From the NCBI GenBank assembly GCA_900696465.1, contig CAADGE010000048.1, positions 310,001-374,000 of the forward strand: a stretch of DNA of 64,000 nucleotides, written 5' to 3'. A program made the translations under genes and the position numbers. The notes below the pieces were generated by a model, which saw only the letters and a list, made by a program, of their open reading frames with translations, had not been told where the DNA came from and made no database searches. Below, one piece after another: positions 1-64,000 of this stretch (the first letter of the stretch is position 1; every line of letters starts with the position of its first letter). The DNA comes from an uncultured Planctomycetota bacterium (lineage in GTDB: Bacteria; Planctomycetota; Phycisphaerae; UBA1845; UTPLA1).

Positions 1-270
1 GACGGTCGCCGCGAGATCACGGACGAGGAAGTCCGACAATTCTTCGACTGTGTGGACGATCCTCGCAATCAACCGGTGCTGATCCACTGTTCAGCCGGAC
101 GCCATCGCACGGGCTATCTCTGCGCGCTCTACCGAATTGAACGCCAGGGCTGGCCCGCAGACAAGGCATTGGAGGAAATGCGATCGTACGGAGGGTTCGA
201 TGAAGATCCGCCGCATGTGATCGAACAGCAATTGCGAAGTTACGGGAGCAGGTCATTGGCGACACGTTGA
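1..270 (+). CDS. Tyrosine/dual-specificity protein phosphatase, C-terminal fragment
   Basis: The frame is open from the first base of the window, so the N-terminus is missing; 89 residues are visible. They contain the complete phosphatase loop HCSAGRHRTG (fragment residues 29-38). This is the CX5R signature, with Cys30 as nucleophile and Arg36 as phosphate-binding residue. The flanking hydrophobic strand (PVLIHC) and following helix fit the dual-specificity or tyrosine phosphatase fold, and the short C-terminal region after the loop is normal for small members. The substrate cannot be inferred. It may be a phosphotyrosine/phosphoserine protein phosphatase or a phosphatase acting on small molecules. 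Confidence 0.85.
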   Translation, partial: DGRREITDEEVRQFFDCVDDPRNQPVLIHCSAGRHRTGYLCALYRIERQGWPADKALEEMRSYGGFDEDPPHVIEQQLRSYGSRSLATR

Positions 271-345
271 AACGACTTTCGCCCGTCGCCGCGAAGGCGT
301 GCAGCGTCAGTCTTCCAGGCAATGTCGATTGAGGGATAGAGAATC

Positions 346-756
346 TTGCACATCGTCTCGAACATCGCGCTCGGCCGGAACGGGATTCTTGCCGCATCGG
401 ACTCGATCAATACCCTCTGGCTGATGCTGGGAATACTCGCACAGCTTCTTGTGGTCATCGCACTCGTCGGCAATCGCGCTGCGTCAGTTCGCGCCGGTCG
501 GCCGACGGTTTCCACCTCCGCCGTGAGCATTGGCATCGTCGGTGTGGCTCTATCCGGCATCTATGCGATCGTGCGCCATGAATGGGTTCTTGCCGTCAGT
601 CAGGGACTGATGGTGTTCGTAGGAGCCGTCCTGCTCACGTCAGGCCGTGCGGAAACGTCGCCCGCACCGGAGCGACCGCGCCTGCCGGAAGTGAAGCCCG
701 ATTCAGCCGAAATCAAGCTGCACAACATCGATCCGCGGCGTGAATCGATTCGCTGA
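346..756 (+). CDS. Small membrane protein, hypothetical
   Basis: A 136-residue protein with at least two and probably three hydrophobic segments (about residues 22-42, 57-75 and 80-98), followed by a hydrophilic, proline-rich tail. The start codon is TTG, with a GAGGG element roughly 12 bases upstream. No ATG in frame occurs early enough to keep the first membrane segment. I do not recognise a family. The layout loosely recalls small inner-membrane proteins such as the lipid A biosynthesis N-terminal domain, but the characteristic residues are not seen. It stands alone between the phosphatase gene and a minus-strand SDR gene. Confidence 0.6.
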   Translation: MHIVSNIALGRNGILAASDSINTLWLMLGILAQLLVVIALVGNRAASVRAGRPTVSTSAVSIGIVGVALSGIYAIVRHEWVLAVSQGLMVFVGAVLLTSGRAETSPAPERPRLPEVKPDSAEIKLHNIDPRRESIR

Positions 757-791
757 GCGCGCGCGTCCGCTTACATCGTTGTCGTCACAGT

Positions 792-1562
792 TCAATTCGT
801 AACAGAAGAAGCGCCAGAGGCGGGAACCTTAAAACCTGCGAGATTGATGCGCTGTCCGCTGATGTTCGCTGATTCGTCGCCGGCCAACCATAAAAATGCC
901 TGAGTCCATTCCGGATCGGTCGGTGCTGGTCCATCCGGCTTCGGAGCACCCATATCAACGCAGTTGACCCGAACGCCTGAGTTTCGGTGTTCAGTTGCCA
1001 GGAGCCGCGTCAATCCTTCGACGGCATGGTTGGAGACATAATAGGCGCCCCATTCCGGACGCGAAGATTCGGTCAAACTGCTGGTGACGTGGATAATCGA
1101 GCCGCTGCCCTGGCGATCCATCCAGGGCAGGACTTCCCGGCTGACGAGATAGGACCCCGTCAGGTTGGTCGCCAGGATGTTCCGCCACGGATCGACCGGA
1201 TAGTTTACGATGGGCAGCTTCGGACCGCAGATGCTGGCGGTATTGACGACTACGTCGATCCGCCCGAAGCGGCGTACGATCCGATGAATCATGCGCACGA
1301 CGTCTTCTTCGTAGCGCAGGTCGCAGGGGATTGCCAGGTAGGAAATCTCTCTCGATAGGAGCGAGCGCTCGAGCGGGTCCACATCCTGAACGCGTCGAAC
1401 GCAAAGCGCCAACCTCGCACCTGCCGAGGCGAACGCATCCACCAGTTGCCGACCGATCGGGCTGGTCGCGCCGGTGATGAGGACGACTTTTCCTTGCAGC
1501 GACAAGGCGGCTTTACTCCCGGCATGGTCGGACACCGCGGAACGCGCAACTCCCCTCATCAT
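792..1562 (-). CDS. SDR-family protein with catalytic Lys replaced by Asn
   Basis: A 256-residue Rossmann protein of the short-chain dehydrogenase/reductase family. The nucleotide-binding motif is TGATSPIG (residues 30-37). The NNAG-type strand is degenerate (VVNTASICG), and the catalytic Ser region is VTSSL (about 160-163). The expected YxxxK reads Y174-Y-V-S-N178, so the catalytic/NAD-ribose lysine is Asn (codon AAC). The C-terminus keeps the 'TGQ'-like segment (ISGQRINLAGF) near the dimer interface. The ATG pair at 1559-1562 was chosen; the frame is open to 1673, but that would run through the divergent promoter. It may bind nucleotide without normal dehydrogenase activity. Confidence 0.8.
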   Translation of the reverse strand: MMRGVARSAVSDHAGSKAALSLQGKVVLITGATSPIGRQLVDAFASAGARLALCVRRVQDVDPLERSLLSREISYLAIPCDLRYEEDVVRMIHRIVRRFGRIDVVVNTASICGPKLPIVNYPVDPWRNILATNLTGSYLVSREVLPWMDRQGSGSIIHVTSSLTESSRPEWGAYYVSNHAVEGLTRLLATEHRNSGVRVNCVDMGAPKPDGPAPTDPEWTQAFLWLAGDESANISGQRINLAGFKVPASGASSVTN

Positions 1563-1599
1563 ATCGACTGACACGGCCTCGTCCAACAGATTCCTTGCA

Positions 1600-1628
1600 T
1601 TGTGATGACCGGATCTTCGCGCTATACT
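1600..1628 (+). promoter_or_regulatory. Sigma70-type promoter of the isochorismatase-family gene
   Basis: TTGTGA at 1600-1605 and TATACT at 1623-1628 are separated by exactly 17 bases. Transcription would start near 1635, just before the AGGAGG ribosome site at 1644-1649. This position supports the ATG at 1659, because an upstream in-frame start near 1602 would lie inside the promoter. Confidence 0.6.
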
Positions 1629-1658
1629 GACCGCCGGCAGGGCAGGAGGACGCAATCC

Positions 1659-2222
1659 ATGACCGATGCACAACTCTCAGAGGCATCTTTGGCGGTGCTC
1701 GTCGTGGTTGACGTGCAGGAGAAGATGCTTCAGGCCGTGACCACGAGTCCCGCGGAATCGATTCTCTCCGCCATTGTGCGGCTGGTTGGGGCGGCCCGAA
1801 TTCTGGAAATCCCCGTACTTTATACAGAGCAGTACCCCCAGGGCCTCGGTCCGACGGATGCCCGTCTTCTGCCGACCCTGAAGGAAGCCAAGGGACCGCT
1901 GATCAAGTCGACGTGCAGTTGCTGGCGGGACGAGTCGTTCCGAAATGCCCTGCAACAGACCGAACGCGAACACGTCATCCTTGCCGGACTGGAAAGCCAC
2001 GTCTGTATCCAGCAGACCGCCTTGGACTTACTTCGTGTCGACTATGTGCCCTTCGTCACGGTCGATGCGATCGGTTCTCGTCGACCGGTGGATACGCAGG
2101 TGGCGATCGAACGGATGCGCCGCGCCGGTGTTATCGTCTCAACAGCCGAATCGCTGATCTTCGAATGGATCGAGCGCTGCGATCATCCGCAATTCAAGGA
2201 GGTGCTTCGCGTGGTCAAGTGA
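1659..2222 (+). CDS. Isochorismatase-family cysteine hydrolase
   Basis: A 187-residue alpha/beta protein with the full catalytic triad of the isochorismatase-like hydrolases: Asp18 (VVVDVQ), Lys83 (LIKSTCS) and Cys116 (SHVCIQQ). The preceding cis-peptide region (AGLESHVC) is typical. Length and motifs match YcaC/nicotinamidase-like members, but the metal-site Asp-x-His of nicotinamidases is not evident. It is more likely a general amidase or ycaC-type hydrolase of unknown substrate. AGGAGG lies 9 bases before the ATG. The 2223-2277 spacer to the next gene is short enough for co-transcription. Confidence 0.88.
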   Translation: MTDAQLSEASLAVLVVVDVQEKMLQAVTTSPAESILSAIVRLVGAARILEIPVLYTEQYPQGLGPTDARLLPTLKEAKGPLIKSTCSCWRDESFRNALQQTEREHVILAGLESHVCIQQTALDLLRVDYVPFVTVDAIGSRRPVDTQVAIERMRRAGVIVSTAESLIFEWIERCDHPQFKEVLRVVK

Positions 2223-2277
2223 TCCATCCGCCACGTGAGGCCCATGCAGGATAGAAACAAAGGACACAACAGGACCC

Positions 2278-2526
2278 ATGCCCCATCCCCGCGAACCGAT
2301 GGATGAGTCCGATGAAGGACGGTATGACGATTCCGACTCCGACCTGCTCATCGCTGACATGGCCTGCCCGACCTGCCGGAAGCCGGTGACGATCGAAACA
2401 CAGAAGTGTCCGCACTGCGGCGATTGGATTACGCCGGTCTATCCAAAGTCCGGACGACCGCCGCGCTGGTTGTTTGTCGTCGCCGTGCTGCTGATGCTGC
2501 TGGCCATGCTGCGATTCATCCTCTGA
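2278..2526 (+). CDS. Zinc-ribbon protein with C-terminal membrane anchor
   Basis: An 82-residue protein. An acidic N-terminus precedes a zinc ribbon made of CPTC (residues 30-33) and CPHC (44-47), followed by a basic-proline linker and one hydrophobic segment (about 63-80) at the extreme C-terminus. The ribbon should face the cytoplasm if the tail is anchored N-in. No enzymatic motif is present. Such small ribbon-TM proteins are common hypotheticals in planctomycetes and may act as adaptors. A clear ribosome site is not seen before the ATG. Confidence 0.65.
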   Translation: MPHPREPMDESDEGRYDDSDSDLLIADMACPTCRKPVTIETQKCPHCGDWITPVYPKSGRPPRWLFVVAVLLMLLAMLRFIL

Positions 2527-2627
2527 ATGCGATACGGTTCAGCTCGCTTGGATGAACTGTGTCTGAACCACGTAGCCAGAAGAATTGACGAGGGTGGCGT
2601 GTCTCGAAGCGTCGGAGACTCGCGTAG

Positions 2628-4790
2628 TCAATCCGCTAAGCCGCCCATGCCGGACTTCCAATTCGCCGGATTGAGCAACAGCCGCATCTCCCGGTAATGC
2701 TCCGCGAATGCTCCGCTGTTCGCGATGCCGTTTTCAATCAGTTGCACGGCCTCGTTGCGCCGGCCGGTCCGGACATACGAAAGTATCAGTGCATGATCAA
2801 CCGCGACCAGGTCGCTGCTCGTGAGTTTGGTACGCGCCGCATGAAGAAAGCCGATGGCCGCTTCCCATTCACCGCGCAGTTGATGCAATCGTCCGATGTA
2901 GCGTTCGGCCATGCCCGTGGGGCTGTGACCTCGGGAGAGGAGCAGGATTCCGCGTTCAATGCATTCCTGAGCGAGCGCCAGGTCTGCATCAGATAGGCGT
3001 CCGTTTGTTCGCTCGCGGCAGACCAGCATGAAATAGTTGTATTCCAGACTCCACGAGGTGTACTCGGCAACGTTCCGCGTGGCAATCTCGTAGAGCTTCT
3101 CTGCATCGTAATAGCGCCCGATGCGGATCAGGACGCGACCGATCATGCTGGTGATCGGACGCATGGCGCCGGGGTGCATCATCGGGTCCTGCCACTTGAT
3201 GCAGGTCTGCGCGATTTCATGCGGCATCTTGCTCAAAAGTTCCTCGCAGATTCGGTTGAAGCGTTCGTATGCCTGTGGGTTGGTTTTCTGGAAGAAGGGC
3301 ACCCGGCAGAGGACACGGATCCGATGAGCCGCGCCGTAACGATCATAGACGTTGTCGCCAAGCCGTTCGGCAAATTGTTCGTCAGACGGCAGCGCGGCAT
3401 AGGCGTCCTCTGAAACGTGAAGGGTACCCTTCATGGATATGAGTGCCTGAACAATGGCACGTGCAACCAGTGCCTGGCCGGCGAGGGCGGGATGAACATG
3501 GTCGTCCATGAGTTCCCATCCGATGCAGCCGCCGGGACTCGCTTCACGGAAGACCTGCCGAACATCGCACAAGATTGCGCCGCCGTCCTTCGCTGCTTCG
3601 CGCAGGCCCTGCATCGATTTCTCTGGGCAGCGCCATGGCATTGGATCAAGGTCGATTGCACGCTGAAACGACTGCCTCGCTTCGTCAAATTGACCTTTCG
3701 AATATCGCACACGGCCGAGCAGATAGTGCGCCCGTGCATGCTCGGGACAGATCGTCAGCACATCGACGAGCTTTGCTTCGGCCAGCGATGCGTCGGAGAG
3801 ATCCTCAGCGGCCTTCAAGGCGTTCGTGACTATTGTCATTTGCTCTGCGGAGAGATGCGTCATGTCGCTCTCACCCAGCGGCGCCAGGTCGCGCTCGTTG
3901 CTCGGCAAGGTGCAGACCATGACCGGCACGCCGCGCAATCGGGCAAGTTCGATGATCTCGCCGATGTTCATCTTGAGATTGCGCGCCGCGGCATCGCGGA
4001 TCGGGTCGTCCGGAGCGGTGTAGGATTGGCCGACCATGAGTTCCATGAGCGTCCGCGGACCGTCGCCTGCTGCAGAAGGACGTGCAAAGCCCTCGATCCA
4101 CTGCACGATCGCCGTGCGGTGCAACGCTCTGTGAATCTTCATCATGGTCGGCGTGTTACCGGCACGATGCATTGAAGCCACGCCGTAGGCGCCGAAGAAC
4201 TCGTTGTGGCCCGAGTACACGACAATCAGGTCCGGCTCATAAGCCAGCGCTTCGGTAACCATGCCCAGCACGGGAAAGCTGGCGACGGCCGTCGTGCCAA
4301 GGTTAATGACTTCGACGCGGTGCTCGGGCCAGACTTCGCTCAGCATCAACTGGAGAAACGCCGACGGCGCAAAGCCCATCGGCTGTGGAAAACCTTTGAT
4401 TGCTGAACCACCTGCCAGAAAGACGCGGATCGTGTTGGGCGGTTTCGGTTTGTAGAAGCTGTAGGTCTCGATCGAACCGGGCTGACTCTTGTTGGCGAAG
4501 AAGTAGGAAGCAGGGCCGAGTTTGTCCGTGATACAGACCGTGGCGTCGCCACGCTTTCCCACCTCGACGATGGTAGGCGGATACCCGCCGTGGTCGGTTG
4601 AGATGCGCAGGATCAACTCAACGGCCAGCAGCAGGGCTATGGGTATGCAAACTGCGGCAGTGATGAAGAGCAGTCGCTTGGCGAGTGTTACCTGAGTTCG
4701 GGGCAGGGCCTCTTGCCTTCCACGGCGACGAGCGCGACGGGTTCGCGATGTCTCGGGAGGTGTCGCGGATGGCGTTTGATCGTCTGACAT
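2628..4790 (-). CDS. Membrane-anchored SGNH/GDSL-type hydrolase with TPR repeats
   Basis: A 720-residue protein. A basic cytoplasmic N-terminus leads into a transmembrane helix (about residues 38-65). An SGNH-hydrolase-like domain follows, with blocks FLAGGSA (nucleophile Ser, near 138), INLGTTA (Gly block), YSGHNEFFG (Asn block, near 203) and DDHVHP (Asp-x-x-His block, near 450). A TPR unit (about 355-385, ARAHYLLGRVRYSKG) is inserted between the Asn block and the His block, and the C-terminal third is further helical-repeat sequence. SGNH enzymes are esterases or acetyltransferase partners acting on carbohydrates or lipids; here the active site would be extracytoplasmic. The start lies 26 bases downstream of the proA stop, so it may be the last gene of the arg-pro transcript. 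Confidence 0.75.
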   Translation of the reverse strand: MSDDQTPSATPPETSRTRRARRRGRQEALPRTQVTLAKRLLFITAAVCIPIALLLAVELILRISTDHGGYPPTIVEVGKRGDATVCITDKLGPASYFFANKSQPGSIETYSFYKPKPPNTIRVFLAGGSAIKGFPQPMGFAPSAFLQLMLSEVWPEHRVEVINLGTTAVASFPVLGMVTEALAYEPDLIVVYSGHNEFFGAYGVASMHRAGNTPTMMKIHRALHRTAIVQWIEGFARPSAAGDGPRTLMELMVGQSYTAPDDPIRDAAARNLKMNIGEIIELARLRGVPVMVCTLPSNERDLAPLGESDMTHLSAEQMTIVTNALKAAEDLSDASLAEAKLVDVLTICPEHARAHYLLGRVRYSKGQFDEARQSFQRAIDLDPMPWRCPEKSMQGLREAAKDGGAILCDVRQVFREASPGGCIGWELMDDHVHPALAGQALVARAIVQALISMKGTLHVSEDAYAALPSDEQFAERLGDNVYDRYGAAHRIRVLCRVPFFQKTNPQAYERFNRICEELLSKMPHEIAQTCIKWQDPMMHPGAMRPITSMIGRVLIRIGRYYDAEKLYEIATRNVAEYTSWSLEYNYFMLVCRERTNGRLSDADLALAQECIERGILLLSRGHSPTGMAERYIGRLHQLRGEWEAAIGFLHAARTKLTSSDLVAVDHALILSYVRTGRRNEAVQLIENGIANSGAFAEHYREMRLLLNPANWKSGMGGLAD

Positions 4791-4816
4791 GCTAGTGCTT
4801 CACGGTGCCCTGCATC

Positions 4817-6064
4817 TTACCGCGTATGATAACCGCCTTCGACCACGAAGCGTTGCGTTGTCAGTTCCTCCAGTCCCATCGGCCCATAGGCATGAATCTT
4901 ACTCGTCGAGATGCCGATCTCCGCCCCAAGACCGAGTTGAAATCCGTCGTTAAACCGGGTGGATGCGTTCACCAGCGTGCAGGACGATTGCACTTCTTCG
5001 AGGAAACGTTTCATGCTGGCCGGGTCGTTTGTCAGGATGGCGTCCGTGTGGTTGGACCCGTAACGGTGGATGTGTGCGATGGCTGCTCTGATATCCGGCA
5101 CGACGCGGCACGCAAGAATCAGATCGAGGTATTCCCGCCCCCAGTCGTCTTCTCCCGCCGGCTTGGCCGAAGGAACCAGCTTGCAGACCTGCGCATCTCC
5201 GCGAAGCTCCACCCGATCGCGCGCCAACCGTTCTGCCAGCTTGGGAAGAAACAGTGGTGCAATCTTTTCGTGTACCAGCAGGCACTCCGCAGCGTTGCAC
5301 GTTGCCGGGCCGCTCGTCTTCGCCGTCGCGCACACCTCGACGGCTCGATCCAGATCGGCACTGGCATCTACAAAAATATGGCACACCCCGTGAAAGTGCT
5401 GAACCATCGGGATCCGGGAATGTTCGTGCACGAAACGGATCAGTTCCATGCCGCCGCGCGGAATGACGAGGTCGATATATGCCTCCAGCCGAAGCAGCGA
5501 CTTGATCTCCTCCCGGTCCTTCGTCGTCAGCAGGGTCACCGCCTCGACCGGAATACCTCGGGCCGACAGAGCAGACTGCGCCATCTCCGCGAGCACCCGA
5601 TTCGACTCCGTCGCCTCGCGTCCGCCTTTGAGGATGCATGCGTTGCCCGCCTTAAAGCACAGGGCAAAGGCATCGATGGTCACATTCGGCCGGGCCTCGT
5701 AGATCATCAGGATCACGCCGATCGGGCATCGCATCCGACGCACGGTCAGACCGTTCGGCACCGTGTACTCCCGCGTGATCTGACCGACCGGGTCGGGCAA
5801 CTCTACCACCTGTCGCAGTCCTTCGGCCATCTGCCGAATGGCGGTGTCGGATAGCATCAGGCGCCGAAGCTTCGCATCGCCCAGACCGGCTTCACTTGCC
5901 GCGCGCACGTCTTTCTCGTTGGCTTCGCGAATCTTCGCAGCCCCGTTTTCAATGCCATCGGCCAGCGCGCGCAGGCATGCGTTCTTGTCTGCGCTCGTCA
6001 GTCGGGCCAGTTGCATGGCTGCCGCACGGGATGCCTTTGCCATCTGCTCGATCGTCAACCGCAT
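4817..6064 (-). CDS. proA: Gamma-glutamyl phosphate reductase (glutamate-5-semialdehyde dehydrogenase)
   Basis: A 415-residue ALDH-superfamily enzyme, the usual ProA length. It reduces L-glutamyl 5-phosphate with NADPH to glutamate 5-semialdehyde, the second step of proline synthesis. Visible family blocks are the N-terminal MAKASRAAA region, the PIGVILMIYEARPNVT strand, the lysine-rich CFKAGNACILKGGREA region and the catalytic cysteine in GPATCNAAE. It follows proB by 54 bases on the same strand, so the two pathway enzymes are probably co-translated from one message. No unusual feature was seen. Confidence 0.97.
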   Translation of the reverse strand: MRLTIEQMAKASRAAAMQLARLTSADKNACLRALADGIENGAAKIREANEKDVRAASEAGLGDAKLRRLMLSDTAIRQMAEGLRQVVELPDPVGQITREYTVPNGLTVRRMRCPIGVILMIYEARPNVTIDAFALCFKAGNACILKGGREATESNRVLAEMAQSALSARGIPVEAVTLLTTKDREEIKSLLRLEAYIDLVIPRGGMELIRFVHEHSRIPMVQHFHGVCHIFVDASADLDRAVEVCATAKTSGPATCNAAECLLVHEKIAPLFLPKLAERLARDRVELRGDAQVCKLVPSAKPAGEDDWGREYLDLILACRVVPDIRAAIAHIHRYGSNHTDAILTNDPASMKRFLEEVQSSCTLVNASTRFNDGFQLGLGAEIGISTSKIHAYGPMGLEELTTQRFVVEGGYHTR

Positions 6065-6118
6065 CTACCGCCTTCATAGAATGGGAAAAACATCTGCCCG
6101 CACAGATTCGGGGAACTT

Positions 6119-7240
6119 TTATAGCACAACGAGGTCATCCCGATTGATGATCTCCCGGATGTACTCAAAGCCGAGGATGTCCCTGACTTCACTCTGCTTT
6201 CGGCCCTTGAGCCGGTCTATATCGTGAGCAGAGTACGACACCAGGCCGACGGCGAATGTACGTCCCTCCAAGTCCAGAAGATCGACCCGGGCACCCATCG
6301 AAAAATGTCCCTGCACGGCTCGAATCCCCGACGGCAACAAACTCGCGCCGCGCTCAATGATGGCCGCCTTTGCACCTTCATCGACCGTCAGCGATCCCAG
6401 CGAACGGGAACGCAGTGCGATCCACTGTTTGCGGGCACTGAGCCGCTTCTCCCGCGGCAGGAAGATGGTACCAAGCGGTTCACCTGCAATCAGGCGCGGC
6501 AGCATCCCCGCAGAAAGACCATCGGCCACGATCGTCGGCACGCCCCAGTGACTTGCCAGCCGTGCTGCTGCCACCTTTGCGTGCATGCCGCCCACTCCGC
6601 TGACACTCTTCGAGTGGCTGATGTGGTGGTCGATCGAGGAGCCGATCTCTACCTGGGAAATGACCGGCCCGGCGCCGCCGTCACTTCGCAGCCCTTCGAC
6701 GACACTGAGGATGACCAGCAGTTCCGCAGATACCAAACCTGTTACCAGCGCCGCCAGATGATCGTTGTCGCCGACTTTGTTTTCGTCATCTGACAATGCG
6801 TCGTTCTCGTTGATAATCGGCACGACGCCGCGGCGGATGAGCGTCTGCAGCGTGTGCCGGGCACTGATGAATCGCCTGCGGTTTTCGATGTCCTCCGGGG
6901 TCATCAGCAGCTGCGCCACGTGAACGCGATGCTTCTTGAACGCCTTCGACAGAATCCCCATCAGCCGGTGCTGACCGACCGAGGCCGCCGCCTGCCGCTC
7001 CACGACTTCTATGGGCGGCGACGCCATGCCCATCGGGGCATAGCCCGCTGCGACCGCTCCTGACACGACCATGACCACTTCCAGCCCGGCAGCGCGCAAC
7101 GCCGTCACATCGGCTGCGACGCTGGTGATCACCTTCGGGCGAAGCCTGCCGTTGCCCGCGATGACCGCGCTGCCGACTTTCACGACCACTCGCCGCAGCT
7201 TGCCAAGTTGCCGTTGACCGTTGTTCGCCCCGTCCGTCAT
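6119..7240 (-). CDS. proB: Glutamate 5-kinase with PUA domain
   Basis: A 373-residue enzyme for the first committed step of proline synthesis (ATP-dependent phosphorylation of glutamate). The amino-acid kinase domain shows VVVKVGSAVI at the N-terminus, the INENDALSDDE substrate loop and the KSVSGVGGMHAKVAAAR region. A C-terminal PUA domain occupies roughly residues 290-370. The ATG at 7240 overlaps the argH stop as ATGA and so is preferred over an open extension to 7351. PUA-containing ProB enzymes are often feedback-regulated by proline. Coupling to argH makes arginine and proline genes a single unit here. Confidence 0.96.
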   Translation of the reverse strand: MTDGANNGQRQLGKLRRVVVKVGSAVIAGNGRLRPKVITSVAADVTALRAAGLEVVMVVSGAVAAGYAPMGMASPPIEVVERQAAASVGQHRLMGILSKAFKKHRVHVAQLLMTPEDIENRRRFISARHTLQTLIRRGVVPIINENDALSDDENKVGDNDHLAALVTGLVSAELLVILSVVEGLRSDGGAGPVISQVEIGSSIDHHISHSKSVSGVGGMHAKVAAARLASHWGVPTIVADGLSAGMLPRLIAGEPLGTIFLPREKRLSARKQWIALRSRSLGSLTVDEGAKAAIIERGASLLPSGIRAVQGHFSMGARVDLLDLEGRTFAVGLVSYSAHDIDRLKGRKQSEVRDILGFEYIREIINRDDLVVL

Positions 7241-8679
7241 AGACCTGGATGATCCTTCCTGAGTTCCGCCAGCAGCGCCGCTGCTTCGACACGGGTCTGC
7301 GACGGACCTGCACCGCCGCTGGTCAGATACAGTTCCACACGACCCGCCCACGCAGCATCGTCCTTTGCACCGGCCGCTAGAAGCTCCTCCGCCACGGCGT
7401 GATGTGCCGTTCGCAGCGGCAAGCCGTCGAGCACCTTCTGTTCCATTCGTAGCGTGGCCCCGATCTGTCCCAGCGAGAGCGAAGCCGCCAGTCGTTCTCG
7501 ATCAAAGTCGAGCTGCTCAACGAACGCCGTCGTCAGGCACAGCATCGTATGCAGTCTTTCCACGGCACCGCGCAGTACCGGCTTGATGCACTGCAGATCC
7601 CGGTTGTAGCCGCTGGGTAAGCCCTTGAGCAGCAGCACTGCCTGACCGTGGGCCGCCGCCACCTGGCAGCATTCTCCGCGTAATAGTTCCATCGCGTCCG
7701 GGTTCAGTTTATTCGGCATCATCGATGAACCGGTGGCAAACGCTCGCGGGTACTTCGTCCAACCAGGTTGCGTCTGAGAAAACGCGATCACATCGGTGGC
7801 GAACGACTGAAGATGCAGCGCTGCCTGCGTTGCCAGCGCCAGCCAGTCAAGAACTTCATCGCGACAGGTGGTCGAATCCAGCGCATTTCGCGACGGTCGG
7901 ACAAAGCCCAGTTCTCTCGCCTGAATCTCTCGATTCAGCGGGATCGAAGACCCCGCAACGGCACCGCTTCCCAGCGGGCACTCCTCGCGCCACAAAGCCA
8001 CGGCCGCCCGCACGCGCCGCCGTACACGATCGAGAGCCGTCGCATAGCGCATCACCCAGAAACCTACCGTTCCCGGTGCTGCAAACTGCGTATGAGTCTG
8101 AAGCGGAAAGATCAGTTCAGACCAAATCTCAGCGCGCCGGCAGAACAGCGATGACAGCTTGGCCAGGTCAGCCACCAGGCGCTCTCCCGCATCGATCACA
8201 TAAAGTTTGAGAAGCGTCGCGACCTGATCATTCCTCGATCGCGCAGTGTGTATCTTGCGGCCCGCATCACCGGCCAGCGCGGTCAGCTCCGCTTCGACCC
8301 AGGTGTGCAGGTCCTCCGCATCCGACTCCGGACACGTCTTCGACGTGCGGGAGATGCGTTCGGCTGCTGTCACAGGTCGCGCTGCCGAATGGCGGTCAGC
8401 ATCCGCCCCTTCCTCGGAGTCAACCCACGCTCGTTCCAAAGCGTCAATCGCCCTGATCAGTGAAGCGTATTCTTCATTGGTAAGCAGTTCGACGGTTGCA
8501 GCGGTTGGCGCGCCTGAAGTACTGGCTCTTTGGCTGATCGAGGTCTCCCGCAGCGCTTTCGCGTGTGCCCGCTGCAGGCGCAATTCATACGGCAGCAGGA
8601 ACCAGTCCTCCAGCAGGCAGCGGTTGATCGACTCGAAGGTCGGATCCAGTTTTCCATCCTGTTTCCACAATGCCGCCAT
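7237..8679 (-). CDS. argH: Argininosuccinate lyase
   Basis: A 480-residue member of the fumarase/aspartase superfamily, which cleaves argininosuccinate to arginine and fumarate. Key blocks are HTARSRNDQ, PLGSGAVAGSS and the signature loop GSSMMPNKLNP with the catalytic serine. The start is the ATG at 8679, because homologous N-terminal residues (LWKQDGKLDP, then CLLEDWFLLPYE) begin immediately after it. This places the first 95 bases inside the 3' end of argG in another frame. The THTQ substrate block (PLQTHTQFAAPG) differs slightly from the usual THLQ. The gene ends in an ATGA overlap with proB. Confidence 0.95.
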   Translation of the reverse strand: MAALWKQDGKLDPTFESINRCLLEDWFLLPYELRLQRAHAKALRETSISQRASTSGAPTAATVELLTNEEYASLIRAIDALERAWVDSEEGADADRHSAARPVTAAERISRTSKTCPESDAEDLHTWVEAELTALAGDAGRKIHTARSRNDQVATLLKLYVIDAGERLVADLAKLSSLFCRRAEIWSELIFPLQTHTQFAAPGTVGFWVMRYATALDRVRRRVRAAVALWREECPLGSGAVAGSSIPLNREIQARELGFVRPSRNALDSTTCRDEVLDWLALATQAALHLQSFATDVIAFSQTQPGWTKYPRAFATGSSMMPNKLNPDAMELLRGECCQVAAAHGQAVLLLKGLPSGYNRDLQCIKPVLRGAVERLHTMLCLTTAFVEQLDFDRERLAASLSLGQIGATLRMEQKVLDGLPLRTAHHAVAEELLAAGAKDDAAWAGRVELYLTSGGAGPSQTRVEAAALLAELRKDHPGL

Positions 8680-9886
8680 CGGGCTTCTCCACGAATTGCT
8701 GTCCGACCTGCGACAGCCAGGCAAGCTGAATGAACCCGCCCGCATCCTGGTGCGAAAAATCACTCTTCTCAAAGGTGGAAAGCGCTTTGCGGAAAATCGC
8801 ACCGGGCGCGTCAATTCGAGCCGCGTACGGACGGGGTGAAAGGTGAACCGTCACTTCGCCGGACAGATGCCGCAGCACGGCGGAAGCAGCCGCCTCCAGC
8901 ATCACCCGCTGATCCGAAAAATACTCCCCACGATAGAGCATCGTACCATACTGCCGGCCCAGCTCGCAGTAGCCGTCGTAGGTCGGCTTGTTCAACCGGC
9001 AGCGGGCCAGCGCGTCCACCGCTGTCGAGAGCAGCTTGGCCGCGGGGTTGATGTACAACCCGCGCGACTTGATCCCCGTAAAGCGGTTCTCTATCACCAG
9101 GTCCCATGCCCAGTCGGCCGTTCGATAATACTGGTTCAGCCGGGCTAGAATTTCCGGCAGGGGGGTCGAGCGGCCGTCCAGTGCCACTGGAAAACCGCCT
9201 TCGAACGTCACCCGGACAAGTTGCGGCGCGGTATCCGCCGCCGGCCCGGCGGTGAATCGTCCGCTGACGGACCGCAGCACCTCGGAGACATCCACGAACG
9301 CCTCGGGGTCTTCCAGTTCGCTGCCTTCAACGCTCAGGTGCCACAGGTTCTCGTCGAGACTGAAGTCCTTTGACAGGGCGTATTCATCTTCAACGCCGGC
9401 GGCATGCAGGTATTCGATCATGTCCTTCCGCCCGGTCAGCTCCCAGCACTTCCACGGCGCAAGCACGGGGTAGTCCGGTGCCAGCGAGCGGTAGGCGAAC
9501 TCAAAGCGGATCTGGTCATTGCCCTTGCCGGTGGCGCCGTGAACCAGCGTCGCGCCACCCAGCGCCTTGGCCAGACGCACCTGCTCCGCCGCGATGAACG
9601 GCCGTGCCAGCGCCGTGCCGAGCCGGTAGTTCCCTTCATAGGTCGCCCCCAGGCCGATCGCGTATGGAATTACCGTGGTGCACATCTCCGGCTTTGCATC
9701 CCGGATCACCGCCGTCTTTGCGCCGAGCCGTAGGGCCTTCTCCGCCAGGACGGGCAGGTCTTCCTGCTGACCGACATCGACCAGCACCGCATGAATCTCA
9801 TAGCCGCGCTGCGCCAGCCAGATGGTGATCGCCGACGTATCCAGACCGCCGGAATACGCCAGCACGCATTTCTTCTTATTTTTCAT
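8585..9886 (-). CDS. argG: Argininosuccinate synthase
   Basis: A 433-residue ATP-dependent ligase that joins citrulline and aspartate. The N-terminal PP-loop reads AYSGGLDTS, and the family blocks ALARPFIA and HGATGKGNDQ follow. The start is the ATG at 9886: a TTGGAG ribosome site lies 6 bases upstream, and the ATG falls within the last codons of argR. The conserved core ends around VEKPDGG; the last 30 or so residues have no counterpart I recognise and are encoded entirely in the region shared with argH. Expression is presumably repressed by the adjacent ArgR. Confidence 0.96.
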   Translation of the reverse strand: MKNKKKCVLAYSGGLDTSAITIWLAQRGYEIHAVLVDVGQQEDLPVLAEKALRLGAKTAVIRDAKPEMCTTVIPYAIGLGATYEGNYRLGTALARPFIAAEQVRLAKALGGATLVHGATGKGNDQIRFEFAYRSLAPDYPVLAPWKCWELTGRKDMIEYLHAAGVEDEYALSKDFSLDENLWHLSVEGSELEDPEAFVDVSEVLRSVSGRFTAGPAADTAPQLVRVTFEGGFPVALDGRSTPLPEILARLNQYYRTADWAWDLVIENRFTGIKSRGLYINPAAKLLSTAVDALARCRLNKPTYDGYCELGRQYGTMLYRGEYFSDQRVMLEAAASAVLRHLSGEVTVHLSPRPYAARIDAPGAIFRKALSTFEKSDFSHQDAGGFIQLAWLSQVGQQFVEKPDGGIVETGWKTGSDLRVDQPLPAGGLVPAAV

Positions 9887-10325
9887 GTTTATCTCCAAAC
9901 CACTGTGCCAGCCGTCGCAGCGCCACGGTCTGCGAACGTCGGTTCCGCGTCAGTACCAGGATCGTGTCATCTCCGGCCAGCGTCGCCGCGATGGTCGGCT
10001 CAGCACGTCGATCAATCTCGATCGAAACACCCTGTGCCTGGCCTGTCGTCGTCCGCACCACGATCTGATGCGGGCCGCAGGTGAGGAAGCTCAGGACGAC
10101 TGCCGAGAAATCGACCTCCGCCGCCGGCGCGTCCTCCGCCGTTTCTATGACGTATCTACCGCCGACCTTGCGAATGCCCAGTTCGAGAAGGTCGCGGCTG
10201 AGCGTCGACTGATCCACAGCCAGGCCGCGGGCCTTGAGGGCCTTTCGCATCTGGGCCTGCGTGGCGACGGCGCCGCCGGCCACGAGTTCACGAATCACGG
10301 ACTGCCGCTGGGCCTTCTGAGGCAT
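9876..10325 (-). CDS. argR: Arginine repressor ArgR
   Basis: A 149-residue repressor. The N-terminal winged helix covers about residues 1-70 (QRQSVIRELV, then TQAQMRKALKARG and STLSRDLLELG). The C-terminal oligomerisation/arginine-binding domain ends with EPTIAATLAGDDTILVL, where the family has its arginine-contacting Asp-Asp. It senses L-arginine and should regulate its own operon, argR-argG-argH-proB-proA. The gene overlaps argG by 11 bases. The ATG at 10325 aligns with the family N-terminus; an upstream ATG at 10352 would add nine residues. GAGGG touches the ATG too closely for a normal ribosome site, which suggests leaderless translation. Confidence 0.93.
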   Translation of the reverse strand: MPQKAQRQSVIRELVAGGAVATQAQMRKALKARGLAVDQSTLSRDLLELGIRKVGGRYVIETAEDAPAAEVDFSAVVLSFLTCGPHQIVVRTTTGQAQGVSIEIDRRAEPTIAATLAGDDTILVLTRNRRSQTVALRRLAQWFGDKHEK

Positions 10326-10331
10326 TCCCTC

Positions 10332-10360
10332 ATAATAGCATACTATGCACATGTATGCAA
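10332..10360 (-). promoter_or_regulatory. Putative argR operon promoter with inverted-repeat operator
   Basis: Read on the minus strand, TTGCAT (10360-10355) and TATTAT (10337-10332) are separated by 17 bases. The inverted repeat GCATAC (10338-10343) and GTATGC (10353-10358), with 9 bases between, fills the spacer, where a repressor would block polymerase. The expected start of transcription is at or very near 10325, the A of the argR ATG, which implies a leaderless message. This is a by-eye match, not a proven ARG box. Confidence 0.5.
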
Positions 10361-10446
10361 CATATTTATTGTCATTGATTATTTTTCTTGCCTGACCGCA
10401 TGCCGTGACGTTTGTCCATGCTCCTTCAACCTGCTAGGATCGATCC

Positions 10447-10953
10447 ATGCCAATAGCGGCCATCATCACCGTCTCAGACAGCCGATCGGCCGGCGCAGCC
10501 GAGGATCGCGGAGGTCCGGTCGCCGCCGAGGTTCTCGCCGGACTCGGCTTTGAAGTTGTTCGGCGTAGCATCGTTCCGGATGAACTGAGCGCCATCCGAG
10601 AGGCCGTAACTGCTGCGGTCAAGGACTGTGAGCTGGTCGTGCTGACCGGTGGGACGGGGGTGTCCAATCGTGACGTGACGCCCGAAGCCGTGGAGCCGCT
10701 GTTCGACCGAACCCTTCCCGGCTTTGGCGAGATCATGCGGACGGCAACCTTCTCGAAGACACCGCTGTCGATCATCTCCCGCGGGGGCGCTGGCGTGGTC
10801 GGCCGCTCGCTCGTTATCCTGCTTCCCGGTAGTCCGAAGGGCGTAAAAGACTGTCTGGAAGTGATCGGCCCTGCGGCCAGGCACGTTGTAAAAGTACTCT
10901 GCGAAGGCCCGATGGACTGTCAGGGCCTGCTCGACGCGTCGAAAAGCTCGTAA
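10447..10953 (+). CDS. Molybdenum cofactor biosynthesis protein, MogA/MoaB family
   Basis: A 168-residue protein of the MoCF-biosynthesis fold. Members adenylylate molybdopterin before metal insertion. Diagnostic blocks are IITVSDSRSAG at the N-terminus, the glycine-rich LTGGTGVSNRDVTPEA with the conserved Asp, SIISRGGAG, and LLPGSPKGVKDCLEVI near the end. I cannot separate MogA from MoaB by eye. No other molybdopterin gene is in the window, so this is an isolated member. The 5' region is shared with the divergent argR promoter. AGGA lies about 8 bases before the ATG. Confidence 0.9.
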   Translation: MPIAAIITVSDSRSAGAAEDRGGPVAAEVLAGLGFEVVRRSIVPDELSAIREAVTAAVKDCELVVLTGGTGVSNRDVTPEAVEPLFDRTLPGFGEIMRTATFSKTPLSIISRGGAGVVGRSLVILLPGSPKGVKDCLEVIGPAARHVVKVLCEGPMDCQGLLDASKSS

Positions 10954-10982
10954 TATTTCAACTATCCGCAGACCCGCATTGA

Positions 10983-11822
10983 ATGATTCCGATTCGCGAT
11001 GACAACCCTACACACGGCACGCCGTATGTGACGCTCGGACTGATCATCATCAACTCCGCCATCTTCCTGACCCAGGTGACGATGCCGCATGACAAGGCCG
11101 ATGCATTCATCTGGAAATATGGCTTTGTTCCCGCGCAGCTCACACATTCCGAGGCGGAGTTCAAAGCCGAGTTACCCGGCCATGCCCCGATTGTGCCGGC
11201 GGTGGATCGCACCGGTCGAGTCCGCGTAGACCCGTTCGGTCGTCCGTTGGGCATTCGACAAAGCATCCCCGTTGAAGCGGCGGCGGCCCTTCCCGCCTGG
11301 GTGAGTATCTTTACCTGCATGTTTCTGCATGGCGGTTGGATGCACCTCATCGGCAACATGCTTTATTTATGGGTTTTCGGAAACAACATCGAAGACCGGC
11401 TCGGGCCGATTCTGTTCTTACTTTTCTACATAGCAACTGGACTCGTCGGCAACATCGCCCATACCTTCTTTGAAGCAAGCTGGATACCGCTCGTGGGTGC
11501 CAGCGGAGCGATCAGCGGCGTCATGGGCGCCTACATGATCCTTTTTCATCGGGTCCGGATTCTCGCGCTGGTACCCATGGGCTGGTACTGGTTCACGATC
11601 AAGCTGCCGGCGTGGATGTTCCTGGGTATTTACATCGGTGTGCAGAATCTGTTCCCTGCCTACTTCGGTCGTGGCGACAACGTGGCCTACTGGGCGCACA
11701 TCGGCGGCTTCGCAGGCGGAGCGGCGTTCATCTTCCTGCTTCCCAAGCGCAGTCGACCGATCGTAGCTCGCCGCGCCGGCCCCGGCGACGATCGGGATGA
11801 TGACGCGGATTTTGTCCTGTAG
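10983..11822 (+). CDS. Rhomboid-family intramembrane serine protease
   Basis: A 279-residue polytopic membrane protein with the rhomboid core. The GWMHLIGNMLYLWVFG block comes first. GASGAISG, in the fourth core helix, carries the catalytic Ser. AHIGGFAGGA, in the sixth, carries the catalytic His. A loop of about 60 residues between the first helix and the core (around residues 45-105) is typical of bacterial and planctomycete members. It would cleave transmembrane substrates within the bilayer; the substrate is unknown. It starts 29 bases after the MogA/MoaB-type gene on the same strand, so co-transcription is possible. The ribosome site is weak. Confidence 0.93.
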   Translation: MIPIRDDNPTHGTPYVTLGLIIINSAIFLTQVTMPHDKADAFIWKYGFVPAQLTHSEAEFKAELPGHAPIVPAVDRTGRVRVDPFGRPLGIRQSIPVEAAAALPAWVSIFTCMFLHGGWMHLIGNMLYLWVFGNNIEDRLGPILFLLFYIATGLVGNIAHTFFEASWIPLVGASGAISGVMGAYMILFHRVRILALVPMGWYWFTIKLPAWMFLGIYIGVQNLFPAYFGRGDNVAYWAHIGGFAGGAAFIFLLPKRSRPIVARRAGPGDDRDDDADFVL

Positions 11823-12317
11823 AGTCTTCGACCTAAGTTAACAAGCTTCGTAATCCCATAATGTTGCGCAATCGTTACCTTGCAAGAATGCGTGCGTTGG
11901 TTTTTAAGAAGAACCGCTGACAGGGAGATCGACTCTCATTCGTCACCATCATTGGACGCCTGCGCGTCCACGATAACCCCTGTACGACGAAGCAATTAGA
12001 GGACCGGGTGTGCGAGCAGAATGCTCGCACCCCTGCGAAGAGATTGGCTTGACGCTTGCGGCCTGTTTCAATAAAAGCGCTATGCTCGGCGATGCCGCAC
12101 GATCCTAGGGGCTGAATGGGTCGATGTCGTGCGGAACGGCCATCAGGTTTAAACGTACCACGGTTCGTGTCGGGAACGACGCCGGAGCGGTTGCATTATC
12201 GATGCGAAGTCTATGCCGCTGGCGACGTCGGAATGTTTCAGCATGGCGCGGCCGACGAAGCCGGAACGGCAGTTTTTTTGACGTAGTCGAAATGGGGCAG
12301 CGAGGTTGGGAAGTCTC
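11823..12317 (+). other. Intergenic region upstream of the Gld-type ABC operon
   Basis: About 495 bases without a supportable gene. It holds a perfect 8-bp hairpin at 12010-12030 and a weak promoter candidate, TTGACG (12049-12054) with TAAAAG (12072-12077), spaced 17 bases. Short open frames near 12124-12321 have no family features and run into the ABC gene start. Confidence 0.5.
12010..12030. repeat. Hairpin, 8-bp perfect inverted repeat
   Basis: GTGCGAGC (12010-12017) pairs with GCTCGCAC (12023-12030) across a 5-base loop. No T-run follows, so it is not a standard intrinsic terminator. It could be a dispersed intergenic repeat or an RNA processing site. Confidence 0.5.
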
Positions 12318-13283
12318 ATGATCCGCGTGCAAAACCTGATCAAGGTCTACGGCGAGCGGAGGGCAGTAGACGGCATTTCCTTCGCCATTGATGAAGGTGA
12401 AATCGTCGGTTTCCTCGGTCCCAACGGTGCCGGCAAGACCACCACTCTGCGCATCCTCACCTGTTACATGCCGGCCACGGACGGCAACGCCACGATCGGC
12501 GGCTACGACGTCTTCACCCAATCCATGCAGGTGCGAAAAATCGTCGGCTACCTTCCCGAAAGCACTCCGCTGGACATGCACAGCCGCGTTCGCGAGTATC
12601 TGAACTTTCGAGGAAAGATTCGGGGGCTGGATCGCACAGCCCGCGAGGCGGCAATCCGGCGGGTCACTGAGCTCTGCTGGCTGGGCGACTTCATCAACCG
12701 TCCGATCAACCAGCTCAGCAAGGGCATGAAGCAACGCGTCGGCCTCGCCGATGCCCTCCTGCATGATCCTAAAGTTCTCATTCTTGACGAGCCCACGATC
12801 GGCCTGGACCCCACACAGATTCGAGAAACGCGTAACCTGATCCGTGAGCTGGCCAAGCGCCACACCGTCCTGCTCTCCAGCCATATCCTTCCCGAAGTGG
12901 AAGCCACCTGTCAGCGCACGATCATCATCGCAGCCGGCAAGATCGTCGCCTCCGGCTCGCCCGACGAGTTGAAAGAGCGCATTCGCGGCGGTTCCCGCCT
13001 CATCGCCGAGGTCTCCGGTCCCAACAGCGAAATCAAGCAGGAGATCGGCAAGCTCGACGGCGTGACCGGTGTGGAAGTTCATACCGACAACGGCTGGCAT
13101 CGCCTGACCATCGATACCCAGCGCGGCCGGGACCCGCGCGAGGACATCTTCAAACTGGTCAAGCAACGCAACTGGTCGCTGAGAGAACTACGGCTTGAAG
13201 TCGGCAGTCTGGAGGAATTCTTCGTGCAGATTACCGCGCAGCAGATGCAGGAACAGCGGGCACGCAAGGAGGTCCGCGCATGA
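12318..13283 (+). CDS. ABC transporter ATP-binding protein, GldA-like
   Basis: A 321-residue ATPase. Walker A is GPNGAGKTTT (about residues 37-46), the ABC signature is LSKGMKQR and Walker B is LILDEP. It has a C-terminal extension of about 100 residues with a DUF4162-like fold after SSHILPEVEATC. It powers the adjacent ABC-2 permease. The start is the ATG at 12318, matching the usual 'MIxVxNLxKxYG' beginning. The stop overlaps the permease start as ATGA. The order ATPase-permease-GldG-DUF4340 is the conserved 'gliding-associated' ABC cluster found also in non-gliding bacteria. Confidence 0.93.
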   Translation: MIRVQNLIKVYGERRAVDGISFAIDEGEIVGFLGPNGAGKTTTLRILTCYMPATDGNATIGGYDVFTQSMQVRKIVGYLPESTPLDMHSRVREYLNFRGKIRGLDRTAREAAIRRVTELCWLGDFINRPINQLSKGMKQRVGLADALLHDPKVLILDEPTIGLDPTQIRETRNLIRELAKRHTVLLSSHILPEVEATCQRTIIIAAGKIVASGSPDELKERIRGGSRLIAEVSGPNSEIKQEIGKLDGVTGVEVHTDNGWHRLTIDTQRGRDPREDIFKLVKQRNWSLRELRLEVGSLEEFFVQITAQQMQEQRARKEVRA

Positions 13284-13999
13284 TCCGCAACGTCCTGGCA
13301 CTGACACAACGTGAGTTGCAGGCGACCTTTTTTTCGCCTGTCGCCTACATCGTCGCCGCCGTCTTTCTCGTGGCCACGGGTTACCTCTTCATGGATGGTA
13401 CTCTGGTGCCCGGAGGAGAGGCCTCCGTGCGCGCGATGCTTCAGAGCATGGCCTGGATGATGGTCTTTGCCGTCCCGCTGCTTACGATGCGTGCCCTCTC
13501 CGAGGAGTACGCAACCGGCACCATCGAGTCGCTGATGACCGCCCCGGTGACGGATGTCGAAGTCGTGCTGGGCAAGTTTTTCGGCGTGCTCGTGTTCTAC
13601 GTAGCGCTGCTGGCCGCGACGCTCGTACACGTCGTGCTGCTCTTCCGCTACAGCGCCGCGGATTTCAATGTGCTGGCCTGGGGTTACCTCGGCATGCTGC
13701 TGCTTGGCGGCCTGTACGTCGCCGTCGGACTCTTTGCCAGCGCGATGACACGTTATCAGTTGCTGGCAGCGCTGGTCGGTGCCGGCGTCCTGGGGGCATT
13801 CACGCTCCTGGTGGACGCACTGGCCGCTACGCAGGGCGGCGCATGGCGAAATATCTTCGGCTACATCAACATCCTTTACCGCTTTGAGGACTTCGCCAAG
13901 GGCATGCTCGACACCCGGGCGCTGGTCTTCTTCCTCAGCGGCACGGCGTTCTTCCTCTTCCTCACGGTCAAGGTGGTGGAGTCTCGACGATGGCGGTAA
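13280..13999 (+). CDS. ABC-2 type transporter permease, GldF-like
   Basis: A 239-residue integral membrane protein with about six hydrophobic segments. It begins with a short cytoplasmic helix (LTQRELQATFFSPVAYI) typical of ABC-2 permeases, and contains the EEYATGTIESLMTAP coupling segment that contacts the ATPase in this family. It overlaps the ATPase gene by 4 bases and the downstream GldG-like gene by 10 bases, indicating translational coupling. The transported substrate is unknown. In Bacteroidetes the related proteins are needed for gliding; no gliding genes are seen here. Confidence 0.92.
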   Translation: MIRNVLALTQRELQATFFSPVAYIVAAVFLVATGYLFMDGTLVPGGEASVRAMLQSMAWMMVFAVPLLTMRALSEEYATGTIESLMTAPVTDVEVVLGKFFGVLVFYVALLAATLVHVVLLFRYSAADFNVLAWGYLGMLLLGGLYVAVGLFASAMTRYQLLAALVGAGVLGAFTLLVDALAATQGGAWRNIFGYINILYRFEDFAKGMLDTRALVFFLSGTAFFLFLTVKVVESRRWR

Positions 14000-16680
14000 C
14001 GGCAAACCAGACCTCAACCATCGGCAGCGCCGCCGGCCGGCGATTCAGCATCGGCGCCAATGTGACGATCGCGATCATCGCCGCGGCCGGCCTGCTGGTC
14101 CTGGTCAACTGGATCGCATCGCTAAAGTCTTACCGACAGGACCTCGCCTCTTTTGGCAACTACGGCCTGAGCGAGCGGACCAAAAGCGTGCTCGACAGTT
14201 ACAAAGAGCCCATCGAAATCTCGATGGTCTATCTGCCGGACGATGAGAACGAGCAGCAACGAACCTACATTTCGCGCCTGCAGGATTACTTCGAGGAGAT
14301 GACCCGCTACGCCCGGCATGTCAAGGTCAACTTCGTGACCACCGACATGCAGCGCGAAAAGCTCGTCTCCCGCATCAGCACGTCGTTCGGCTCCGAGGGC
14401 GACAAGCATCAGGCGGCACTGGCAGCATTTGATTCGCTCAATACCGAATTGCAGGCCGACCTGCAGCAGAAGCTGATGGCCGCGCAGGCCCTCATGGCCG
14501 GTGAAAAGAGCTGGCTGGGTGACTTCCCCATCTTCGCCAGTATCGTAAACACCCTCCGCAGCGATATCGAGACGCTCCGCAAAGCGGCGGAAGCTGTCCG
14601 CGAACTCACACCTGCCGGCGGGATTCCCAAGTATGCCGAAGCCACGAGCAAAGCAAGGGAAGCACTCACCGAGGTGAAGGGGCATCTTTCGCTCATTGAG
14701 CGACGGCTGGGTGAACTGGCAGGGCTGGCCGCAGAGAGTACGAAGTCCGATTCCAAGTACCTGACCATGCTTCGCGAAGTCGCCGGCGAGGCAAAGTCGC
14801 TCGTCGCTTCGCTGCGTGGCACGCTCGGGGCGGACAGCGACACCGCACCGAAGAATCCCGCCGCGGCGCTCAAGGCCTTCGCAGATCGAGGAGTCGACGT
14901 CGGCAAAGGTCTGGAGAACCTCGTTCGACGTGTCGATGAGTTTGCCCGAAAGTACCCGATGGTCACCCAGCATCCGAACTGGGCGGCCTCCGTGCAGATG
15001 GGCCCACTCCTGACGCGCATGGAAGTGGCCGACGTCCTCCAGCAGGCCGGCCAAACGCTCACCAAGTCGCGCCTCGTCATCCTCGGCATCATTGATTCCG
15101 GCGATCCGCAGCAGTTGCAGCGTGCTCTCGTCGAGGCCCGGGCCAGCTGCGGCACCCTGGAGAAAAACGCTTCCATCTGTGAAGAATTGCTCAACAGTCT
15201 GGCTGCCGGTCTGTCCAGTGTCGATGCCGGGTCGAAGGAACTGCTGGACGCGGCGCGCAGCGGCGCGCTGTTCTCCGCGCGGGTGAGCGCCATCGATCAG
15301 TTAATCCGTCAAATCGACGAACTGCCCGAACTCAAGCTCGGCGCGATGGCCGACGAGCTCAAACAGCCGAACATCGTCCTGATCGAAGCCGCCGACAAGA
15401 TTCGTGTAGTGAGTTTCTCGGATGTCTGGCCGGTACGCGAGAGCATCACCGGCGTTCGTTCACAGGATGCGCCACGTACCTTCAACGGTGACAGCGCCCT
15501 GTCTTCGGCGATCTTGGCCATGACCCGTCAGGGGCCCTTTGCCACGGTCGTCATCACGGCATTCGAGCCGCCGCAGCCGCCGCAGCGTAATCAGTTCATG
15601 CCTCCGCCCCCGCAGAGCTGGGTGCCGTCCTCCCAGTTGACGGAGCTTCGAAAGCGTCTTGAAGCCGCCAATTTCAAAGTCGTCGATTGGAACATGGCCA
15701 CCAGCAAGGAGCCGCCGCCGCCCGAAGAGGGCGTGCCCAATGTCTATGTCTGCCTGCCGCCTCCGCCGCCCGCGCCGCAGAGTCCGTTTGGGGAGTCGCA
15801 GTCGCCCGATCAGGTCTTCGGCGAGAGCCAGCGACAGCTCATTCGCGGTCTGCTGGACAACGACGCGGCGGTGCTGTTCATGGCCTCTTGGGAGGTGCGC
15901 AGCAGCGGCTTCTTCGGTGGGCCGCCGACCACGCCGCCTTATGGGTACGGACCACTGCTCGCGGGTGACTGGGGTATAACCGTCGAGAATGGTCGCCGAA
16001 TCACGTGGATCGATCCGGATCGAACCAAGGCCAATAGCTTTTTCGTGGTCCCGAAGCGCTTCATCCACATGCCGGCGCACGGTTTCACCGACAATCCCAT
16101 CGGCAGCCCGATGCGCGGCACGCGCTTCCTTGTCACCGATGCTTGTCCGCTGATCGCCAAATCGGAGCGACCCGAAGGTGTCAGGACACAGACCGTTCTT
16201 TTTATCGACGAAAGTCAGAACTACATCGGGGCGAACATGTCCCAGCTGGTTGAGATCATTGAGAAGATGCAGCAGGGGGCCAGCCAGGGTGCAGTGACCA
16301 TCGTCCCGCCGCCGGAGAATGGCCCATTCGATATCATGATGTCCGCCGAGCGGACCGTCGACGGTCAATCCAAGGGCAAGCTGGTCGTGATGAGCTTCGC
16401 TGCGAGTGTGCGCGACGACTACCTGCAGCAGCCGGTGCTGGCCGAAGGTGAGCAGCTTCGCCTCGATCCGCCACCGACGGAAAACGTGGACCTGTTTGTT
16501 AACGCGCTCTACTGGCTCAGCGGTCAACCGCACCTGATTTCGCGAGGACCTGTGCCCGTGCCGCGCGTTATGCAGATCGCCGGCAGCGACATGACGATGC
16601 TGCGAATCCTGGTCTGGGGTGTGTGGCCGGCTGTGGTCTTTCTGCCAGGGATCTTTCTCTGGTTCTTGCGCCGTCGGTAA
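13990..16680 (+). CDS. GldG-like ABC auxiliary protein with large helical insertion
   Basis: An 896-residue protein. There is a transmembrane helix near residues 25-42, and a C-terminal one just before the terminal Arg-rich end (ILVWGVWPAVVFLPG). The extracytoplasmic GldG/ABC_transp_aux fold carries the typical 'LDSYKEPIEISMVYLP' opening and, later, blocks around TVVITAFEPP and DACPLIA. Between them, about residues 135-440, is a predicted mostly helical segment rich in Ala/Leu/Glu that I do not see in usual GldG proteins. A Pro-rich stretch follows near 535-600. It is coupled to the permease gene by a 10-base overlap. Confidence 0.85.
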   Translation: MAVTANQTSTIGSAAGRRFSIGANVTIAIIAAAGLLVLVNWIASLKSYRQDLASFGNYGLSERTKSVLDSYKEPIEISMVYLPDDENEQQRTYISRLQDYFEEMTRYARHVKVNFVTTDMQREKLVSRISTSFGSEGDKHQAALAAFDSLNTELQADLQQKLMAAQALMAGEKSWLGDFPIFASIVNTLRSDIETLRKAAEAVRELTPAGGIPKYAEATSKAREALTEVKGHLSLIERRLGELAGLAAESTKSDSKYLTMLREVAGEAKSLVASLRGTLGADSDTAPKNPAAALKAFADRGVDVGKGLENLVRRVDEFARKYPMVTQHPNWAASVQMGPLLTRMEVADVLQQAGQTLTKSRLVILGIIDSGDPQQLQRALVEARASCGTLEKNASICEELLNSLAAGLSSVDAGSKELLDAARSGALFSARVSAIDQLIRQIDELPELKLGAMADELKQPNIVLIEAADKIRVVSFSDVWPVRESITGVRSQDAPRTFNGDSALSSAILAMTRQGPFATVVITAFEPPQPPQRNQFMPPPPQSWVPSSQLTELRKRLEAANFKVVDWNMATSKEPPPPEEGVPNVYVCLPPPPPAPQSPFGESQSPDQVFGESQRQLIRGLLDNDAAVLFMASWEVRSSGFFGGPPTTPPYGYGPLLAGDWGITVENGRRITWIDPDRTKANSFFVVPKRFIHMPAHGFTDNPIGSPMRGTRFLVTDACPLIAKSERPEGVRTQTVLFIDESQNYIGANMSQLVEIIEKMQQGASQGAVTIVPPPENGPFDIMMSAERTVDGQSKGKLVVMSFAASVRDDYLQQPVLAEGEQLRLDPPPTENVDLFVNALYWLSGQPHLISRGPVPVPRVMQIAGSDMTMLRILVWGVWPAVVFLPGIFLWFLRRR

Positions 16681-16779
16681 GTCTGTCGCATCCGGTCTTC
16701 CCGATCGACGCAAAGAATCTGCACACGACCGCAGCTTGCAACAGCGGATGAGAATACGACTGGAGATCGGTGCCGAACA

Positions 16780-19077
16780 ATGAATCCGAAAACAACCATC
16801 GGTCTGGTGATTGCCCTGATCCTTGCCGTTTTCGGCGTCTGGTGGGCACAGTCCTCGAGTTTGTCTGAGCAGGACAAGTCCACCGAGGCGACGCGGCTGC
16901 TTTTCGACCCACCCCTGGGTGAAGTGCAGGTGTTTGAACTGGTTGTGACCTCCAGCGGTCAGGCCCTGCGCTTTGAACAGGAAGAGGCAACGGCCGATGT
17001 CGGCACCGCCAAACAGTGGAAAATGACGTCGCCGATTACCGGTCCGGCCGAGCAGCATCTTGTGCTCAGTGACGTCGACCGCATCAAGCGGCAGGAGTAC
17101 GTCAAGGCATACGGCCCGAATGATCCCGACCGACCCGGCGATGAAATGACCTCGCTCAAGAATCCGCTCCGCATCGTGAAACTCAAGGATGTCGAAGGTA
17201 AAACCCACGTGTTGCGGATCGGCGCGACCCAGCGGCTTTCCAGCCATACCTATGTCCAGAAGGAGGGCGATGAGACCATCTATCTCGCCAAGGCCGACCT
17301 GAACGCCGAGCTGAAAAACGGCCTGTCAGATTACCGCGGCAAGCGGGTCATGGTCTTTCCGCAGGCCGAAGCGGTCCGCATAGAAGCAGAGGGGGAACCG
17401 CGCTATACGCTCGTCAAAAGCGGAACACGGTGGCTGGTCGAACAGCCGCAGAAGGCCCGAGCCGACAGCGGCAAGGTCAGCAGTCTGCTCTCCACCCTGG
17501 CCAACGTGAACGCCGAGAAATTTGTCGATGAGAACCCGGCTACCCTGCGACCCTACGGCCTCGATCAGCCCCGCTGCGCAATCACGATCACGACCGAGAC
17601 CCGTGTGCCGCGCGAAATGCCAGCAACGACGCAGACGCAGCCGACAGAGCCGGAGTTCGACGTGCGCACCAGTAACTTCCGACTGCTCATCGGCGCTACG
17701 GTCGAAGAGAGCACCTTTGCCAAGCTGGCTGATCCTGCATCGACTGCCGTCTTTCAGATTCCCCTTGCGACGACTCGCCAGTTGATGCAATCCATCGACG
17801 AGCTGCGCGATCGCAAGATCGCGGACATCGGCGCAGCGCGCGCCCAGAAGGTTATGCTGCGCAGCGCTGCCGGCGAAGTGCAACTGACCAGCGAGAATAA
17901 CACATGGAGAATTACCGCGGGTTTGCCCGCCGAAGACGCCCCTGCGGCTGAGTTTGCGGCGGTCGACGATGTGATCAAGGCCGTACGAAACATGACGGCT
18001 GTCGGTTTCGAGTCTGCCGAACTTCCGACCTACGGCTTTGCAAATCCCCGCGCCGTCGTGGAAATGGAGTTTGAAGGCACGGTCGAACCGGCTCGCCTTA
18101 TCTTCGGCAGTCAGACGCCCAGCGGAACCGGTCTGTACGTCCGAAACGATCGAGAGAACTTCGTGGCCGTCGTAAAGGCCGATTCTGCTGACGCCTTCAC
18201 GGTAAGCGCCGCGTCCTTCCTCCCGCGGGAGATGCTCCGTCTCGATTCATCACAGATCTCACGGCTTGAATTGACGTTCCCCGAGTGGAGCTGCGCCGTC
18301 GCGAAGGAGGACGGCGTCTGGCGATTCGTCGAACCCGTGCAGGGCACGGCGGAGAGCCAGGCCGTCAGCAACATCGTGCAGGATGTCAGCATGTTGCGCG
18401 GACGAAAGGTGGTGGCCCTTGCGGCGGACGCGGCGAAGTATGGCCTCGATAAACCGATCCTCAACCTGTCCGTCACGGTGCAGTCACCACCACCGGCACC
18501 GGCTGAAGGCGAAGAATCGCAGATGCCTCCGCCGCCCGTGGTGCATCGACTCAAAGTGACCCGGCAGGGCGAGCACGTGCTTGCCATGCTGGAGGGAGGC
18601 AAGACCATCTGTGAGATCGACCCGAAGGTGCTTGACGATCTCAAGGCAGAATTGCTCGACCGCCGCGTAACGACGCTTGACCCCTCAAGTGCGCGACGCT
18701 TGCAGTTGACCGGCCCTTCGGCAATGACTTTTCAGCGCGAAGGGGATACCTGGCGCCTCGCCGGCGAACCGACCTTCGCAGTGGATGCCGCAAAAGTCAC
18801 CCGCGTATTCGAATCGCTCCGCGATCTGCGTGCCGATCGTTACGTACGTTACCGCGGTGCAGACCTCAAGGAATACGGACTCGACGCTCCTGCCATCAGC
18901 GTCACCGCCGAAACGGAAGACGGTACCGTGACGACGTTAATGATCTCAGCCCGCGGGCCGAAGGATGGCGAGCGCTTTGCAGCCGTCGCCTCGCAGGCGG
19001 GCAGAGTCTTCGTCATCGGCGAGGATGATCTGGCGAACTTTTCGCTCACGGTGGCGGATTTTCAGCGTCCGGGTTAA
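16780..19077 (+). CDS. DUF4340 repeat protein, partner of the Gld-type ABC cluster
   Basis: A 765-residue protein with an N-terminal membrane anchor (about residues 6-24) and a long extracytoplasmic region of repeated DUF4340-like units. Each has a 'W.l..P....A....V......l..l....v' rhythm; examples are KQWKMTSPITGPAE, TRWLVEQPQKARAD, NTWRITAGLPAEDA, GVWRFVEPVQGTAE and DTWRLAGEPTFAVD. This gives about five W-centred repeats. DUF4340 proteins regularly follow gldG and probably form an envelope complex with it. The gap from gldG is 99 bases. No catalytic motif is seen. Confidence 0.85.
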   Translation: MNPKTTIGLVIALILAVFGVWWAQSSSLSEQDKSTEATRLLFDPPLGEVQVFELVVTSSGQALRFEQEEATADVGTAKQWKMTSPITGPAEQHLVLSDVDRIKRQEYVKAYGPNDPDRPGDEMTSLKNPLRIVKLKDVEGKTHVLRIGATQRLSSHTYVQKEGDETIYLAKADLNAELKNGLSDYRGKRVMVFPQAEAVRIEAEGEPRYTLVKSGTRWLVEQPQKARADSGKVSSLLSTLANVNAEKFVDENPATLRPYGLDQPRCAITITTETRVPREMPATTQTQPTEPEFDVRTSNFRLLIGATVEESTFAKLADPASTAVFQIPLATTRQLMQSIDELRDRKIADIGAARAQKVMLRSAAGEVQLTSENNTWRITAGLPAEDAPAAEFAAVDDVIKAVRNMTAVGFESAELPTYGFANPRAVVEMEFEGTVEPARLIFGSQTPSGTGLYVRNDRENFVAVVKADSADAFTVSAASFLPREMLRLDSSQISRLELTFPEWSCAVAKEDGVWRFVEPVQGTAESQAVSNIVQDVSMLRGRKVVALAADAAKYGLDKPILNLSVTVQSPPPAPAEGEESQMPPPPVVHRLKVTRQGEHVLAMLEGGKTICEIDPKVLDDLKAELLDRRVTTLDPSSARRLQLTGPSAMTFQREGDTWRLAGEPTFAVDAAKVTRVFESLRDLRADRYVRYRGADLKEYGLDAPAISVTAETEDGTVTTLMISARGPKDGERFAAVASQAGRVFVIGEDDLANFSLTVADFQRPG

Positions 19078-19206
19078 TCTGATCTTCACAGAGAGCACAG
19101 GACGGGCAGTGAAGCCCGCACCAGGCGCCGATGCCGCATTGCGTCGTCGCACGAAACAACCACATACAATCGGACATCGGCACGGCGCCGGTGAAGCGAG
19201 GCGTTC

Positions 19207-19974
19207 ATGCGAATCGAGAGCGGCCCGACCGGCGAACGAAAAGTCCGCACTTCGCTGCTGTTTCTCATGGTGGCGATCTTCTCGGCGTGGTTCGCCTACG
19301 ACGGCTGGATCGGCTATCCCAAGTCCAACTACAAGGAGCATATCGGCCAGCTCTCCCGTGAAGAGCGTGAGGCCGTTGGCGACTTGCCGGTTTACCCCAC
19401 GGTCACGCAGGCCCGCTGGGAATCCGGCCATAAGGCCATCAAAGAAAAGTCGCCGTCCGAGCGCCGTGCCGCATTGGAGCAACTTTTTGAGGCCCCACCG
19501 TCTTACGAGAATGCAGAAGCCCTCTACTACTTCGGCCCGGCGTATCGTGTGAAAGCAACGCTCCGCGACGGGCAGCCCGTCGAGCCGCTGGTTGGTTCTG
19601 CCGCCACCAAGTCGGAAACCTCCATTCAGTGGCAATTGTATCTTGCGGCCGCGCTGGCTGTTCTTTCTGTGTATCTGCTCTGGTTTGTGATCGGCGTGGT
19701 TCGCACGCATGCCGTGCTGGATGACAGCGGCCTGACATTCAATGGCCGCGGACCCATTGCCTGGGATCAGATGAAGCGACTCGACATCTCCCGCTTCAAC
19801 GAGAAGGGATGGGTCGATCTCTACTACGATGTCAACGGCGCGGAAGAAAAATTGCGCCTCGATGAATACCATCTCGCGCTTTTTGACGACATCATCGACG
19901 AAATCTGCGTCCGCAAGGGCTTTGAGAACCCGCTGCCGATGGATGACAAATCCGCAGAATCCGAAAAGGCGTGA
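19207..19974 (+). CDS. Membrane protein with two transmembrane segments, hypothetical
   Basis: A 255-residue protein. TM1 is at about residues 17-33 and TM2 at about 141-165. An extracytoplasmic helical part of about 105 residues lies between them, and a C-terminal cytoplasmic domain of about 85 residues has alternating strands (VLDDSGLTFNGRGPIAWDQM, WVDLYYDV) like a bacterial PH-type domain. It is the last plus-strand gene of the Gld/DUF4340 run and probably belongs to it. The TGA stop directly abuts the stop of the convergent bactofilin gene inside a 12-base palindrome. Confidence 0.65.
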   Translation: MRIESGPTGERKVRTSLLFLMVAIFSAWFAYDGWIGYPKSNYKEHIGQLSREEREAVGDLPVYPTVTQARWESGHKAIKEKSPSERRAALEQLFEAPPSYENAEALYYFGPAYRVKATLRDGQPVEPLVGSAATKSETSIQWQLYLAAALAVLSVYLLWFVIGVVRTHAVLDDSGLTFNGRGPIAWDQMKRLDISRFNEKGWVDLYYDVNGAEEKLRLDEYHLALFDDIIDEICVRKGFENPLPMDDKSAESEKA

Positions 19975-19980
19975 TCACGC
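19969..19980. repeat. 12-base perfect palindrome holding two convergent stop codons
   Basis: GCGTGATCACGC is its own reverse complement. It contains the TGA of the plus-strand gene (19972-19974) and the TGA of the minus-strand gene (19975-19977), back to back with no spacer. Confidence 0.8.
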
Positions 19981-20496
19981 ACCGGGCGGAGGCCGAAGCG
20001 GCATCGGGCGAATTCCAGCAGTGCTCGGTTCACTTACTTCCTGCACGACGACTGCTGGCTGCTCCTCAGCGTCGATTGTCAATACTTCCGAAGGTGTCGT
20101 GCGGTCGGTAGGCGCATTGTTTGCAAGCCGCTCGAAACGTCCCTGCATGATGCCGCCGTCGCGTACCACCAGCTTGGGGGCATGCACATCCCCGACGACC
20201 TGACCGGTCGGCCCGATCTCCACATACTCGCTTGCATGCACCAGTCCCTTGATTCGACCGTGGATCAGAATGCGATTGCCGACCAGCTCCAGATTCAGGC
20301 GAGCCGTTGCTTCAACGAGAATATCACCCGCCGTCGCCAGGCGCTTGCCGGGATGCGAGCCCACGATCCGCAGATCTTCCAGCGTCACGCGTGTGTGGCA
20401 GTGGGGGCAGAAGACGGAGAGCGCCCGTGCCGTGACGCGCATCATGCCCCGGCAATGACAGCAGCGGGCGATCTTGGTGTTCGTCGATGTGGACAT
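19975..20496 (-). CDS. Bactofilin-like polymer-forming protein with N-terminal zinc ribbon
   Basis: A 173-residue protein. The N-terminal 45 residues form a zinc ribbon (CCHCRG, then CPHCHT). A right-handed beta-helix of the bactofilin (polymer-forming cytoskeletal) family follows, with repeated hydrophobic strands such as AGDILVEATARL, NRILIHGRIKGLV, EYVEIGPTGQVVGDV and APKLVVRDGGIMQG. Bactofilins assemble nucleotide-free filaments that organise envelope and cell shape; the ribbon is an unusual addition that could bind nucleic acid or protein. The ATG at 20496 was chosen because GAGAAC precedes it and the residues upstream are non-conserved. The C-terminal tail is Pro/Glu rich. Confidence 0.82.
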   Translation of the reverse strand: MSTSTNTKIARCCHCRGMMRVTARALSVFCPHCHTRVTLEDLRIVGSHPGKRLATAGDILVEATARLNLELVGNRILIHGRIKGLVHASEYVEIGPTGQVVGDVHAPKLVVRDGGIMQGRFERLANNAPTDRTTPSEVLTIDAEEQPAVVVQEVSEPSTAGIRPMPLRPPPGA

Positions 20497-20977
20497 CGTT
20501 CTCTTCGTTCGCTGGCCCCGATATCGGCTGTCGCAATCAGACCGCAAGACACCATGGAAAATGCCTCTTTGCGGCATGTCGTGTACCCCGTCAAGAGTGA
20601 GAATCGCTGCCCGGACTCGCGGCCGATTCTCAATATCCGAGCTACGATCTCCTGGACGAGTTCCGAACTCCTCCCGCCGGTTTGTCGTTTAGATGAAGGT
20701 GCAGGGCGTTTTTCCGAGTCTTCCGAGTGCGACTGCTACAGGAAAGATGATGTCGCCTGAGCGGACAAGCGAATCGTTGCAATCGATACAGTCTTCCTGA
20801 TTGAACAGATTACGTGCCTGTGAGTTCGGAAAATGTTTTATGTTCACTTCCTGCCGCATTCGTTTTATAAAGTATTTTTGGCAAAGACTTTAACTATTCA
20901 CTTGGCCCTCTGATATGTCTCCGATTCGCTGTTTATTCTTGATTTAGGACCTCCAACCCTTTAACATAGCCCCTCTT
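20497..20977. other. Divergent intergenic region between bactofilin and folC
   Basis: About 480 bases with no supportable gene. The stretch 20760-20960 is markedly AT-richer than its surroundings and is the probable control region of both divergent genes. It includes the folC promoter candidate at 20939-20967. Confidence 0.6.
20939..20967 (+). promoter_or_regulatory. Putative folC promoter, near-leaderless
   Basis: TTGATT (20939-20944) and TAACAT (20962-20967) are spaced 17 bases. The predicted start near 20973-20976 is only a few bases from the folC ATG at 20978, and no purine-rich ribosome site precedes that ATG. Confidence 0.45.
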
Positions 20978-22534
20978 ATGGCACGAACAGCTACGAATCT
21001 CAAGAAGCGAAAGGCCCGGCCCAAGAAGGCGTCCGGCGCGAAGGCAGACCCCGCGCACGTCAAGCGTCCTTCAAACGGCTCTGTGAAAAAAAGCACGAAG
21101 TCGAACGATCGCGTCAGCCAGAACCTCAAATCGCTTCGTTCTTCGATTCGAACCTACCGGCAGGCGATCGACTTCCTCAACTCGCAGGTCAATTACGAAC
21201 GCCGCCCGCCACTCTCGGCAGCCCGGGCACGCGGCGTCTACACCCTCGCGCGCATCAAGCGGCTGCTGGCCGATATGGGTAATCCGCAGAAGGCCTTTCG
21301 CTGCGTGCACATCGCCGGCACCAAGGGCAAGGGCTCCACGGCAACCATGCTGGCCGCCATGTTGCAGAACAACGGCTTGCGCGTCGGGCTCTATACCTCT
21401 CCGCACATCAACCACGTGCGCGAGCGGATCATGGTCAACGGTGACATGATTTCCGAGGGCAGTCTGGCCAAATTGATGGCCCAGGTTGCCGCGATTGTCG
21501 GCCGCTACAAGTCCGATTCGCCCAGCTACTTTGAGATACTCACGGCCGTCGCCTTTCAATACTTCAAAGACAAGAAGGTCGATATCGCCGTCATTGAGGT
21601 CGGCCTCGGCGGCCGCTTCGATGCCACCAACGTCGTTCGCCCTGAGGTCTGCGGCATCACCAGCATCAGCATGGACCACATGGCCCAGCTCGGCGATCAG
21701 ATCGAGCAGATCGCCGAAGAAAAGGCCGGCATCTTCAAGGAAAAGATACCGATCGTCAGCGCGCCGCAGGCCCGCTCCGTCAAGCTCACTCTCAAAAAAG
21801 CCGCCGAGCGCGTCGGCGCGCCGATCTTCTTCGCCGGCAATGAGCCCGGCGATCAGATCGAGTTCAGCTACCGGTTCGAGTCTTCACGCATCGCCGGCCC
21901 GCAGGCCCGCATCTGCGTCGCCACGGACACGAGCCATTTCGATCATCTGGCCGTGCCGCTCGTCGGTGAGCATCAAGCCATTAACTGCGGCGTAGCAATC
22001 GGCATACTGGATCAGCTCAAGGGTCGCGGTTTCGCCATCGACGATGAGGCCTCGATCGCCGGTCTGGCCAAGGTGCGCCTGCCCGGTCGCATGGAGCTCA
22101 TCTGCAGCCAGCCGCGTGTTCTGGTGGATGTCGCTCATAACGCTGCCAGCATTGAGGCCCTCATGCGGGCCATCGGTCAGAATGTCTCCTGCGAGACGAT
22201 GGTCGTCATCTTCGGCTGCTGCAGCGACAAGGACGTGCTCGGCATGCTGCGGCAGGTCCAGCTCGGTGCCGACAAGATCATCTTCACGCGGATCAACTCG
22301 CCGCGCAGTGCGGACCCCGCCGATCTCGCCGCGCAGTTTGCGGAAGTCAGCGGCAACAGCCGCATGGCCCAGGTGGCCCGCAGTCTCGAGGAAGCTCTCG
22401 AGATCGCCCAGAAGGCCATTAACCGCGAGGACCTCATCTGCATCACGGGTTCGTTTTATCTCGTGAGCGAGGCGAAAGCGCTTTTCGCAGGTCATCCTCA
22501 TCGCGTGGAGTCCACGCCGACGGGTACGATCTAG
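20978..22534 (+). CDS. folC: Bifunctional dihydrofolate/folylpolyglutamate synthase with basic N-terminal extension
   Basis: A 518-residue Mur-ligase-family enzyme that adds glutamate to dihydropteroate and reduced folates. The ATP loop is GTKGKGSTATM (about residues 113-123), followed by YTSPHINHVRERI and the VGLGGRFDATNVV metal/nucleotide block; the C-terminal domain contains LVDVAHNAASIEAL. The catalytic part starts near residue 58. The first 57 residues are an extra Lys/Arg/Ser-rich, low-complexity segment not seen in usual FolC proteins. The ATG at 20978 is the only early start. The 3' end overlaps the convergent membrane-protein gene by 92 bases. Confidence 0.92.
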   Translation: MARTATNLKKRKARPKKASGAKADPAHVKRPSNGSVKKSTKSNDRVSQNLKSLRSSIRTYRQAIDFLNSQVNYERRPPLSAARARGVYTLARIKRLLADMGNPQKAFRCVHIAGTKGKGSTATMLAAMLQNNGLRVGLYTSPHINHVRERIMVNGDMISEGSLAKLMAQVAAIVGRYKSDSPSYFEILTAVAFQYFKDKKVDIAVIEVGLGGRFDATNVVRPEVCGITSISMDHMAQLGDQIEQIAEEKAGIFKEKIPIVSAPQARSVKLTLKKAAERVGAPIFFAGNEPGDQIEFSYRFESSRIAGPQARICVATDTSHFDHLAVPLVGEHQAINCGVAIGILDQLKGRGFAIDDEASIAGLAKVRLPGRMELICSQPRVLVDVAHNAASIEALMRAIGQNVSCETMVVIFGCCSDKDVLGMLRQVQLGADKIIFTRINSPRSADPADLAAQFAEVSGNSRMAQVARSLEEALEIAQKAINREDLICITGSFYLVSEAKALFAGHPHRVESTPTGTI

Positions 22535-23048
22535 GGCCCGGCGGGTGCGCCCGCATCTGCTGGTGGCTCACGCCCGCCAGCAGGAAAAGCACCGTCCACA
22601 CCACCGCCATGATCCCCGGCAGGGCCACGCGCGTCACCGCTCCCGGTAAGACGAAAATCGCCGCCCCCAGATAGGCCCAGAAAAAAACGGCGACGGCCAG
22701 TGTCATCCACTTGGCACATGACGCGCTTAACGGGCGATCGTGTTGCAGGCCCAGGCCGAGCGCTGCCAGTGCCAGCCCGCCGACGAAGTTGATGACGACG
22801 CCGGCCATGGCCCAGTGCTGATGCGGCGCGGCGTCGGTTCGCAGCTCTACCACTTGACGATCTTGGTCGAGCGGTCGCACTTCGTCCTGTATCCGCCCGG
22901 CAAACGACCACCAGCAGCATGCGCCGAGTGCCAGCACCATGCCCACGCCCTGATAGATGAAACCGGTCGCGTGACAAAACGCCCGCGGCGACGGTCCGCT
23001 GGCAATCTCACTTTTTGTATTTGCTTCTGATGGCGGGGGATCATTCAT
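22443..23048 (-). CDS. Membrane protein, hypothetical (four TM segments)
   Basis: A 201-residue protein with about four hydrophobic helices (near residues 34-50, 80-98, 113-133 and 138-158), a soluble loop after the first helix and a basic hydrophilic C-terminal tail (about 165-201). I do not recognise the family. The ATG at 23048 was taken as start; a GTG nine bases earlier with GGGAA before it is an alternative. The last 30 codons lie within folC on the opposite strand, and only the non-conserved basic tail is encoded there. Confidence 0.55.
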   Translation of the reverse strand: MNDPPPSEANTKSEIASGPSPRAFCHATGFIYQGVGMVLALGACCWWSFAGRIQDEVRPLDQDRQVVELRTDAAPHQHWAMAGVVINFVGGLALAALGLGLQHDRPLSASCAKWMTLAVAVFFWAYLGAAIFVLPGAVTRVALPGIMAVVWTVLFLLAGVSHQQMRAHPPGPRSYPSAWTPRDEDDLRKALSPRSRDKTNP

Positions 23049-23117
23049 CTCGAACACAGATTCCCATTAGAAAAGAAACGGATACCAGCAGTAAGCGTGC
23101 GACTCCAGCAGGCAGGA

Positions 23118-23900
23118 TTACTTCAAGCCCGTGAGGAATCTGGTCAGCACCTCCGCAAACGCATCCGGCTGCTCGACCGGCATCATGTGTCCGGCGTCGG
23201 GGATGACCTCGAGCCGTGAGCCGGTGATCGCCGCATGCATATCGCGATGGACATCCGGCGGGGTGATCGTGTCGTGTTCGCCGACGACGATGAGCACGGG
23301 GCAGTCGATTTTCGACAGCGTCGGCGTGGAGTCGGGCCGAGCCGCCATGGCCCGCAGGGCAGCGGCAACGCCCATCGGCTGGGTGCGCGACATGATCTCG
23401 TGCCATTCGCTTCGCAGCGATGGGGCCGCGCCGGGGGCGAATAGCTTATCGATCATCGCATCGGCCACGACCCGGCTGCCACCCTTCTCGACGGCCTGCG
23501 CCGTTTCCTCTCGCTTGGTGCGGGCCTCCTGCGTATCCGCACCGGCGCGCGTATCCGCAAGTACCAGCGCGCTGACGCGCTGCCTATGTCGCCGGAAAAA
23601 CTCGAACGCGATATACCCGCCCATGGACAACCCCACGAGCACGACCGGTCGCCGTTCACCGACGGCGTCAAGCACGGCGGCCAGATCATCCGCATAGCGC
23701 GCCATGTCCGCCGTCGGCGTCGCGCTGCTGCGGCCATGACCACGAAGATCAGGCACGATGCAGCGATATGCCGCCGAGATTCTCTCGACGGTCGGCTGCC
23801 ACATTCGCCCGGAGAGCGGGAACCCGTGGACGAACATCAGCGGCGGCCCCTGTCCGCTGGCCTCGTAGTACAGTTCGCATCCTGCTGCGCGCGTCATCAT
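23118..23900 (-). CDS. Alpha/beta-fold hydrolase
   Basis: A 260-residue hydrolase. The nucleophile elbow is GLSMGG, the acid is in VVGEHD, and the catalytic His is in DAGHMMP near the C-terminus. The oxyanion block is HGFPLSGRMW, and PDLRGHGRS follows as in epoxide-hydrolase/lactonase-type members. The substrate cannot be predicted. The start is the ATG at 23900, with GAGGTG 6 bases upstream; an extension to 23948 lacks a ribosome site. The preceding minus-strand gene starts at 24579, with its stop only 67 bases away. Confidence 0.92.
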   Translation of the reverse strand: MMTRAAGCELYYEASGQGPPLMFVHGFPLSGRMWQPTVERISAAYRCIVPDLRGHGRSSATPTADMARYADDLAAVLDAVGERRPVVLVGLSMGGYIAFEFFRRHRQRVSALVLADTRAGADTQEARTKREETAQAVEKGGSRVVADAMIDKLFAPGAAPSLRSEWHEIMSRTQPMGVAAALRAMAARPDSTPTLSKIDCPVLIVVGEHDTITPPDVHRDMHAAITGSRLEVIPDAGHMMPVEQPDAFAEVLTRFLTGLK

Positions 23901-23967
23901 GAAAGCACCTCGTAGACCCCGCAATACAACAGCCGCACCGTTGAGCAATGCGTGAGAACAGCGGTCG

Positions 23968-24579
23968 TCACTTGCTATCGCGCTTGGCCTGATTGCGGCG
24001 CCCGCGCGAGGAAACGTGGGCGTGGATCTTCGTGAAGTTGGCGTTGACCTGTCGCCCTCTGGCTCGCATAGCGCGAGTCCGCTCCGCCTTTTGTCGCAGC
24101 GGCTTACCGGTGGTCGTTGCAGCCGCGATGGCCACTACCACGGACGGTTTTCGTGCGTACCTGGTCACGATCGCTGTTGCCTCAGGTTTGCCGGTGGCCG
24201 GCTCCGTCACCTTCGCGCCGCGCTTGCGTGCGGACGCGGTCTTCTTCGTCGCGAGCACGCGGGCCTGCTCCTGCCGGTGAAGCTCCTTCAGGCGCTGCTC
24301 GAAACGCAACAGTGCCGCGGCGAAGAGTTCCTGCTTCCGGATCGTGTTCGCGTTGCTGATGACCCGGCCGACCTTCCGCGAGCGACCCTTGCCCCGCGTC
24401 TTTCGTTGCTGCGCGTGGGATAGGTCGCGAAACTTGTCACGCAGCTTCCGCGCGCGCGTGATTTTCGCCCGGAGCTGCGATTCGGTCAGCACTTCGATCC
24501 GTTTATGCGTACTCTGGTAAAGAAGCTGCCATTCCGCCGTCGTGCAGATGGCCTTGGCTTTTGAGAGATTACCGAGCAT
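23968..24579 (-). CDS. Highly basic helical protein, hypothetical
   Basis: A 203-residue protein very rich in Arg, Lys and Ala. Residues 1-75 form a coherent helical domain (LSKAKAICTTAEWQLLYQST, then ARKLRDKFRDLSHAQQR) that resembles a recurrent but uncharacterised bacterial family. Residues 105-203 are a low-complexity basic tail of the kind seen in nucleoid- or ribosome-associated proteins. An excellent AGGAGG site 6 bases before the ATG supports real translation. No enzymatic motif is present. Nucleic-acid binding is an inference from charge only. Confidence 0.7.
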   Translation of the reverse strand: MLGNLSKAKAICTTAEWQLLYQSTHKRIEVLTESQLRAKITRARKLRDKFRDLSHAQQRKTRGKGRSRKVGRVISNANTIRKQELFAAALLRFEQRLKELHRQEQARVLATKKTASARKRGAKVTEPATGKPEATAIVTRYARKPSVVVAIAAATTTGKPLRQKAERTRAMRARGRQVNANFTKIHAHVSSRGRRNQAKRDSK

Positions 24580-24739
24580 GGTCGCCTCCTGGGATTAAGC
24601 AGACATCGGGAATCCGCAGGTGCCCGATGGTGCGGGTCGACGATGTCATGATCACGTTGCGGAAGGGCAGAATATCACGGACCGCGATCAGCGGCAACTT
24701 GCGCGATGCGGATGGCCGCTGCGAGGCGATCGACGATCG

Positions 24740-25753
24740 CTATCTTCCCAGTGCCTCCTCGACCAGATCGGCGGCTTGATCAGCGCAGCCCCACGAAAGC
24801 GTCACACCGGCGCGGCCGTGACCGTAGTTATGCACGATCCACCGATGATCGCCCAGCCGTTCGCATTCAAGTCGTACGGCTTCGTCGGAGTCGCCGACGC
24901 AGCGCGAGGGCCGAAGCCCGGCCAGCGTCCGAAGCGGCCGTTCAGCGAAGTCCGCCGGTGCTTGGTATCCACAGGCGACGAGCATCGCGCGGCAGCGCTC
25001 CACGATTGCCGCAAGATCGGCTTCCTGCGGCATCTCGCACCATGCATCGAGTTCATACGTCCCGCCCAGGACTGTGTAATCTTCAAATGGAAACACGTAA
25101 GTGGCCGTCGCGCCGCGGCTTTCTTCGACGATGCACTCATCCAGCCCGGCAATCGGTGCAACGTGCAGCAATTGCCCCCGCCTCGGCCGCATCGCTCGAT
25201 CCATTACCAGCTCACCGGCCCCCAGACCCGAGCAGTTGACAATGACGCGATGACCAAGATCGAATAACGCATCGAGTCGTACGAGCTCGCCGGGAACGAT
25301 CCTGCCGCCCAGCGACTCAACGAATCGTCGAGTCAGCCAGGGCATGTAGCGCCGCATGTCCATCTTCGGGACGACGGCCCTGACCGAATCTCCATAGCGG
25401 GGGAAGAGTTCTCCAGACCGCTCATAGTCCTGCACAAACTCCGACCACCATGGATGCTGCTCAAGCGGTGCGAAGAACAACTCGCGAAGGGTGGTCAGGG
25501 ATACGCCGCAGGATGCGTCGCTTTGTTCCGCCAGTTCGACGAACGTGCGGTAGGAAGCTTGCGTCCATCGCGCGGCGGCGGGGTGGCCGTCTATGCGGAA
25601 GGGGCTGAACACAGCGCCAGCGCGGTCAGATGTGGTATTGGGCGTTTGCTTTTCCGCATAGATCGCGACGGAGTGCCCTCGCTCGCGCAGTCGGATCGCA
25701 CAGGACAAACCGACGACCCCGGCGCCGACAACGGCAATTTCATGTGTGGACAT
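24740..25753 (-). CDS. D-amino-acid oxidase-type FAD oxidoreductase
   Basis: A 337-residue flavoprotein. The N-terminal FAD motif is VVGAGVVGLSCAIRLRERGH (GxGxxG), with a middle block VIVNCSGLGAGELV. The C-terminal block RWIVHNYGHGRAGVTLSWG closes the FAD site exactly as in D-amino-acid oxidase and D-aspartate oxidase. The DAAO-type active-site Tyr/Arg residues fall in the TYVFPFEDYTVLGGTYE and GLRPSR regions. The likely reaction is oxidative deamination of a D-amino acid; substrate specificity is not visible. Glycine oxidase (ThiO) is a weaker alternative, since thiC is only 4 kb away. Confidence 0.88.
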   Translation of the reverse strand: MSTHEIAVVGAGVVGLSCAIRLRERGHSVAIYAEKQTPNTTSDRAGAVFSPFRIDGHPAAARWTQASYRTFVELAEQSDASCGVSLTTLRELFFAPLEQHPWWSEFVQDYERSGELFPRYGDSVRAVVPKMDMRRYMPWLTRRFVESLGGRIVPGELVRLDALFDLGHRVIVNCSGLGAGELVMDRAMRPRRGQLLHVAPIAGLDECIVEESRGATATYVFPFEDYTVLGGTYELDAWCEMPQEADLAAIVERCRAMLVACGYQAPADFAERPLRTLAGLRPSRCVGDSDEAVRLECERLGDHRWIVHNYGHGRAGVTLSWGCADQAADLVEEALGR

Positions 25754-25882
25754 CAGGAACTTCTTCGCGCCGAGTCGCTGATTTCATTAAGTGCACTCCG
25801 ATGGATGAACCAAGTCGTCAGCCCAGCGGAAGCTCACGGATTGCAATCCGCGGGCTTTGTGTGATGCCTTCGCAGGCAGTTA

Positions 25883-27289
25883 TTACAGACAGCGAAGGAA
25901 GGCCGTCAGGTCCTTTTTCTCCGCCTCCGAAAGCTTTGTTTCGAGGACGATGTTGAAGAACTCCACCGTGTCCTCCAACGTCAGCAGACGGCCGTCGTGG
26001 AGGTAGGGCGGAGAGTCTTTGATGCCGCGAAGCGGGAAGGTCTTGATCGGACCATCTGCCGAAGCCATGCGACCGTTGATCATTCTCGGTTTGAAGAATC
26101 GTTCCACGCGCAGATTGTGCATCAGATTGTCCGTGTAGTAGGGGGCCGGGTGGCATATGGAGCACTGCGCCTTGCCGAAGAAAAGCTCCTGCCCACGCAT
26201 CTCGGAATCGGTCGCCTGCATCGGGTCCAGCTTTCCGAAAATGTCCAGCTTCGGCGCCGGTGGGAAATCGAGCAGGGCTTGAAACTCCGCCATGGCGTGA
26301 ACCTGGCTGCCGCGATCGAGAACATTCACACCCTTCTTAGTGGCGATGACCGGGTCGCCGTCGAAGTAGGCGGCGCGCTGCTCGAATTCGGTGAAGTCCT
26401 CGACGGACTTCAGCGCGCGCTGCGAGCCGAACAATCGCTGCACGTTCACACCGCGTAGCGGCGGCGTATCGATGCGATGACGAAATTCCTGCGGGCGGAT
26501 GTCGCCGACAAGGTGTGTTGCGGCATTGGTGTGCCCGTTGACGTGACAGTCGAAGCAGGTGACGCCCCGGCTCGGTTTCTCGCTCCTTCGATCGTCCGTC
26601 TGATTGAATTGTTGCTGCGGAAACGGCGTCACCAGGAGCCGAAGCCCTTCGAGCTGCTTGGGATTCAGCAGTCCGGCGAAGACCTCATAGTAATTGTCGA
26701 TGGTGACCAGCTTTCCCTGGGAAACGTCGCCCAGGTCCGGTCGAGTCGTCAGGAAGATGGCCGGAGGAAACTCAGGCAGGAAGTGATCCGGAAGGTCATA
26801 ATCCAGGTCGAAGCGCGTCAGGTCGCGGCCTTCCTGCTTCTTAATCTCATCGATGTGAAATTTTGGAAACAACATGCCGCCTTCCGAGTGGTTTGGATGC
26901 GGCAGTGGGAGAAAACCCGCCGGCCAGAGATCCTTGTCGCGAATCTCCTCCGGACTCATCGAAGCAAGTTGCTGCCAGGTCATACCCTTCGGCAGCTTCG
27001 CCCGCGGCCCTTCTTGAACGGCTTTGCCGCGAGACATGGTAACATCCCGCGCGGGTCGATTGGAAAGGTCGTAACGCTCTGCGAGCAATTCGTTGTGGCG
27101 TTTTGCGACTGCCGGCTTCTGCGATTTCATTCGTGCCATCACATCAGCCGTGCTCTCCGTCGAATCCACGGGAGCATAGCTGGATCGCTTCTCTTCTGAC
27201 TTCGCCGTTATCGCCAGTACGGAGATTGCCACCGCAATCGCACCGGTCGACACAAACCGTAATCGTTTGATTGTCCAGATGTGTTGCAT
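25883..27289 (-). CDS. Exported di-haem cytochrome c peroxidase-like protein
   Basis: A 468-residue protein. It has a signal peptide (MQHIWTIKRLRFVSTGAIAV, cleavage near residue 30) and two c-type haem sites: CFDCH (mid-protein) and CSICH (about 110 residues before the end). The C-terminal block SPPYLHDGRLLTLEDTVEFF is the hallmark of the MauG/cytochrome c peroxidase family. It would act in the periplasm, reducing peroxide or catalysing a related oxidation. AGGAGG stands 8 bases before the ATG at 27289, so the longer open frame to 27484 is rejected. Confidence 0.9.
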   Translation of the reverse strand: MQHIWTIKRLRFVSTGAIAVAISVLAITAKSEEKRSSYAPVDSTESTADVMARMKSQKPAVAKRHNELLAERYDLSNRPARDVTMSRGKAVQEGPRAKLPKGMTWQQLASMSPEEIRDKDLWPAGFLPLPHPNHSEGGMLFPKFHIDEIKKQEGRDLTRFDLDYDLPDHFLPEFPPAIFLTTRPDLGDVSQGKLVTIDNYYEVFAGLLNPKQLEGLRLLVTPFPQQQFNQTDDRRSEKPSRGVTCFDCHVNGHTNAATHLVGDIRPQEFRHRIDTPPLRGVNVQRLFGSQRALKSVEDFTEFEQRAAYFDGDPVIATKKGVNVLDRGSQVHAMAEFQALLDFPPAPKLDIFGKLDPMQATDSEMRGQELFFGKAQCSICHPAPYYTDNLMHNLRVERFFKPRMINGRMASADGPIKTFPLRGIKDSPPYLHDGRLLTLEDTVEFFNIVLETKLSEAEKKDLTAFLRCL

Positions 27290-27416
27290 AGGAATGCCTC
27301 CTGTAAGAATGTAATAGAGTCGGCACACGTCACATGAACCGCCCATGCGGCGGTGAAAACGAATCTTACCGCATGGCGCGACTGACGAGTAGGGGCGACG
27401 GTCATGGATCAACGAC

Positions 27417-27899
27417 TCAGGCCGGATGGAGAAAGGAAAGATGCAGCTCAGCGTGGCGAAGGTGTCCCTTGATCCATTCATCATGGGTCATGGGGCCGAA
27501 GAGGATGTTCGGAATCGACGGCGGCCCCTTCTCCAGTCGCGCCCACGCCTTCTTGAACCGCGCGAGCGCTTCGTCGAGCGGGAGTGCTTCCGTCGCCAGG
27601 GTGCCGCCAGCTACCTTCGGTATCTTCACACCGGCCTTGAGCGGCCCACGAAGAAACCGCTTCTTCATGAAGCGCAGGATGACCTTGATGAACCAGGGGG
27701 GTCGCAGTGGATTGCCGTCATAGGAATAATCCACCCATGCGGCGAGGTGCCAGAGTACCTGACCCGTTGTCCAATTTCCGCATCGGCGCAGCGTACCGGC
27801 ACGATCGGCCGCGACAACTCGATCGACATCGGCCATCATCTCCGCGGGGGTCTTGAAGCGCAGTTTGCGGCGGTCCGTGACCTTCGCTGTATCGATCAC
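27417..27899 (-). CDS. DUF1569 domain protein (DinB-like four-helix bundle)
   Basis: A 160-residue protein matching the DUF1569 family. RKLRFKTPAEMMADVDR comes first, then NWTTGQVLWHLAAWVDYS with a candidate metal His, and a C-terminal FGPMTHDEWIKGHLRHAELHLSFL with two more His. These His positions mirror the DinB metal site. The biochemical role of the family is not established; thiol-dependent transfer reactions are known for DinB relatives. It is the first of three DinB-superfamily genes within 9 kb. Confidence 0.82.
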   Translation of the reverse strand: MIDTAKVTDRRKLRFKTPAEMMADVDRVVAADRAGTLRRCGNWTTGQVLWHLAAWVDYSYDGNPLRPPWFIKVILRFMKKRFLRGPLKAGVKIPKVAGGTLATEALPLDEALARFKKAWARLEKGPPSIPNILFGPMTHDEWIKGHLRHAELHLSFLHPA

Positions 27900-27971
27900 G
27901 CTTGCAAGCTCCTTCGTATCCTGTGCACTGGAACACGACCATCAAGTCGTGGCCGAGTGCACAAAGACCGG

Positions 27972-28550
27972 TCAGGCCTCGGCCTTCTCCATCTTCTTGC
28001 GTCCAAGCACCAGTGCGATGGCCAGGCCCACGAGGAACCAACCGACCGTCTGCTCGATGAAGGAGGCCGCGGCAAAGCCCCCGGTAAAGCCGTACCAGTT
28101 CCAGTACGATACGTCGATCGAGAGCCAGGCAACCAGACCGATCATCGTACTGTAAATCGCACGCAGCGCCACCGAACCGACGCGAGACAGCAGGATCGCG
28201 ACGAAGAGCGCCGCCAGCACATTGCTGAGGAACTCGGTGCCGAGCTGTGATGTGGTCATCATCTCCCCGCCTTCCGGGTTGTAGATCAACATGCCGCGCG
28301 GGCCGACGCGGTGCTTCTCGACGAGGGCTGCCTCTTCCTCTTTTGACAGCTTGCCCTCCGGCCAGCCGGGAAAGACGTACACCCCGCGCTCCGAGAGCGA
28401 GTAGCGCAGCGCAGGCATGATCAGCTCCTCGCCGGGCAGACCTCGAATCGCCATTCGATCAAGCTGTAGCACCATGTGGGCCGCTGCACCCCAGAAAAAC
28501 ATCACCAGACCGCCGACGAAACCTGCGGCAAGGATTCTGCCACTGCTCAT
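27972..28550 (-). CDS. Membrane protein, hypothetical (about four TM segments)
   Basis: A 192-residue protein. TM1 is near residues 5-27. A soluble loop of about 80 residues with a conserved-looking 'YVFPGWPEGKLSKEEEAALVEK' character follows, then three hydrophobic helices near 108-128, 133-150 and 158-180. It fits a widespread uncharacterised inner-membrane family of about 190 residues. GGAAGGAGA lies 6 bases before the ATG at 28550, so the longer frame to 28700 is not used. The role is unknown. Confidence 0.68.
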   Translation of the reverse strand: MSSGRILAAGFVGGLVMFFWGAAAHMVLQLDRMAIRGLPGEELIMPALRYSLSERGVYVFPGWPEGKLSKEEEAALVEKHRVGPRGMLIYNPEGGEMMTTSQLGTEFLSNVLAALFVAILLSRVGSVALRAIYSTMIGLVAWLSIDVSYWNWYGFTGGFAAASFIEQTVGWFLVGLAIALVLGRKKMEKAEA

Positions 28551-28760
28551 GATGTGTCTCCTTCCGGTGGAAGTGCCATCGATGCGCGGCGTCGCAAACA
28601 TGCAGTGTTCACGATGCCCGGCCACGAACGCGGCCGATTCTAACGAGAGAGAGTTCGAAATCCACCGAGAATTATTTTTTACTGTCGCTCTGAAATGCAC
28701 ACGGATCGTTCGCGCTTCAGTCCTGACACGAAGTGCCGCACAACATGGATCGACGGGCTC

Positions 28761-29237
28761 TCAGACAGGAAGAGAAAGCATGCTCTCCGGCATCCTGACG
28801 GTCACCGCGCGGCCGCGAGCGCATGTCGCACCCTCTGCCGAGACGTCGATCTCCACGACGACTTTCTTTTCTTTGACTTCGACGATCCTCCCGCGGGCAA
28901 CGAGCGGCACGCCCATCGGCGTCGGCCGCAGGTATTCGACGTGCAGCGAGGCAGTGACGAAGCGCAGGGCCGGCTCCGTGCCCGGCTCGCGCCCGGCCGC
29001 GCGATACGCCGCCAGCGCCGCCGAGCCGGTGCCGTGACAATCGATCAGCGATGCGATGAAGCCGCCGTAGACGTAGCCCGGTATGGCCGTGTGGTAATCG
29101 CGCGGCGTGATCGTCGCCACGGTCTCTTCACCATCCCACGCGCTGCGAATGTGCAGCCCCTGCTCATTGAACCGCCCGCAGCCGTAGCAATGGGCGAGAT
29201 CGTCGGGGTAGTGGTCTTGGATTGCATCCCCTGACAT
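28761..29237 (-). CDS. PaaI-type hotdog thioesterase
   Basis: A 158-residue single hotdog domain. The N-terminal CYGCGRFNEQGLHI motif is typical of a PaaI-like acyl-CoA thioesterase subfamily. The catalytic hotdog helix reads YVYGGFIASLIDCHGTGSA, with Gly-Gly followed by Asp as general base. The C-terminal strand pair is ASLHVEYLRPTPMG. It hydrolyses acyl-CoA thioesters; chain specificity is unknown. It lies 15 bases downstream of thiC on the same strand and is likely co-transcribed with it. Confidence 0.9.
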   Translation of the reverse strand: MSGDAIQDHYPDDLAHCYGCGRFNEQGLHIRSAWDGEETVATITPRDYHTAIPGYVYGGFIASLIDCHGTGSAALAAYRAAGREPGTEPALRFVTASLHVEYLRPTPMGVPLVARGRIVEVKEKKVVVEIDVSAEGATCARGRAVTVRMPESMLSLPV

Positions 29238-29252
29238 CTAGAACTCCTTGAA

Positions 29253-30866
29253 TCAGTCGCTAGCGTGTTCAATCGCTACACCCACCTGCACATACTCCCG
29301 TTGCACGCGCTTCGCCTCTTCGTCGTCTTCCACGATGTCGCTGTGACATGCGTGCTTCTTTCCGCGGTGGGCGAGGAACTCAATCTGCTCCTGCGTCAGG
29401 CCCGGGCTTTTGGCGGCTTTCTTCTCGGGGACGAATCCTTCCGCCTTGCCGCTGGCCCAATCGGTGATCTCCTTGCTGATCCGCATGCTGCACCAGTCGT
29501 GGCCGCACATCGCGCAGAAGTCCGTGTCTACGTCGAGGTCTTCGTCGTGCAAGGCCCGCGCAGTCTCGCCGTCGAAGGCGATCTCGAACTGCTTGGGCCA
29601 GTTCAGCGCCGCCCGGGCACGGCTCATGTCGTCGTCCCATTGCCGCACGCCGGCGATGCCACGGGCAATATCCCCAGCGTGCGCCGCGATCTTGTATGCA
29701 ATGCAGCCCTGCTTCACGTCGTCGGCCTTCGGCAGGCCCACGTGTTCCTTCGGCGTGACGTAGCAGAGCATGGCCGCGCCGGCCCGCGCCGCCTCGGTCG
29801 CGCCGATGCAGCTCGTGATGTGGTCGTAACCGGGGAAGACGTCCGTTACCAGCGGGCCGAGCACGTAAAACGGAGCGTCGTCGCAGATGCGCTGCTCGAT
29901 CTGCATGTTCCACGCGATCTCGTGCAGCGGCACATGGCCCGGCCCTTCGACCATCGTCTGCACGCCTATCTCGCGGGCGCGATGCACCAACTCGCCCAGC
30001 GCCTCCAGCTCCGCGATCTGTGCCGCGTCGCCGGCATCGGCCAGACAGCCGGGCCGCACGCCGTCGCCGAGCGAGTAGGTCACGTCGTACTCCGCCATGA
30101 TCGCGCTGATCTCGTCGAAGAGCGTGTACATGGGGTTTTCCTTGTTGTGGTAGATCATCCACTTGGCCAGAATCGACCCGCCGCGGGAGACGAGCCCGGT
30201 GATGCGCTTCTTGATGAGGTGCAGATTGTCCTTCTTCACACCGGCGTGGATGGTGAAGTAATCAACGCCCTGCTGGGCTTGCTGCTCGACCTCGCGCAGG
30301 ATGTCGTCGTAGGTCAGTTCTTCGATGTTGCGACCGATGATCATCGAGTAGATCGGCACGGTGCCGATGGGGATCGTGCTGTGGTCGATGATCGCCTGTC
30401 GGCACTCGACAAGGTTGCCGCCGGTGGAGAGGTCCATCAGCGTGTCGGCGCCGTACTTCTGCGCCCACATGAGCTTTTCGACCTCGAGCTTCGTGTCGCT
30501 CGCGACGGGCGATGCGCCGATGTTGGCGTTGATCTTGGTGGTGATCATCCGCCCGATGCCGGTGGGGTCGAGCCGCTTCGGCGCGCGCTGCCCGCGGCAG
30601 TACCCGGGGTCGTTGATAATCTTCCAGCGTTCGCCGACGGTCTGGTTGACCCAGAAGGAATTGCGGATTTCGGAGTGCGGAATGGGGATTTGAGTACTTG
30701 GCGCCGCCCCCGCGGAGCCGGCGAGGTGCCGCACATTCGCCGGTATCACCAGCCGTCCGCGCGCGACCTCATCGCGAATAAACTCAGGCGTCACGCATTC
30801 CCGCTGGGCGACGCGTACCATCTCCGGTGTAATGATGCCCTTTCGGGCTGATTGCAACTGGGTCAT
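29253..30866 (-). CDS. thiC: Phosphomethylpyrimidine synthase
   Basis: A 537-residue radical-SAM enzyme that rearranges aminoimidazole ribotide to hydroxymethylpyrimidine phosphate for thiamine. The C-terminal cluster motif reads CAMCGHDWC (CxxCxxxxC) followed by SMRISKE. Core blocks such as MDLSTGGNL, VEGPGHVPLHEI, YVLGPLVTD and DHITSCIGA are family-specific. The start is the ATG at 30866, with GAGGTGA 4 bases upstream. No other thiamine gene is in the window. The upstream leader contains hairpins but no recognisable TPP-riboswitch core. Confidence 0.97.
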   Translation of the reverse strand: MTQLQSARKGIITPEMVRVAQRECVTPEFIRDEVARGRLVIPANVRHLAGSAGAAPSTQIPIPHSEIRNSFWVNQTVGERWKIINDPGYCRGQRAPKRLDPTGIGRMITTKINANIGASPVASDTKLEVEKLMWAQKYGADTLMDLSTGGNLVECRQAIIDHSTIPIGTVPIYSMIIGRNIEELTYDDILREVEQQAQQGVDYFTIHAGVKKDNLHLIKKRITGLVSRGGSILAKWMIYHNKENPMYTLFDEISAIMAEYDVTYSLGDGVRPGCLADAGDAAQIAELEALGELVHRAREIGVQTMVEGPGHVPLHEIAWNMQIEQRICDDAPFYVLGPLVTDVFPGYDHITSCIGATEAARAGAAMLCYVTPKEHVGLPKADDVKQGCIAYKIAAHAGDIARGIAGVRQWDDDMSRARAALNWPKQFEIAFDGETARALHDEDLDVDTDFCAMCGHDWCSMRISKEITDWASGKAEGFVPEKKAAKSPGLTQEQIEFLAHRGKKHACHSDIVEDDEEAKRVQREYVQVGVAIEHASD

Positions 30867-30879
30867 TTGTCACCTCGTA

Positions 30880-30981
30880 GGGTGGGCACTGCCCACCCGA
30901 ATTCTCCTCCGCCCCTGCAGGGCGGTTAGATTCCTAATCCTTTCCACGGACTTGCGCCCGTGGCTACGATCCTCGCGCCCC
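30880..30981 (-). promoter_or_regulatory. thiC leader with serial hairpins
   Basis: Three perfect stem-loops follow one another upstream of thiC. The first is 30880-30898 (9-bp arms, GGGTGGGCA/TGCCCACCC, 1-base centre). The second is 30909-30925 (CCGCCC/GGGCGG, 5-base loop). The third is 30944-30963 (CCACGG/CCGTGG, 8-base loop). A weaker fourth lies near 30972. The TPP-riboswitch sequences (CUGAGA, ACCUGA) are not seen. Function unknown. Confidence 0.5.
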
Positions 30982-31020
30982 TTCGCGGCGAGTACATATT
31001 GCAGCTACGCTCCATGCTCC

Positions 31021-31812
31021 TCATGGCGGCGAACAGTACCCCAAGCGCAGATGGACCGGCCACGTCACGACGCGGCGGCGTTCTCCTTCGCCGTGCGAAT
31101 CGGCCGAATCATTCCATGCCGCCTTCAAATCATTCGTCATCTCCTCCACCGGGTCCGTGCCGCGATCTTTCCGATACAACTGCACGGCTGACCAGGATGC
31201 CAGGTAATCCAGATATTCAGCCAGCGTCCATTCCGCGCGGCATGCAAACCGCGGTGTCGGACGGATCTCCTCAAAGGGAAACGCAATCGTCTCGTATTGC
31301 TCGTCGATGTACCGCCGGCCGGCCTCCCAATAGGATCCGACCACGTCGTGATAGAATCGGTCGCACAGTGCGTCGATCCGTTCGCTCACGCGCGACAGGG
31401 CGTAACACCACGCCGCGATTACGCCGCCGGGCCGCAATACGCGCCGCACGTTCGAATAAAACGCCTCCAGCGGCAGCCAGTGGAGTGCCTGCGCCACGGT
31501 CACGAGATCTACGCTGCCATCCTCGATTCCGTCTCCGTCCGCGGCCATCGCGCGATATTCAATCCGATCGTGCGGCGTCGCGTGGGCGAGCTGCGCCTCG
31601 CTGGCGTCCGTGGCGATCACGCGGTCAAAATGCTCGGTCAAACCAACCGCCGCCTGGCCGCTGCCGGTTGCACAGTCCCACGCCAGGCGCCGCTCACCGC
31701 ACAACTCCGCGAGATATGCAAACAACTCCGCCGGATACCCCGGCCGTGATCGGGCATAACACGCCGCATGGCCGGAAAACAAATCCTGAAAGACCACCTT
31801 CTCGCTGCTCAC
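31021..31812 (-). CDS. Class I SAM-dependent methyltransferase
   Basis: A 263-residue methyltransferase. Motif I is degenerate (AWDCATGSGQAAV), followed by FDRVIATDASEAQL (motif II acidic residue), SVDLVTVAQALHWL (motif III) and RVLRPGGVIAAW. The opening FSGHAACYARSRPGYP is shared with the trans-aconitate/UbiE-like methyltransferase group. The substrate is unknown. The start is the GTG at 31812, whose GTGA overlaps the stop of the DinB gene upstream, giving translational coupling. A longer frame to 31995 lies wholly in that gene and is rejected. Confidence 0.86.
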   Translation of the reverse strand: MSSEKVVFQDLFSGHAACYARSRPGYPAELFAYLAELCGERRLAWDCATGSGQAAVGLTEHFDRVIATDASEAQLAHATPHDRIEYRAMAADGDGIEDGSVDLVTVAQALHWLPLEAFYSNVRRVLRPGGVIAAWCYALSRVSERIDALCDRFYHDVVGSYWEAGRRYIDEQYETIAFPFEEIRPTPRFACRAEWTLAEYLDYLASWSAVQLYRKDRGTDPVEEMTNDLKAAWNDSADSHGEGERRRVVTWPVHLRLGYCSPP

Positions 31813-32408
31813 GGTCTTGCCGCCTCGACCTTGCTCATCGACGCCTTGCGTCTCGCCGCGCCGTCGGCGTCCATCCGTGAAACCGGCAAGTTCAACACGG
31901 AAAGGTACTGCTTCCACGGACCCACGGCCTTGTCGTACTGCGCCGCCATGCATCGGGCGATCTGGGCGACGTGATTCAGATCGTGCGCCACCCACGTGGC
32001 CAGCAGTTGTTCCAGCGTCACCTCACCCAAGGCCGGGTGGATGCCCTTTTTGGCAAGCTGCTCGTCCGTCGGGTGTAATTCCGCAAGCGCATCGACGTTC
32101 GCCTTGCGCAGGCGCTCGAACTCATCGAGAAGCTGGTCGATTGTTCTGCCGCGGCTTTCTTCGAATTGTGCGTATCGATCGTACTTATCGAACGGTCGCG
32201 ATGTCCCATGCTCCAGAATGATCCGTGTTCGTGCGAGCCAGTCCGTTTTCTCGCCGGTGATCAGATGTCCGACCACGTCGAAGGGACTGAATGTATCCTC
32301 GCCGTAGTTGTTGTGGATCCACTCATCACCGAGACCTGCCAACATCGCCCGCAGGACTTCGGGCGTGCGTCGCAGAATATCTACGGCCTGATCGAGGTGG
32401 TACTTCAT
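31809..32408 (-). CDS. DinB-family protein
   Basis: A 199-residue four-helix-bundle protein. The metal-binding pattern is His in VVGHLITGEKTDW plus the HDLNH pair in WVAHDLNHVAQIARCM. The N-terminal YHLDQAVDILRRTPEVL is typical of DinB_2 members. Family members are metalloproteins, some of which transfer bacillithiol or mycothiol. The C-terminal 30 residues are hydrophilic and non-conserved. It is coupled by GTGA to the downstream methyltransferase gene. Confidence 0.88.
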   Translation of the reverse strand: MKYHLDQAVDILRRTPEVLRAMLAGLGDEWIHNNYGEDTFSPFDVVGHLITGEKTDWLARTRIILEHGTSRPFDKYDRYAQFEESRGRTIDQLLDEFERLRKANVDALAELHPTDEQLAKKGIHPALGEVTLEQLLATWVAHDLNHVAQIARCMAAQYDKAVGPWKQYLSVLNLPVSRMDADGAARRKASMSKVEAARP

Positions 32409-32734
32409 CTGTGCGGAGACTCCACTTCAGGCGCGGCGGCGTGATCTCGCGGTACAGTCGTCGCGCATCGGAAAGCGGTTGCCTTTGTCGTTGGCTGGAG
32501 CCGAGGAGTTTCGCGGAAGTTTTTGCAATGGGAGGTCGGCATGCGCCCGCTTCCCTACGCACCTCGTTCCGCCACGGCGGACATCGGTGATCAGGTTCCA
32601 AGGGTTCCGGCTCGCCGGCCGGCTCTCAGTCCGCCTTATCACGGACACCCCTAGCGAACAGTGGAATCGTAGTCCTTCGGCACGTGTATCGCAATGACCT
32701 GTGATCTACTGCCCACACACCGGCCCGAATCACG
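32409..32734. other. Intergenic region without visible features
   Basis: About 325 bases between the DinB gene start and the Y-family polymerase stop. I see no credible gene, RNA or terminator. A short plus-strand frame here shows no family features. Confidence 0.5.
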
Positions 32735-34081
32735 TCAGAGCGGCCGGCTTTCCTCCGCGAACGCATCCTGTGAATGCTCATCCTGCTCGTACCGCGCATC
32801 CGGCGGACAAGCTGCATCGCTCGCCGGTGCAAGCCGCCATGCCTCCGCCGTTTCTTCCGGGTCGAAGTTCGCCGGATCGTCCAGTTCGGGAATGTTCGTG
32901 AACGCAATCCGCGTCGGCGCACTACCGAGAACCTGATGAATCGTTCCCAGATGCACCGTTTCCCGCCCGTAGCGGGCGTTGATCCGGTCCATCGTTCGTG
33001 ACAGGCCGATGAGTTTCTGCTCAGCGGGAAAGAGCGGAAGCGTCGCACCTTCGGCGGCCAGCAGTCGGCTGAGCACCAGACCAACCTTGAGCGGCACGCC
33101 TCTCACATCGCGCCGCGCCCAGATCGTGGAGAAGGCCCCCAACAGGGACGCCGTGTCCTGGCAGGGGGTCATCGCCGTGCCGTCCTGCCAGAAGCCGCCC
33201 TGTAGAAAAATGACGTAGACATCCAGCCGCCCGGCGGCATAGCCCAGCCGCCGCATCCGACCGGCCGCCTTGCACAACAGGCGAGCCAGTACCGCATGCG
33301 CCGCCGGCTCGCTGCGATACTCCGGCGACAATACGTGCGAATGGCCGACCGTCCGTCTGCGCGTCGGCAGACCGGGCAGATCGTGCCCATGCAGCGAATA
33401 CCAGAAACGCCGCCCGACGACGCTGCCCCAGAGCCGCTCCATGTCTTTCTCCGACATCGTGCAGAGCTGCCGGACACTGTCCACGCCCTGGCGCTGCAGC
33501 CGACGGAGCATGCGCGGGCCGATACCGGGCAGATCGTCGAGCTTCAGTCCGTGCAGCTTGAGAGGCAGGTCTTCCAGCCGCACGATGGTCAGGCCGTCGG
33601 GCTTTTCCATGTCGGCGGCAACCTTGGCCAGAAAACAGTTCGGCCCGATGCCGACGGAGCATCGCAGGTACTCTCCGACGTCGCATCGGATGCGCTCCTT
33701 GATCCGACTACCGAGAACCGCCGCCGTCTCAGGCGAATTCTGATTGGCCATGAGTCGACAGGAGACTTCATCGATCGAATGCACCGCCGCGACCGGCATG
33801 ACCCGCTCGACCGCCTCGCGGATCGCGTGATGCACGCGGACATAGACATGATGCCGCCCGACGGCGAAGTGCAGTTTCGGGCACAGTCGCCGGGCCTCGC
33901 GCACCATCGTGCCGGTCTTCACTCCGAAGCGCTTGGCCTCGTAACTGGCGGCGATGCAACAGGTCGAGTCGGTCATCACCGGCACCACCGCCACCGGTCG
34001 TCCGCGCAGCTCGGGCCGCATTTGCTGCTCCACCGAGGCGAAGTAGGCGTTCATATCGACGAACAGATATCTCAGACTCAT
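32735..34081 (-). CDS. Y-family DNA polymerase (Pol IV/UmuC type)
   Basis: A 448-residue translesion polymerase. Catalytic acidic residues lie in LFVDMNAYFASVEQ (first Asp) and HSIDEVSC (Asp-Glu pair). The steric region after VPVMTD and the thumb helix-hairpin-helix LDDLPGIGPRMLRRLQ are present. The little-finger domain follows, and the tail from about residue 400 lacks an obvious clamp-binding peptide. It copies past DNA lesions. The ATG at 34081 is chosen by family alignment; a GTG 45 bases upstream is an alternative. Its promoter carries a direct repeat, so damage regulation is plausible. Confidence 0.92.
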   Translation of the reverse strand: MSLRYLFVDMNAYFASVEQQMRPELRGRPVAVVPVMTDSTCCIAASYEAKRFGVKTGTMVREARRLCPKLHFAVGRHHVYVRVHHAIREAVERVMPVAAVHSIDEVSCRLMANQNSPETAAVLGSRIKERIRCDVGEYLRCSVGIGPNCFLAKVAADMEKPDGLTIVRLEDLPLKLHGLKLDDLPGIGPRMLRRLQRQGVDSVRQLCTMSEKDMERLWGSVVGRRFWYSLHGHDLPGLPTRRRTVGHSHVLSPEYRSEPAAHAVLARLLCKAAGRMRRLGYAAGRLDVYVIFLQGGFWQDGTAMTPCQDTASLLGAFSTIWARRDVRGVPLKVGLVLSRLLAAEGATLPLFPAEQKLIGLSRTMDRINARYGRETVHLGTIHQVLGSAPTRIAFTNIPELDDPANFDPEETAEAWRLAPASDAACPPDARYEQDEHSQDAFAEESRPL

Positions 34082-34133
34082 GCCTCGATCCCTTCCGCGC
34101 GAAGCGTCGTCGTCAGTCGCTTTCACAGCAATA

Positions 34134-34165
34134 CCTAACTATACCCTAACTTTTCAGCGGGGCAA
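34134..34165 (-). promoter_or_regulatory. Polymerase promoter with direct-repeat operator candidate
   Basis: On the minus strand, TTGCCC (34165-34160) and TATAGT (34143-34138) are spaced 16 bases. GTTAGG occurs twice, at 34150-34145 and 34139-34134, 11 bases apart and flanking or overlapping the -10 element, which is a typical repressor geometry. It does not match the E. coli or Gram-positive LexA box. Confidence 0.45.
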
Positions 34166-34269
34166 TGATCAAGGCAAAAAAGCCGGTCGGTAAACTGTGA
34201 GCGCTCAATCACGCTGGAAGGGCGATTCTCATTCGACCGATGTACCCCGTCAGATGGGAGGCAGGGGGG

Positions 34270-34734
34270 TCAGGAAGGCAGCCGGCAGATTTCAACGGCC
34301 ATGTGGGCGTCTGCGCGGGACATGCCTGTGCCGCGACGCAGCAGGCGCGCGGCCTTGCGTGCGAGTCCCTTGTCGATCAGTTCTTTCACCTCGTCCGGTA
34401 GTTGGGTGCTGAGCGTAACGCTCCAGTGCGAGAGAACGGCGTCGAGCTTGTCGGCGAGCCGCCCCTTGTGACTGATCTCGTCGTACGCTTCTTTAAGGCC
34501 GATGCTTGACAAGCGCGCGTGGGTTCGCATGGCGCTGAAGGTGCGCCCGGCGCGAACCAGCCGCGCAACCTCCGAAGGCAGCGGCGACGGATCGGGAAGC
34601 CGGAGGTGATCGAGAATCGCGTCGATTCGGCGTTCGAGTTGCCAGTGGTCGTAGCGCTGACGGCTGCGCAGCCATCCAAAGAAGAAGCCCAGAACCGTCC
34701 GAACCAGAACGACAAACAGCCAGATCAGGTACAT
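34270..34734 (-). CDS. Membrane-anchored protein with two bL12 C-terminal-like repeats
   Basis: A 154-residue protein with an N-terminal hydrophobic helix (residues 1-21) and a basic linker. Two copies follow of a helical motif resembling the C-terminal domain of ribosomal protein bL12. Copy one is near residues 54-90 (EVARLVRAGRTFSAMR, then GLKEAYDEI). Copy two is near 114-151 (VKELIDKGLARKAARLL, then RADAHMAVEI). The 'V..L...G....A.......G....A...V' spacing is the clue. In L12 this face contacts translation factors; what the membrane version does is unknown. Confidence 0.6.
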   Translation of the reverse strand: MYLIWLFVVLVRTVLGFFFGWLRSRQRYDHWQLERRIDAILDHLRLPDPSPLPSEVARLVRAGRTFSAMRTHARLSSIGLKEAYDEISHKGRLADKLDAVLSHWSVTLSTQLPDEVKELIDKGLARKAARLLRRGTGMSRADAHMAVEICRLPS

Positions 34735-34936
34735 GTTCTCGTATCGGCAGCTGGCGGCCGTTGCGTTGTGTTAAAGCTCATGCCGGCATCGGACCGGAAT
34801 CGACCACCTCTTTCGCGATCGTCAGGTTCAGGCCCGCGTCCTGGCGCAGATGCTTGATCGCCTCGACCCCGTGACTCACGATCGCAAGGTAGCAATTGGC
34901 ACGCGCCAGGTATCAGAAACGAGCGCGGCCAGCCGA

Positions 34937-35413
34937 TCACTCATCCTGAAAAGCCCGGAGCATCCAGGCCATCTTCTCATGGGATTCCATCAGCCCGGTC
35001 AGAAAGTCGTTCGTTCCGGCATCGCCGAACTTCTCATCACAGGCCGTCACGTCCGTGCGAAGCTGCCGGATGATCGCCTCGTGATCCGCCACCAAGTGCG
35101 CGACCATCGATCGGGCATTGGGAAACTCACCCGGCGCCTCTTTGAGACGGGTCAGCTTGAGAAATTCCGTCATCGTCCCCGGCGATTTGCCGCCCAGCGA
35201 GCGAATCCGCTCGGCGATCTCGTCGATCGATTCCTCGATCTGATCGTATTGCGACTCGAAAAACTTGTGCAGGTCGTTGAACTGCGGTCCGGTGACGTTC
35301 CAGTGATAGTTACGCGTCTTGACGTACAGCACGTGTTCATCCGCGAGCAGGGCGGAGAGCACCTGAATCACACCCGATCGATTCTGGTCCGACAATCCAA
35401 TGTTCATTTTCAT
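34937..35413 (-). CDS. dps: Dps-family DNA-protection/ferritin-like protein
   Basis: A 158-residue four-helix protein. The Dps signature is YHWNVTGPQFNDLHKFFESQY (ferroxidase His residues), followed by the second-helix acidic residues in EESIDEIAERIRSLGG. The later block MVAHLVADHEAIIRQLR is also typical. It stores iron and shields DNA as a dodecamer. The ATG at 35413 has AAGGAG 8 bases upstream, which is preferred to an ATG 27 bases earlier. Its position near a Y-family polymerase and DinB-like genes fits a stress neighbourhood. Confidence 0.93.
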   Translation of the reverse strand: MKMNIGLSDQNRSGVIQVLSALLADEHVLYVKTRNYHWNVTGPQFNDLHKFFESQYDQIEESIDEIAERIRSLGGKSPGTMTEFLKLTRLKEAPGEFPNARSMVAHLVADHEAIIRQLRTDVTACDEKFGDAGTNDFLTGLMESHEKMAWMLRAFQDE

Positions 35414-35588
35414 GGGGCTGGCTCCTTGTAAGTAAGACATGCAGGAGCATAGTCCGCGCCGCAGACTGTGGCTACGAATACTGGAACTCTATTGTCCGTA
35501 ATAAAGTACGACCGCCCGAGTGCGATTCGGCGATTGTCCTGCACTGCCGGGGATTGCTTCGGTGGGGCGGGGCGCGCTGTCGTGAGAA

Positions 35589-36158
35589 CTACGCAGGCCG
35601 TACGACGGTCTCGGCCGGCTGCCGCACCCACATCATGTAGTCCACTTCGACAACCGCGCCGCCGAGTCGCCGGATCATGTTTACCGCCTGGGCCCGATGG
35701 TGCGTCGAGTGCACGATGGCCTGCACCATCATGTCGCCAAGCGTCGCCTTGAAGAGACTGCCCTTCGAATCGCGGTACGCCACCATATTCTCGGCGTCTG
35801 CTGCCTTCAAGGTAGCCATGAATCGTGATCGCTGCAACCAGGTCGCGCGAAACCGCGCGTGGATCGTCTCCACCGTGGCCTTTTCCGTTTCGTCCGGCCA
35901 GGGGGTTTCGGTGAACCCTTGCCAGCGATGCAGCCAGACGTCCTCCCCGGCGTGCAAGTGCAGGAGTGTCTTTCGCAACGATCCTCGCCCCATGTCGAAC
36001 GAGCGGTCGAGCGATTCCTCCGTCAGCGATGCTGCCGCGCGGAGGATTTCCTCATTGGCCCAGTCGCTGTAGCGATAGAAGATTTGCAGGGTGTCCAGAT
36101 GCAGCAAGGTCGATGCCTCGATCGGCGCTCCGATCCGGAGCGCTTGTCTAGCGGGCAT
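35589..36158 (-). CDS. DinB-family protein
   Basis: A 189-residue protein. The DinB opening is IFYRYSDWANEEILRAA, with metal-site histidines in LLHLHAGEDVWLHRW and in VHSTHHRAQAVNMIRRLG, the usual H/H/H arrangement. The ATG at 36158 overlaps the preceding coiled-coil gene by 11 bases; a downstream TTG near residue 18, with GAGGC before it, is an alternative and would match the family start better. It is the third DinB-superfamily gene of the region. Confidence 0.87.
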   Translation of the reverse strand: MPARQALRIGAPIEASTLLHLDTLQIFYRYSDWANEEILRAAASLTEESLDRSFDMGRGSLRKTLLHLHAGEDVWLHRWQGFTETPWPDETEKATVETIHARFRATWLQRSRFMATLKAADAENMVAYRDSKGSLFKATLGDMMVQAIVHSTHHRAQAVNMIRRLGGAVVEVDYMMWVRQPAETVVRPA

Positions 36159-38055
36159 TCTGCTGCAGGTAAAGAAGGGTGTCCACGGCCGAGGCCAGCA
36201 ACGGGCTCTGCTCACGCTTCTCTACTGCTTCTTTAAGAAGGTTGTACGCGAGCATTTGCTGTTGGAAGCTGGCCTCGCGATCCTCGGCTATCAGTGCCGC
36301 GTGCAGCAGATGGCATGCCGCCTGGCCAATCTGGGCCTGCCAGACATAGTTCTTCCCGCTGGCAGTCGTGTTGTCAGGGAAGCGAACGTTGATTCGACCG
36401 ATCAACGTAGCGGCCTGCTCAAAGGACTTCACGGCCTCCGAGAGATAATTAACCGCCTCCGTCTGCAACGCATCTACATCAACCGGCGCCCCCGATCCAT
36501 CAATAGAAACCGCGCGTCCGAGCCGTGCAAGTAATTCCTTCTGGGAGCGGGCGGCCTGCAGCTGCTCATGCCGCGCCAACGCAGCGTTGTAGGCGATCTG
36601 TCCGGCGATCGTGTGAACGTAGGCCTCGGTTTCAGTGTCCTGGCTGATGCGCTGGAGCCGTTCATCGACCTTTTCTCCGGAGCGGGCGGCAGCGCCGGCA
36701 TCGCTGGCCCGCTTCTTGGCCGCCGCGACGGCACTGCGCGCCGCGTTGTTCGCATCCTTCAGTAGCTTGATGGACTCCTCCGTGGACTTGTCCGCCGTGG
36801 CCACGAGTTTGGATGCCTGCTCCAGCAATTCCCGCAGGTTTGCCGATTCTGACTGAATCTGCTTGGAAAGACTGGTTGCTTCATCTTTCAATCGGCCGGC
36901 GAGTTCATCAAGGGCAGCCAACTCCTTCGTCGCGCCCTCCTGCAAGCTGCGCATGGTCTCGGCCTGCTCCTGAAACTGTTCCAGGCGAAATCGCAGGGTT
37001 TCCAGACCTGGATCAATCATTCCGTCCTCGTACTGCGGCACCGTCGGCTCGGGTCCTTCCTGCGCGACTTCGCGAGCCCCTCGCAGCGTTCCGTGGACCA
37101 GCGCTGCAGCTTTCGACTCCGCCTCGCGCGCGCTGCGTGAGAGCTCCTCGTAGCGGCTGCGATAGGCCTCGAAGCTCATGCGCGACGAATCCAGGGCCTG
37201 GAGCTGCTCTTTCGCTGCGGCTGCCGCTGACTCGAGCTGAGCCAGCTCCTGCTCGCGCGATTGAATCAGGGTACTGAGTTGACCGATGATCTGCTGAAGC
37301 TGGGCGTTGCCGGCCTTTGCCCTTTCGAGTCCCGCCGTGACATTCTCCATCCGCGGTTTCGGATCCTGGAGCGCCAGCGCTTCGAGACGGCTTCCGAGGT
37401 ATTCGATTGCACTGGTCTGTTTCTCGGCGGCGGCCCACAGCAGCGCGGCCTGCGATCGCTCGAACGTCGCTTTGTCCATTTCCATGCGCGCCTTGGTCAG
37501 GAGGAAAATGGCGCGAACGCGATTGGCGTCCAGATGGTTTGCTGCGGAGAGCCCGTCCGCACTGGCGGCACGGAGGGCGTTCATCGCCGATTCAGCTCGT
37601 CGCAGAATCTGCTCGGGCATCTTGAGCCGTGTGGCCGCCTGTTGCACGACGGCCTCCGCATTGACAGGGCCACGCAAGGATGCACCACGATCTGCGATGA
37701 CCGTGCCGCGCTGCGTATCGCGCTGAGAAACCGAAGTCAGGGCACCGCTTGCCTTCTCCAGGTCACGCAGGGCGGGGCCTTCGAAGAGATCCGGCTGACT
37801 GCGGCCGATCGGACCAACCGTCGCCGGGTCCAACCCTTTTGGATCGGCACCGGCGTACATGTAGGCAATCAGCGCCAGTTCATGGTCGAGATTGGCAATC
37901 GCCCGGCGTACGACTTCCGCATCATCCGACACGGCTGCATCGAGGGCCCGCTCCGGTCCACGAAGCATCCCGAGATAAAAGGGAGTGCCCGCCAGTGCGA
38001 GTACGAGGACCAGCGCCAGACTCAGACCAATGATGCCGCCAGCTTTACCGCCCAC
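36148..38055 (-). CDS. Membrane-anchored coiled-coil protein, hypothetical
   Basis: A 635-residue protein with an N-terminal transmembrane helix (about residues 8-28), then almost continuous Ala/Glu/Gln/Leu-rich helix. Clear coiled coils lie around residues 205-310 (QQIIGQLSTLIQSREQELAQ) and 350-440. The last 150 residues are TPR-like (EAVNYLSEAVKSFEQAATLIG, HLLHAALIAEDREASFQQQ). No enzymatic motif is present. The GTG at 38055 is preferred, with GAGGT about 10 bases upstream; a TTG at 38073 is possible. A structural or scaffolding role in the envelope is likely but inferred. Confidence 0.72.
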   Translation of the reverse strand: MGGKAGGIIGLSLALVLVLALAGTPFYLGMLRGPERALDAAVSDDAEVVRRAIANLDHELALIAYMYAGADPKGLDPATVGPIGRSQPDLFEGPALRDLEKASGALTSVSQRDTQRGTVIADRGASLRGPVNAEAVVQQAATRLKMPEQILRRAESAMNALRAASADGLSAANHLDANRVRAIFLLTKARMEMDKATFERSQAALLWAAAEKQTSAIEYLGSRLEALALQDPKPRMENVTAGLERAKAGNAQLQQIIGQLSTLIQSREQELAQLESAAAAAKEQLQALDSSRMSFEAYRSRYEELSRSAREAESKAAALVHGTLRGAREVAQEGPEPTVPQYEDGMIDPGLETLRFRLEQFQEQAETMRSLQEGATKELAALDELAGRLKDEATSLSKQIQSESANLRELLEQASKLVATADKSTEESIKLLKDANNAARSAVAAAKKRASDAGAAARSGEKVDERLQRISQDTETEAYVHTIAGQIAYNAALARHEQLQAARSQKELLARLGRAVSIDGSGAPVDVDALQTEAVNYLSEAVKSFEQAATLIGRINVRFPDNTTASGKNYVWQAQIGQAACHLLHAALIAEDREASFQQQMLAYNLLKEAVEKREQSPLLASAVDTLLYLQQNAR

Positions 38056-38223
38056 GATCGCTATACCTCGCAATGGTCATCGGCTCACTTGCCGGCTTGA
38101 TGCAGGGCCCGATATCCCCCCGGGCAGGCGTGCAAACAACACGTTGTGGATGTCATATTAATAATGCCGGCCGGACAAAGTCAAACGCCGGGCCGGGCAG
38201 GGGAGGAGCGGGCGAATCGAGGA

Positions 38224-39786
38224 TCAGCGCAGGACTCTTTTACCGGTCGGCGGAGTGCCTTCGATGTGCTTGAGGGCTTCACGCAGCGCCGTGGGGGACC
38301 AGCTGATCACCACGTAGCCGTCCGTCACCTTCAAGGCAGGTCCCAGGATGCCGGCCTGCAAGTACCATACATGATCTTCGTCGCGGAGCACCTTTACCCG
38401 CACAAGGACCGTCTTGTTGCGCTCCGCCCGTTCGTCCAGATACTGACTCCAGGCATCGAGCAGCGCGTCAATCGCCATCCGCACGGCGCGCGGGTCGTTG
38501 ATTTCGATGGCCAGCGTTAACGCGAATGGTATCTTCAGCGGGTGCTCCGGATATTCGAAGATCACGACATTGTTGCCGAAGTGATCGATCAGACTCCCGC
38601 TGATGTCGATTCCCTTCTCCTGCTCCAGCCGTTCCCAGGCCGTCTGCCATTTGCGTACATTTGTTTCCGACTGCGAAGCAATCCAGGCGCGCGGAACGTT
38701 GTCCACCAGCCACCGCGTCGGTACCTGGAGGATGGCCATCCGCTTCGCATCCTTCGGAACGATGCTCAGATGGCGCGGCGCATAATCGGCCGGATCGCTG
38801 TAACTCCGCAGCATATCCTGCCCCTCGCTGCGATAGCAGCGCCGCAGGGTCAGGGCTCGCCCGTCGGTACCGATGGACCACAGATCATGCGTCATGCGCT
38901 CCGCCTGCAGGGCTGCGACCACCCGGCGAACGCGATGATCCGCCACATCATCGAGCCGGTTGCGAAGCCGCAGGAAACCGATGAACCAATGGGCAAGAGA
39001 ATCGGCGGCACCGGTTCGCTCGACGGCCGAGCGGTACCACTCATCCGAGGACATGGCCGGCGACTTGCCCCGAGCCGATGCCACGATCCGCTCGAAGGCA
39101 CCTTCACCAAAGGTGACCACGAAGTACGAATCGACCCGACCCCATTCCCAGACGGCCCATGCAGCCATACGTTCGTCGGTCAACCGTTGATAGGCGACGC
39201 CGGAAACCTCGTGCCGCGAAAGCCGGGCCACTTCGCGATTTGTATATCGCCCCATGATGCGGTTGAGCTGCTCGAGCACAAGGCCGGATTCGCTGTCTGT
39301 GCGAAAGATCAGAGCTGCCTGCAGCCGATTCAGCCGCAGAATCTTGCTCGGTTGCTGCCCGGATTCGCCATCATCATCATCTGCAGGATCGACGAGCTTG
39401 GCGGAGACATCGAGCAACGCCATGGCATGTTCAAACTGACCCAGCAGCGGCAGGGCTGCCACGATGTCGGCATAGACCTGGCCTTCGCCCGGTATCATTC
39501 CCGCCGCATTGAGCATGCCGACCACGGCCGTTACCGAGACCACAAAGGGAACTTCCGCCGGAGCCGTGGTCGCAGGGCCGGAGGACGGACTGAGAAACCG
39601 GTACGGCTTGGCCACATAGACGACCATCGAATCGGCCGGGATCAGCTCTGTAATCGGTCCGGCCAAAAGGGGGTCTGCCAGCCAGGAGAAGCACGCGCAG
39701 CACACCAGGAAGCCGACGATGCCGGTCAATCTCGATTCTCGCGTTGGCTGCATCTTCTTGGAACCGCCCAGGTTCAACATGTTCAT
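38224..39786 (-). CDS. Exported protein resembling DUF3352, hypothetical
   Basis: A protein of about 520 residues with a signal peptide (SRLTGIVGFLVCCACFSW region, cleavage near LLAGP). The mature start is ITELIPADSMVVYVAKPY, like the 'LPADT.lyv.v' opening of DUF3352 proteins. Later segments LAHWFIGFLRLRNRLDD and FGNNVVIFEYPEHPLKIPFALTLAIEI repeat that family's pattern of evaluating beta-strand modules. The start is uncertain between 39798 (TTG), 39786 (ATG) and 39753 (ATG). No catalytic residues are visible. It is presumably periplasmic. Confidence 0.68.
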   Translation of the reverse strand: MNMLNLGGSKKMQPTRESRLTGIVGFLVCCACFSWLADPLLAGPITELIPADSMVVYVAKPYRFLSPSSGPATTAPAEVPFVVSVTAVVGMLNAAGMIPGEGQVYADIVAALPLLGQFEHAMALLDVSAKLVDPADDDDGESGQQPSKILRLNRLQAALIFRTDSESGLVLEQLNRIMGRYTNREVARLSRHEVSGVAYQRLTDERMAAWAVWEWGRVDSYFVVTFGEGAFERIVASARGKSPAMSSDEWYRSAVERTGAADSLAHWFIGFLRLRNRLDDVADHRVRRVVAALQAERMTHDLWSIGTDGRALTLRRCYRSEGQDMLRSYSDPADYAPRHLSIVPKDAKRMAILQVPTRWLVDNVPRAWIASQSETNVRKWQTAWERLEQEKGIDISGSLIDHFGNNVVIFEYPEHPLKIPFALTLAIEINDPRAVRMAIDALLDAWSQYLDERAERNKTVLVRVKVLRDEDHVWYLQAGILGPALKVTDGYVVISWSPTALREALKHIEGTPPTGKRVLR

Positions 39787-39931
39787 GGATTGGCTCAACC
39801 GCAGGCAGTCGAAACGCTCAGGCGTAAGACCGCTTTCTGCCCGATGGCTTTATTCAACGTGGAGTATACGTTGCCCTCACGGCAGCGACAATCCGCAGCC
39901 GATTCGAAGACATGCAGTATGAAAGGGGCTT

Positions 39932-40741
39932 TCATTCAGAAGAATCGTCGCCAAGTCGCAGACCGCGAACCAGCGCTTCCAGATCCTCCGGGTTCGGACG
40001 GTCCTGTACGCGTGCCGATTGCCGCTTCCAGAGTATCTGACGGTCGCGAGCGACGAGAACATGCGCTGGCAGCGCGACATCCTTCTTGCCCGGGCCGCCG
40101 CCCTCATGGAGCAAGCCGTACTTTCGGAGGATGTCTCCCGACTCATCTGCAAGAATGCTGAAGCCCAGCTTACGATTTTGAACGACCTCGCGAGACCGGG
40201 AAGGGGGGTCCACGCTCACAGCCAGCACACGCCCGCCGCGCCGCTGAAGCTCTTCATTCACTGCCCGGAGCCCGACGAGCTCCGTCACACAGCTCACTCA
40301 CCAGTAACCACGGTAGAACACCAGCAGTGCGGGGCCCGAAGCAACCACTTCATCCAGCGACACCGCGCGGCCTTCTTCGTCGGGAAGGGTGAACGCTGGT
40401 GCGATCGTCAGCGACTCGAACGTTTGCGACGGCGGCAGCTTGAGCCCCCAGAAGAAGATGTACGCAAAGAGGATGGTCAACAGGGGGGATAACAGGCCAA
40501 TGCCGCGAATCGCAAGCCGGTGATCTCGAGCGACGGCACGGATTCCCAGCATGGAACCCAGAAACATCAGCACGAAAGCCGGGGCTCCCGATGCGCGTAT
40601 CCATGAATTGGCCATCAGGGCCATGTAGAGCATCGGGCCCCCGATTGTCAGCAGGAGACCGAGGATTGAGATGCCCAGGGCTTGTCGTTGTTTCGGTCGG
40701 CCCGACGTCTGCGCCACATAATCCCGAGGCGTAGTGCTCAT
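39932..40741 (-). CDS. Membrane-anchored peroxiredoxin-like selenoprotein (in-frame TGA read as Sec)
   Basis: This is one continuous frame if the TGA at 40300-40298 encodes selenocysteine, giving 269 residues. Three hydrophobic helices (about 22-45, 52-70 and 82-104) are followed by an AhpC/TSA thioredoxin-fold domain: PAFTLPDEEGRAVSL, then ALLVFYRGYW-Sec148-V-S-C151. The fold continues with strands RVLAVSVDPPSRS, KLGFSILADESGD and ALPAHVLVARDRQILW. In relatives the redox site is YRGxWCPxC, so the TGA falls exactly on the first Cys, giving UxxC. A SECIS-like hairpin lies 14-32 bases after the TGA. The alternative is a nonsense mutation (TGC to TGA). The start could be 40753 or 40741. Confidence 0.75.
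40266..40284 (-). promoter_or_regulatory. Candidate bacterial SECIS hairpin
   Basis: On the minus strand CGGAGC pairs with GCTCCG (6 bp) around TCGTCGG. If the U-G closing wobble forms, the apical loop is CGUCG with G at its second position. The loop begins 20 bases after the TGA. Bacterial SECIS elements sit just downstream of the Sec codon inside the coding sequence and carry a G early in the apical loop, which this fits. Confidence 0.5.
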
Positions 40742-40852
40742 GCATGCCATCATACTCAGCCGTTTCAGCACGTGCAATCGAGTTCGTCGGGCGGAAGGGG
40801 TTGTCTCGCCGCCGGAAATTTGTTTCGCGCAGCAGATCGTGGATGTGGGAAT

Positions 40853-40881
40853 TTACAGAAGAATGTAATTAGCGAATTAGC
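40853..40881. promoter_or_regulatory. Operator candidate between the selenoprotein and HTH genes
   Basis: TTACA (40853-40857), six bases, then TGTAA (40864-40868) form an inverted repeat extending imperfectly to ATTTACA/TGTAATT. Directly after it, AATTAGC occurs twice (40867-40873 and 40875-40881). This AT-rich patch lies in the divergent intergenic space and suits an ArsR-type dimer. Confidence 0.4.
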
Positions 40882-40966
40882 TTGAAGTGTGAATTTATTG
40901 CAGAAGCCGACCGCATCCGTCCGACCGTATCTGAAAGGGAGCTAACGTGTATTTGGGGTAACGGCT

Positions 40967-41620
40967 ATGAAAAGCAGACACCGCAAGGAACAGACCCATA
41001 CGAGCAACGTACTGGTTTCTCGAATCGGCAGAAATTGCCGAAAGACTCGGCGGGGGGGTCGCATCTCCGCAAATCGAGCCGGCGACGCGCATCTGATCCA
41101 GCAGATCTTCCCGATGCTGTCAGGCAGGACCTCGCGCTACGGCGTCGGCATCTGCGTTGCGAGTTGTCGCCGTCTCGGCGATCAGGTCGATTGGTCCGTG
41201 TCGCAGCTCGTCAGGCACGCAGCCAGACCCGGGGAGCGACCGACTGGCGCATTCTTCGAATCGGCGGATTGTGTCGAGGTCGCGCGAATGGTCGGCGGAC
41301 TGGCTCATGCCGATCGCCTGCGAATCGCCCAGGCCTTGGCCTGCGGTGCTGTTTCACACCACGATCTTGAGCAGGCCATCAAGCTCAAGACGGGCCCTCT
41401 GTACCACCATCTGCGCGTATTGGAGCGGGCCGGCGTCCTGCAAATTCGCGGACGAAACGAATACGTCCTCTCGCAGGCCGGAAGACTCATGCTCATGGCC
41501 GTCACGGTACTCACGGCACAGGGCACAACCCGGCAGGGTCATGTGCATCCACCGCGAAAAGCACGTACAGCGACTCGGAAGAGCGTTCGAAGAGCCGCAT
41601 CCTCGGGCATAGCGGCTTGA
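40967..41620 (+). CDS. ArsR-like winged-helix transcriptional regulator
   Basis: A 217-residue protein whose central part (about residues 103-185) is a winged helix: VARMVGGLAHADRLRIAQAL, then the recognition region HHDLEQAIKLKTGPLYHHLRVLERAGVL and a wing GRNEYVLSQAGR. No Cys-based metal site is evident. The first 80 residues are basic and look non-conserved, so the true start may be later; the ATG at 40967 has only a weak site. It is divergent from the selenoprotein gene, so it could control it, and itself. Confidence 0.72.
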   Translation: MKSRHRKEQTHTSNVLVSRIGRNCRKTRRGGRISANRAGDAHLIQQIFPMLSGRTSRYGVGICVASCRRLGDQVDWSVSQLVRHAARPGERPTGAFFESADCVEVARMVGGLAHADRLRIAQALACGAVSHHDLEQAIKLKTGPLYHHLRVLERAGVLQIRGRNEYVLSQAGRLMLMAVTVLTAQGTTRQGHVHPPRKARTATRKSVRRAASSGIAA

Positions 41621-41726
41621 GTACGCCTGATCCATGAGGGCAATTCGCCCGCTCTCGACCTGATTTCCAAGGTCTGATAATGAATCTTATGTTGCATTGA
41701 GAGGGGGGCGGCCTTGCGATCAAGAC

Positions 41727-42032
41727 TCAGCGGCGAACCGACCCGAACACCGCTTTGAGGTCGATGGAATCCCAAAGTACGAACTGCCGCGTCGTCGTTT
41801 CGTAACTGTACAGATTCATGCGCTGGGCAGCCGCGTCGGTCACGTAAATAAGCTCACTCGTCGAGCTGAACTGGCCGGTGACCACGATGTAATCCCCGCC
41901 GCGATCAATCTGGGCGAAGGCCCGGGCTTCCTGCGTGGTGAAGAGTCCGGCAAGTAGGACACCGACCAGCAGGATTGTCGCGGTGATTGAGAGCACGCCG
42001 ATGGCCAGGTTCTTGGGGTCGTTACCGTACAT
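41727..42032 (-). CDS. Small membrane-anchored protein, paralogue of its neighbour
   Basis: A 101-residue protein. A transmembrane helix (about residues 10-32) is followed by an exported domain whose core (DYIVVTGQFSSTSELIYVTD, then QRMNLYSYE) closely parallels the product of the upstream gene. I do not know the function. GAGGTG 8 bases before the ATG at 42032 decides the start; another ATG at 42071 overlaps the upstream stop as TAATG. It is the third gene of a small-membrane-protein operon. Confidence 0.65.
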   Translation of the reverse strand: MYGNDPKNLAIGVLSITATILLVGVLLAGLFTTQEARAFAQIDRGGDYIVVTGQFSSTSELIYVTDAAAQRMNLYSYETTTRQFVLWDSIDLKAVFGSVRR

Positions 42033-42070
42033 TTGATTCGCACCTCGTGTGCATGGATTCCAGTTGCTCA

Positions 42071-42361
42071 TTACCGACCGCCGCGAAATTCCTTCTGCAG
42101 GTCACGCCAGCCGCCGTGGAACACGGTCCGACTTGCCTGATTCCGGTTCGGCAGGAAGACGTGCATCCGCCGCTGTGCCAGGTCGATTACGTACAAGGCA
42201 TCGACGCCCGTGCGAATCTGACCGGCCACCATCACATAATTCTGCCCGAGCGGTGCCGTCTGCGCGCGGGCCTCCGGCAGTTCCCAGGTCCAGAGCACCA
42301 GCGTGGCCAGCAGGATCAGATTCACACCTACAAGGAGCACCAGAAGGGATTGTTTGGTCAT
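42071..42361 (-). CDS. Small membrane-anchored protein, paralogue of its neighbour
   Basis: A 96-residue protein with an N-terminal hydrophobic helix (residues 6-25) and an exported domain: NYVMVAGQIRTGVDALYVID, then QRRMHVFLPN. The shared pattern with the following gene (Y-[IV]-V-x-G-Q, then L-[IY]-V-x-D and Q-R-M) indicates tandem duplication. The repeated strand pairs could be a single blade of a propeller-like fold. The function is unknown. It lies 29 bases from the upstream 86-residue membrane protein gene. Confidence 0.65.
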   Translation of the reverse strand: MTKQSLLVLLVGVNLILLATLVLWTWELPEARAQTAPLGQNYVMVAGQIRTGVDALYVIDLAQRRMHVFLPNRNQASRTVFHGGWRDLQKEFRGGR

Positions 42362-42390
42362 CAGCCAAGCTCCCGTTGCGGATCGGACCT

Positions 42391-42651
42391 CTACTTCTTC
42401 TGTTCGATCGCGCGCTTACTCGGTTTGAATCCCACGGCCAGTGCAGCGAGGAGGAAGCCCCCGGCCAGGGCATAGTGCAGCACCGGCGCCTCGGACTTGA
42501 GCAATTCAATGTTCTCCGGCTGTACAGATGAATCGTTGATCTGCGCGGCGACCGGCAGGATCACTCCGAAGAGCACGGCGCCCAGCGCGACGACACCCGC
42601 GCACACACGTCGCCCGATTCGTCGGCCTATTACTGCTTCGTCATTCTGCAT
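42391..42651 (-). CDS. Small protein with two membrane segments, hypothetical
   Basis: An 86-residue protein with hydrophobic helices near residues 15-36 and 58-76, separated by a short polar loop (INDSSVQPENIELLKSE), and a basic C-terminus (KPSKRAIEQKK). It is the first gene of a three-gene unit with the two paralogous anchored proteins that follow. No family is recognised. A helper or anchor role for the two exported neighbours is only a guess from gene order. Confidence 0.58.
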   Translation of the reverse strand: MQNDEAVIGRRIGRRVCAGVVALGAVLFGVILPVAAQINDSSVQPENIELLKSEAPVLHYALAGGFLLAALAVGFKPSKRAIEQKK

Positions 42652-42740
42652 TTCAGCATTCTACCTCGACGTGTAGGTCATCGCAAATCGAACCCGAGCG
42701 AGCACGATACGCAACCTCGGCAATAGGTACGACTTCATAC

Positions 42741-43274
42741 TCAACACGGCGCTGCCTCCCAGCACTGCTCGAGCCGCCGGCTGATCTGAAGGAACCGTTC
42801 ACGTGGGATGGCGACCGTGTCCCAGCTTCGCGATAACTGCTTGGCGTACCGCGCATATTCCTCCACCGGAGCGAGCCAGAAACTGTACTGCCGCCCCGCC
42901 AGGGTAAATACATCCTGCTCGAACAATCCGTGCGTCGAATGGCCGTCCCCTGCCAGCCAGTAGCCGAATGCGAAAAACGAGGCATATTGCGAGCCGAAGA
43001 CCTCCTGCCACGACTGCATGTCGCGAACGTCCGCGCGGGTCACCCAGTTCTTCTGACGGCAATCCCCGTCCCTGCCGGACTTCAAGGTCTTTCGACCTTT
43101 GACATCGACAAGACAGGCCCGGCCGCATGGTGGATAGACGATGTAATCGAACGCCTTGGCCCCGAGCCGTGCCTTGACGTGATGTCGCACATCTTCGACG
43201 GCAACATACGGGGTGCCGCGGCGGTCCAGGTACTTCTCGAAAGCGATCTCGTAATGGCTGCGCCGAATACTCAC
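42741..43274 (-). CDS. HYExAFE-family nuclease-like protein
   Basis: A 177-residue protein that begins with the family-defining H7-Y8-E9-IAFE motif. A PD-(D/E)xK-like core follows: FDYIVYP with Asp43, and CLVDVKGRK with Asp57 and Lys59 in the expected D-x-K spacing. These residues would bind metal and cleave DNA or RNA if the assignment is right; the biochemical role is not established. The ATG overlaps the hisS stop as ATGA, so it is translated with histidyl-tRNA synthetase. A Cys-rich patch (CGRAC) follows the core. Confidence 0.8.
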   Translation of the reverse strand: MSIRRSHYEIAFEKYLDRRGTPYVAVEDVRHHVKARLGAKAFDYIVYPPCGRACLVDVKGRKTLKSGRDGDCRQKNWVTRADVRDMQSWQEVFGSQYASFFAFGYWLAGDGHSTHGLFEQDVFTLAGRQYSFWLAPVEEYARYAKQLSRSWDTVAIPRERFLQISRRLEQCWEAAPC

Positions 43275-44581
43275 CAGTCCTGCTCCAGCACCCGCCTCGG
43301 GTCGGCCAGCAGCTCATCGAGAGCGACCTCGCGCTCCTGCCCCCCCGCCATTCTCTTGATTCGTACGAGCTGCGGGTTGGTCGAATCAGCCCCCAGCATG
43401 ATCACCGCAGACACCCCCTTCTTGTCCGCCAGCTTGAGTTGCTTCCCGATCGCCTGCCAGGAATATGCGAACTCCGTTGGCACGCCCCGACGGCGCAGCC
43501 CCGCGACCACTCGCAGCAGCGTCGGCCGCAGACTTTCTTCAGCATCGAGGACGAAGACGACCTGTTGCTTACGGCCTGTCTGAAGCAGACCCTTCTCTTC
43601 AAGCAGCAGCGAGAGCACCACGTCGCCCATGCCAAAGCCGACGGCCGGCTCTCGAGACTTGCCCATCTTGCCGAGCAGATCGTCATAACGCCCCCCGCCG
43701 CAGATGGCTCGTTCCTTTTCGCTGCGATCGTAGAACTCAAACACCGGCCCGGTGTAGTAGGCAAGTCCGCGCACAACGCGGAAATCAATTCTACAGAATT
43801 CTGTAATTCCAAAATTAGCGAGCAGTTCCATCAGGCGGCGCGTCTCTGCAGCGGCCTCGCGCAGCTCTTTCGAATTCCGACCGCCCGGAAGCGATTCCAC
43901 GGCATCGAGGTCTGAGGAAGACATCATGTCGCGCAGTTGCGCGCTGAGCAGGTGCGAACCGAATGCCGTGTCCCAATGCCGATCAAATTCCACCGGATCG
44001 AGCTTGCCGAACTTATCCATCAGCGCGTACGCCACGCCATGACGATCCTCCGGGATACCTGCTGCGTTGAGCATCGCAGCCATGAGGCGCCGATTGCTGA
44101 TGTGCACCGCGAAGTCCGCAGACGTGAGTCCCAGCTCGCGCAGCGCCTCGACCCCGACAAGAATCACCTCGGCATCGGCCACCACGTCCGCAGACCCGAT
44201 CACGTCCACATTCCACTGGAAAAATTCCCGCAGCCGCCCTCGCTGGACGTTCTCACCGCGAAACAGCGTCGGGATACAGAACCACTTGATCGGCTTGGGC
44301 AACGCATTGATCCTGGCTGCCACCATGCGCGCCAGTGTCGGCGTCATCTCCGGGCGAAGAGCCAGCTCGCGGCCGCCGCTGTCAGTAAGCCGGTAGAGTT
44401 GTCCAACGAGTTCCTCACCGCTCTTTTCGCGATAGAGATCGAGGTACTCCAGCGTCGGGCCGTCATATTCCTCGAAACCATGGCGAATGGAAACGTCCCG
44501 CCAAACGTCGAAGATGCGGCGGATCGGCGCCAGCAGCTCCGGGTACAGATCACGTGTGCCTTTGACAGGTGGTATCTTCAT
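43271..44581 (-). CDS. hisS: Histidyl-tRNA synthetase
   Basis: A 436-residue class II aminoacyl-tRNA synthetase that charges tRNA-His. The opening is PPVKGTRDLYPE, motif 2 LALRPEMTPTLARM, with FFQWNVDVIG. The histidine-binding blocks are RGLAYYTGPVFE and AICGGGRYDDLL, motif 3 is VGFGMGD, and a C-terminal anticodon-binding domain runs from about residue 335. Length and motifs are ordinary. The gene overlaps the downstream HYExAFE gene by 4 bases and is divergent from rsmD with 62 bases between, so both starts share a short control region. Confidence 0.97.
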   Translation of the reverse strand: MKIPPVKGTRDLYPELLAPIRRIFDVWRDVSIRHGFEEYDGPTLEYLDLYREKSGEELVGQLYRLTDSGGRELALRPEMTPTLARMVAARINALPKPIKWFCIPTLFRGENVQRGRLREFFQWNVDVIGSADVVADAEVILVGVEALRELGLTSADFAVHISNRRLMAAMLNAAGIPEDRHGVAYALMDKFGKLDPVEFDRHWDTAFGSHLLSAQLRDMMSSSDLDAVESLPGGRNSKELREAAAETRRLMELLANFGITEFCRIDFRVVRGLAYYTGPVFEFYDRSEKERAICGGGRYDDLLGKMGKSREPAVGFGMGDVVLSLLLEEKGLLQTGRKQQVVFVLDAEESLRPTLLRVVAGLRRRGVPTEFAYSWQAIGKQLKLADKKGVSAVIMLGADSTNPQLVRIKRMAGGQEREVALDELLADPRRVLEQDW

Positions 44582-44643
44582 GTGCGCGCGATTCTAAAAA
44601 CCCCTGTCGGGTGCGTCAAAGTTTGATTGGATATACTCCCGCC

Positions 44644-45255
44644 ATGCGCGTGATCGCCGGTGCATACCGTGGAAGACAGCTTGAAGCCCCACCGGGACTG
44701 GGAACGCGGCCGATTCTCGACCGCGTCAAGGTCGCCCTCTTTGACTGGCTCGGCTCACGGCTGGCCATGCCCGGCGTCCTGCCGCCGATTTGTGTGCTCG
44801 ATCTCTTCTGCGGTGGCGGCAGTCTCGGCATCGAGTCCCTGTCGCGCGGTGCGTCTCACTGCACGTTCGTCGAGCAGGACCGCACGGCCATCGCCTGTCT
44901 TCACAGGAACCTGGACTCACTCGGAATCGGACAGGCGCAGGCCCGCGTTCTCTGCGAACCTGCCCAGAGATTTCGCGCCTCCCCCCCGCCGCCGGCCACA
45001 TGCTACGACGTCGTCTTTCTCGATCCGCCCTACTCCTTCTCGGAGAATCTCGGACCCGATGCGGTTATGTTCCGATTGCTCTCGCGCCTCGGCGAGTCCG
45101 ACACAGTCTCCTCGCATACCCTCGCCCTGTGGCGCCACGATGCCAAAATCATGCTCCCGTCGATGGTTCCCGGCGGATGGCAGTCGTCGCAGCGCCGCGT
45201 CTGGGGTAGCATGGCCATCACCATGATCGTGCGATCCTCGCAGGTGTCACCGTGA
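44644..45255 (+). CDS. rsmD: 16S rRNA (guanine966-N2)-methyltransferase
   Basis: A 203-residue RsmD-type enzyme. The opening is MRVIAGAYRGRQLEAP, then TRPILDRVKVALFDWL. SAM motif I is VLDLFCGGGSLGIESLSRGA, with the acidic partner in FVEQDRTA. The catalytic motif is FLDPPYS (DPPY). It methylates G966 of 16S rRNA in the assembled small subunit. The ATG at 44644 matches the family start; the open extension to 44569 overlaps the hisS promoter side. The stop overlaps the next gene start as GTGA. Confidence 0.92.
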   Translation: MRVIAGAYRGRQLEAPPGLGTRPILDRVKVALFDWLGSRLAMPGVLPPICVLDLFCGGGSLGIESLSRGASHCTFVEQDRTAIACLHRNLDSLGIGQAQARVLCEPAQRFRASPPPPATCYDVVFLDPPYSFSENLGPDAVMFRLLSRLGESDTVSSHTLALWRHDAKIMLPSMVPGGWQSSQRRVWGSMAITMIVRSSQVSP

Positions 45256-46535
45256 CCAGCCCAGCGCCCGAAGATCACGCTTCAAGTGGCCCGACGCGCC
45301 GTTCGCCTCCGCCGCGACTCACCATGGAAGAAGCGGCCCTGACCGTCGTACGCGCCCTTCAGGAGGCCGGCCATATCGCATACTTCGCTGGCGGCTGTGT
45401 ACGCGACATGGTCATGGGGCAGACGCCGACCGATTACGACGTTGCCACCTCTGCCCAACCGGACCAGGTATCGGCTATCCTTCGCCGCACGCGAAAAGTC
45501 GGTGCCAAGTTCGGCGTCGTTCTGGCCCGTATCAGCGGCCACGATATTGAAATCGCCACGTTCCGACGCGACCTGGATTATCAGGATGGTCGTCGGCCCT
45601 CCGCCGTCGAATTCACCGACGCCCGTGAGGATGCGATCCGGCGCGATTTCACCATCAATGGCATGTTCTACGACCCCATCCGACGCGAACTGGTCGACTT
45701 CGTCGGCGGGCGTGCAGACATCGAGGCCCGGATCATCCGCGCCATAGGCGATCCGCATCGTCGCTTCGCAGAAGATCATCTGCGCCTGTTACGAGCCATC
45801 CGCTTTGCGGCTCGTTTTGATTATCGCATTGATCCCGACACCTGGTCGGCCATGCAGCGCCATGCGCCGCAGCTCGTGAAGATCAGTCCGGAACGGATCC
45901 GCGAAGAATTGGACATGATGCTCAGTCATCGCGGCCGTGCCAGGGCCTTTCGAGACCTTCGCGACAGCGGTGTGCTGCGGTATCTCTGGCCCACGGCGGA
46001 GCGTCTGCTTCCCAGGGCCGATGAAATTCTCGCCTTGCTCTCCGCTTTACCGGAAGACACCGGCCTCGAACTGTGCTTGGCGATCATGCTGCTCGATTAT
46101 CACGACGCCGACGTGGGTGAGGTCTGTGACGCACTGCGTTGCAGCAATGACACTCGAAGAGAAATAACCTGGCTGATTCAACATGCTCCTGCGCTCGACG
46201 ATCCGGATCGACTCACCCTGGCGGACCTGAAGCTGCTGATGGCCGACCGCGCATTCGACAGATTGGTCACCCTGCTAGCGGCGAGATTGACGGCAACCGG
46301 CCAGCCCATGACCGCGCACCAGGTACTCACGGCCCGCATTCGCGCGATCGATCCGGCAGAGGTATCCCCCCCGCCGCTGCTGAGCGGCCGCGATCTGAGT
46401 GAACTGGGCGTCCCACCGGGTCCTCTTTACAAGAAGGTGCTCGATCGCGTGTATTATGCCCAGCTCAACCGTGACGTCGCTGATCGCGAGTCGGCCCTTC
46501 GCATGGCTCGCGAACTGATCGCCTCGGCAATTTAA
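45252..46535 (+). CDS. tRNA nucleotidyltransferase (CCA-adding) / poly(A) polymerase family
   Basis: A 427-residue class II nucleotidyltransferase. The head domain has YFAGGCVRDMVMG, then the metal Asp pair in TDYDVATSA and RRDFTINGMFYDP. The neck contains RAIRFAARFDYRIDP and the ERIREELDMML block. The GTG start overlaps the rsmD stop. It probably adds or repairs CCA on tRNA 3' ends; poly(A) polymerase cannot be excluded by eye. The tRNA-Leu gene at 49346 lacks an encoded CCA, so such an enzyme is required here. Confidence 0.92.
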   Translation: MTSPAPEDHASSGPTRRSPPPRLTMEEAALTVVRALQEAGHIAYFAGGCVRDMVMGQTPTDYDVATSAQPDQVSAILRRTRKVGAKFGVVLARISGHDIEIATFRRDLDYQDGRRPSAVEFTDAREDAIRRDFTINGMFYDPIRRELVDFVGGRADIEARIIRAIGDPHRRFAEDHLRLLRAIRFAARFDYRIDPDTWSAMQRHAPQLVKISPERIREELDMMLSHRGRARAFRDLRDSGVLRYLWPTAERLLPRADEILALLSALPEDTGLELCLAIMLLDYHDADVGEVCDALRCSNDTRREITWLIQHAPALDDPDRLTLADLKLLMADRAFDRLVTLLAARLTATGQPMTAHQVLTARIRAIDPAEVSPPPLLSGRDLSELGVPPGPLYKKVLDRVYYAQLNRDVADRESALRMARELIASAI

Positions 46536-46574
46536 AAAACGGCAACTGATCGGAGAACGGGAGGATCGCATCAC

Positions 46575-47960
46575 ATGCTGCAGTCCATGCAACTCAGCCC
46601 ACGGCGCGGCCGCTATCTCGAATTCTGCCTGATTCCGCTGGCCGCCGTGCTGCTGTCCGGCTGCGCCCGGCAGGGCGATCCTGTTATCCACGAAATGCTT
46701 GCCGAAGTTTCCGAGCAGAACATCCGGTCCCATGTCCGACGGCTTGCCGAGTTCGGCACGCGTCATACCCTGAGCGAGACTGACAGCGACACACGGGGAA
46801 TCGGCGCCGCCCGTCGCTGGATCCATCAGCAGTTCGAGACCTACCGAACCGAGAGCGGTGGTCGCCTGCGCGTCGAATCGCAATCCTTCATCCAGCCCGC
46901 CGACGGCCGGCGAATTACTCGCGACGTGGAAATCATCAACGTCATCGCCACGCTGCCCGGCGAGGATCCTGCGAAGGACCCTCGTGTCTTCGTCGTGAGC
47001 GGGCATTACGACTCCATCTGCAGCGACCCGACCGATCATCTGTGTGATGCACCCGGCGCCAATGATGATGCCAGCGGCGTGGCAGCCGTGCTGGAGATGG
47101 CACGTGTCATGTCGAAACGGCGATTCCGTGCCACGCTCGTTTTCGCCGCAGTCGCTGGCGAGGAGCAGGGGCTATTTGGTTCTCGCTACATGGCCGCAAG
47201 ATATCGCGACGAAGGCGTTCAGATCGCGGGCATGTTCACCAACGACATCATTGGTAACACCCTCGGCCAGAACGGCATACGCAATCGGTCACAGGTACGC
47301 GTTTTTTCCGAGGGTGTCCCCGTCATCGAGTCCAGCCAGGATGCCCGGCAGATCCGCCTCGCCACCGGCAACGAAAACGACTCCCCGGCCCGTCAGCTCG
47401 CCCGATATGTGGACGAGATATGCAAACAATACCTGCCGGGCTTCGAAGTCCTGCTCGTCTGGCGTCGCGATCGCTTCCTGCGCGGCGGAGACCACACCGC
47501 ATTTTCCGAACAGGGCTACCCGGCCATCCGCCTTACCGAGGTGAATGAAGACTATCGCCGCCAGCATCAGAACGTTCGTCTCGAAGACGGCATTCAGTAC
47601 GGCGATCTGCCGGACTTCGTGGATGACGGCTACATCACGCAGGTCACGAAGGTCAATCTGGCGGCACTCGCATCACTCGCCCTCGCTCCCCCGCCGCCAC
47701 AGAAGCTGCGCGTTCTGACGACGAAACTTGAGCACACCACCACACTCCAATGGGAAATCCCGAACGACGACGACCTGTCCGGCTACGAGATCGTCTGGCG
47801 GGAGACCACCGCCCCACGATGGCAGCATTCGCAGTTTGTCGGCATCCAGACTGGTTGTGTTCACCCCCTGAGCAAGGACAATTACATCTTCGGCGTCCGC
47901 GCCGTCGGCAAGAACGGTCATAAGAGTGTCGTCGCCTACCCCCTGCCGGCCCGTGAATAA
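46575..47960 (+). CDS. M28-family zinc metallopeptidase, lipoprotein
   Basis: A 461-residue exported enzyme. The signal peptide ends in the lipobox LLSGC (Cys about residue 30). The M28 core is VSGHYDS (zinc His and Asp), APGANDDASGVAAVLE (bridging Asp) and AGEEQGLFGS (catalytic and zinc Glu), with the last zinc His in RGGDHTAFSEQGYPA. The C-terminal 90 residues form a fibronectin-III-like module (KLRVLTTKLEHTTTLQWEIP). It should cleave peptides at the outer face of a membrane, probably as an aminopeptidase. GGGAGG lies about 10 bases before the ATG. Confidence 0.92.
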   Translation: MLQSMQLSPRRGRYLEFCLIPLAAVLLSGCARQGDPVIHEMLAEVSEQNIRSHVRRLAEFGTRHTLSETDSDTRGIGAARRWIHQQFETYRTESGGRLRVESQSFIQPADGRRITRDVEIINVIATLPGEDPAKDPRVFVVSGHYDSICSDPTDHLCDAPGANDDASGVAAVLEMARVMSKRRFRATLVFAAVAGEEQGLFGSRYMAARYRDEGVQIAGMFTNDIIGNTLGQNGIRNRSQVRVFSEGVPVIESSQDARQIRLATGNENDSPARQLARYVDEICKQYLPGFEVLLVWRRDRFLRGGDHTAFSEQGYPAIRLTEVNEDYRRQHQNVRLEDGIQYGDLPDFVDDGYITQVTKVNLAALASLALAPPPPQKLRVLTTKLEHTTTLQWEIPNDDDLSGYEIVWRETTAPRWQHSQFVGIQTGCVHPLSKDNYIFGVRAVGKNGHKSVVAYPLPARE

Positions 47961-48028
47961 CTGTAGTCAGCCGTCCTGTGAACACATCTTTTTTCAGGAA
48001 CAATGGTTATGGGAATCTTGTGTGTAAG

Positions 48029-48059
48029 TTGATATCCCCCCCTGCTTGTGGAATACAAT
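48029..48059 (+). promoter_or_regulatory. Putative promoter of the cohesin/dockerin-like gene
   Basis: TTGATA (48029-48034) and TACAAT (48054-48059) are good element matches but have a 19-base spacer, longer than optimal. They lie about 85 bases before the ATG. Confidence 0.4.
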
Positions 48060-48142
48060 CAAAGGATGTCGAGCCGGTGAGGCCGCGACCCGCCCGGGCC
48101 TCAGGATTGAAGCGTACCTTCTCCCCTTATCAGTGAGTGGAC

Positions 48143-49240
48143 ATGACAACCCAGTCTCGAAGAGGATCGTTCCGCGCCGCACGCGCTTCCGTTACGCCAT
48201 TGCTGCTTCTCTGCGTACTTTCAAACATCGGACCCGCTGGCATGCTTCGGGCAGATACCACCGCGCCACGCGGTGATGCCCAGACGAATGTCCTGTACTT
48301 GACGACCGATACCTGCCCGGATGAGTTCACCGACACGCTGTACGTTGAGCTCCGAATGGAAAACCTCGACCAATTGATCACCGGCGTTCAGGCCTTCCTC
48401 CAGTTTGATCCGTCAGTCCTTTCCTTCAATGGGGTCGCAAGCTGTTATACGAAATGCGAGGAACCCTTCGACGCCCCCTGCGGTCAAGGACCCTTCCAGC
48501 TGCATTTCCCATCCAACATTGCCAGCGCCAGCGTCTTCACCGGTGCCCAGCCGGGTCAGCTCAACATCACCGCCTCAACGAGCTTCTTCGGTGACTGCAC
48601 CGATCCGACGCAGGCCGACGCACTGCTTGCCATACTCGTCTTTGACATTCTTGCCGAAGACGATTGCACCACCACCACCGTTACGTTCCGGGACTACGGC
48701 GGCCTTAATTCGCAATTCAGCTATCAGGGCAATCCCGTTCCCACCACACTGCGTGATACCGGCCTCATCGCGCTGCGCGGCGAACCCATCATGATCGAAT
48801 CATCCACACCGAGCATCGATCGCTGCGAAGGCGGAGAGGCCGTTTTCGAAGTTGCACTCACCGGATGCGGCCCGTTCACCTATCAGTGGTCGAAGGACGA
48901 TGTCCCGCTCGAAGAAGACGAAGACATCTCCGGTGTCCAGGGACCGTTGCTAATAATCAGCACGCTCACTGCGTCCGCAACAGGCGACTACACCTGCCGT
49001 ATCAGCTCGCCTTGCGGCGAGCTGACGACGACGCCGGCGACTCTTGTCATTCACGCTTCCGGAAGTGGAGATACGAATCTCGATACGGTGGTGGACGGTC
49101 TGGATATTCAGGATTTCCTCTATCACCTGCTGAGCGGTACGCCGGCCTCGGCGTCATACTGTGCCGCAGACATGAATCACAACGGCTTGGTCGAGCAGTC
49201 TGACGTCGAACCCTTCATCAATCTGCTCCTGGCGCAGTGA
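48143..49240 (+). CDS. Exported protein with cohesin-like, Ig-like and dockerin-like modules
   Basis: A 365-residue protein. There is a signal peptide (LLLLCVLSNIGPAGM, cleavage near RADTT). A cohesin-like beta domain (about residues 45-200; TLYVELRMENL, then VQAFLQFDPSVLSF) follows, then an Ig-like domain (about 225-305; CGPFTYQWSKDDVPL, TGDYTCRI). The C-terminus is a dockerin-like pair of calcium loops (DTNLDTVVDGLDIQDFL and DMNHNGLVEQSDVEPF). It is presumably secreted or surface-attached. The ATG at 48143 was chosen over a GTG two codons earlier. Such arrangements are frequent in Planctomycetota. Confidence 0.82.
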   Translation: MTTQSRRGSFRAARASVTPLLLLCVLSNIGPAGMLRADTTAPRGDAQTNVLYLTTDTCPDEFTDTLYVELRMENLDQLITGVQAFLQFDPSVLSFNGVASCYTKCEEPFDAPCGQGPFQLHFPSNIASASVFTGAQPGQLNITASTSFFGDCTDPTQADALLAILVFDILAEDDCTTTTVTFRDYGGLNSQFSYQGNPVPTTLRDTGLIALRGEPIMIESSTPSIDRCEGGEAVFEVALTGCGPFTYQWSKDDVPLEEDEDISGVQGPLLIISTLTASATGDYTCRISSPCGELTTTPATLVIHASGSGDTNLDTVVDGLDIQDFLYHLLSGTPASASYCAADMNHNGLVEQSDVEPFINLLLAQ

Positions 49241-49345
49241 TCCACAGGAACAATCTCGTTTTGTCAGTCGTCGTTTGGACGTTTTGAGCCGGTCCAACTG
49301 GGACGCTTGTACGTCCGCCCGACAAAAGATCGATCGGAAGATGAA

Positions 49346-49429
49346 TGCCGAAGGTGGGAATCGAACCCACACCCCCTTGCGGGGACCGGATTTTGAATCC
49401 GGCGCGTCTGCCAGTTCCGCCACTTCGGC
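49346..49429 (-). tRNA. tRNA-Leu, anticodon CAA
   Basis: An 84-nt cloverleaf on the minus strand. The acceptor stem is GCCGAAG/CTTCGGC, with discriminator A at 49346. The D-arm carries GGCAGACGCG, the anticodon stem is CCGGA/TCCGG around loop TTCAAAA (anticodon CAA, reading UUG), the long variable arm is CCCCGCAAGGGG, and the T-arm is GTGGGTTCGATTCCCAC. The terminal CCA is not encoded. Confidence 0.97.
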
Positions 49430-49975
49430 GTTCGCGCAATCCCGATCTCAGGTATCGATTCTCCAATCCGAGGATTGCGATTCAGATCGTAACTTTCGAG
49501 CTGAAGGCGGGCAAGACCGATCGCATGGATGCCAAGGCGCACGAAGTCGCGACAATTCGGCCCGGCTTCGAGAGTTGCGTCGCGTCGGGCCGCACAACGG
49601 ACCTGTGAGTTAACGATTGCAAAGATCGCGCAAGTATCCCGTGAAGAGTCCGAAAAGTCTGCGGTGTGCGCTTCATTTTCGATCGGAATCTGGTAGAATG
49701 ATTAGACAGTAAAGTGCCTCACCCCAACCGGGGATTCTATGGAGGGGCCCCGACCTGCTCCCCCGCTGCCGGGGCCATCATTGAGATGGCTCATCCGACG
49801 GTGTAAGTCCGGCATGAGCGCAACCGGGTTCATCGTACAAGTTGCGAATCCGCGGAGGATGCGTCAGGCCATGTCACGAGCGAGCCGAGGCACCATGCAG
49901 GTGTGGAATCACAGGATCAACCCAATCGCGTCAGCTCCGAACCCCCAACCGTAAGAGCTCGAGGAGAAAGTTAAG
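49430..49975 (+). other. Intergenic/leader region of the giant exported protein gene
   Basis: No supportable gene in 545 bases. Next to the tRNA lies an 8-bp inverted repeat (49435-49442 with 49472-49479). An extended -10 promoter candidate (TGG followed by TAGAAT at 49694-49699) is followed by hairpins at 49722-49733 (CCCC/GGGG) and about 49746-49777 (GGCCCCG/CGGGGCC). A 5' leader of about 270 bases would result. A small frame starting at 49739 lacks any coding signature. Confidence 0.5.
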
Positions 49976-52900
49976 ATGTCTAAGTCCGCCGGGAATCGAA
50001 CCAAAGCCCTCACGATCTGTAGTTGCTTCGCATTGCTCTTCGGCGCATGGGCCGCGCCGGCATCAGGCCAGATCATTGCCTACTGGAACTTCAACGACAC
50101 CAGCAATTTGCTCACGGTTTCTCAGGGCGCTGGCACAATGACCCATACGTTCAACCCGGTGAACATCGTCAACTTCGCCGGCTCCTTGATCAATGCCCAA
50201 GGCGGCGATCCGGCTGGCTCAGCCCTGGCGCTCCAGGGAGGCACGGGTCTGGTCAACAATGGTCAGTACCTCATCATCGCGGTAGACACATCCGGCTCAC
50301 AGAACATCGTCATGAGCTTTGCCTCTCAGCGCTCGGGCACCGGATTCAACAACAATCAAGTCGCCTATTCCACCAATGGCGGCTCTTCTTGGACAGATTT
50401 CGGTGCACCTTATGACCCTCCGCTTGCCTTCGCACTTTTCACCTTCGACTTCTCAGGCATCACGGCGCTGGAAAATAATCCCAACGTGAGGTTCCGAATC
50501 CAGTTCAACGGTGCGACTTCGGCTGCCGGCAACAATCGCATCGACAACCTCGTGATCGCCGGTCAGGGCGCCGCAACCGGCCCCTGCTGCCAGCTCGACG
50601 GCAGCTGCTCGCTGCTCTCCGAAGCGGCATGTACGAACGCCGGAGGCAACTGGCAGGGCGCAGGTGGCTCGTGTAGTCCCAATCCCTGCCCCCAGCCCAC
50701 GGGCGCCTGCTGCAACCCCGACGACGGCACCTGCACACCTGACCTGACCCGGCCCGAGTGCGAAGGCGACGGCGGTATTTACAAGGGTAACTTCACCGAT
50801 TGCGATCCAAACCCCTGCGTCGGCGCCTGCTGCGATCAGGGCGGCTCGACCTGCAACATCCGTACGCCCCAGAACTGCATCGGTCAGGTAGGCGGCGGCA
50901 TCTACCGCGGCGATGCGACGACATGCGAAGCGGAGACCTGTGACTTCAACTTCGACGGCATCCTCATCAACGAAATCCGAATCGACCAGCCCGGGACCGA
51001 CACTGATGAGTACTTCGAGCTCGTCAACATCAGCAACGAAACGCGCGACCTGAGTGGCCTCTTCTACATCGTTCTCCGACAGACAGGCACCCTGCTCAAC
51101 AGCGGACGCGTCAAGAGCGTCACCGACCTCACCGGATTCTCCATCCCGCCGGGCGGTCACTTCCTCGTGGCTACCGGCTCGTTCGGTCTGCAAGGCGCCG
51201 TGCCGGACTTCGTCACCAGTCTGATCTTTGAGAATGGTGAAAACACGACGCACATGCTTGTCTCCGGCTTCTTCGGACAGGTCGGTGACGTCGTCGATAC
51301 AGACAACAATTGCCAGATCGATAACCCGCTCTGGTTCCAGGTCATCGACAAGGTCGCACTGATCCGTGCGGACAACCTGCCCGGTGGCCCATCGACGCTG
51401 ACCGGTTGCCACTACGGCACCGGCGATCCGTTCATCGACACCCTCAAGGACGGCTCATTTGTCCCCGGTCATGTCTTCCGATGCGGCACCTTCCCCGGCT
51501 CGCCCTGCATCGACGGCTCGAACTTCGGCTTCGAAGACTGGTTCGTCGGCCCGTTCAACCCGGTCTTCGGCGATGACACTCCGGGGGCCCCCAACCAGCG
51601 ATCGACCGGCGCCTGCTGCGCGGTCGATTCCTGTCTCGACGGTTACGAGCGCCAGGTCTGCGTCGAGGCCGAAACTGGTAACTGGCTCGGCCGCGATACC
51701 ACCTGCATGGCCGACGGCGCCCGCTGCGAAGGTGCCTGCTGCACCTGCCTCGATCCTCCGGCTTGCGAATCCTACACCTGTACTGTTGGCTTCCCGATCC
51801 CGTGTACGTCTACGGGCGGCATTTTCCAAGGACCGCTTACGACCTGCCCGCCGGAACCGAACGGTGTGGACTGTGCGGACTGCATCACCATTGCCGAGGC
51901 CCGGGCCCTGCCACTGGGCAGCCCGGTTCGTCTCTGTAGTGTGATCGTTTCTTCAAAGACGAATCTGATTAACTCGGCCAGCTCGAACAACTTCCACATC
52001 CAGGATGAGAGCGGGGCCGACGGCCAGTCGGGCCTCACCATCTTTGGCACGGCCACCCTCATTCAGGATCAGTTCGGCGGTGCGATTGAAGGCAACCGCA
52101 TCGGCATCCAGGGGCAACTGGGCGTCTTCAACGGCCTGCTTCAGTTGCAGGACGGCGCCAACCGTGCTCTGGCCTTGGTGAACATCGCCGGCTTTGAAGG
52201 CGTTCCCGCCCCAGTCACGGTGACGGCTGCTGACTTCCAGAACGGCAGCCCGACCGCGGAAGGATACGAGAGCGAGATCATCCGCCTGAATTGCGTAGTT
52301 TTTGAACAAACAGGCAACTTCGCTGCCCTGACGAACTACACGGTCACGGACGGCACATACAGTGTTGTGGTCCGCGTCTCGACTTTGTTCCAGGTGGACA
52401 TTGTCGGCCAGCCCATCCCCACCGGTCCGGTTAATATCACCGGCATCTTCAGCCAGTTCGATACCAGCGTCGGTCAGAACAGCGGCTACCAGATCCTGCT
52501 TCGGACCATCAACGACATCCAGCCCGGCAGCACCTGCGGTGATACGGCTGCATGCTGTCTGGCTGGTCCGAGCTGTCGCGATGATCTCACGGAGGATCTC
52601 TGCCGCGGTCTCGGCGGCCTCTTCCGCCCGGATGACCAGAAGTGTCCGCCGGCCGAGCCCTGCCCGGACAATACCGACGTTCGCATCACCGAGATTCGCA
52701 TCACTCAGCCGGGTAACGATCTCGATGAGTACTTTGAGCTTTCCGGTGTACCGGGCACGCCACTGGGAGACCTGACATACATCGTCCTCGGTGATGGCCC
52801 GCAGGGACAGAGCGGATGGATCGAGTGCGTCGTCCCGTTGGCCAGCAAGTCCATCCCTGACGACGGCTATTTCCTCTGCACGGAAAACACCTTCACGCTG

Positions 52901-54400
52901 CGTCCGCTCTCTGAAGTGGACCTCGTGCTCGTTCCCAATGCTTTGAACTTCGAGAACGATGACAACGTCACCCACATGCTCGTCAAGGGCTTCACGGGTG
53001 CGATCGACGACGATCTCGACCCGGACAACGATGGTGTCCTCGACATTACGCCGTGGGCGCAGGTCGTCGATAAGGTCGCCATCATCCGGCAGCACAATCC
53101 CCCGACGACCACCGAGTGGCACTACGGGCCCCCGGTTGTCGGCCCCGCCGGCGGTACCAGCCCGGGCCATGTGGCCCTCTGTCCGTCCAATCCGCCAGAA
53201 TGGCGCGTCGAGGCCTTCGACCCCGCCGTGGGCGATGACACGCCCGGCGAGCCGAACCCCGCGGTTTGCGCCTGTGCTGGTTGCCTGGGCGATCTGAACG
53301 TCGACGGCATCCTCGATGCCCGGGACATTCAGCTATTCGTCAATACGATCACGATGGGCCAGGGCGATGGTTGTGCGGATATCAACCTCGACGGCGAGCT
53401 CGACGTCGATGACATCGCTCCATTCGTCAGTCGACTGCTGGACAAGGCCGTCTGTGGTATTCCGCGTGCCTCTGGTGTCCGCGTCATGACGTGGAACCTT
53501 CTCAATTACTCCGGCACGGCGCCATCCAATCGCAAGACCGCTTACAAGCGCGTCCTGAACCACGTCCGGGCGGACATCATCGTCTGTCAGGAAGTGAACA
53601 ACGTCGCCGGCGCCAACGACTTCCTCACGCAGGTTCTCAACGCGTCGGACGGCCCCGGCGGCTACGCCATGGCCGAGTTCACCGATGGTCCCGGCAGTGA
53701 TCAGGTCTTGTATTACAAGACCGACAAGATCACCTACACCAACGGGAATCACACGGCCTTGGCCACCACGCCGCGTCCCACGGGGCGATGGCGGGTCGGT
53801 GTCGTCGGCAGTCCGCCGAATACCGACTTGTATGTGTACGGCATGCACCTGAAGGCCGGCTCGGCCATGGAAGACCCGAGCAACCCTGCCGACCGCGAGG
53901 CGGCTGCCGCAATCATCCGAGCCGATGCCAATGCCTTGCCGGCCGGTTCGCAGATCATCTACGCCGGTGACATGAATCTGTACACCAGCGCCGAAGGCGC
54001 CTGGGCTCGGTTCACCGAGTCACAGATGATCAACATTGGTCAGGCCTTCGACCCGGTCAACCAGCCCGGCAATTGGAGCGGTAACTGCGCGTTCGCTTTC
54101 TACCACACGCAGTCCACTTATCGCGACAACGCGGGCTCGCCGGCAGGTGCGGCAGGTGGCGGTCTCGATGATCGCTTCGACTTCATGTTGATCACGGATT
54201 CGCTGCGAGACGGCGTCGGACTGTCCTACCTCAACAGCACCTACAGGGCCTTCGGAAACGACGGCAATCACTGCAACATGGACATCAACGACCCGCCGGT
54301 CATCCCGCAGGGTCAGTTCATCGCTGATGCCTTGCTGATGGCCAGCGATCACCTGCCGGTCATCATGGACCTTGGCATCTTCGAGCCGCCTGCACAATAA
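49976..54400 (+). CDS. Giant exported multidomain protein ending in an endonuclease/exonuclease/phosphatase domain
   Basis: A 1474-residue protein with a signal peptide (cleavage near residue 35). A beta-sandwich spans about 36-195. Cys-rich 'GxCC..dg.C' modules lie at about 200-322, 543-600 and 856-895. Lamin-tail-like domains open near residue 325 (ILINEIRIDQPGTDTDEYFELVN) and near 900 (VRITEIRITQPGNDLDEYFEL). An OB-fold-like domain lies near 635-850, and dockerin-like loops near 1105-1160 (DLNVDGILDARDI, DINLDGELDVDDI). A C-terminal EEP domain runs from 1169. EEP residues are intact: MTWNLLNY, VCQEVNN, YGMHLKAG, YAGDMNLY, DFMLITDS and SDHLPV. It probably degrades extracellular nucleic acid or phosphoesters. 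GAGGAGAAAG precedes the ATG. Confidence 0.85.
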   Translation: MSKSAGNRTKALTICSCFALLFGAWAAPASGQIIAYWNFNDTSNLLTVSQGAGTMTHTFNPVNIVNFAGSLINAQGGDPAGSALALQGGTGLVNNGQYLIIAVDTSGSQNIVMSFASQRSGTGFNNNQVAYSTNGGSSWTDFGAPYDPPLAFALFTFDFSGITALENNPNVRFRIQFNGATSAAGNNRIDNLVIAGQGAATGPCCQLDGSCSLLSEAACTNAGGNWQGAGGSCSPNPCPQPTGACCNPDDGTCTPDLTRPECEGDGGIYKGNFTDCDPNPCVGACCDQGGSTCNIRTPQNCIGQVGGGIYRGDATTCEAETCDFNFDGILINEIRIDQPGTDTDEYFELVNISNETRDLSGLFYIVLRQTGTLLNSGRVKSVTDLTGFSIPPGGHFLVATGSFGLQGAVPDFVTSLIFENGENTTHMLVSGFFGQVGDVVDTDNNCQIDNPLWFQVIDKVALIRADNLPGGPSTLTGCHYGTGDPFIDTLKDGSFVPGHVFRCGTFPGSPCIDGSNFGFEDWFVGPFNPVFGDDTPGAPNQRSTGACCAVDSCLDGYERQVCVEAETGNWLGRDTTCMADGARCEGACCTCLDPPACESYTCTVGFPIPCTSTGGIFQGPLTTCPPEPNGVDCADCITIAEARALPLGSPVRLCSVIVSSKTNLINSASSNNFHIQDESGADGQSGLTIFGTATLIQDQFGGAIEGNRIGIQGQLGVFNGLLQLQDGANRALALVNIAGFEGVPAPVTVTAADFQNGSPTAEGYESEIIRLNCVVFEQTGNFAALTNYTVTDGTYSVVVRVSTLFQVDIVGQPIPTGPVNITGIFSQFDTSVGQNSGYQILLRTINDIQPGSTCGDTAACCLAGPSCRDDLTEDLCRGLGGLFRPDDQKCPPAEPCPDNTDVRITEIRITQPGNDLDEYFELSGVPGTPLGDLTYIVLGDGPQGQSGWIECVVPLASKSIPDDGYFLCTENTFTLRPLSEVDLVLVPNALNFENDDNVTHMLVKGFTGAIDDDLDPDNDGVLDITPWAQVVDKVAIIRQHNPPTTTEWHYGPPVVGPAGGTSPGHVALCPSNPPEWRVEAFDPAVGDDTPGEPNPAVCACAGCLGDLNVDGILDARDIQLFVNTITMGQGDGCADINLDGELDVDDIAPFVSRLLDKAVCGIPRASGVRVMTWNLLNYSGTAPSNRKTAYKRVLNHVRADIIVCQEVNNVAGANDFLTQVLNASDGPGGYAMAEFTDGPGSDQVLYYKTDKITYTNGNHTALATTPRPTGRWRVGVVGSPPNTDLYVYGMHLKAGSAMEDPSNPADREAAAAIIRADANALPAGSQIIYAGDMNLYTSAEGAWARFTESQMINIGQAFDPVNQPGNWSGNCAFAFYHTQSTYRDNAGSPAGAAGGGLDDRFDFMLITDSLRDGVGLSYLNSTYRAFGNDGNHCNMDINDPPVIPQGQFIADALLMASDHLPVIMDLGIFEPPAQ

Positions 54401-54451
54401 CGAATCGTCAGGAACGCTCGTAAGCGCAGGTCTGTAATGTCTGAAACAAGA

Positions 54452-54485
54452 AAGCCCGGGGCTGATTTGGCCTCGGGCTTTTTCT
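54452..54485 (+). terminator. Rho-independent terminator
   Basis: AAGCCCG (54452-54458) pairs with CGGGCTT (54474-54480), with extra GGC/GCC pairing inside, and is followed by TTTTTC. It lies 52 bases after the giant gene stop. Confidence 0.85.
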
Positions 54486-54630
54486 ACGCGCTTGCAGCAA
54501 TGTGGAGGTGGATGCAGGTCAGCGGTATGAATTCAAAAGCGCGGGCCATGGCAATGGGAATATCCGCCGGCCGAGGCCGGACAAGCTTTCCGCACAACTC
54601 AGCGCGTAAGACGGAGACGCGCGAGCCGCA

Positions 54631-55686
54631 TCAGTATGGGAGTAGCTTGGCAATCCGCGGCATCATGTACTGCATCGACTCCTCCTCCGCCGTCCACGTC
54701 CCGACGAGGTACGCGCCATGCGGGGGAAGAAGATTCGTCGAAAGGGTGGAGTCGTCCTTTTGACGCGAGAGAAGCTGCGTGTAGCGTGCATGAGCGTCGT
54801 ACGCGGCCTTGTTCGTGGGATACTGCACCAGCCAGACGACATTCGGCCCCTGCCCTTCCGGTACGCGATAACGTCCAACGCACATCAGGGTACTCTCATT
54901 GAGTCCCAGCAGTTTGCTGACCTGATCCGAGTCAGGTGCCCGTGCAAATTCAAAAGCCGAGAGCGGAAGACTGCCTAGGTGGCGCACCAGCCAGCGATTC
55001 TCGAGCAGATCCGCATCTGCCGGCATGGCGTCGATCAGAGGCGGGCGATCCTCTCGCGTAATCCGACCAGTCAGGTGGATCATCAAACGCAGCACCTGCT
55101 CCGTCGTCTCGCTGTCACTCGATGCGACCGACACTCGAATGTAGTTTCGCCCCTGCCAGGAATGAAGGTGAAAGCCATCCCCCCGCGACACGCGCGTCTC
55201 ACCGCCGATCTTCAGTTGCTCCCGGCCATCGGTCTGGCAGGTCAGAATCCCATATGCGTCCTCGGGCGTCTCCGACTCCACGACCAGGATCCGGGCGGTC
55301 TGCTCCCTCCCGCCGCTCCTGCAGACATAGGCAGATGTCGCGGCAGAAAGCACGCGGAAATGGCTCAAACGCAGTACTTCACTGGGCGATACAGCCCCCA
55401 CGAGTTCGCCGGCCAGATAGACGCGGATCGGTTCAACCTTCCGCCAGCCCGCTACGGCCTCGCTCGCGGGAAAGCATGCGGGGGCATTCGGTGAGTCTCC
55501 GCCGCTCAGGCCGGCCGATGAAGTCGCGGCATCGACGGGTGTTACGCCTCCCCGACCACCGCTGCGTTCCGCATCCGGCTGCGTCGTCGAGGAAGAATCC
55601 GATTCCTGACGGCAAGCCGGCAATCCCGCAAGAAGACAAAGCATCCCCAAGAGGAGGCAGCCACGGCCGACATGTGAAATGAACAT
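54631..55686 (-). CDS. DUF6599-like lipoprotein, hypothetical
   Basis: A 351-residue protein with a lipoprotein signal (LLCLLAGLPACRQ; lipid-modified Cys near residue 26) and a Ser/Thr linker. The exported domain opens with FPASEAVAGWRKVEPIRVYLAGELVG and continues through RILVVESETPEDAYGILTC, which resembles the DUF6599 family. A weak second copy of the same fold occupies the C-terminal half (DADLLENRWLVRHLGSLPLSAFEF). GGAGG 6 bases before the ATG at 55686 fixes the start; the longer frame upstream crosses the cmk promoter. The function is unknown. Confidence 0.72.
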   Translation of the reverse strand: MFISHVGRGCLLLGMLCLLAGLPACRQESDSSSTTQPDAERSGGRGGVTPVDAATSSAGLSGGDSPNAPACFPASEAVAGWRKVEPIRVYLAGELVGAVSPSEVLRLSHFRVLSAATSAYVCRSGGREQTARILVVESETPEDAYGILTCQTDGREQLKIGGETRVSRGDGFHLHSWQGRNYIRVSVASSDSETTEQVLRLMIHLTGRITREDRPPLIDAMPADADLLENRWLVRHLGSLPLSAFEFARAPDSDQVSKLLGLNESTLMCVGRYRVPEGQGPNVVWLVQYPTNKAAYDAHARYTQLLSRQKDDSTLSTNLLPPHGAYLVGTWTAEEESMQYMMPRIAKLLPY

Positions 55687-55782
55687 GGAAGGCCTCCATG
55701 ATCGAAAAGCGGGGTCGCGAAGGATCCATCCTTCACGGTGCGGAGAATTGTAATCCGCCGGCCATCCCCGGCAATTCTGTTT

Positions 55783-55810
55783 TTGACCTTTCCGTGGCCA
55801 TTTATATAAT
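55783..55810 (+). promoter_or_regulatory. Strong sigma70-type promoter of cmk
   Basis: TTGACC (55783-55788) and a perfect TATAAT (55805-55810) are spaced 16 bases. Transcription would begin near 55817, about 27 bases before the cmk ATG. Confidence 0.75.
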
Positions 55811-55843
55811 CGGCTTGGGTATCGCCAGGACGCGAGAACGCAC

Positions 55844-56512
55844 ATGATCATTACCATTGACGGACCGGCCGGTTCAGGGAAGAGCACAGCCGCCCGAAAG
55901 CTTGCAGCCAAGCTCGGCATCGCCTATCTCGACACCGGCGCCATGTACCGCGCCATCGCCTTTGCCGCCTTGCAGAAAGGCGTCTCACTCAAGGACGAAG
56001 ACGCCATCCTCGCCGTCGCAGAGCAGTCCAGCATTGAAGTCGACTGCGGTCCGACCCACACCCGTGTCATGCTTAACGGGCACGATGTCAGCGAAGCCAT
56101 TCGCACGATGGCCGTCAATCAGGCGACCAACTTCGTCGCTCGCATTCCGCGGATTCGCCAGATGCTCGTCGAGAAACAGCGCGAGATCGGCCGTCGGCTC
56201 GGTTCGCTCGTCACAGAGGGTCGTGATCAGGGAAGCGTTGTTTTTCCGAATGCCGATCTGAAGTTTTTCCTCGATGCCAGTCTTGAGAAACGGGCCCTTC
56301 GACGCTACCAGGAACTGACCGCCGATGGCGAGGAGGCCCCTTACGAAATGATCCTCGAAAACCTCCGCGAACGCGACGGAAACGACCGCAAGCAATGGGC
56401 CCCCCTGCTTGAGCCTGCTACGGCTGTCCACATCGACACGACGCAGATGACCATCCACGAAGTCGTCGAGCGCCTGCTTGATTGCGTCTCCCGGAAGAAC
56501 TTGGCCAAATAA
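55844..56512 (+). CDS. cmk: Cytidylate kinase
   Basis: A 222-residue CMP/dCMP kinase. The P-loop is ITIDGPAGSGKSTAA (about residues 3-17), with the CMP-binding AYLDTGAMYRAIA and the TEGRDQGSVVFPNADLKFFLDAS block. LID-region arginines lie in KRALRRYQEL. It phosphorylates CMP for nucleotide recycling. GTEGRDQG is a small variant of the usual GRDIGT block. It is followed after 12 bases by the plsC gene, the frequent cmk-plsC pairing. Confidence 0.95.
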   Translation: MIITIDGPAGSGKSTAARKLAAKLGIAYLDTGAMYRAIAFAALQKGVSLKDEDAILAVAEQSSIEVDCGPTHTRVMLNGHDVSEAIRTMAVNQATNFVARIPRIRQMLVEKQREIGRRLGSLVTEGRDQGSVVFPNADLKFFLDASLEKRALRRYQELTADGEEAPYEMILENLRERDGNDRKQWAPLLEPATAVHIDTTQMTIHEVVERLLDCVSRKNLAK

Positions 56513-56524
56513 TCCGACACCGCG

Positions 56525-57181
56525 ATGCGCCCCTTTTACCGCTTCATGCGTGCATGGTCACAGGCGTTTTACGCCCTCTATTTTCGTGGGCGAGTCTTCG
56601 GCATCCGGAATGTCCCCATGACCGGCGGAGTTCTGCTCGCCTGCAATCATCAGAGTTTCTTTGACCCCGTCTGCTCGTGTCTCGCCCTCCCGCGGGAAGG
56701 CAATTTCATGGCCCGCGACACACTCTTTCTGAATCCCTTCTTCCGGCGGCTCATCGTCGCGCTCAACGCCTTCCCTGTGAAGCGCGGCGCAGCCGATGTC
56801 GGCGCCGTCAAGGAAATTCTCCGCCGCTTGCGCGACGGCAAGCTGGTCGTTGTCTTCCCCGAAGCAACTCGAACGCGCGACGGCAGCATCGGTGAGATCA
56901 ATCCTAATTCATTGCTTATTGCCAAGAAAGCAGGCGTTGCCATCGTCCCTACTGTAATCGACGGCGCCTTTGAGGCCTGGCCGCGTACTCAGCTCCTGCC
57001 CGGCCCCGGTCGTATCTACACGACCTACGCCGAAGCAATCACGCCGCAGCAGGTCACCGATTGGCCGATGGAAAAAATTGCCGAGACTGTTTCAGAACGT
57101 TTGACACGAACACTGGGTCGCTCTCAGGCCCGGCGTCACCGCGCTGCCTGCCCTTTCTCGACCTGTGCAGGTGTATCGTAG
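56525..57181 (+). CDS. plsC: 1-acyl-sn-glycerol-3-phosphate acyltransferase
   Basis: A 218-residue PlsC-family acyltransferase that makes phosphatidic acid for phospholipid synthesis. The catalytic HX4D motif is NHQSFFDPV (about residues 41-49), with the phosphate-binding block VVFPEATRTRDG (usually FPEGT; Ala replaces Gly here) and later VAIVPTVIDGA. A hydrophobic N-terminal part associates with the membrane. The start is the ATG at 56525, only 12 bases after cmk. No anomaly beyond the Gly-to-Ala change. Confidence 0.92.
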   Translation: MRPFYRFMRAWSQAFYALYFRGRVFGIRNVPMTGGVLLACNHQSFFDPVCSCLALPREGNFMARDTLFLNPFFRRLIVALNAFPVKRGAADVGAVKEILRRLRDGKLVVVFPEATRTRDGSIGEINPNSLLIAKKAGVAIVPTVIDGAFEAWPRTQLLPGPGRIYTTYAEAITPQQVTDWPMEKIAETVSERLTRTLGRSQARRHRAACPFSTCAGVS

Positions 57182-57200
57182 TTCGGTATTCGCCCCCGCA

Positions 57201-57905
57201 TCATTCCGCCGTAGCTCCGGCCGCCATCGATTCCCAACGCGTCCCCGCTACCACGACTTGCCGAATCTTCGGCACGGCCTTGTCAAAGAACGCCTGCGCG
57301 TATTGCTCGAAAGGTGATCCGGTACGGACTTCCTGCTCGATCTCTGCGAGCGCAGACGCCAGCCCTCGCAGTTCCGCAGGCAGCGACGGCGGCACCGGCT
57401 CCGGACGATAAAGCCATCGATCACCTCGCAACTCGAAGCGGGCATGCACGAGCGGCACATAATCCGCCTCCTGCAGGGTCACCGTCGCCTCCGCGCCGCG
57501 ATGCTTCTGATTTATCAGGGTGATCTGCGAGGAAAACACGCCCAGGTTGTCGGCCATGCTCGCCAGACTCCACGTCGCGTAGTACGGCACTCCGTAGTAC
57601 TCCTCCGCCGTTCGGCGAAGCGAGGCATCCGCCTCCAGCACCTTTGAAACCGAGCGAAGCATTTCAATCGTCGCAGCGCGCTGCTCCTCCACAACGAGCG
57701 AGGCGATCCCGGCGTAGTCCCGGATCGCAAAGCAGGCGTTCAACCGCCGCGCAACGGCCGCGGGGCTGTCTTGCCTGCCGCGTACTCGCGCCGCTGTGCT
57801 TGAAGCTGCGGCTTCGGACTCAGACTCGTCGGGCCGACACGAGACAGCCGCGAGCACAAGAAGCAGTACGCACGCCATTGCGCGGAGAAATTGGATACCG
57901 TTCAT
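57201..57905 (-). CDS. Lipoprotein, hypothetical
   Basis: A 234-residue protein. The signal peptide ends in the lipobox LAAVSC (Cys near residue 20), followed by an acidic linker. The mature helical-plus-beta part (RLNACFAIRDYAGIASLVVEE, then VTLQEADYVPLVHARFELRGDRWLYR) has the look of an SnoaL/DUF4878-like cone fold: a helix pair, then strands ending 'RFELRGDRWLY'. That assignment is tentative. The start is the ATG at 57905. The stop lies 20 bases from the convergent plsC stop. Confidence 0.62.
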   Translation of the reverse strand: MNGIQFLRAMACVLLLVLAAVSCRPDESESEAAASSTAARVRGRQDSPAAVARRLNACFAIRDYAGIASLVVEEQRAATIEMLRSVSKVLEADASLRRTAEEYYGVPYYATWSLASMADNLGVFSSQITLINQKHRGAEATVTLQEADYVPLVHARFELRGDRWLYRPEPVPPSLPAELRGLASALAEIEQEVRTGSPFEQYAQAFFDKAVPKIRQVVVAGTRWESMAAGATAE

Positions 57906-58065
57906 ACTCTCATATCGGGTAACAACGCCACCGGAAGTGAACCTACTAGGCATTATCGTTTTCCATGACCACTGACCGTAAGTGGCAGTCCTCCAACGCT
58001 CAGAGCCGTCGACAGCCGTGGCCTGCGTCGGCTACCATTCCGACGACTGCAACCCCGGAGTTGGC

Positions 58066-59151
58066 ATGAATACGATCTGTAAACTCTCTTGCCTCGCGTT
58101 TGCTGTGACCGTCGCCTGGCATGCCTCGCGGCGTCCCGTGCAAGCCGTTGACGAAACGTCAACAGGCCGTCCGACCGTCCCGAAAGCGTCCCAAGCCCCC
58201 TTCCACGGAATGGCCGTTCAACTGCACGGAGGAAGCGACGTCTACGAGCACTACAAGGGACTTATCCCGGAGATTGCCGCGCTCGGAGCCGATTCCGTCC
58301 TTTTTGTGGTGCACGGCTGGCAGACGCACGGCGGCAGTCTCGATCTGCACATCGACGCCCGGCGGACGGCCAGCCCCGAGGCACTCGGTAAGCTGTGCGA
58401 TCTTGCAGCTGAGCACGGCCTTCGCGTCATCCTCATGCCGGTCGTGCTCCTGGAGCACCCGCGAAACAAGGAATGGCGCGGCCGGATCGTCCCGGAAGGT
58501 CACAACTGGGATGAGTGGTTCCGACGGTACACACGGTTCATCGTGCACTTTGCCCGCATCGCCGAGAAGCACGGTGTTGCACTGCTGATGGTTGGGTCGG
58601 AGCTGATCAAGACCGAGGTTTACACCGATCGCTGGGAGCAGGTCATCACCGAAGTCCGCCAGAACTATCGCGGCGCGCTGGGCTATTCTGCGAATTGGGA
58701 CCACTATCAGTCGACAAAGATCGGTTTCTGGCCGCGTCTCGATTACGTCGGCATGACCAGCTACTACAAGCTGGCCGACGGTCCAAACCCAACCGCAGAG
58801 GAGCTCGATCGCAACTGGGCGAAGTTCAAGAAGGAAATCATCGCGTTTCAGTCCGAGGTGAAGAAGCCGATCCTTTTCACGGAGGTCGGCTGGTGCAGCC
58901 AGGAAGGTGCCGCTAAGGAGGGCTGGAACTATTACGCCAATCAGAAGGCCACGGAAGCCGGCCTCCGCGAGCAACAGCTTCTCTATGAGGCCTTTATCCG
59001 CAACTGGGGCGAGGAAGGCGGGATCGGCGGCATCATCTGGTGGGAATGGGACCGCAGCACCGGCGGCCCCAACGACTACAACTACACCCCGCGCGGAAAG
59101 CCCGCCGAAAAGATCCTTCGTGCGTGGTTCGCCGGCCGCCGCAACGATTGA
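58066..59151 (+). CDS. Exported glycoside hydrolase, GH113-like TIM barrel
   Basis: A 361-residue protein with a signal peptide (residues 1-26) and an (alpha/beta)8 barrel. It opens with FHGMAVQLHGGSDVYEHY. The acid/base Glu lies in LMVGSELIKTE at the end of strand 4, the YVGMTSYY strand follows, and the nucleophile Glu lies in ILFTEVGWCS at the end of strand 7, as in clan GH-A. The closing GGIIWWEWDRS supports this. Nearest in pattern to GH113 beta-mannanases; activity on mannan is an inference. The start at 58066 has GGAG 6 bases upstream. Confidence 0.85.
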   Translation: MNTICKLSCLAFAVTVAWHASRRPVQAVDETSTGRPTVPKASQAPFHGMAVQLHGGSDVYEHYKGLIPEIAALGADSVLFVVHGWQTHGGSLDLHIDARRTASPEALGKLCDLAAEHGLRVILMPVVLLEHPRNKEWRGRIVPEGHNWDEWFRRYTRFIVHFARIAEKHGVALLMVGSELIKTEVYTDRWEQVITEVRQNYRGALGYSANWDHYQSTKIGFWPRLDYVGMTSYYKLADGPNPTAEELDRNWAKFKKEIIAFQSEVKKPILFTEVGWCSQEGAAKEGWNYYANQKATEAGLREQQLLYEAFIRNWGEEGGIGGIIWWEWDRSTGGPNDYNYTPRGKPAEKILRAWFAGRRND

Positions 59152-59187
59152 TCTACCTCCAGATTCGTAATTTTCGCCGCGCAAAGA

Positions 59188-59220
59188 AAAGCCCCGAGCA
59201 GATTTGCCCGGGGCTTTAAG
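59188..59220. terminator. Bidirectional intrinsic terminator
   Basis: AAAGCCCCG (59188-59196) pairs with CGGGGCTTT (59209-59217) around a 12-base loop. The A/T arms serve both the GH113-like gene (plus) and groEL (minus), which converge here. Confidence 0.8.
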
Positions 59221-59248
59221 CAGTCATTCGCAACTCATCATTCGCGAA

Positions 59249-60889
<1,641 letters not shown>

Positions 60890-60970
60890 AGAGGTCTCTC
60901 CAGTTGATTCGTGTTCCTGTTTTCCTGTGTCGTTATCCGTTGCACCCTACCGAAGCCGAGACGGCCCGGC

Positions 60971-61285
60971 TCAGTGCGTTCGTTCGAGAATAAACTGCTG
61001 CGGATCAAAGCCCATGCTTCGCGCCGCGGAGGCCGCCTTGTCCCGTACGACGGCCAGTGGATCGTCCATGTTGGTCACCAGTTCACCGGCCATCAGCTCC
61101 GTGGACGGGTTTTCGATCGACAGCACACGCCAGCGACGCGTCATCGTGTGCGCCGCCTCGCCCGTGCCGAAGGCGGATTCCGAACTGATCGCCAGACAGC
61201 AGGGACGCATCTTCGCGTGCTTCTGCACACTCGACGGGTCCGCCCCAGCGCCACTCCCGGTCTCCATGTACGGTGAGAGGATCAT
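60971..61285 (-). CDS. Small hypothetical protein inside the groESL operon
   Basis: A 104-residue protein with a Cys pair ([12 protein letters not shown]) and a C-terminal part ([23 protein letters not shown]) of regular secondary structure. I do not recognise a family. GGAGGAGGAGC immediately before the ATG is a strong ribosome site, and the ATG overlaps the stop of the preceding gene as ATGA, so translation is coupled. Its place between groES and groEL suggests shared heat or folding control. Confidence 0.62.
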
Positions 61286-61593
61286 TGCTCCTCCTCCTCG
61301 TCCCCAATGCCCTGGAAGGGCTCGTCCTGCCAGACGCTGCCCTGCTGCTTGACCTGCAGCTCCACCGTCTCAATCGAGGTCGCATCGACGAAGATCACGT
61401 CGTCCACGACCTCCGCGTCGTCGTACTTGCTCACGCGGATCTCGATCCGAAATCCGCTTTCTTCGATCTTGTTGTACGCCAGCGGATGGATGTGCATCGC
61501 GTCCTCGTTGCCGGGGAACGTGATGACCAGCCGAGCCGCCGACCCGAACTTGATCGCCTCATCGAGCGCTGCTTCGAACAGTTTCGGTCGCAC
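61282..61593 (-). CDS. Small hypothetical protein inside the groESL operon
   Basis: A 103-residue acidic protein ([26 protein letters not shown], then [20 protein letters not shown]). Alternating beta strands are predicted, with a C-terminal Glu-rich end (GDEEEEQ). The GTG at 61593, with GAGAG 7 bases upstream, is chosen; a TTG at 61617 is an alternative. I do not recognise the family. It is coupled to the next gene by ATGA and starts 103 bases after groES. Confidence 0.6.
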
Positions 61594-61696
61594 GCTTGGG
61601 CTCTCTGACTGCCGCAATCAGCTCTCAGCAGCTGCGCCGCGCTGAAGGTCGATCGCCGGGTTTCGTTTCTACGCTTCCTGCAGGTCGGGCCGCGCA

Positions 61697-62002
61697 TCAG
61701 CCCTCGACCACGGCGAGGATATCCGATTCATCCATGATCAGGAACTCTTCGCCGCTGACCTTTACTTCGGTACCGGCATAGCTTGTAAAAAGCACCTCCT
61801 CGCCCTTCTTGAGCTGCGGCCGGGCCCGTTCCCCTGTGTCCAACAGCTTGCCGTCGCCCACCGCCACCACGCGGCCGCGCCGGGGCTTCTCCTTCGCCGT
61901 ATCCGGAAGAACGATCCCGCCCGCCGTCTTCGATTCTGCCTCGATCCGCTTGATCAGTACTTTGTCACCGAGGGGGCGAATCTTCATCTTGGTCACAGAC
62001 AT
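61697..62002 (-). CDS. groS: Co-chaperonin GroES (10 kDa)
   Basis: A 101-residue GroES. The opening is [17 protein letters not shown]. The mobile loop [16 protein letters not shown] contains the GroEL-contact GGIVLP, followed by [11 protein letters not shown] and the C-terminal [23 protein letters not shown] lies 7 bases before the ATG. A CIRCE element (TTAGCACTC, nine bases, GAGTGCTAA) was looked for upstream and not found. Confidence 0.97.
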
Positions 62003-62100
62003 CTCATTGCTCCTTCCTGAGGTAAACTTGACTTGCTTGCTTCCCTGTACCGATTTACTCAGTTCACTGCCGGCCGGGACTTCCAGCCAACGAGTTATTC

Positions 62101-62535
62101 CTAATTCGAATCACGACCAGCCGGCATGACGACGTTGTACCGCTCGCGAATCACTTTCATCACCGTCGGCACAAGCGTGTCTCGATACTGCGCAGCCAGA
62201 ATGACCGAAACCACGTCCAGATCCAGTGCGTCACGCAGCAGCCGATGATCGGACTCACGCGAGACCAACAGACACGGAAAATCCAGCCCGTGCCGGCGCA
62301 TCCGCCTCAAGAGGCCCAGCCCGCCGATTTCCGGAATCGCGTCGTCCACCACGCCCAGATGAAGCGGACCCCGCCGGGCAAGCCCCAGTACCTCATCTTC
62401 ATTGCGGGACCAGTGAAGATTAACGCCGAGGTCGCTGAGCGAACCGGCCAGCCCGACTGCCCAGGGATCCTGAGCCGCGTGGACTATCATAATGTTCAAC
62501 CGGATCGGCAGCATTCCTGACAAAGTCCTGGTCAT
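62101..62535 (-). CDS. Degenerate response-regulator receiver protein
   Basis: A 144-residue protein with the CheY-like pattern. The phospho-acceptor strand is [18 protein letters not shown], where the Asp four residues before Pro is retained. The N-terminal acidic pair is missing ([11 protein letters not shown] instead of a VDD motif), and the late Lys-Pro is absent (ILAAQYRD). The helix-strand repeat ([19 protein letters not shown]) supports the fold. It is probably a pseudo-receiver used for protein contact. It has no output domain. The stop is 98 bases upstream of groES on the same strand. Confidence 0.65.
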
Positions 62536-62874
62536 GGTCTAAGCTTACGGATATTTCGGCGCAGTCCTCTGGCGCTCCACTGAACAAATGCAATGAACAT
62601 GCCAGAGGCATGGTACAACCTTTCTGTAGACTGATGATTTTTAAATCATTACTAATAAATGACTTACACACAATTGCGCTGCCTATTATTGTTTGACAAA
62701 GTCCGGGTGCACGGGCAGGAATGGCAGTCCAGGTATTCGGCGGAACCATCTCGGCTGTCAAACTGGCACATGGCATGATGGGCCGGCATGCTTGCAACGC
62801 AGGAGGGGTTTCACCGAGTCGGCCGTGCCGACTATCTTCGCCAACTGCCAGACGAAGTACGGAGGTGCATCAGC
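62536..62874. other. Divergent intergenic region with AT-rich palindrome
   Basis: About 340 bases between the receiver-like gene and the aldehyde dehydrogenase gene. The AT-rich core 62620-62695 holds ATGATTT (62634-62640), TT, then AAATCAT (62643-62649), a perfect inverted repeat. It is followed by an overlapping imperfect repeat (TCATT/AATGA) and an isolated TTGACA at 62693-62698. No gene is seen. Confidence 0.55.
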
Positions 62875-64000
62875 ATGAAGGACCATTATCCCTGCTACGT
62901 CGCCAACCTTCCGGAGATGACCGGTTCCCAACTTGCCGTCACAAACAAATACGACGGCAGCATTTTCGCCGCTGTCGCTCAGGCCGACGCGTCGACGATC
63001 ACGCGTGGAATCGAGGCCGCAGTCGAAGCGCGCGAACCCTGTCGCCGGCTGCCTGCATTCGCCCGCGCGGCCATCCTCGATCACGTGGTGCAGCGCTTGC
63101 GAGAACGTGCGGAGGAGTTGGCAATGGTCCTCGCCAATGAGGCCGGCAAGCCGATACGCGACGCACGAGGCGAAGTCAGCCGCGCGATCGACACGTTTCG
63201 AATCGCATCGGAGGAAACAACTCGAATCGTCGGCGAGTATCTCCCGCTGGATGTCTCCCCTCGCGCACAGGGTTGCGAAGGAATCTGGAAACGCGTTCCC
63301 GTCGGAGTCTGCTCTTTCATTTCACCGTTTAACTTTCCCCTCAACCTGGCGGCACACAAGATCGCTCCCGCGATCGCCGCCGGTTGTCCGTGGATTCTTA
63401 AGCCGGCATCCCTGACTCCCATCAGCGCGTTGATCCTCGGTGAAATCCTCGCGGAAACCGATCTGCCTGCCGGGGCCTTCAGCATTCTCCCCTGCAAACG
63501 AGATGCCGCCGATCTGTTCGTCACCGACGATCGCATCCAGTTACTGTCATTCACCGGTTCGCCCGATGTCGGCTGGGCGATGAAAGGCCGCGCGGGCAAG
63601 AAGAAGGTCGTCCTCGAACTTGGTGGCAATGCTGCCTGTATCATGGACCGCGGCGCCGACCTCGACTTCGCCGTAAGCCGCATCGTCTTCGGCGCTTTTT
63701 ACCAGTCGGGCCAATCCTGCATCAGCGTCCAGCGGGTGATGATCCACGAGTCTATTTATGAAAAGGCCCGGCCCATGCTCGTGGCTGCGGCCGCTGCACT
63801 CAAGTCCGGCGACCCGCTTCACGAAGACACATTCCTCGGGCCGCTGATCAGTGAACAGGAGGCCCGACGAGTCGAAGCATGGGTTGAGAGCGCCACGACG
63901 CGCGGCGCACGCGTACTCTGCGGTGGTCATCGAAGCGGATCATTCTACGAAGCAACCCTCCTCGAAGGCGCACCCGACGACGCGGATGTCAGTTGTACGG
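62875..64000 (+). CDS. Aldehyde dehydrogenase family protein, cut by window end
   Basis: The first 375 residues of an NAD(P)-dependent aldehyde dehydrogenase; the frame runs off the window. Visible blocks are PVGVCSFISPFNFPLNLAAHK (catalytic Asn), ILKPASLTPISAL (cofactor Lys), LLSFTGSPDVGWAMK, the general-base Glu in VVLELGGNAA, and the nucleophile Cys in YQSGQSCISVQRV. The N-terminus resembles the lactaldehyde/succinate-semialdehyde/phosphonoacetaldehyde subgroup (KDHYPCYVANLP), but specificity is not assigned. GGAGG 9 bases before the ATG at 62875 supports the start. Confidence 0.95.
   Translation, partial: MKDHYPCYVANLPEMTGSQLAVTNKYDGSIFAAVAQADASTITRGIEAAVEAREPCRRLPAFARAAILDHVVQRLRERAEELAMVLANEAGKPIRDARGEVSRAIDTFRIASEETTRIVGEYLPLDVSPRAQGCEGIWKRVPVGVCSFISPFNFPLNLAAHKIAPAIAAGCPWILKPASLTPISALILGEILAETDLPAGAFSILPCKRDAADLFVTDDRIQLLSFTGSPDVGWAMKGRAGKKKVVLELGGNAACIMDRGADLDFAVSRIVFGAFYQSGQSCISVQRVMIHESIYEKARPMLVAAAAALKSGDPLHEDTFLGPLISEQEARRVEAWVESATTRGARVLCGGHRSGSFYEATLLEGAPDDADVSCT

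Follow-up and report, generated by a model that had tools for sequence, protein, structure and literature searches.

The question raised by this locus is whether a TGA that separates two open frames on the minus strand of the window (the whole stretch of 64,000 nucleotides that was analysed, from an uncultured Planctomycetota bacterium) ends a gene or is read as selenocysteine (Sec). The frames 40298-40777 and 39932-40297 are directly contiguous and in phase across the TGA at 40300-40298, as an earlier note on this DNA had described, and the joined frame, 40741-39932, encodes 269 amino acids with this TGA as its sole interruption. The residues around it, ...ALLVFYRGYW-U-VSCVTEL..., form a UxxC site, and an AhpC-TSA match obtained by profile search (E=1.9e-25, residues 114-237, over the gathering score) spans the TGA. 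The predicted protein contains a single Cys, C151, besides the predicted Sec148. The Sec genes of the genome, the conservation of the TGA, the Cys found in a relative without selA and a covarying hairpin strongly support the proposal of the earlier note that the TGA encodes Sec in a UxxC motif, and the codon is almost certainly read in this way. Taken as a whole, the product is very probably a hairpin-directed Sec148 protein, with a three-helix anchor in the inner membrane and a peroxiredoxin (Prx)/thioredoxin-fold domain in the periplasm. The features are collected in Table 1.

Table 1. Features of the predicted selenoprotein gene, in window coordinates.
Feature	Position	Strand	Basis
Selenoprotein gene, 269 aa	39932..40741	-	Joining of ORFs, AhpC-TSA match, homologues
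Uncertain start codon: ATG 40741, or one of the ATGs/TTG upstream of it, as far as 40777			
Three transmembrane helices, residues 15-41, 53-72 and 76-99, no Cys	40445..40699	-	Hydropathy, positive-inside count, AlphaFold2 helices
Prx-like/AhpC-TSA redox domain, residues 114-250	39992..40402	-	Domain match, profile alignment, AlphaFold2, Foldseek
TGA codon, predicted Sec148	40298..40300	-	27 relatives and 27 other members of the phylum have TGA; two others and the more distant relatives have Cys
Cys151, only Cys, invariant, partner of Sec148 (UxxC)	40289..40291	-	Sequence and homologue alignment
SECIS-like hairpin, register B, CGGAGC-UCGUCGG-GCUCCG	40266..40284	-	Folding, compensatory changes, synonymous-shuffle test
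Pro225 (L-P-A), invariant, replaces Prx catalytic Arg, at position of ResA loop Pro	40067..40069	-	Alignments

Among the 60 related genomes searched, 27 encode a full-length homologue that has its TGA at exactly the same codon, so the TGA of the window is not there by chance. These homologues are 31-56% identical to the window protein and have the motif F-Y-R-G-x-W-U-x-x-C; the residues invariant in their alignment include Y143, R144, G145, W147, U148, C151 and P225. When the phylum was sampled evenly, the best 29 loci besides the window's own comprised 27 with TGA and two with Cys in the same column. More distant relatives retrieved by a pattern search (Acidobacteria, Bacteroidetes, Poribacteria and others) all carry FYRGYWCxxC, in a search that was biased against TGA forms because the site-spanning pattern had Cys at the Sec position. 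Alignment of homologues, which had been suggested earlier as a check, has shown that dozens of genomes share a TGA at this codon and that the homologues without Sec have Cys there. One genus (g160) offers a natural Sec/Cys pair, and with it a system for asking why selenium is kept: G170 possesses the TGA and the hairpin together with selA, and G201 has the Cys form, with no selA match and no hairpin. The contrast matches what would be expected of Sec loss.

The earlier note had made its proposal depend on the presence of selA, selB, selC and selD in the same genome, and all four are there. In this genome, which is 96.8% complete, a profile search placed selB over the cut-off at C48:395179, adjoined by selA at C48:397206; both genes lie on the contig that carries the window. 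The tRNA-Sec, whose anticodon is TCA, scored 70 bits. The selD gene (L010, C29:13896-14816) has an in-frame TGA of its own, in the context ASCAG-U-AGKLP, and apparently encodes a Sec-containing SelD; downstream of that TGA is a hairpin whose loop contains GGUC. A search of the genome for the formate dehydrogenase alpha subunit gave no TGA-containing form. Among the 27 genomes with a TGA homologue, selA was found in 26; the remaining one is an assembly that is 75% complete.

The hairpin downstream of the UGA has the small, G-holding apical loop of a bacterial SECIS, lying in the window about 20 nt beyond the UGA. It occurs in two registers, and the window's own clade does not share the register of most relatives. 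Most relatives have register A (CUCCG-AGGUCU-CGGAG), with an apical loop that resembles the SECIS loop of E. coli fdhF, and register B (GGAGC-UCGUCGG-GCUCC) is found in the window's clade and in some distant members. The loop centres of the two registers are about 3.5 nt apart, a shift that correlates with whether R/Q or V is encoded (alignments A2 and A3), and it was by this residue that registers were assigned. Taking the better of the two registers, pairing reached 134/135, as against 90.4 +/- 3.8 in synonymous shuffles in which codons were drawn according to each gene's own usage and the better register was again taken each time; none of 2000 shuffles reached the observed value. Two pairs are altered on both sides in register A (GC to AU; CG to UA and GC) and two in register B (GC to CG; CG to GC), and shifting the partner strand breaks the pairing in both registers. 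The covariation score was reached by none of 500 column shuffles, but these ignore relatedness and the covariation counts are inflated by kinship of the sequences, so more weight falls on the double changes and on the slide control. The count for register A left out another stem register (loop GGU/GGC, for example in L097, L099 and L106) as well as L101 and L105/L109, and thereby favours the structure. An Rfam search with the hairpin gave no family match. In the mechanism that we propose, the UGA at codon 148 would be decoded as Sec by SelB and tRNA-Sec, steered by this hairpin within the coding sequence.

The three N-terminal membrane helices that had been proposed are real as judged by hydropathy and by AlphaFold2. 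In 27 of 28 close members, hydropathy places them at about -124, -96 and -68 from the Sec; in the remaining member, L034, the middle helix falls under the threshold. Lys and Arg are abundant in the N-terminus and the second loop and scarce in the first loop and in the stretch that follows helix 3, a distribution that, by the positive-inside rule, puts the N-terminus inside and the redox domain outside. It is thus likely that the redox domain faces outward, into the periplasm. The AlphaFold2 model, built from a shallow alignment (27 rows) with Cys in place of Sec, has a pLDDT of 93.7 and a pTM of 0.87, and its top ranks in Foldseek are PrxQ/Bcp proteins. Given that the helices are devoid of Cys, they would be an anchor rather than a DsbD-type electron conduit. 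The protein would accordingly be held in the inner membrane by its three helices, with the N-terminus inside and the Sec148-x-x-Cys151 site facing the periplasm.

The replacement of the Prx catalytic residues bears on the chemistry. When the protein is aligned by profile with Prx, Sec148 occupies the place of the Ser/Thr in the S/TxxC motif, and C151 that of the peroxidatic Cys. The canonical motif PxxxT/SxxC is replaced by FYRGxWUxxC, with Sec at the Ser/Thr position and Arg at the Pro position, and the catalytic Arg that precedes the late core strands in Prx is absent, the invariant Pro225 aligning there. The earlier name of peroxiredoxin therefore stands for the fold, which is PrxQ-like according to Foldseek, and does not stand for the active site, from which the catalytic Thr and Arg are missing. 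A thioredoxin/ResA-like site on a PrxQ scaffold favours thiol:disulfide exchange over peroxidase activity, and sequence comparison inclines us somewhat towards an activity of the thiol:disulfide type. Sec148 would then attack an oxidised substrate near the membrane, such as a disulfide; Cys151 would resolve the Sec148 intermediate as a selenenylsulfide; and a partner protein would re-reduce the Sec148/Cys151 site, there being no Cys in the membrane part through which electrons could pass. It is rather doubtful, although possible, that the protein acts as a membrane-bound peroxidase, in which Sec148 or Cys151 would reduce H2O2 or lipid hydroperoxides outside the membrane. Such an activity would suit the kinship with PrxQ/Bcp, the closest family in both fold and sequence, the position of C151 on the peroxidatic Cys and the fast reaction of Sec with peroxides, but it fits poorly with a UxxC site of the thioredoxin type, with Sec in place of the Prx Thr, and with an invariant Pro, as in ResA, in place of the catalytic Arg.

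Coding constraint bears on the other readings of the TGA itself. Three close pairs have dN/dS values of about 0.11, 0.06 and 0.17 downstream of the TGA and similar ones upstream, and low dN/dS on both sides indicates that translation continues beyond the TGA under strong constraint. The earlier argument that an intact downstream part speaks against decay has been borne out by these values, and the accumulated stops and frameshifts that decay would leave in relatives are not seen in any systematic form besides the TGA; at the C-terminal end, there is an additional TAG in one of the 27 relatives and an additional TGA in another. Under the standard code the frame would end at the TGA, leaving a decaying pseudogene or two separate proteins, but with the same TGA in dozens of genomes, constraint on both of its sides and Cys orthologues in existence, a true stop is extremely improbable, and the pseudogene reading was rejected on the conservation of the TGA and of the flanking coding constraint. 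Frames open through TGA would look alike if the codon stood for a different amino acid, Trp for example, through a genome-wide change of code or near-cognate readthrough; this is scarcely credible for a gene that itself ends with a TGA stop, whose column holds Cys in relatives without TGA, and which is accompanied by the full Sec machinery and a SECIS-like hairpin, and general stop readthrough was rejected on conservation. A sequencing or assembly error for TGC or TGT, imaginable in a draft genome of 48 contigs, has next to no probability and was rejected because 27 relatives, each assembled separately, have the same TGA and, downstream of it, a hairpin that is missing from the Cys orthologue L096.

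Reading the TGA as Sec places the protein beside selenoproteins already described. Papers on the Sargasso Sea and GOS metagenomes described UxxC Prx-like selenoproteins as distinct from TxxU Prx, and named the UxxC/UxxU PF00578 family Prx-like or Prx-like 1 (PMC1088965, PMC2398784); an inventory of 2026 has both PF00578 UxxC/UxxU and PF08534 UxxC (PMC13188914). With an AhpC-TSA match over the gathering score and a UxxC site, the window protein belongs to the Prx-like UxxC (PF00578) group, and it resembles the Prx-like thiol:disulfide oxidoreductase selenoproteins in its AhpC/TSA domain, in having Sec first in a thioredoxin-like UxxC, and in having CxxC homologues with Cys. Compared by description, three N-terminal helices are not mentioned for these proteins, nor are Planctomycetes named as carriers (PMC1088965, PMC2398784, PMC13188914). 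The claim of a new selenoprotein consequently holds at the level of the subfamily and not of the family, which was already known. A paper on planctomycetes reported selenoproteins in two strains, with redoxins absent from its main text (PMC4807772). A published description of the three-helix membrane form was not found in a literature search of incomplete coverage, and an earlier naming is possible.

Among NCBIfam models, none of which reached its cut-off, the best match is the SelL-related NF040769 (E=1.3e-16; 60.7 bits vs a 120-bit cut-off), which is matched by all 27 members; in the window protein the match lies in the active-site half and covers no membrane region. The closest solved fold and sequence are those of PrxQ/Bcp peroxiredoxins (PDB 2cx3, 2ywn, 3hjp), from which the window protein differs by Sec for Ser/Thr, Pro for Arg and its membrane anchor. 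Sec-containing Prx of the TxxU type, such as that of Eubacterium acidaminophilum, have the Prx fold and Sec in common with it, but there Sec replaces the peroxidatic Cys, whereas in the UxxC of the window it replaces Thr. The C/UxxC site and the LP(A/T)xxLI loop are shared with ResA/TlpA, and P225 matches the LPT loop of ResA. ResA/TlpA proteins also have a membrane anchor with an outward-facing redox domain, as predicted here, although the window protein has Sec, has three helices instead of one, and is overall nearer to PrxQ.

What is new here is the three-helix membrane form, its spread across the phylum and the two SECIS registers. It is quite possible, and we propose it tentatively, that these proteins constitute a phylum-wide, periplasmic membrane Sec subfamily with Sec for the Prx Thr which, together with Sec-SelD, helps to keep the Sec trait, and that the registers represent a SECIS moving along the coding sequence. 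The three-helix form would be an addition to the bacterial selenoproteome, and would locate selenium chemistry at the cell envelope in a phylum whose use of selenium has received little discussion. Annotation that takes the TGA as a stop splits the protein in two, and a widespread membrane redox protein is thus likely to be mis-annotated as a short membrane protein and a thioredoxin-fold fragment.

Just downstream on the same strand, 38224-39798 encodes a long protein with no Pfam match, which keeps its place next to the selenoprotein gene only in the four closest genomes. Upstream, a divergent ORF on the plus strand (40967-41620), with a weak ArsR-like winged-helix match below the cut-off, is shared by three genomes and is a possible regulator of the selenoprotein gene. 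Since these neighbours are kept in so few genomes, no pathway was inferred from the neighbourhood. A different Prx-like protein, without membrane helices, has two TGAs in a UxxU arrangement, FYRGHW-U-RY-U (L050 in G049). Weak matches with one TGA inside larger frames (G002:C1, G034:C72, G035:C19, G037:C56, G040:C64, G023:C4, G015:C1 and G038:C12) are possibly other thioredoxin-fold selenoproteins.
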